Of a stretch of 16,621 nucleotides of DNA, positions 1 to 16,621 are shown in pieces. Below the pieces are notes generated by a model. The model did no database searches. It worked only from the letters and a program-made list of their open reading frames with translations, and had not been told where the DNA came from. The position numbers and the translations under genes are program-made. The stretch's first letter is position 1, and the number at the start of each line of letters is the position of its first letter. Source of the DNA: Candidatus Hodarchaeota archaeon (GTDB lineage Archaea > Asgardarchaeota > Heimdallarchaeia > Hodarchaeales > Hodarchaeaceae); contig JAEOTU010000073.1 of the NCBI GenBank assembly GCA_016839665.1, positions 1 through 16,621 on the forward strand. The letters are read 5' to 3'.

Positions 1-149
1 CCGACTGGTAATCCTCTTTCTATTCGTTTGATAAAATTACGTTTATTCCGTAAACTTGGTGTGAGACCTTTTCTAGGTCGCGCTTCAACACGGGGTGTCT
101 GATTTCTAACTTTTCCAGCTTTTGTAAGACTTCCATGACTACCTGCCAT
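1..149 (-). CDS. rps30e: Ribosomal protein eS30 (S30e), 3' part cut off by window edge
   Basis: This is a small-subunit ribosomal protein of Archaea and Eukarya. Reading the minus strand from the ATG at 147-149 gives 49 codons with no stop up to the window edge. The start reads MAGSHGSLTKAGKVRNQTP, which is the signature of the eS30 family (SHGSLxxAGKVRxQTP), followed by an Arg/Lys-rich segment with NKRNFIKR. Only the last few residues can be missing, since archaeal eS30 is about 50-60 residues. It lies 92 bp downstream of the YkgJ-type gene on the same strand. An AT-rich TATA-like element (minus-strand AATATTTATTG, 194-204) lies upstream and may give it its own promoter. The family is absent from Bacteria, so this gene is the main evidence that the window is archaeal. 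I recognised it by motif and have not run a search. Confidence 0.92.
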   Translation of the reverse strand, partial: MAGSHGSLTKAGKVRNQTPRVEARPRKGLTPSLRNKRNFIKRIERGLPV

Positions 150-241
150 AATTGATCACTTATATGATATTTTCCTTCTAATTTAAGGTTTTTCAATAAA
201 TATTCTTAATCTTTTGCCCGAGAAGACAAATCTAGATTGCT

Positions 242-1204
242 TCAAGGCTTGCTGATTTCTTGTTGAGAAATTTCTCCTGATAAAACCTCTCGTACTTGTG
301 CTGAAAATTTTCGAATTGGATCAATTTGGGTTTTTTGCTCAATGTGAGTCCAAAATGAAGGCATTACAGCCGATGCAAGGAATGATCCTAGTTGTTGAAG
401 AATACGTTCCCGAATGAAAGGGTTATGTCTTTGATTGAGAAGAGATATCCCATGAGATGTGATCAACTGAGCAGCAATGTAAAATAATAACTTAGACGTT
501 GAAAAGTTAATCTGCAATCCAATAGGACTCCAACACAACCAATGAATAACAGCGTTTATAGTATTCTTTAGATCCTCCTGGTGACGCAACTGATTTGAGT
601 CGGATATTAAAGGATGTAAAATATTTGAGTGACTATCCAAATTGATTGAATCTGCTATTCTAGTTATTAAATCAACTTCCTTATTATTCTCGAAGAATTC
701 AATCTCCTGTTGTATTCTTTCATGAGATACTCCTGAATAAGGATTTTCTCCATCAATTTGATCTCCCCAATAACTTTTGAAGCGATTCTGAGCCTTGCTT
801 AACAAATCATTCAATTTTTGATCTGAAATTTGGTGATTAGAGCTAGCTATCCATTGAAAACCATTCCCACGGCAAGGATAGATCCAGCATAAGGTTAACT
901 CCGGGTTGATTTTCCAGAAAATTAAGGGAAAAGTTTGACAAATCAGTGGTTTATCATGTGAATCGTGAAGTATACATAATCCTCTTGATGTGAGAAAAGG
1001 ACAACAATCACCTCGGATCAACCGATCTCCTGTGTTTTTAGATTGTATGAAAAAAGATACAGATGGATGATTCTGATGAAGAGTATCTCTTTCATTAGGG
1101 AAAAGTGGTAGGTCATATTCTGTAGAGCAGCATTTAAATTGACAATCAGAGCAATTATAGCCAGTTTGACTTGAAAAGCCTCTAATCATTCTTTTAGTCT
1201 CCAT
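242..1204 (-). CDS. YkgJ-family cysteine-cluster protein
   Basis: The 320-residue product has an N-terminal cysteine cluster of the YkgJ/CxxCxxCC type: Cys18, 21, 25, 26, then Cys67-68, Cys77, Cys89, and Cys106 and 111. The segment from Gly76 to Leu94 (GLCILHDSHDKPLICQTFPL) matches the family pattern G-x-C-x-[IL]-[YH]-x(4)-[RK]-P-x-x-C-x-x-[FY]-P. These cysteines are thought to bind zinc or an Fe-S cluster; the biochemical role of the family is not settled. The C-terminal 200 residues are helical-looking, without cysteines in the usual spacing, and I do not recognise them. There is no signal peptide or membrane segment. The ATG at 1202-1204 is divergent from the BMC operon across about 150 bp. 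It is followed on the same strand by eS30. Confidence 0.8.
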   Translation of the reverse strand: METKRMIRGFSSQTGYNCSDCQFKCCSTEYDLPLFPNERDTLHQNHPSVSFFIQSKNTGDRLIRGDCCPFLTSRGLCILHDSHDKPLICQTFPLIFWKINPELTLCWIYPCRGNGFQWIASSNHQISDQKLNDLLSKAQNRFKSYWGDQIDGENPYSGVSHERIQQEIEFFENNKEVDLITRIADSINLDSHSNILHPLISDSNQLRHQEDLKNTINAVIHWLCWSPIGLQINFSTSKLLFYIAAQLITSHGISLLNQRHNPFIRERILQQLGSFLASAVMPSFWTHIEQKTQIDPIRKFSAQVREVLSGEISQQEISKP

Positions 1205-1296
1205 ACTAGTAGCAATTTCAAAGAATTAGAATGGGAAATATAGAAATAATTAATATTATGATAAAATGTTGATTTGATATTGCTAAGAAAGATATG

Positions 1297-1306
1297 TTAT
1301 TTAAGA
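1297..1306 (+). promoter_or_regulatory. Candidate archaeal TATA box for the BMC operon
   Basis: The sequence TTATTTAAGA lies about 50 bp upstream of the citrate synthase–PduL start, in the only sizeable non-coding gap before the operon. It fits the loose archaeal TATA consensus (TTTAWA core). Transcription would start about 25 bp downstream, leaving a leader of roughly 20-30 nt. The whole gap is AT-rich, so similar strings occur by chance, and no BRE was clearly seen. Confidence 0.3.
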
Positions 1307-1353
1307 ATTCATTAATATCACAATAATCTATGTAAGATAAAATTGGTTTGGAA

Positions 1354-3207
1354 ATGGTTGGAGATCAGACTACCAAGGATATTGGACTACGGGGGATTGA
1401 AGTAGCCGATACTAATATCTGTCTTATTAAAGGGGAAGAGGGGAGATTATATTACAGAGGTTATGATATAAACGATTTAGCAAGGAGTTCATCATTTGAA
1501 GAGGTTGTCTATCTCCTCATTTATGGGAGTTTACCAACCAATGATGGTCTAAGAGAGTTTTCATCTTCTTTGGTGTCAAACCGAGCGATTCCTCAAGAAA
1601 TTATAGATCATATTCAAAGAGCTCCCAAAACAACTTCCCCAATGTGTGTTCTTCAGTCTACTCTCGCCCTTCTGTCAAATTTTGATCCTGAACTTACTGA
1701 TGAATCTAGAGATGCAAATCGTAGAAAAACAATTCGAATTATAGCAAAATTACCGACTATCGTGGCCGCTTGGGAGAGAACCAGAAATAATCAAGCACCA
1801 GTAGCTCCAAAAAAAGATCTCACTCATGCAGCAAATTTCTTGTATATGCTCAAAGGAAAAGAACCCACGCGTGAATTAGCAAAATGTTTTGATATCGTTC
1901 TTCTTCTTCATGCTGAACATTCTTTTAACGCCTCAACTTTCACAGCAAGAGTCATCGCTTCTACTGGAGCTACGATTTATTCTTCAATTTCAGGGGCGAT
2001 TGGTTCTCTATCGGGTGTATTACATGGAGGAGCAAATCCCTATGTTATGAAAAATCTTATGGAAATAGGTGAGGTGGAGAATGTTGAAAGCTGGGTAAAA
2101 TCCCAATTTGATCAAGGTAAACGAATAATGGGTATGGGTCACGCGATCTATAAAACCATGGATCCAAGAGCTATCATTCTAAAGCAGATGGCAGAGCGAT
2201 TAATTAAAGAAGGATCAGATAGTGCTGAAAAATTCATTAACATTACTAACAAAATGGTAGAAGTCACACAAGAGGAATTCATGAAGCGGAAGGGACGTTT
2301 AATCTACCCAAATGTAGACCTTTATAGTGCATCAGTCTATTCAGCAATAGGGATACCTGTAGAGGCGTTTACACCGATTTTTACAGTCTCAAGAGTAGCG
2401 GGTTGGGCAGCCCATGTTTTAGAGGAGAAATTTCCTGAAACTTCTGAAATTAAACCTGTCATCTATCGTCCGTCTGCTGATTATATCGGAAGGTACTGTG
2501 GTCCTTTAGGATGTGAGTACATTCCAATTGAGAAAAGAAAATCTCAATCGAGTGATGTGGATCTAGCAAAACGATTAATAAACGAGGAAATTCAAAAAGA
2601 CCAAGATTTGTTGATTCCAGTCGCCCTTTCCGCACGCCATATTCATATGAATTCAAAGGATTTTCACAAATTATTCGGAATGAGTCATGAGTTACATCCT
2701 TTACATTCTCTTACTCAACCAAAAGAATTTGCATGTGAAGAAACAGTTGACTTGATTGGCCCAAAAAGAGCTCTATATGGAGTAAGAATAGTAGGACCTT
2801 TGAGAGAACACACACAAGTTGAGATCTCTCGTAGTGATGGCCACGTATTAGGAATAAATCCTCCAGTTCGACAATCAGGGGATATTGGTGGTACTCTCGG
2901 TATTCACATAATGGGACCGAAGGGAGCAATTAAGATAGAAGAGGGAGTAATATGCGTAGGACGCCATATTCATATGAATCCTGAAGACGCAAACAAATTT
3001 GGAGTCTCTGATACACAGCTGGTTGCGGTTAGTTTTCCTGGAACGCGAGCAGGAGTCTTAGATGAGGTTATGGTTAGAGTGGATCCTGATTTTGCCCTTG
3101 AGCTTCATTTGGATCTGGATGAAGGAAACGCTTTATTCTTAAAAGATGGTGATATGGGTCACCTGCTATCAGATTTTGATCACAAAACTTTCTCACCATT
3201 TCGGTGA
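1354..3207 (+). CDS. Citrate synthase–PduL (phosphotransacylase) fusion protein
   Basis: Two complete enzymes share one 617-residue polypeptide. Residues 10-395 form a citrate synthase: RLYYRGYDINDLA near 33, AEHSFNAST around His189, catalytic His224 in LHGGAN, catalytic His263 in MGMGHAIY, and catalytic Asp322 in NVDLYSAS. A late RPS triplet (372-374) stands where many homologues have RPR. A roughly 20-residue helical linker (400-418) leads to a PduL-type phosphate acyltransferase (419-605). That domain has both zinc-binding HxH motifs (ARHIHM, 429/431; GRHIHM, 538/540), the Glu pair in FACEETVDL, and the active-site Arg506 in NPPVRQSGD. PduL converts acyl-CoA and phosphate to acyl-phosphate and CoA; citrate synthase condenses acetyl-CoA with oxaloacetate and also frees CoA. 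Methylcitrate synthase activity is possible. The ATG at 1354 is preferred over an in-frame TTG at 1348. It is the first gene of the operon, and its stop lies just before the BMC-H start. Confidence 0.93.
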   Translation: MVGDQTTKDIGLRGIEVADTNICLIKGEEGRLYYRGYDINDLARSSSFEEVVYLLIYGSLPTNDGLREFSSSLVSNRAIPQEIIDHIQRAPKTTSPMCVLQSTLALLSNFDPELTDESRDANRRKTIRIIAKLPTIVAAWERTRNNQAPVAPKKDLTHAANFLYMLKGKEPTRELAKCFDIVLLLHAEHSFNASTFTARVIASTGATIYSSISGAIGSLSGVLHGGANPYVMKNLMEIGEVENVESWVKSQFDQGKRIMGMGHAIYKTMDPRAIILKQMAERLIKEGSDSAEKFINITNKMVEVTQEEFMKRKGRLIYPNVDLYSASVYSAIGIPVEAFTPIFTVSRVAGWAAHVLEEKFPETSEIKPVIYRPSADYIGRYCGPLGCEYIPIEKRKSQSSDVDLAKRLINEEIQKDQDLLIPVALSARHIHMNSKDFHKLFGMSHELHPLHSLTQPKEFACEETVDLIGPKRALYGVRIVGPLREHTQVEISRSDGHVLGINPPVRQSGDIGGTLGIHIMGPKGAIKIEEGVICVGRHIHMNPEDANKFGVSDTQLVAVSFPGTRAGVLDEVMVRVDPDFALELHLDLDEGNALFLKDGDMGHLLSDFDHKTFSPFR

Positions 3208-3212
3208 AATGT

Positions 3213-3524
3213 ATGGCTGCTCTTGGTTTTATTGAAGCTTATGGAAGAGTTTGTGCAATTGAAGCAGCAGATGTTGCATTAAAAGCTGCTGATGTCAATC
3301 TGATTTTCATAAAAAAAATCTCGGGTGGTTTGGTAACTGTGGTAATAGAGGGAGAATTGGCTGCAGTACATTCTGCTATTGAGGCGGCAAAAATTAGAGC
3401 TAGAATGCTATGTCGAATTGTTAACACAAATATTATTCCTGGACCTGCTGATGAAACGTTAGCAACAATTGACGAAATAAGAAGAATCCGAAAAAAAGGT
3501 TCTAGAAATAGGAAGAACAAGTAA
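3213..3524 (+). CDS. BMC-H hexameric shell protein (first copy, basic C-terminal tail)
   Basis: This single-domain Pfam00936 shell protein (103 residues) should form hexagonal tiles of the BMC shell. It starts MAALGFIEAYGR, like the family's typical M-x-x-ALGxIExxG, followed by AIEAADVALKAADVNL with the conserved lysine at the hexamer interface. The pore loop is ISGG (residues 36-39) rather than the common GGG, and VTVVIEGELAAVHSAIEAA follows. The last 15 or so residues (RIRRIRKKGSRNRKNK region) are strongly basic, beyond the core fold. The ATG at 3213 is chosen because GGTGA lies at 3203-3207 with a 5-nt spacer. An in-frame GTG at 3204 would overlap the upstream stop and add MKC. It sits between the citrate synthase–PduL fusion and the flavoprotein-like gene. 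Confidence 0.93.
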   Translation: MAALGFIEAYGRVCAIEAADVALKAADVNLIFIKKISGGLVTVVIEGELAAVHSAIEAAKIRARMLCRIVNTNIIPGPADETLATIDEIRRIRKKGSRNRKNK

Positions 3525-3543
3525 TCAGGAAGATAATGGGTAA

Positions 3544-4272
3544 ATGGATAAAAAACAATTGTCAGATCTTATTACTCGAGAAGTTGATAAAACAATAGAG
3601 GCTGATTTCTCCAAAATTGATTCCACCTCTTTTAAAGTCCTAGGAATAATGACACATATGGGTAAGGGTCTTGAACAGCTGTGTAACCACCTCATTCAGC
3701 TATCCCGAGAAGGACTTCCAGTTCTAGTTTGGACGCATGAACTAATCGATAATATCATTCAAATAAAATCACAAAGTAATTCTATTCCTACAATGAAAGT
3801 GGAACTAAGGAATGATGGAAACTTTTGTTTTCCAAACTTTAGGGGATTAAAATATATCATTTTTGGTGCATTTAGTTTCGAAATAGCAGATAAAATTATC
3901 CAATTGCAGGATGAAGATCCAATTGTAAATATATTGATGCAAGGTCTCCTGCTAAATCTTCCTGTATATATTTTAACTCCTATTCCACTGACAGATTTAA
4001 TATTTGAATATAGACCAACCAGTAGAATAAACCAAGAGTTACGAAAGAGACTATCCCTTCTTACCGAGATGGGTTTTGGTCTACTTGACGAAAAAGATCT
4101 GGAAGATAGATTCACAAAACAAATCCCTAGTACCCCTGATCTTATAACAGAATCATATATTGAAGAACTAAGAGGGAAAGTCAGAGAATTAAGGTTGCCA
4201 CGAAAAGCTATTGTCACTCCCCTAGCTCAAGAAAAAGCAGGAGAATTAAAAATTCGAATTGTCAGAATATAA
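3544..4272 (+). CDS. Flavoprotein-like BMC-associated protein with N-terminal encapsulation-peptide-like helix
   Basis: The function of this 242-residue protein is not firmly known. The centre (about residues 30-180) aligns by eye with the flavoprotein domain at the N-terminus of the DeoC fusion in this operon. YIIFGAFSFEIADKI corresponds to [15 protein letters not shown], the following GLLLNLPVYILTP to [13 protein letters not shown], and LLTEMGFGLLDEKDL to [15 protein letters not shown]. The fold is therefore probably Rossmann-like (Pfam Flavoprotein type), but the Asn and Thr of the usual SLNTAAK motif are replaced (SFEIADK), so flavin binding is doubtful. Residues 1-18 (MDKKQLSDLITREVDKTI) are an amphipathic helix of encapsulation-peptide type. 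The C-terminus has a short KAIVTPLAQEKA motif that resembles ends of other BMC accessory proteins. It is flanked by two shell genes, so a lumen or shell-associated role is likely. Confidence 0.6.
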   Translation: MDKKQLSDLITREVDKTIEADFSKIDSTSFKVLGIMTHMGKGLEQLCNHLIQLSREGLPVLVWTHELIDNIIQIKSQSNSIPTMKVELRNDGNFCFPNFRGLKYIIFGAFSFEIADKIIQLQDEDPIVNILMQGLLLNLPVYILTPIPLTDLIFEYRPTSRINQELRKRLSLLTEMGFGLLDEKDLEDRFTKQIPSTPDLITESYIEELRGKVRELRLPRKAIVTPLAQEKAGELKIRIVRI

Positions 4273-4284
4273 GGAGAGTAAATC

Positions 4285-4575
4285 ATGAAAGTGTGTAAAG
4301 TTATTGGAAATGTGGTTAGTACAAAAAAAGATGAGAACATTCTAGGCTTCAAACTATTAATCGTTCAACCTGTTGATATGTATGAATTTAAACCTGAAGG
4401 AAATCCATTTGTTGCTGTTGATGCTGTTGGATCTGGCGAAGGAGAGATTGTACTAGTCGTTTCAGGGAGTTCTTCCCGATTAACTGAAATGACGAAAGAT
4501 CGGCCTACAGACGCAACAATTCAAGCAATAATCGATTTTATCAAAATAGATGGAAAACAAACGTATGCAAAATGA
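4285..4575 (+). CDS. BMC-P pentameric vertex protein (EutN/CcmL family), copy 1
   Basis: This 96-residue EutN/CcmL-family protein should form the pentamers that cap the shell vertices. The start MKVCKVIGNVVSTKK matches the family (M-x-x-x-x-V-x-G-x-V-x-x-T-x-K). It is followed by GFKLLIVQPVDM, FVAVDAVGSGEGEIVLVVSGSSSR (the conserved D-x-x-G-x-G-x-x-x-x-V segment), and the C-terminal strand ATIQAIIDFIKID. Length is typical and there are no extensions. A clear Shine–Dalgarno GGAGAG lies just upstream of the ATG, 12 bp after the flavoprotein-like gene. It is the simplest of the three BMC-P paralogues here. Confidence 0.93.
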   Translation: MKVCKVIGNVVSTKKDENILGFKLLIVQPVDMYEFKPEGNPFVAVDAVGSGEGEIVLVVSGSSSRLTEMTKDRPTDATIQAIIDFIKIDGKQTYAK

Positions 4576-4608
4576 AAAAATTTGAAGAAGTGGAATAGAG
4601 GCAATTAA

Positions 4609-6036
4609 ATGACATATAATGAAGAACAGATAGCTAAGATTGTAAATAGGGTAGTTACAAAAATTCGTGCATATCAAGTCTATCCAGGGTTAGAAAACAT
4701 TCCAATGTCAGCTGGAGGAGGTGTGTTTCAAGGAATAGAGGAAGCTATCGATGCAGCTGAAGCTGCTTATTATTCCTTAATGGATCTATCCCTTGAAAAA
4801 AGAAAAGATCTCATTTATTCCATGAGGGAAATGGCAACTAGACACACCCGATATCTAGCAGAGCTAGCTGTTCAAGAGACAGGCTTAGGGCGCTTAGAAG
4901 ATAAAGTAGCAAAGAACCTTTTGTGTGCAAGAAAGACCCCAGGTATTGAAGATTTAATATCCACAACTTGGACGGGGGATAGAGGACTTTCACTGGTTGA
5001 AATGGCTCCTTATGGTGTAATAGGTGCAATAACACCTAGTACCAATCCAACAGCTACAATTATTAATAATGGAATATCAATGGTTGCGGCTGGTAACAGT
5101 GTTGTTTTCAACCCTCATCCTGCGGCGAAAAGAGCATCTAATGAAACTGTTAAATTAATGAATCGTGCAATCATTGAAGCAGGTGGCCCTGAAAATGTAC
5201 TGACTTCAACAATCTCACCATCAATTAAATCTGCTCAAATAATTATGGAACACCCCAAAATACGTTGTCTTGTAGTTACAGGTGGAGGTGCAGTTGTAAA
5301 AGCAGCAATGACATCAGGTAAGAAAACAATTGGTGCAGGTCCAGGTAATCCGCCAGTAATTGTTGATGATACGGCTAATATCAGAAAAGCTGCCCGTGGA
5401 ATAGTCGAAGGGGCAAGTTTTGACAATAATATTGTCTGTCTTGTAGAGAAAGAAGTCTTCGCTTTTGAAAATATTACTGACCGATTGAAAGAAGAGATGA
5501 AGAGATACGGAGCATATGAGGTCGAAGGAAGGCAACTAGATCAGCTGGTCAATCTTGTTTTCAAAGAACCAAATGCTAATCCTCCAAAATTAAATAGAGA
5601 ATATATTGGAAAGGATGCCCGTCTAATTTTAGAACAAATCGGAATAAGGGTTAGTGATGACATTAGATTAATCATTGCTGAAGTACCTGACGATGACCAT
5701 GCATTCGTTGTTACGGAGATGCTTATGCCCATCCTTCCTATAGTACGAGTAAAAACTATTGAAGAGGCTCTTTATAAGGCGAAAAGAGCTGAACATGGAT
5801 TCAAGCATACAGCCATGATGTGGAGTGATAGTTTAGGGAACCTAAGCCTTGTTGCTAGAAATATTGAGACAACCATTTTCGTAAAAAATGCACCATCACT
5901 CGCTGGGGTTGGATTTGGAGGCGAAGGTTTCGCTACTATGACAATAGCAGGCCCTACTGGTGAAGGTCTTACTTCTGCACGTACTTTCACCCGCCAACGA
6001 CGGTGTGTACTAGTCGACGCGTTTAGAATCGTTTAA
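4609..6036 (+). CDS. CoA-acylating aldehyde dehydrogenase (PduP/EutE type)
   Basis: The enzyme oxidises an aldehyde with NAD+ and CoA to acyl-CoA; given DeoC in the operon, acetaldehyde to acetyl-CoA is the likely reaction. Residues 3-20 (YNEEQIAKIVNRVVTKI) are an amphipathic helix typical of the encapsulation peptide of PduP, joined by a short linker to the dehydrogenase body. Visible motifs are PYGVIGAITPSTNPT (134-148), the nucleotide-binding VTGGGAVV, GAGPGNPPV (242-250), and the catalytic cysteine Cys277 in SFDNNIVC. The 475-residue length is normal for PduP/EutE. GAGG at 4598-4601 is a good ribosome-binding site, 7 nt before the ATG. Product acetyl-CoA would feed PduL or citrate synthase in the fusion protein, and NADH would feed the PduS-like protein encoded next. 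Confidence 0.94.
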   Translation: MTYNEEQIAKIVNRVVTKIRAYQVYPGLENIPMSAGGGVFQGIEEAIDAAEAAYYSLMDLSLEKRKDLIYSMREMATRHTRYLAELAVQETGLGRLEDKVAKNLLCARKTPGIEDLISTTWTGDRGLSLVEMAPYGVIGAITPSTNPTATIINNGISMVAAGNSVVFNPHPAAKRASNETVKLMNRAIIEAGGPENVLTSTISPSIKSAQIIMEHPKIRCLVVTGGGAVVKAAMTSGKKTIGAGPGNPPVIVDDTANIRKAARGIVEGASFDNNIVCLVEKEVFAFENITDRLKEEMKRYGAYEVEGRQLDQLVNLVFKEPNANPPKLNREYIGKDARLILEQIGIRVSDDIRLIIAEVPDDDHAFVVTEMLMPILPIVRVKTIEEALYKAKRAEHGFKHTAMMWSDSLGNLSLVARNIETTIFVKNAPSLAGVGFGGEGFATMTIAGPTGEGLTSARTFTRQRRCVLVDAFRIV

Positions 6037-6062
6037 ACATAGGATAAAAGAAGGAAGAATAA

Positions 6063-7394
6063 TTGACCGTTGATCTTGCTGAGATTGTGAGGAACGCTGG
6101 CGTTATTGGAGCTGGTGGAGCAGGATTTCCGACCCACGTTAAACTTTCTGCAAAAGTTGAAACATACATCGCTAATGGTGCAGAATGTGAACCTCTAGTA
6201 CACGTAGATCAGCATTTAATGGCATTATATCCAGAAAAAGTTGTTAAGGGATTACAGCTAGGAATGGAAGCAACGGGGGCAACACGGGGGATTATAGCAC
6301 TAAAAAGAAAATATACCACATCTATAAACGCGCTTAGAAAGGCAATTAAAAGCGATAAACGGTTAGAAATATTTCTTCTTGATGATTATTACCCAACAGG
6401 GGATGAATTTGTACTTGTTTATGAGACACTTCATAAATTTGTTCCAGAAGGAGGGATTCCGCTCGATATTGGGGTTGTGGTAAATAATGTTGGAACTCTG
6501 ATAAATCTCGTTAATGCATTCGAGGGAAGACCCGTAATTTCACGACATGTGACTGTATCTGGAGCTGTGAAAAAACCTCAAACCATAGAGTTCCCCATTG
6601 GTACATCAGTTAAAACTGCTATTCTAGCAGCTGGAGGATCTACGGAAAATCCCTATAAAGTCATATTGGGTGGACCAATGATGGGTGAGGTAGTTAAAGA
6701 CCTTGAAGAATCCATCACAAAGACTACATCTAGCCTCATCGTCCTACCTGAAGATCATTATTTGATTAATATGAAGCAACAAAGAATGTCATCAAAGGTT
6801 GTTGTTTCAAAAGCGGCGTGTATAAGGTGTCAGCTATGTACAGAGGTTTGTCCTCGTTTCCTACTCGGACATGATCTATACCCTGACAAAATAATGAGGG
6901 CTATTGCATTTGGTGGAATGGAAAATAGTGATCATTTAACCAGTGCTTTCCTATGTGTATTTTGTGGTGCGTGTACTTTCTATGGTTGTCCTATGGGTCT
7001 CGACCCATGTAAAATAAATTATGAACTTCGTAATCACTTCATTATTGAGGGATTAAAGAACCCTCACAAGCGAAGAAAGCTAAAAGTCCATCAAGAAAGA
7101 GAATTACGGAAACTACCCATGAAAAGACTCGTTTCTCGATTGGATTTAACAGAGTATGAACATCCTGCTCCAATTAGTTCACACTCTCTTAATATAGAAC
7201 ATGTTAAAATCCCTTTAAATCAACATATTGGTGCTCCTGCAATCCCAATTGTGGTAATAGGAGATCAAGTATCAAAGGGTGATCTTATTGGAAAAATTCC
7301 TGACGGATCACTTGGAGCAACAGTTCACGCGAGTATTAGCGGGACTATTAAAAAAATACATAAAGAAATCGTTATAGAAACTAAAAAAAATTAA
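6063..7394 (+). CDS. pduS: PduS/RnfC-like NADH-oxidising Fe-S flavoprotein
   Basis: The 443-residue protein belongs to the PduS/RnfC family of electron-transfer proteins. GAGGAGFPTHVK (16-27) is the conserved nucleotide/FMN-binding start. GTLINLVNAFEGRPVISRHVTVSG (144-167 region) is typical of RnfC. Two [4Fe-4S] ferredoxin motifs follow: Cys253/256/259 with Cys263, and Cys298/301/304 with Cys309, the latter running into CPMGLDP. The C-terminal part has a barrel-sandwich hybrid segment (HIGAPAIP, GDQVSKGDLIG, HASISGTI) as in PduS. Translation starts at TTG (6063), with GGAAG a few bases upstream. In Pdu compartments PduS works with the Fe-S shell protein PduT; the operon encodes a BMC-T with the matching cysteine two genes downstream. 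It probably passes electrons from lumen NADH outward; the final acceptor is not encoded here. Confidence 0.9.
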   Translation: MTVDLAEIVRNAGVIGAGGAGFPTHVKLSAKVETYIANGAECEPLVHVDQHLMALYPEKVVKGLQLGMEATGATRGIIALKRKYTTSINALRKAIKSDKRLEIFLLDDYYPTGDEFVLVYETLHKFVPEGGIPLDIGVVVNNVGTLINLVNAFEGRPVISRHVTVSGAVKKPQTIEFPIGTSVKTAILAAGGSTENPYKVILGGPMMGEVVKDLEESITKTTSSLIVLPEDHYLINMKQQRMSSKVVVSKAACIRCQLCTEVCPRFLLGHDLYPDKIMRAIAFGGMENSDHLTSAFLCVFCGACTFYGCPMGLDPCKINYELRNHFIIEGLKNPHKRRKLKVHQERELRKLPMKRLVSRLDLTEYEHPAPISSHSLNIEHVKIPLNQHIGAPAIPIVVIGDQVSKGDLIGKIPDGSLGATVHASISGTIKKIHKEIVIETKKN

Positions 7395-7419
7395 TAGAAA
7401 CATAATATGGTGAATAAAA

Positions 7420-7698
7420 ATGGCTAAAGAAGCATTAGGTCTTATAGAAACCAGAGGTCTCGTTGCATCCATTGAAGCAGCTGATGCAATGGTGAAAGCA
7501 GCAAATGTAAACTTGCTTGGAAAAGAAGTCATTGGTGGCGGTTACGTTACTGTAATGGTACGTGGTGATGTGGGTGCAGTAAAAGCTTCTGTAGAAGCTG
7601 GAGCTGTAGCTGCTCGTAAAGTCGGAGAATTAACATCCGCTCACGTGATTCCTCGCCCCCACGATGAAGTTGAATCTATCCTGCCGAAAAAGGCTTGA
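7420..7698 (+). CDS. BMC-H hexameric shell protein (second copy)
   Basis: This canonical 92-residue Pfam00936 shell protein is probably the major facet tile. It begins [22 protein letters not shown], contains [13 protein letters not shown] with the conserved interface lysine, the glycine-rich pore loop IGGGY (38-42), and [16 protein letters not shown]. The C-terminus [17 protein letters not shown] is the standard family ending. GGTGA at 7409-7413 is a good ribosome-binding site, 6 nt from the ATG. Compared with the first BMC-H it has the usual GGG pore and lacks the basic tail. Confidence 0.96.
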
Positions 7699-7747
7699 TG
7701 AATGAAGTGAGTGTTATTTGCTTCTGCGTCTAGCTGAAACATTTCAA

Positions 7748-7765
7748 CTTTCTTTACCAAGAAAG
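7748..7765 (+). promoter_or_regulatory. Small hairpin in the operon's largest internal gap
   Basis: CTTTCTT, loop TACC, AAGAAAG forms a perfect 7-bp stem with a 4-nt loop. It lies in the 107-bp gap between the second BMC-H and BMC-T; every other gap in the operon is 33 bp or less. It could be a processing or stability element that sets different shell-protein levels, or part of an internal promoter region. The stem is AT-rich and weak, so chance is possible. Confidence 0.35.
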
Positions 7766-7805
7766 AGGCAGACTGTACATTTATCCTCCTCCCTAGGTTA
7801 CAATA

Positions 7806-8351
7806 ATGCATGCAATCGGAATTGTTGAAACCAATGTTGTAGCAAGAGGACTCCTTGCTGCAGATGCGATAGTTAAAGCAGCTGACGTTAAACTACTATC
7901 ATCAACACCTGTTTGTCCAGGTAAATACTTAATCATTGTGCAAGGATCAGTTGCATCTGTGAAAAGTTCCTTAGATGCTGGAAGTACCATAGCAGGGGAA
8001 GCATTAATCGGTTCAGTAGTCATTCCCAATGTTCATGACGAGGTTTTTCCAGCTATATCTGGAACAACTAAAGTTGATCAAATTGATGCGATTGGGTTGA
8101 TTGAAACATATTCGGCTCCCTCTGCCATAATGGCTGCTGATGAGGCGGTAAAAAGTGCAAATATCCGTTTGATTGAAGTGCGATTAAGTCGTGCTTTAGG
8201 AGGGAAAGCATTTGCTCTGTTTACTGGTGAAGTTGGTGCTGTTCGAGCAGCGATCGCGGCAGGTGTGAATAGGGTTAAGGAGCAAGGATTGGTTCTGTCT
8301 ACAGCCTTAATACCAGCTCCACATAAGGATTTGATAAAATATCTCTTGTAA
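7806..8351 (+). CDS. BMC-T tandem-domain shell protein, PduT-like Fe-S type
   Basis: The 181-residue protein has two Pfam00936 domains in tandem: 1-90 from HAIGIVETN, and 94-181 from DAIGLIETYS. It should form pseudohexameric trimers. The first-domain pore loop reads STPVCPGKY, with Cys37 in a CPGK motif. In PduT the equivalent cysteine from each subunit holds a [4Fe-4S] cluster in the trimer pore, so an electron-conducting pore is likely here. The second domain has GGKAFALFTGEVGAVRAAI. The ATG at 7806 gives the expected M-x-A-I-G start. Together with the PduS-like protein it suggests electron transfer across the shell. It follows a 107-bp gap with a hairpin. Confidence 0.93.
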   Translation: MHAIGIVETNVVARGLLAADAIVKAADVKLLSSTPVCPGKYLIIVQGSVASVKSSLDAGSTIAGEALIGSVVIPNVHDEVFPAISGTTKVDQIDAIGLIETYSAPSAIMAADEAVKSANIRLIEVRLSRALGGKAFALFTGEVGAVRAAIAAGVNRVKEQGLVLSTALIPAPHKDLIKYLL

Positions 8352-8380
8352 ACCATAAATGTCCCGATGGATGATTTAGT

Positions 8381-8839
8381 ATGAAAAAAATTGTTATTGG
8401 AAGTGATCATGGAGGATTTGATCTCAAGAAGCAGATAATACAATTCCTTAAAGGACTCGGTTATGAAGTAGCTGATTTTGGATGTTATTCTACCGAACCA
8501 GTTGACTATCCAGATATTGCTTTGCTGGTTGCTCAAAATGTTTCTGTGTCTCTAGAAACTAAAGGAATCTTAATTGATGGAACAGGGGTAGCAAGTGCGA
8601 TTGTTGCCAATAAGGTCTCCAATGTTCGAGCCACACCCTGTACAGATGAATTTACTGCTCACTCAGCAAGAGAACACAACGATGCTAACATTTTGACACT
8701 TGGAGCAAGAATTTTGGGTGTTGGTCTCGCGCAAAACATCGTGAAAAGATGGCTTGAAACTCCATTTGGTGGTGGACGTCACGAACGCCGAGTCAACAAG
8801 ATTCGTGATATTGAGCAAAGATTTTGTAAGTCGACGTGA
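8381..8839 (+). CDS. rpiB: RpiB/LacAB-family sugar-phosphate isomerase
   Basis: Ribose-5-phosphate isomerase B interconverts ribose-5-P and ribulose-5-P; the family also includes allose- and galactose-phosphate isomerases. The 152-residue protein has IGSDHGGFDLK (6-16), EPVDYPDIA, REHNDAN (97-103), and the phosphate-binding GGRHERRVNKI (131-141). At the usual catalytic cysteine of the [IV]CGTG motif it has Asp66 (LIDGTGVASAIVANK), a change also familiar from BMC-linked relatives with IDGAG. The proton-transfer base may therefore differ. RpiB is a hallmark of sugar-phosphate-utilising BMC loci together with DeoC. No encapsulation helix is visible; it could act outside the shell. Its stop overlaps the GTG of the next BMC-P gene. 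Confidence 0.88.
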   Translation: MKKIVIGSDHGGFDLKKQIIQFLKGLGYEVADFGCYSTEPVDYPDIALLVAQNVSVSLETKGILIDGTGVASAIVANKVSNVRATPCTDEFTAHSAREHNDANILTLGARILGVGLAQNIVKRWLETPFGGGRHERRVNKIRDIEQRFCKST

Positions 8840-9282
8840 TTTATTTGAAACTTGGGAAAGTCATTGGTAATGTAGTAGCGTCGGTGAAAGATCCAGGACT
8901 TGTAGGTTTGCGCTTACTTGTTGTTCAAGGATTAAATGATGATTTTGAACCCGTTGGAAAACCGTATGTTGCTGCAGATGGGATTTATACCGCAGGTCCA
9001 GGAGATATAGTCTATCTTGTAAGTAAAAAAGAAGCAGCTCTAGCAATTTCAAAAGGATTAGTACCAATAGATGAATGCATTGTTGGTTTCGTCGAAGAAT
9101 ATAATGTTATAAAACCGAGAAAGAAAAAAAGGCCAGAAAAAACTCCAACACCTCCGAAAGCTCCTCCCAAAACGAAAACTACTCCTAAGCGGCCACCTAC
9201 AACAAGAACTCGTCCAAAACAAGCTACAACAAGAACTCGTCCAAAACAAGCTGCAACAAAAAAAAGTCAGAGGAAGGCATGA
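8836..9282 (+). CDS. BMC-P vertex protein with long Lys/Pro/Thr-rich C-terminal tail, copy 2
   Basis: Residues 1-92 are a EutN/CcmL pentamer subunit: LKLGKVIGNVVASVKDPG, GLRLLVVQGL, YVAADGIYTAGPGDIVYLV, and the final strand CIVGFVEEYN. Residues 93-148 form an extra low-complexity tail with about 22 Lys/Arg, 12 Pro and only one acidic residue, resembling a histone H1 tail. Part of it is a direct duplication of TTRTRPKQA. Such a tail should be disordered and could bind nucleic acid, other anions or cargo; no function is known to me. The GTG start at 8836 overlaps the rpiB stop. A TTG at 8845 (giving MKLGKVIGNV) is an equally plausible start by homology. The next BMC-P begins 4 bp after the stop. 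Confidence 0.88.
   Translation: MIYLKLGKVIGNVVASVKDPGLVGLRLLVVQGLNDDFEPVGKPYVAADGIYTAGPGDIVYLVSKKEAALAISKGLVPIDECIVGFVEEYNVIKPRKKKRPEKTPTPPKAPPKTKTTPKRPPTTRTRPKQATTRTRPKQAATKKSQRKA
9197..9250 (+). repeat. 27-bp tandem repeat, two perfect copies, inside the BMC-P tail
   Basis: Positions 9197-9223 and 9224-9250 are identical 27-mers starting CTACAACAAGAACTCGTCC. A third, partial and slightly diverged copy begins at 9251 (CTGCAACAA). The unit is nine codons, so copy-number change keeps the reading frame and lengthens the basic tail by nine residues each time. It probably arose by slippage or unequal recombination. Confidence 0.95.
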
Positions 9283-9286
9283 TCCA

Positions 9287-9595
9287 ATGTATTTGGCTCT
9301 CGTTACTGGCAATTTAGTGGCAACTATTAAAACTAAAAGCCATGAAAATTATAAAATACTCGTCATAAGGCCTATAGACATGCATGGACGATTTATTGGA
9401 GAATCAACAATTGCTTTGGACACTGCTCAGGCAGGGGTGGGTGATTGCGTGCTAATTTTGCAGGAAGGGAACTCAATTCGTAGTATCATGAAGGATGAAG
9501 ATGGAGCAGTAGATGCTTTAATCGTGGGTGTTGTAGATTTCATTGAAGTCGAAGGAAAACAACGTGATTTAACACTAAATCTTGAGAGTGTTTGA
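9287..9595 (+). CDS. BMC-P vertex protein (EutN/CcmL family), copy 3
   Basis: This 102-residue EutN/CcmL-type vertex subunit starts [18 protein letters not shown], followed by [36 protein letters not shown], and the C-terminal [17 protein letters not shown]. The first copy is the closest in pattern (same R/Q-P-[IV]-D-M and F-I-x-[VI]-[ED]-G-K-Q). It begins 4 bp after copy 2, so the two are probably translated together. Three vertex paralogues in one operon could form distinct or mixed pentamers. Confidence 0.92.
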
Positions 9596-9597
9596 TA

Positions 9598-11025
9598 ATG
9601 GATGAAGATATTGTTCAAAAAATTACCGAGCAAGTTTTACGAAAATTGGGTCAATCAGAGACAACCTCTAATGAGAATCCAATTAAAACTAAAGAAACTG
9701 GATACAAACGAACAAATCCTCTTATTTCCACTGGTTCGGCAATTATTCTACTTTGTGGAGGTGATGAGAAACTACCTGAAGTTTATCAGCAGATGGAGGA
9801 AATTTCACGTCGTTTTTCACCCGTTCATGTCGTTATGACAAAATCAGCTACACAAATCATAGGAATTCCAAAGGCGAGGAGTGCATCACAAGGTGGTAAA
9901 ATAATCACTGAATATTCTTCAGATTATTTGGAGAAGGTACTCAAACAAGCTGATGCGATTTATGTTCCAGTTATATCCCTAAATACAGCTGCAAAAGTGA
10001 CCGCTCTGAATGCAGATTCTCTTGGTACAATCACTATAGTTTTTGGACTGATGTATGGAAAACCTGTCATTGTAGCAAAAAATTCGATTTTTTGTTGTCA
10101 AATAAAGCCTGAAAATGTTCCAGAACCAATGTTAAAGAGAATTAACGGAATTATTAAACTACTTGAAGATATGGGTGTTCAAATAGTCGATATCCATGAT
10201 TTAACTGGTGCGGCTCCTATACAAGAGATTAAATCTCCATCTACAGTCTATACTACAGGTACAGCTGGTAAACTTAATGGTGACGAAATTGTGAAAGCTT
10301 TCGTTAATGGAGGAGCTTCACGAATTGGAACAAACCCTGGAATAGCTGAATTTGATAAAGACTTAGCTAAATATATTGATCATACTCTTTTAAAGGCTGA
10401 TGCTACAGAAGAAGAGATACGAAAGCTTTGCGATGAAGCCAAGGATTATGGATTTGCTTCTGTATGTGTTAATCCGACAAATGTGTCAAAAGCGAAAGAA
10501 AATTTGCGTGGGAGCTCTGTCAAGGTCTGTACAGTTGTTGGTTTTCCCTTAGGGGCTACTACACCTACTGTTAAAGCTATAGAAACTCGTGATGCTATAG
10601 CAAATGGTGCAGAAGAGATTGATATGGTTATTAATGTAGGAGCATTGAAGTCAGGCGATGATGAGCTTGTCAAGAGGGATATTGAAGCAGTTGTTGCCGC
10701 AGCTAAAGGAAAAGCCTTGGTAAAAGTCATTCTAGAGACCGCGTTATTAACAAAGGAACAAATTACAAAAGGAAGCCTTTTAACTAAACTAGCTGGGGCT
10801 GATTTCGTTAAAACTTCCACAGGCTTTAGTACTGCTGGTGCTACAGCTGAAGATATTGAATTAATGCGGAAGACTGTAGGGCCAGAAATGGGAGTAAAAG
10901 CTGCAGGTGGTATTAGAACTCTTGAAACAGCTGAAAAAATGATAAAGGCTGGAGCAACTCGTATTGGTGCTTCAGCATCAATTGCCATTGTTAAAGGGAC
11001 CACAAGCTCATCCGAAAAATATTAG
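9598..11025 (+). CDS. deoC: Flavoprotein–deoxyribose-phosphate aldolase (DeoC) fusion
   Basis: DeoC cleaves 2-deoxy-D-ribose-5-phosphate to glyceraldehyde-3-phosphate and acetaldehyde through a lysine Schiff base. From the ATG at 9598 the protein is 475 residues. Residues 1-18 ([18 protein letters not shown]) are an encapsulation-peptide-like helix, then a polar linker to about 40. A flavoprotein-like domain follows (about 45-210, with [18 protein letters not shown]). A joining segment has [11 protein letters not shown], and the TIM-barrel DeoC runs from about 254 ([16 protein letters not shown]). Class I aldolase residues are present: Asp342 in [10 protein letters not shown], Schiff-base Lys405 in DFVKTSTGF, Lys434 in [10 protein letters not shown], and Cys290 in SVCVNP. 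DeoC alone is about 220-260 residues, so the N-terminal half is extra. A TTG at 9592 is in frame but overlaps the previous stop. As the signature enzyme it points to a sugar-phosphate BMC. Confidence 0.93.
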
Positions 11026-11036
11026 GGGTCATCGTA

Positions 11037-12254
11037 ATGATCATTTTGACCCTGAACTGCGGGTCATCATCAGTAAAATATGCGCTATTCAACACTACTT
11101 TTAAGAAAATGCTTGCAAAGGGGATCGTTGAGCGGGTGGGGTTTTCAGGTTCATTTGTTCATCAGAAAGTTGGATCACAGGAAATTACACGAAAATTTAG
11201 ATGTGAAAATCATCAAGTAGCTATTCAATACATACTAAAGTTACTGGTTTCCCCATCAGAAGGTGTTATGGAGAATATATCAGAAGTTGATGCCGTTGGT
11301 CATAGAGTAGTTCATGGAGGGGAAGAATTTGTTGAATCTACACTCATTAACTCTATTGTTGAAAAAGTAATCGCAGACCTTTCATCACTGGCACCATTAC
11401 ATAATCCTCCAAATCTTCAAGGTATACAAGCAGCGAAAAAAGTTCTACCTAATATTCCTCACATTGCAGTCTTTGATACTGCTTTTCATCAATCAATGCC
11501 AGAATATGTCTACCGTTATGCAATCCCATCGAAATGGTATTCAGAGAATAAAATCAGAAGATATGGCTTTCATGGAACTTCTCATTATTATGTTTCTCAA
11601 CGTGCGATGAGATTATTGGGTAAATCAGAGAAAAAATCCAAGATTGTCACATTACATCTAGGTAATGGAGCCTCAGTAGCAGCGATTAAAGATGGAAAAT
11701 CGGTTGATACGAGCATGGGTCTGACACCCCTTGAAGGATTAGTCATGGGAACCCGTTCAGGGGATATAGATCCTGGAGTTGTCCTTTCCATGATGCGAAC
11801 AGCAAATCTTTCCTTTGGAGAGGCTGATGACATACTTAATCGTCAAAGTGGACTTCTTGGGATTGCACACAGTTCCGACATGAGAGATATCGAGGAAAAA
11901 GCTATCCAGGGGGATGAGAAAGCTCTTTTGGCATTAAATTTAGCAGCTTATCGGGTTCGCAAATATATTGGAGCGTATTTTATTGCTTTGGGGGGATTGG
12001 ATGCAATAGTTTTTACTGCAGGAATCGGAGAAAGATCTTCTTATTTTAGATCACTCGTTCTCAAGGATCTTGAATTTTTCGGGATAGAAATGGATCAAGA
12101 AGCAAACTTAGAAGCGGTAAGTGGAACTCAAGAGCGAATAATCTCTTCAAATGCGTCTAAGATAAAGATTTTCGTCATACCAACCAATGAAGAGCTTGTA
12201 ATGGCTCAAGATACAGAACGAATTGTAAATCAGATCAACAAAGTGCCACGCTGA
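11037..12254 (+). CDS. ackA: Acetate kinase
   Basis: The enzyme transfers phosphate from acetyl-phosphate to ADP, giving ATP and acetate. The 405-residue length is normal. Motifs in order are LNCGSSSVKYALF at the N-terminus, GHRVVHGGEEF, FDTAFHQSMPEYVYRYAIP, RYGFHGTSHYYVS, HLGNGASVAAI, DTSMGLTPLEGLVMGTRSGDIDPG, FTAGIGERS, and PTNEELVMAQDT. No encapsulation helix is present, so it probably acts in the cytosol on acetyl-phosphate leaving the shell, or without a shell. It starts 11 bp after deoC and is the last gene of the operon. The 62 bp to the convergent gene contain T-rich stretches but no strong hairpin terminator. Propionate or butyrate kinase activity is possible, but acetate fits DeoC-derived acetaldehyde. 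Acetate kinase is uncommon in Archaea. Confidence 0.96.
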   Translation: MIILTLNCGSSSVKYALFNTTFKKMLAKGIVERVGFSGSFVHQKVGSQEITRKFRCENHQVAIQYILKLLVSPSEGVMENISEVDAVGHRVVHGGEEFVESTLINSIVEKVIADLSSLAPLHNPPNLQGIQAAKKVLPNIPHIAVFDTAFHQSMPEYVYRYAIPSKWYSENKIRRYGFHGTSHYYVSQRAMRLLGKSEKKSKIVTLHLGNGASVAAIKDGKSVDTSMGLTPLEGLVMGTRSGDIDPGVVLSMMRTANLSFGEADDILNRQSGLLGIAHSSDMRDIEEKAIQGDEKALLALNLAAYRVRKYIGAYFIALGGLDAIVFTAGIGERSSYFRSLVLKDLEFFGIEMDQEANLEAVSGTQERIISSNASKIKIFVIPTNEELVMAQDTERIVNQINKVPR

Positions 12255-12316
12255 ATCACTGCTGATCTGAAGTTCATCCACTACCTATTTCTAATTGTTA
12301 AAAGAAACAAGTGAAT

Positions 12317-13447
12317 TCATGGTTTATAATCAGAGGGCAGGCCAACCTGCCTGATTAGAATATCGCTCAATTTGTCAGAACGTGGCCTGGACTCAATAAG
12401 GAAGTCTTCCAAATTAGACTCAACTTGTTTTAAAACATCACGCTCATCTGGATCAATATTTTTCTGTGTTATATGATACTCAAAGAATTTGCATAAAATT
12501 CTTGGCGCTCGAGTCATGGAAGTGAGTTCCTCATCAGTTACACTCCGTATTCGATGTACGGTTTGAGTAACTCTTGGATCAAATATATTGCTTTTCGTAT
12601 GGATAACTGCAGTTAAGTAACTACGTCCCTGCGTAATTTCGTCCTCTTCCATCCAAATGTCGGAACCTAGGGCCCACATCTCATAATCTATCCCCCAAAT
12701 TTTGTTGGGCTTCTTTTCTTCATCGAATTGAACTAAATAATTACCTGCATTTCTGTCTGGATCATTCAACCATATATCAAATGGTAGAAGGGAATATCCG
12801 TCATCTATTTGTTGTATAGTTTCAAAAGCTCCATCAAGATCTTTGGTATCTAAGAATTCATCAAGATTTATAGTATTAGGAATTTTTTCCATGATCAAGG
12901 CAAGTATTGTTGACGGGTCACCTCTTTCGCTCTTCTTCGTAAGCAATTGTTCGAATTTTTCAGAGGTTTCAAGTGTGTAAGATTCCCGCTCTGAAAGTTC
13001 ATAGAATTCTTCGGCAGTGTCTCCCTCATCTTCTTCATCTTCATCGAGGATAACGACATCACCAAGGTCTAATATTGTCGTTTGCTCAAGGGGCTGATCT
13101 GCAATTTGTTGGGAGCAAACAACCAGAGCATTTGGGACATTAAGCCTTAATCGTTGTCCAAGACGTGAAGCGGTTAGCTCGTTAAGAACACGCCACAAGT
13201 GCATCCTATGTCTGCTTTCTTCAGGAGAATCTTCAATATCAACCTCTAGATCTAAAATCTTGTTCATTTCAAAGTCGATAAACTTTGAAAAAGATTTTAA
13301 TAACCATTCCTTGTTTTGTTCATCTATTAACACAATTGCTTTTCCATGTTGACCAGCAGCGGTCATGGCTTTCTTAGTAATTCGAAAACGATTAAGAACT
13401 TCCTTCTTTTCATGAGTTTCATATATAACTAAATCCCATTTTGCCAT
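12317..13447 (-). CDS. HipA/PI-kinase-like fold protein, function unknown
   Basis: The 376-residue protein shows remnants or a divergent form of the HipA/phosphatidylinositol-kinase-like fold. A strand ends in WLLKSF (possible ATP-binding Lys51). The catalytic-loop-like motif WLNDPDRNAGNYLV (226-239) is followed by a metal-binding-like WGIDYEMW (251-258). This order (N-x-x-D-R-x-x-x-N, then I-D) is what HipA-like kinases show. A very acidic stretch lies at 134-143 (LDEDEEDEGD). There is no HipB-like partner gene next to it, so a toxin–antitoxin role is not supported. It is convergent with acetate kinase and has its own start ATG at 13447, with GAAGGAAG just upstream on the minus strand. It may be transcribed after or independently of metG, which ends 119 bp upstream. 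The substrate is unknown. Confidence 0.6.
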   Translation of the reverse strand: MAKWDLVIYETHEKKEVLNRFRITKKAMTAAGQHGKAIVLIDEQNKEWLLKSFSKFIDFEMNKILDLEVDIEDSPEESRHRMHLWRVLNELTASRLGQRLRLNVPNALVVCSQQIADQPLEQTTILDLGDVVILDEDEEDEGDTAEEFYELSERESYTLETSEKFEQLLTKKSERGDPSTILALIMEKIPNTINLDEFLDTKDLDGAFETIQQIDDGYSLLPFDIWLNDPDRNAGNYLVQFDEEKKPNKIWGIDYEMWALGSDIWMEEDEITQGRSYLTAVIHTKSNIFDPRVTQTVHRIRSVTDEELTSMTRAPRILCKFFEYHITQKNIDPDERDVLKQVESNLEDFLIESRPRSDKLSDILIRQVGLPSDYKP

Positions 13448-13566
13448 AATAATCTGCTTCCTTCGTTTTCATATTAGCAGGAGTATATTGATATTTAGCC
13501 TTTCACTGTGTTAAAAAGTTTCTATAATAAAAAGATGAGAAAATTGATGGAAAAGAGAATATAAAG

Positions 13567-15666
13567 TTAACTTATTCGTGTGCCATTTGGTACGTTTTGA
13601 TCGGGAACTATCAATCCTAATTGTTCTCCTTCTACAGCTGCCAATAACATTCCCTCTGAACGAACCCCACGAATGGTGGCTGGTTCCAAGTTTACGATGA
13701 CAGTTAATCGTTGTCCGACTAGATCTTCTACTTTCCTGTGTGAGGCTAAACCAGCAACTAATTGACGCTGGCCGATTTCTGGGCCGAGGTCAACCTTAAG
13801 TTTTAACAAATTTTTCGTTTTTTTGATTTTTTCAGCAGTTAGTATAGTTCCGATTCGGATATCTAGCTTTTGGAAATCCTTAAAGGGGATCTGTTTCTTG
13901 TCTGACACTTTGTTTTCCTCTGTGAGATCAGTTTTTTTCAAAGCTCTAATTTCTGTAAGTCGTACTTGCAGCTCTTCAATATCGATTTTTGAAAACAATG
14001 GTTTGGATTTTCGGACTGTAATTCCAGGCTTAAGAGTTAATTTTCCGGCTTCATCTAGACATTGGCTAGCGGCAGTTCCCTCTAGACCGATAGTTTGCCA
14101 AACCTTTTCAGCAGTTTCAGGGATGATTGGAGAAAGAACAATAGCAAGTGTCCGAAGTGATTGTATGCACAGAAATAAAGTGGTTTCAACAGCAATGAAA
14201 TCTGTTTTTACTAATTTCCATGGTTCTTTTGTGCTAAGGTAAGCATTAGCTGTTCTTGCAAAATCAATAATGGATGCTACAGATTTTTTCAGCTCAAATT
14301 TATCAAAAAAATCGGCTACAGTTTCAGGAACCTCATGAATAGCAGTAACAAATTCTCTGTCAGTAGCATCAAGACGATGGCATTCAGGAATTGTACCATT
14401 GCAGTATTTGTCAAGTAAAACAAAAATTCTATGAATATAATTTCCTAAAACGTCATTAAGGTCATTATTTATTCGCTGTTGGAATTCTTCCCAAGTAAAA
14501 GTAGAATCCTTTGTTTCAGGTCGGGTTGCTGCCAAATAATATCTCCAATAATCTGTAGGGAGGAGAGCTGCAGCATCATCAATCCATACTCCAACTCCTT
14601 GAGACTTACTGAACTTTCTATCTTCAAAAATTATAAATTCTGTTGTACTCACATTGTATGGAAGGACAAAAGGTTTTCCATAGCTCTCCTCTGTTCCAAG
14701 GAGAAGTCCAGGTAGTAATAATGTATGAAAAAAGATATTATCTTTACCAATGAAAAAAATTGTTCGTGTATCTTGATCTAACCAATATTTTTTCCAGAAT
14801 TCTGTATCATTATATTCTCTTTTCCCTAATTCTGCAGAAGCAGAAACGTAACCAAGAACTGCTTCCAACCATACATAGACAGATTTTCCTTTAGCTTCAG
14901 CGATAACCTTATTGAACGGAATTCCCCAAGCTAAATCACGTGTCAAAGTACGAGCTTGTAATCCCTCATTTAATATATATTCAGAAAATTTTCTGGCGTT
15001 TTCAGGTAATTGCTCGTTCTTACGAATGTATTTTTCTAGTTTTTCCTGAAAAGCACTAAAATCATAATACCATTGAGTGGTTTCTTTAACGATTGGAATG
15101 TTTCCACAAATTTTACAATGAGGTTCGATTAACTCTACTGGACTCAAGGGTTTTCCGCAATCAGGTGCATCACACTGATCTCCTCGAGCTCCAGCTGCTC
15201 CACAATGTGGACATGTGCCTTCTACAAACCTGTCAGGAAGAAACCTTTTGTCGTGAGAACAATACAATTGTTCGATATCTTTAGCGAAAATGTACCCATT
15301 CTCATTACATCGTCTAAAAAAGTCTTGAACCCATTCATAGTGGAAAGGATTCGCTGTTTTTGAATAATTTAAGTCAATATTCCACTTTTTCAGCAAGGTT
15401 AAAATTAATTCATGATTTTTATCTACCAATTCTTGGGGAGATATATTTCCTTCAATTGCAGCTACCTCTATAGGGGTTCCATGGCAATCAGAACCAGTAG
15501 CTGATATCACGTCAGCTCCCCTTAATTTTAAATAACGAAGATATATATCTGCACCCAACAAATGTAACACAGTTCCTAGATGAGGAATCGCATTAACATA
15601 AGGCCATGCAGGGCAGACAACATATTTCTTACCACTTAGATTTTCCAATTCAACCACACTCTTCAA
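13567..15666 (-). CDS. metG: Methionyl-tRNA synthetase with C-terminal tRNA-binding domain
   Basis: This class I synthetase charges tRNA-Met in the cytosol. The 699-residue protein has the HIGH-type motif PHLGT (28-32), GSDCHGTPIEV (58-68), zinc-knuckle cysteines in the connective insert (Cys136, 152, 155, 165, 170, 184, 187), and the KMSKS-type loop KFSKSQG (351-357). An anticodon-binding helical domain follows, then a Lys/Glu-rich linker near 570-595. A C-terminal EMAPII-like OB-fold tRNA-binding domain starts with FQKLDIRIGTIL at about 598. In many archaea this last domain is a separate protein; here it is fused. The start is uncertain: the longest frame begins with TTG at 15666, but GTG at 15657 lies about 25 bp from a TATA-like TATATTTTAT and could be a leaderless start. 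Confidence 0.95.
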   Translation of the reverse strand: MKSVVELENLSGKKYVVCPAWPYVNAIPHLGTVLHLLGADIYLRYLKLRGADVISATGSDCHGTPIEVAAIEGNISPQELVDKNHELILTLLKKWNIDLNYSKTANPFHYEWVQDFFRRCNENGYIFAKDIEQLYCSHDKRFLPDRFVEGTCPHCGAAGARGDQCDAPDCGKPLSPVELIEPHCKICGNIPIVKETTQWYYDFSAFQEKLEKYIRKNEQLPENARKFSEYILNEGLQARTLTRDLAWGIPFNKVIAEAKGKSVYVWLEAVLGYVSASAELGKREYNDTEFWKKYWLDQDTRTIFFIGKDNIFFHTLLLPGLLLGTEESYGKPFVLPYNVSTTEFIIFEDRKFSKSQGVGVWIDDAAALLPTDYWRYYLAATRPETKDSTFTWEEFQQRINNDLNDVLGNYIHRIFVLLDKYCNGTIPECHRLDATDREFVTAIHEVPETVADFFDKFELKKSVASIIDFARTANAYLSTKEPWKLVKTDFIAVETTLFLCIQSLRTLAIVLSPIIPETAEKVWQTIGLEGTAASQCLDEAGKLTLKPGITVRKSKPLFSKIDIEELQVRLTEIRALKKTDLTEENKVSDKKQIPFKDFQKLDIRIGTILTAEKIKKTKNLLKLKVDLGPEIGQRQLVAGLASHRKVEDLVGQRLTVIVNLEPATIRGVRSEGMLLAAVEGEQLGLIVPDQNVPNGTRIS

Positions 15667-16467
15667 ATTGTGAGAAATAAAATATACTGTTGATTCGATA
15701 TACTGAGATTCTCCTCTTGATTACAATAAGAGAAGGATCATGAGAAGTTTGGAGAACTTTACGAAAACACTGGTGGGTTCTTGTAAAAAGGTTTGAAAAC
15801 CTAACTTGAATGAAACATTTGGCAATCCCACATTGTTTATCGCCTCAAATTTCTTCCTTCAAAGTCAATATAAATGAATTTCGTTGATGGTCAATGTTTC
15901 ACAATTTTGTGTAAAAAATAAAGGCCCTAGACACAATCGATCGTGATGATCAGATTTTTTTAATGAGAGTATCTTTAACAAAGTGACGATTAGTCTCTAA
16001 ATGTCCATATCTTAAGAACAATTTTTTTGTAGAGTCGCAAGAACACAGCTCATAACCCAAAAGATATGAGAATCGAATGTAATTACGAAACGATGAAGAA
16101 AACTATATTAAAGAAAGATGAAGTATCCAATATTAAGCAACTGGGCAATGAAACGAGTTCAGTAGCGAAAAAAATACCTGAATACCATGGAGTTTCACCG
16201 AATCGAAAAACCTTCTTTTTCCTAACGGTGAGACTCCCTCCCTCCCCCCTCTTATACTGCTCTTCTCTCAACTTGATTTTTTAGTCTTAGAATCTTGGAA
16301 CTATTGATAACTTCAACCTGATTTCCTACATTTCCACTTGATCTGAAGAATTAACCTAGCTACCAATGATTGACTTGGTAACAAAATATAAATTGGATAC
16401 AGATCTTTTGTCAAAGGTTCCTAAATTGAGGAGCGATGGTTACTGATGAAACTGTCTGAGAACGCTA
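15667..16467. other. About 800 bp without a convincing gene
   Basis: This gap lies between the metG start and the stop of the partial gene at the right edge. No tRNA, rRNA, CRISPR or recognisable protein is seen. It holds a TATA-like stretch upstream of metG (15673-15688), a T7 run near 15955-15961, a C-rich tract at 16236-16249 (G-rich on the minus strand), and a 6-bp inverted repeat TACCAA/TTGGTA at 16361-16380. Short open frames of 60-70 codons on both strands around 16066-16284 look like chance. An unrecognised small RNA is possible. Confidence 0.5.
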
Positions 16468-16621
16468 TTATGTGAGAGTTTTATTAATTTCTGACCCAAA
16501 AATTAAAGTTGCCGCAATATCATCAACTGACTCACCTAGAGCTTTAAAATTAGCCTTAGCTAACTTCTCTGACATGGTCTGTTTCATTGCTTTATAAACA
16601 GCGTATTGTTTATCAAGCGGA
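16468..16621 (-). CDS. C-terminal fragment of an unidentified protein
   Basis: On the minus strand a frame is open from the right edge (first whole codon at 16618-16620) to a TAA at 16468-16470, giving 50 residues. It reads LDKQYAVYKAMKQTM, then SEKLAKANFKALGESVDD, and ends IAATLIFGSEINKTLT. Composition is soluble and helical, and its AT-rich codon choice resembles the neighbouring genes. The upstream part lies outside the window, so the family cannot be told. It has the same direction as metG and the HipA-like gene. Confidence 0.55.
   Translation of the reverse strand, partial: PLDKQYAVYKAMKQTMSEKLAKANFKALGESVDDIAATLIFGSEINKTLT

Follow-up and report, generated by a model that had tools for sequence, protein, structure and literature searches.

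Gene content of the locus

The window, by which we mean the whole analysed stretch of 16,621 nucleotides, contains a BMC operon on its forward strand. A single stop-free frame (1354-3207, + strand) encodes a protein of 617 amino acids that consists of a citrate synthase (CS), a helical junction, and a PduL phosphotransacylase. The stop of this frame and the start of the first BMC-H gene share positions 3204-3207. The features are:

1354..2472, + strand: citrate synthase (CS) domain of the fusion (residues 1-373)
2539..2616, + strand: junction of the fusion (about residues 396-421; predicted helix 399-419)
2617..3207, + strand: PduL phosphotransacylase domain including the stop codon (PF06130 at residues 422-596, E 9.2e-68; 5cuo, E 2.1e-48)
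3204..3524, + strand: BMC-H shell protein (PF00936, E 3.7e-21)
3544..4272, + strand: flavoprotein-like BMC protein of 242 aa (TIGR02536 weak, E 2e-6, far under the cut-off)
4285..4575, + strand: BMC-P (EutN/CcmL) vertex protein 1 (PF03319, E 1.6e-29)
4609..6036, + strand: CoA-acylating aldehyde dehydrogenase, AldDH (NF011927, 653 bits against a cut-off of 403)
6063..7394, + strand: PduS/RnfC-like flavin/Fe-S protein (PF01512, RnfC_N, Fer4, SLBB; rnfC 275 bits against a cut-off of 246)
7420..7698, + strand: BMC-H shell protein 2 (PF00936, E 2.1e-29)
7806..8351, + strand: BMC-T, PduT-like, with a CPGK cysteine (PF00936 in two stretches, E 2.1e-44; TIGR02526, E 1.8e-38, under the cut-off)
8381..8839, + strand: RpiB-type ribose-5-phosphate isomerase (PF02502, E 6e-53)
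8836..9282, + strand: BMC-P 2 with a long basic tail (PF03319, E 8.8e-19)
9287..9595, + strand: BMC-P 3 (PF03319, E 3.8e-20)
9592..11025, + strand: deoxyribose-phosphate aldolase, DeoC (TIGR00126, 293.5 bits against a cut-off of 117.3, residues 258-467; PF01791)
11037..12254, + strand: acetate kinase, AckA (PF00871, E 3.7e-149; TIGR00016, 505 bits against a cut-off of 293)

The shell set comprises two BMC-H, one BMC-T, and three EutN/CcmL proteins, corresponding to the hexamer, trimer, and pentamer types. Together with the AldDH, PduS-like, DeoC, and acetate kinase genes downstream of the fusion, it bears out the BMC setting that a first-pass annotation of this DNA had assumed. The DNNIVC motif of AldDH and the CPGK motif of BMC-T are found in the window and in all 7 relatives read. 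AldDH and DeoC each carry an N-terminal, encapsulation-peptide-like helix (amphipathicity p 0.005 and 0.007, respectively), and the PduS/RnfC-like protein is likely the exit for NADH electrons. The 242-aa protein, for which no Pfam match was found, ends in an ITPLARD-type tail in the window and in the relatives, as do the tagged CS described below.

We note further features of individual genes. DeoC has about 230 extra N-terminal residues past its tag helix, with a weak flavoprotein match (PF02441, E 0.028). The tail of BMC-P 2 (8836-9282) is long, basic, and rich in Pro, Lys, Arg, and Thr; in 7 of 7 relatives read it is likewise long and rich in Lys, Arg, and Pro, with a varied sequence and some acidic stretches, and could bind nucleic acid or other cargo. 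Two flanking genes without a Pfam match, 242-1204 and 12317-13447 (- strand), are conserved in the 7 uncut relatives, and orf320 has a CxxCxxxCC cysteine cluster.

By its gene content the operon is a sugar-phosphate (SPU-type) BMC operon, since the window contains both a PF01791 aldolase (9592-11025, DeoC) and a PF02502 isomerase (8381-8839, RpiB), families that are described as common to all SPU subtypes (Sutter 2021, PMC8217296).

Domains and active sites of the fusion protein

The claim of the first-pass annotation that CS and PduL are fused holds: one intact frame carries both PF00285 (residues 11-373, E 2.6e-129) and PF06130 (227.9 bits against a cut-off of 25). The catalytic His, His, and Asp of CS, which the annotation had also read, are present together with the citrate-binding Arg residues, and all are invariant in 31 of 31 aligned fusions; their roles are those described for pig and Thermus CS. 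In a fold search with the fusion all listed rows match the CS half. This half resembles the type II/archaeal CS (1ixe, 1aj8, 6abx) in fold and catalytic residues and differs from them by its C-terminal PduL (or, in relatives, BMC-type tails) and its membership in a BMC operon.

The PduL half retains both sets of zinc ligands, mapped in the window and invariant in 31 of 31 fusions, as well as the phosphate-contacting Arg103, which corresponds to R484; the claim of two zinc sites and an active Arg is thus confirmed for the window, with the addition that the Arg position holds Arg in 24 and Lys in 7 of the 31 fusions. The ligand positions were taken from Erbilgin 2016 (PMC4784909), where the phosphate Arg is stated for all PduL homologues. 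Both zinc sites and the phosphate Arg are shared with the PduL structures 5cuo/5cup, whereas here PduL is joined to a CS, the peptide region forms the junction, and Lys replaces Arg in 7 of 31 proteins. A pairwise comparison with the closest relative (94% identity) yields a dN/dS of 0.098 for CS, 0.095 for PduL, and 0.28 for the linker. The structures 5cuo/5cup are those of R. palustris PduL.

An artefact of sequencing or assembly was rejected: 7 genomes of the phylum and the 31 aligned fusions, two overlapping sets, all have the open frame. There is no break near 2540-2610, where a frameshift or stop had been allowed for, and the frame is open there in the genomes of relatives too.

Fused, split, and tagged citrate synthases

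Homologous fusions, whose absence elsewhere would have told against the first reading, occur in the 7 genomes of the phylum; among the best 120 of 7955 matches listed, 34 proteins carry both domains, and those with an organism label belong to Hodarchaeales, Hodarchaeota, or Heimdallarchaeota. The same best 120 of 7955 matches contain ten unfused CS (P0035-P0041, P0074, P0080, P0084) of 496-534 aa with a C-terminal tail that ends in an ITPLARDRA-like motif (P0037 is cut within the motif). Three of the ten were examined for an N-terminal helix (P0035, P0038, P0041), and in all three it is strongly amphipathic (0 of 1000 shuffles reach it, p<0.001). A search with the tagged-CS tail found 2 proteins. 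P0035 and the free PduL P0124 each lie on a contig of 60,956 bases with the same organism label, and P0038 and the PduL P0138 each on a contig of 131,120 bases, which suggests that each pair shares one contig.

A CS tree of 64 rows unites the 23 fused forms, the single split form, and 9 tagged forms in one clade (33 rows) with a support of 100/96; the closest neighbours of this clade are CS that lack such tails. This tree replaced a first one (94 rows), in which three long-branch, untagged Asgard CS, including the second copy of genome G002, fell inside the BMC-type clade by joins that the program flagged as unsafe. Between the two trees ten divergent Asgard CS, eight fusions, eight other CS, and four genome-contig rows were removed, so that the support of 100/96 refers to a tree free of the divergent Asgard CS rows; P0037 is in neither tree. 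From these sequences CS looks like a class of BMC cargo, of which the fusion is one form. The first-pass annotation had recognised neither this class nor the SPU type of the operon nor its Asgard host.

One tagged CS of the Asgard BMC-type clade, P0080, stems from a MAG named Myxococcales and lies on a 3.5-kb contig (L003, 543-2066). The same MAG has a separate DeoC/AldDH/PduS BMC locus with two PduS-like genes on another contig (L155). Mis-binning of the small CS contig is possible; the phylum search for L003 covered 5 genomes only.

The split form is found in genome G050, where CS ends in a stop and PduL starts after a gap of 47 bases, or of 80 if counted to its second ATG. Each enzyme can therefore stand alone, since both are separate neighbouring genes here. 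The PduL tree, comprising 23 of the 31 full fusions, 4 partial ones, 13 high-scoring free PduLs, and 20 of 101 lower-scoring PduLs, contains a clade of 39 in which every named member is Asgard; free PduLs branch first and the fused ones are nested (32-row fork, 96/86). The free PduL of G050 groups beside the clade of the window (100/97), and the free PduL P0139 falls on the bacterial side. The minimum number of changes between fused and free forms is 4 (P0133, P0135, and P0136 were left out of this count, the free P0137 and P0138 out of the tree), and a topology that places all fused rows in one clade is rejected (p-AU 2.4e-61). The sequences fit a single fusion followed by several fissions, with the separate start checked on the DNA for G050 only.

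The junction as a candidate encapsulation peptide

In the structure model the junction forms a helix (residues 399-419; pLDDT block means 60-74). The model is the second one, built from 75 sequences; the first, from the 31 fusions, was discarded (pLDDT 63.2). An HMM built from the 31 junctions matches 9 of the 10 tagged-CS tails with a score that none of 200 shuffles reaches (the exception is P0074). Among the 13 free PduLs it was applied to the 9 with a whole-looking N-terminus: in 8 it beats all 200 shuffles, and in the ninth it is equalled by 2 of 200. One of 4 other PduL N-termini matches as well, at 2 of 200 shuffles. The HMM has no match to the N-termini of the ten tagged CS, to those of AldDH, DeoC, and the 242-aa protein of the window, or to the tail of the split CS of G050. 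Amphipathicity failed as proof of an encapsulation peptide at this position, p<0.05 being reached in 1 of 31 linkers. BMC forms of PduL are described as carrying an N-terminal encapsulation peptide (Erbilgin 2016, PMC4784909), and we predict that the junction is probably such a peptide, now internalised.

Distribution among Asgard genomes

The closest relative of the fusion belongs to a Hodarchaeota MAG, and the next whole-genome match (63% identity) to a Heimdallarchaeota chromosome record. BMC shell domains are found in 8 of 227 genomes of the Asgard phylum. The same 8 genomes carry a BMC-type CS and PduL, in 7 cases fused in one frame and in one (G050) as neighbouring genes, and in 8 of 8 PduL occurs as one copy per genome, located in the BMC locus. 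Gene order is kept in the seven uncut loci, with orf320 and orf376 on either side; six of the seven are flanked by MetRS, and six contain AckA, the one without it being G002. In the remaining genome, G051 (1.4 Mb), the operon is cut off after the start of the 242-aa gene. Absences in G051 mean little, because its operon is cut and the genome comprises only 1.4 Mb.

Bacterial contamination was rejected because two of the loci sit on large contigs named Heimdallarchaeota, of 4.94 Mb (G002) and 3.16 Mb, and because the closest PDB chain of the window MetRS is 1rqg, followed by a cytoplasmic MetRS; 1rqg is from Pyrococcus, and 5gl7 is human.

Acetate kinase and citrate metabolism in the BMC genomes

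By the Pfam model exactly one acetate kinase, located in the BMC operon, is found in 6 of the 8 BMC genomes. In G002, which consists of one contig of 4.94 Mb, the model finds no acetate kinase, and none lies in the operon (L144, 5594-5636). The fusion of G002 (P0023) has Lys at the position of the PduL phosphate Arg and all CS residues intact; the shell genes, the Lys motif of DeoC, and the Cys motif of AldDH are retained. Citrate may hence be the main exit from the shell in G002, and judged by its genes this genome is the strongest natural case for a CS exit that is important on its own. Since 7 of 31 PduLs have Lys in place of Arg and AckA was not found in G002, not every lineage would need both exits.

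In G001, G046, G047, G048, and G051 (completeness figures are not given for these genomes) no full-length CS besides the fusion was found; the remaining CS-domain matches there are short or resemble ATP-citrate lyase. A housekeeping role does not apply to the fusion in all genomes, since a second full-length CS is encoded in G002 and in G044, and fragments of one in G050. In 7 of 8 BMC genomes aconitase matches almost the full length of its model, and the isocitrate/isopropylmalate dehydrogenase family is likewise present in 7 of 8. Citrate made in the shell could thus be used for glutamate, or be cleaved again in the cytosol.

The citrate-binding domain of ATP-citrate lyase occurs in 6 of 8 BMC genomes, compared to 53 of the 219 genomes that lack a BMC in this phylum. 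The latter include G045, G049, and G052, which are listed adjacent to BMC carriers, and ATP-citrate lyase was therefore rejected as a BMC-specific partner. In G002, G050, and G001 its subunit genes adjoin each other and an isocitrate-dehydrogenase-like gene; such neighbourhoods in three BMC-bearing Asgard genomes are L158 (4262-8679), L159 (6749-11165), and L160 (3552-7963).

Proposed function and alternative explanations

We regard it as fairly probable, judging from gene content and conserved active sites, that the fusion works in the lumen of an Asgard BMC of the SPU type that degrades DNA/deoxyribose, and acts there as a CoA recycler with two exits. DeoC would convert deoxyribose-5-phosphate into glyceraldehyde-3-phosphate and acetaldehyde, the latter would be converted with CoA into acetyl-CoA by the acylating AldDH, and PduS together with the PduT-like BMC-T would carry the electrons out of the shell. 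With acetyl-CoA trapped in the shell, the fused enzyme would free CoA in two ways. In the first, PduL would form acetyl-phosphate, from which AckA then yields acetate and ATP; in the second, CS would join acetyl-CoA with oxaloacetate imported through the pores, and the resulting citrate would leave the shell by the same route for aconitase, isocitrate dehydrogenase, and biosynthesis. The protein would be targeted by the internalised encapsulation peptide inherited from PduL, and the fusion would hold both exits in one place at a fixed 1:1 ratio. Two possible CoA-recycling exits had been put forward in the first-pass annotation; both active sites and the BMC context argue for them.

A quite unlikely alternative is that the fusion works in the cytosol, outside the shell, and has no more than its operon in common with the BMC proteins. 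Most known encapsulation peptides sit at a terminus, and the junction helix is internal and weakly amphipathic; the lack of HMM matches to the N-termini of AldDH, DeoC, and the 242-aa protein in the window would also be in line with a cytosolic location. Against it, the junction resembles the N-termini of free Asgard PduLs and the tails of BMC-type CS, PduL occurs solely in the BMC locus in each of the 8 genomes, and three unfused relatives of the CS carry strong N-terminal tags. We consider a mainly structural role of the CS half very unlikely. In solved relatives both CS and PduL form dimers, and a chain that joins two obligate dimers could form a network, cross-link the core, and aid condensation before shell assembly; aggregation of proteins caused by encapsulation peptides has been described (Erbilgin 2016, PMC4784909). 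Against such a role speak the invariance of the catalytic and citrate-binding residues of CS in 31 of 31 fusions, its low pairwise dN/dS (0.098), and the separate genes in G050.

The substrate of the CS half might also be propionyl-CoA, with 2-methylcitrate as the product and propanal as the real aldehyde of the BMC. The family models do not separate acetyl-CoA from propionyl-CoA: TIGR01800 (cit_synth_II) covers both CS and 2-methylcitrate synthase activity, bifunctional models score the CS half with 353 and 324 bits, and methylcitrate synthases are among its structural matches. A higher score, 396 bits, is reached by NF010639, the model for citrate synthase, though it stays below the cut-off of 502, and the aldolase of the operon is a DeoC above the equivalog cut-off, which yields acetaldehyde; we consider the propionyl-CoA reading very improbable. 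A very low probability falls to a reverse use, raised in the first-pass annotation, in which citrate enters the BMC and is cleaved by CS to oxaloacetate and acetyl-CoA, with PduL and AckA pulling the reaction and yielding ATP. The chemistry of CS is reversible, and PduL and AckA are encoded in the same operon. However, the equilibrium of CS lies some 31-36 kJ/mol towards citrate, against only a few kJ/mol from the PduL and AckA steps. Moreover, the citrate-binding subunit of ATP-citrate lyase is available for cleavage in 6 of 8 BMC genomes, acetyl-CoA in the shell is already supplied by DeoC and the acylating AldDH, and G002 keeps the fusion with acetate kinase not found there, so that the proposal fared poorly.

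An extension of the two-exit recycler, which we rate as unlikely, is an organelle-style export of citrate. It is known that in mitochondria acetyl-CoA is made where CoA does not leave, with CS inside, and that exported citrate is used by a cytosolic ATP-citrate lyase. Correspondingly, a shell with its own CoA pool would release the acetyl unit from deoxyribose in the form of citrate, from which ATP-citrate lyase in the cytosol would regenerate acetyl-CoA; in the lineage with an altered PduL and no AckA found, citrate would be the sole known way out. Both systems would have a CoA-retaining compartment with CS inside, and ATP-citrate lyase occurs in 6 of 8 BMC genomes. In contrast to mitochondria, the compartment here would be a protein shell without a known transporter, and ATP-citrate lyase is also found in 53 of 219 genomes without BMC.

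Relation to known BMC loci and significance

The locus resembles the SPU BMC loci (Sutter 2021, PMC8217296) in its DeoC-type aldolase, RpiB, and shell proteins of the usual types, and it shares AldDH, PduL, PduS, and an acetate-kinase-like protein with an SPU-like Latescibacteria locus (Axen 2014). It differs by its archaeal host and by having PduL, the usual enzyme for CoA recycling in such shells, fused to CS. SPU loci are reported from 26 bacterial phyla in Sutter 2021 (PMC8217296), the main text of which contains neither "archaea" nor "citrate"; "citrate synthase" is absent from the text of Axen 2014. In the article titles and abstract openings that were listed we found no report of an archaeal BMC or of a BMC citrate synthase; most subscription papers, preprints, and the supplements of the 2021 catalogue lie outside this scope, and prior notice is possible.

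BMCs have been described as bacterial organelles. The operon described here is complete, keeps its gene order, and comes from archaea regarded as close to eukaryotes; in two genomes it lies on a contig longer than 3 Mb. With CS, an enzyme of central carbon metabolism, the list of candidate cargo proteins grows by one that exists in a fused, a split, and a tagged form. If true, the proposed function would alter the standard model, according to which the acyl-CoA leaves a metabolosome as acyl-phosphate or alcohol: the compartment could release carbon as citrate besides acetyl-phosphate, and whether a BMC feeds biosynthesis through the export of a TCA intermediate becomes directly testable.
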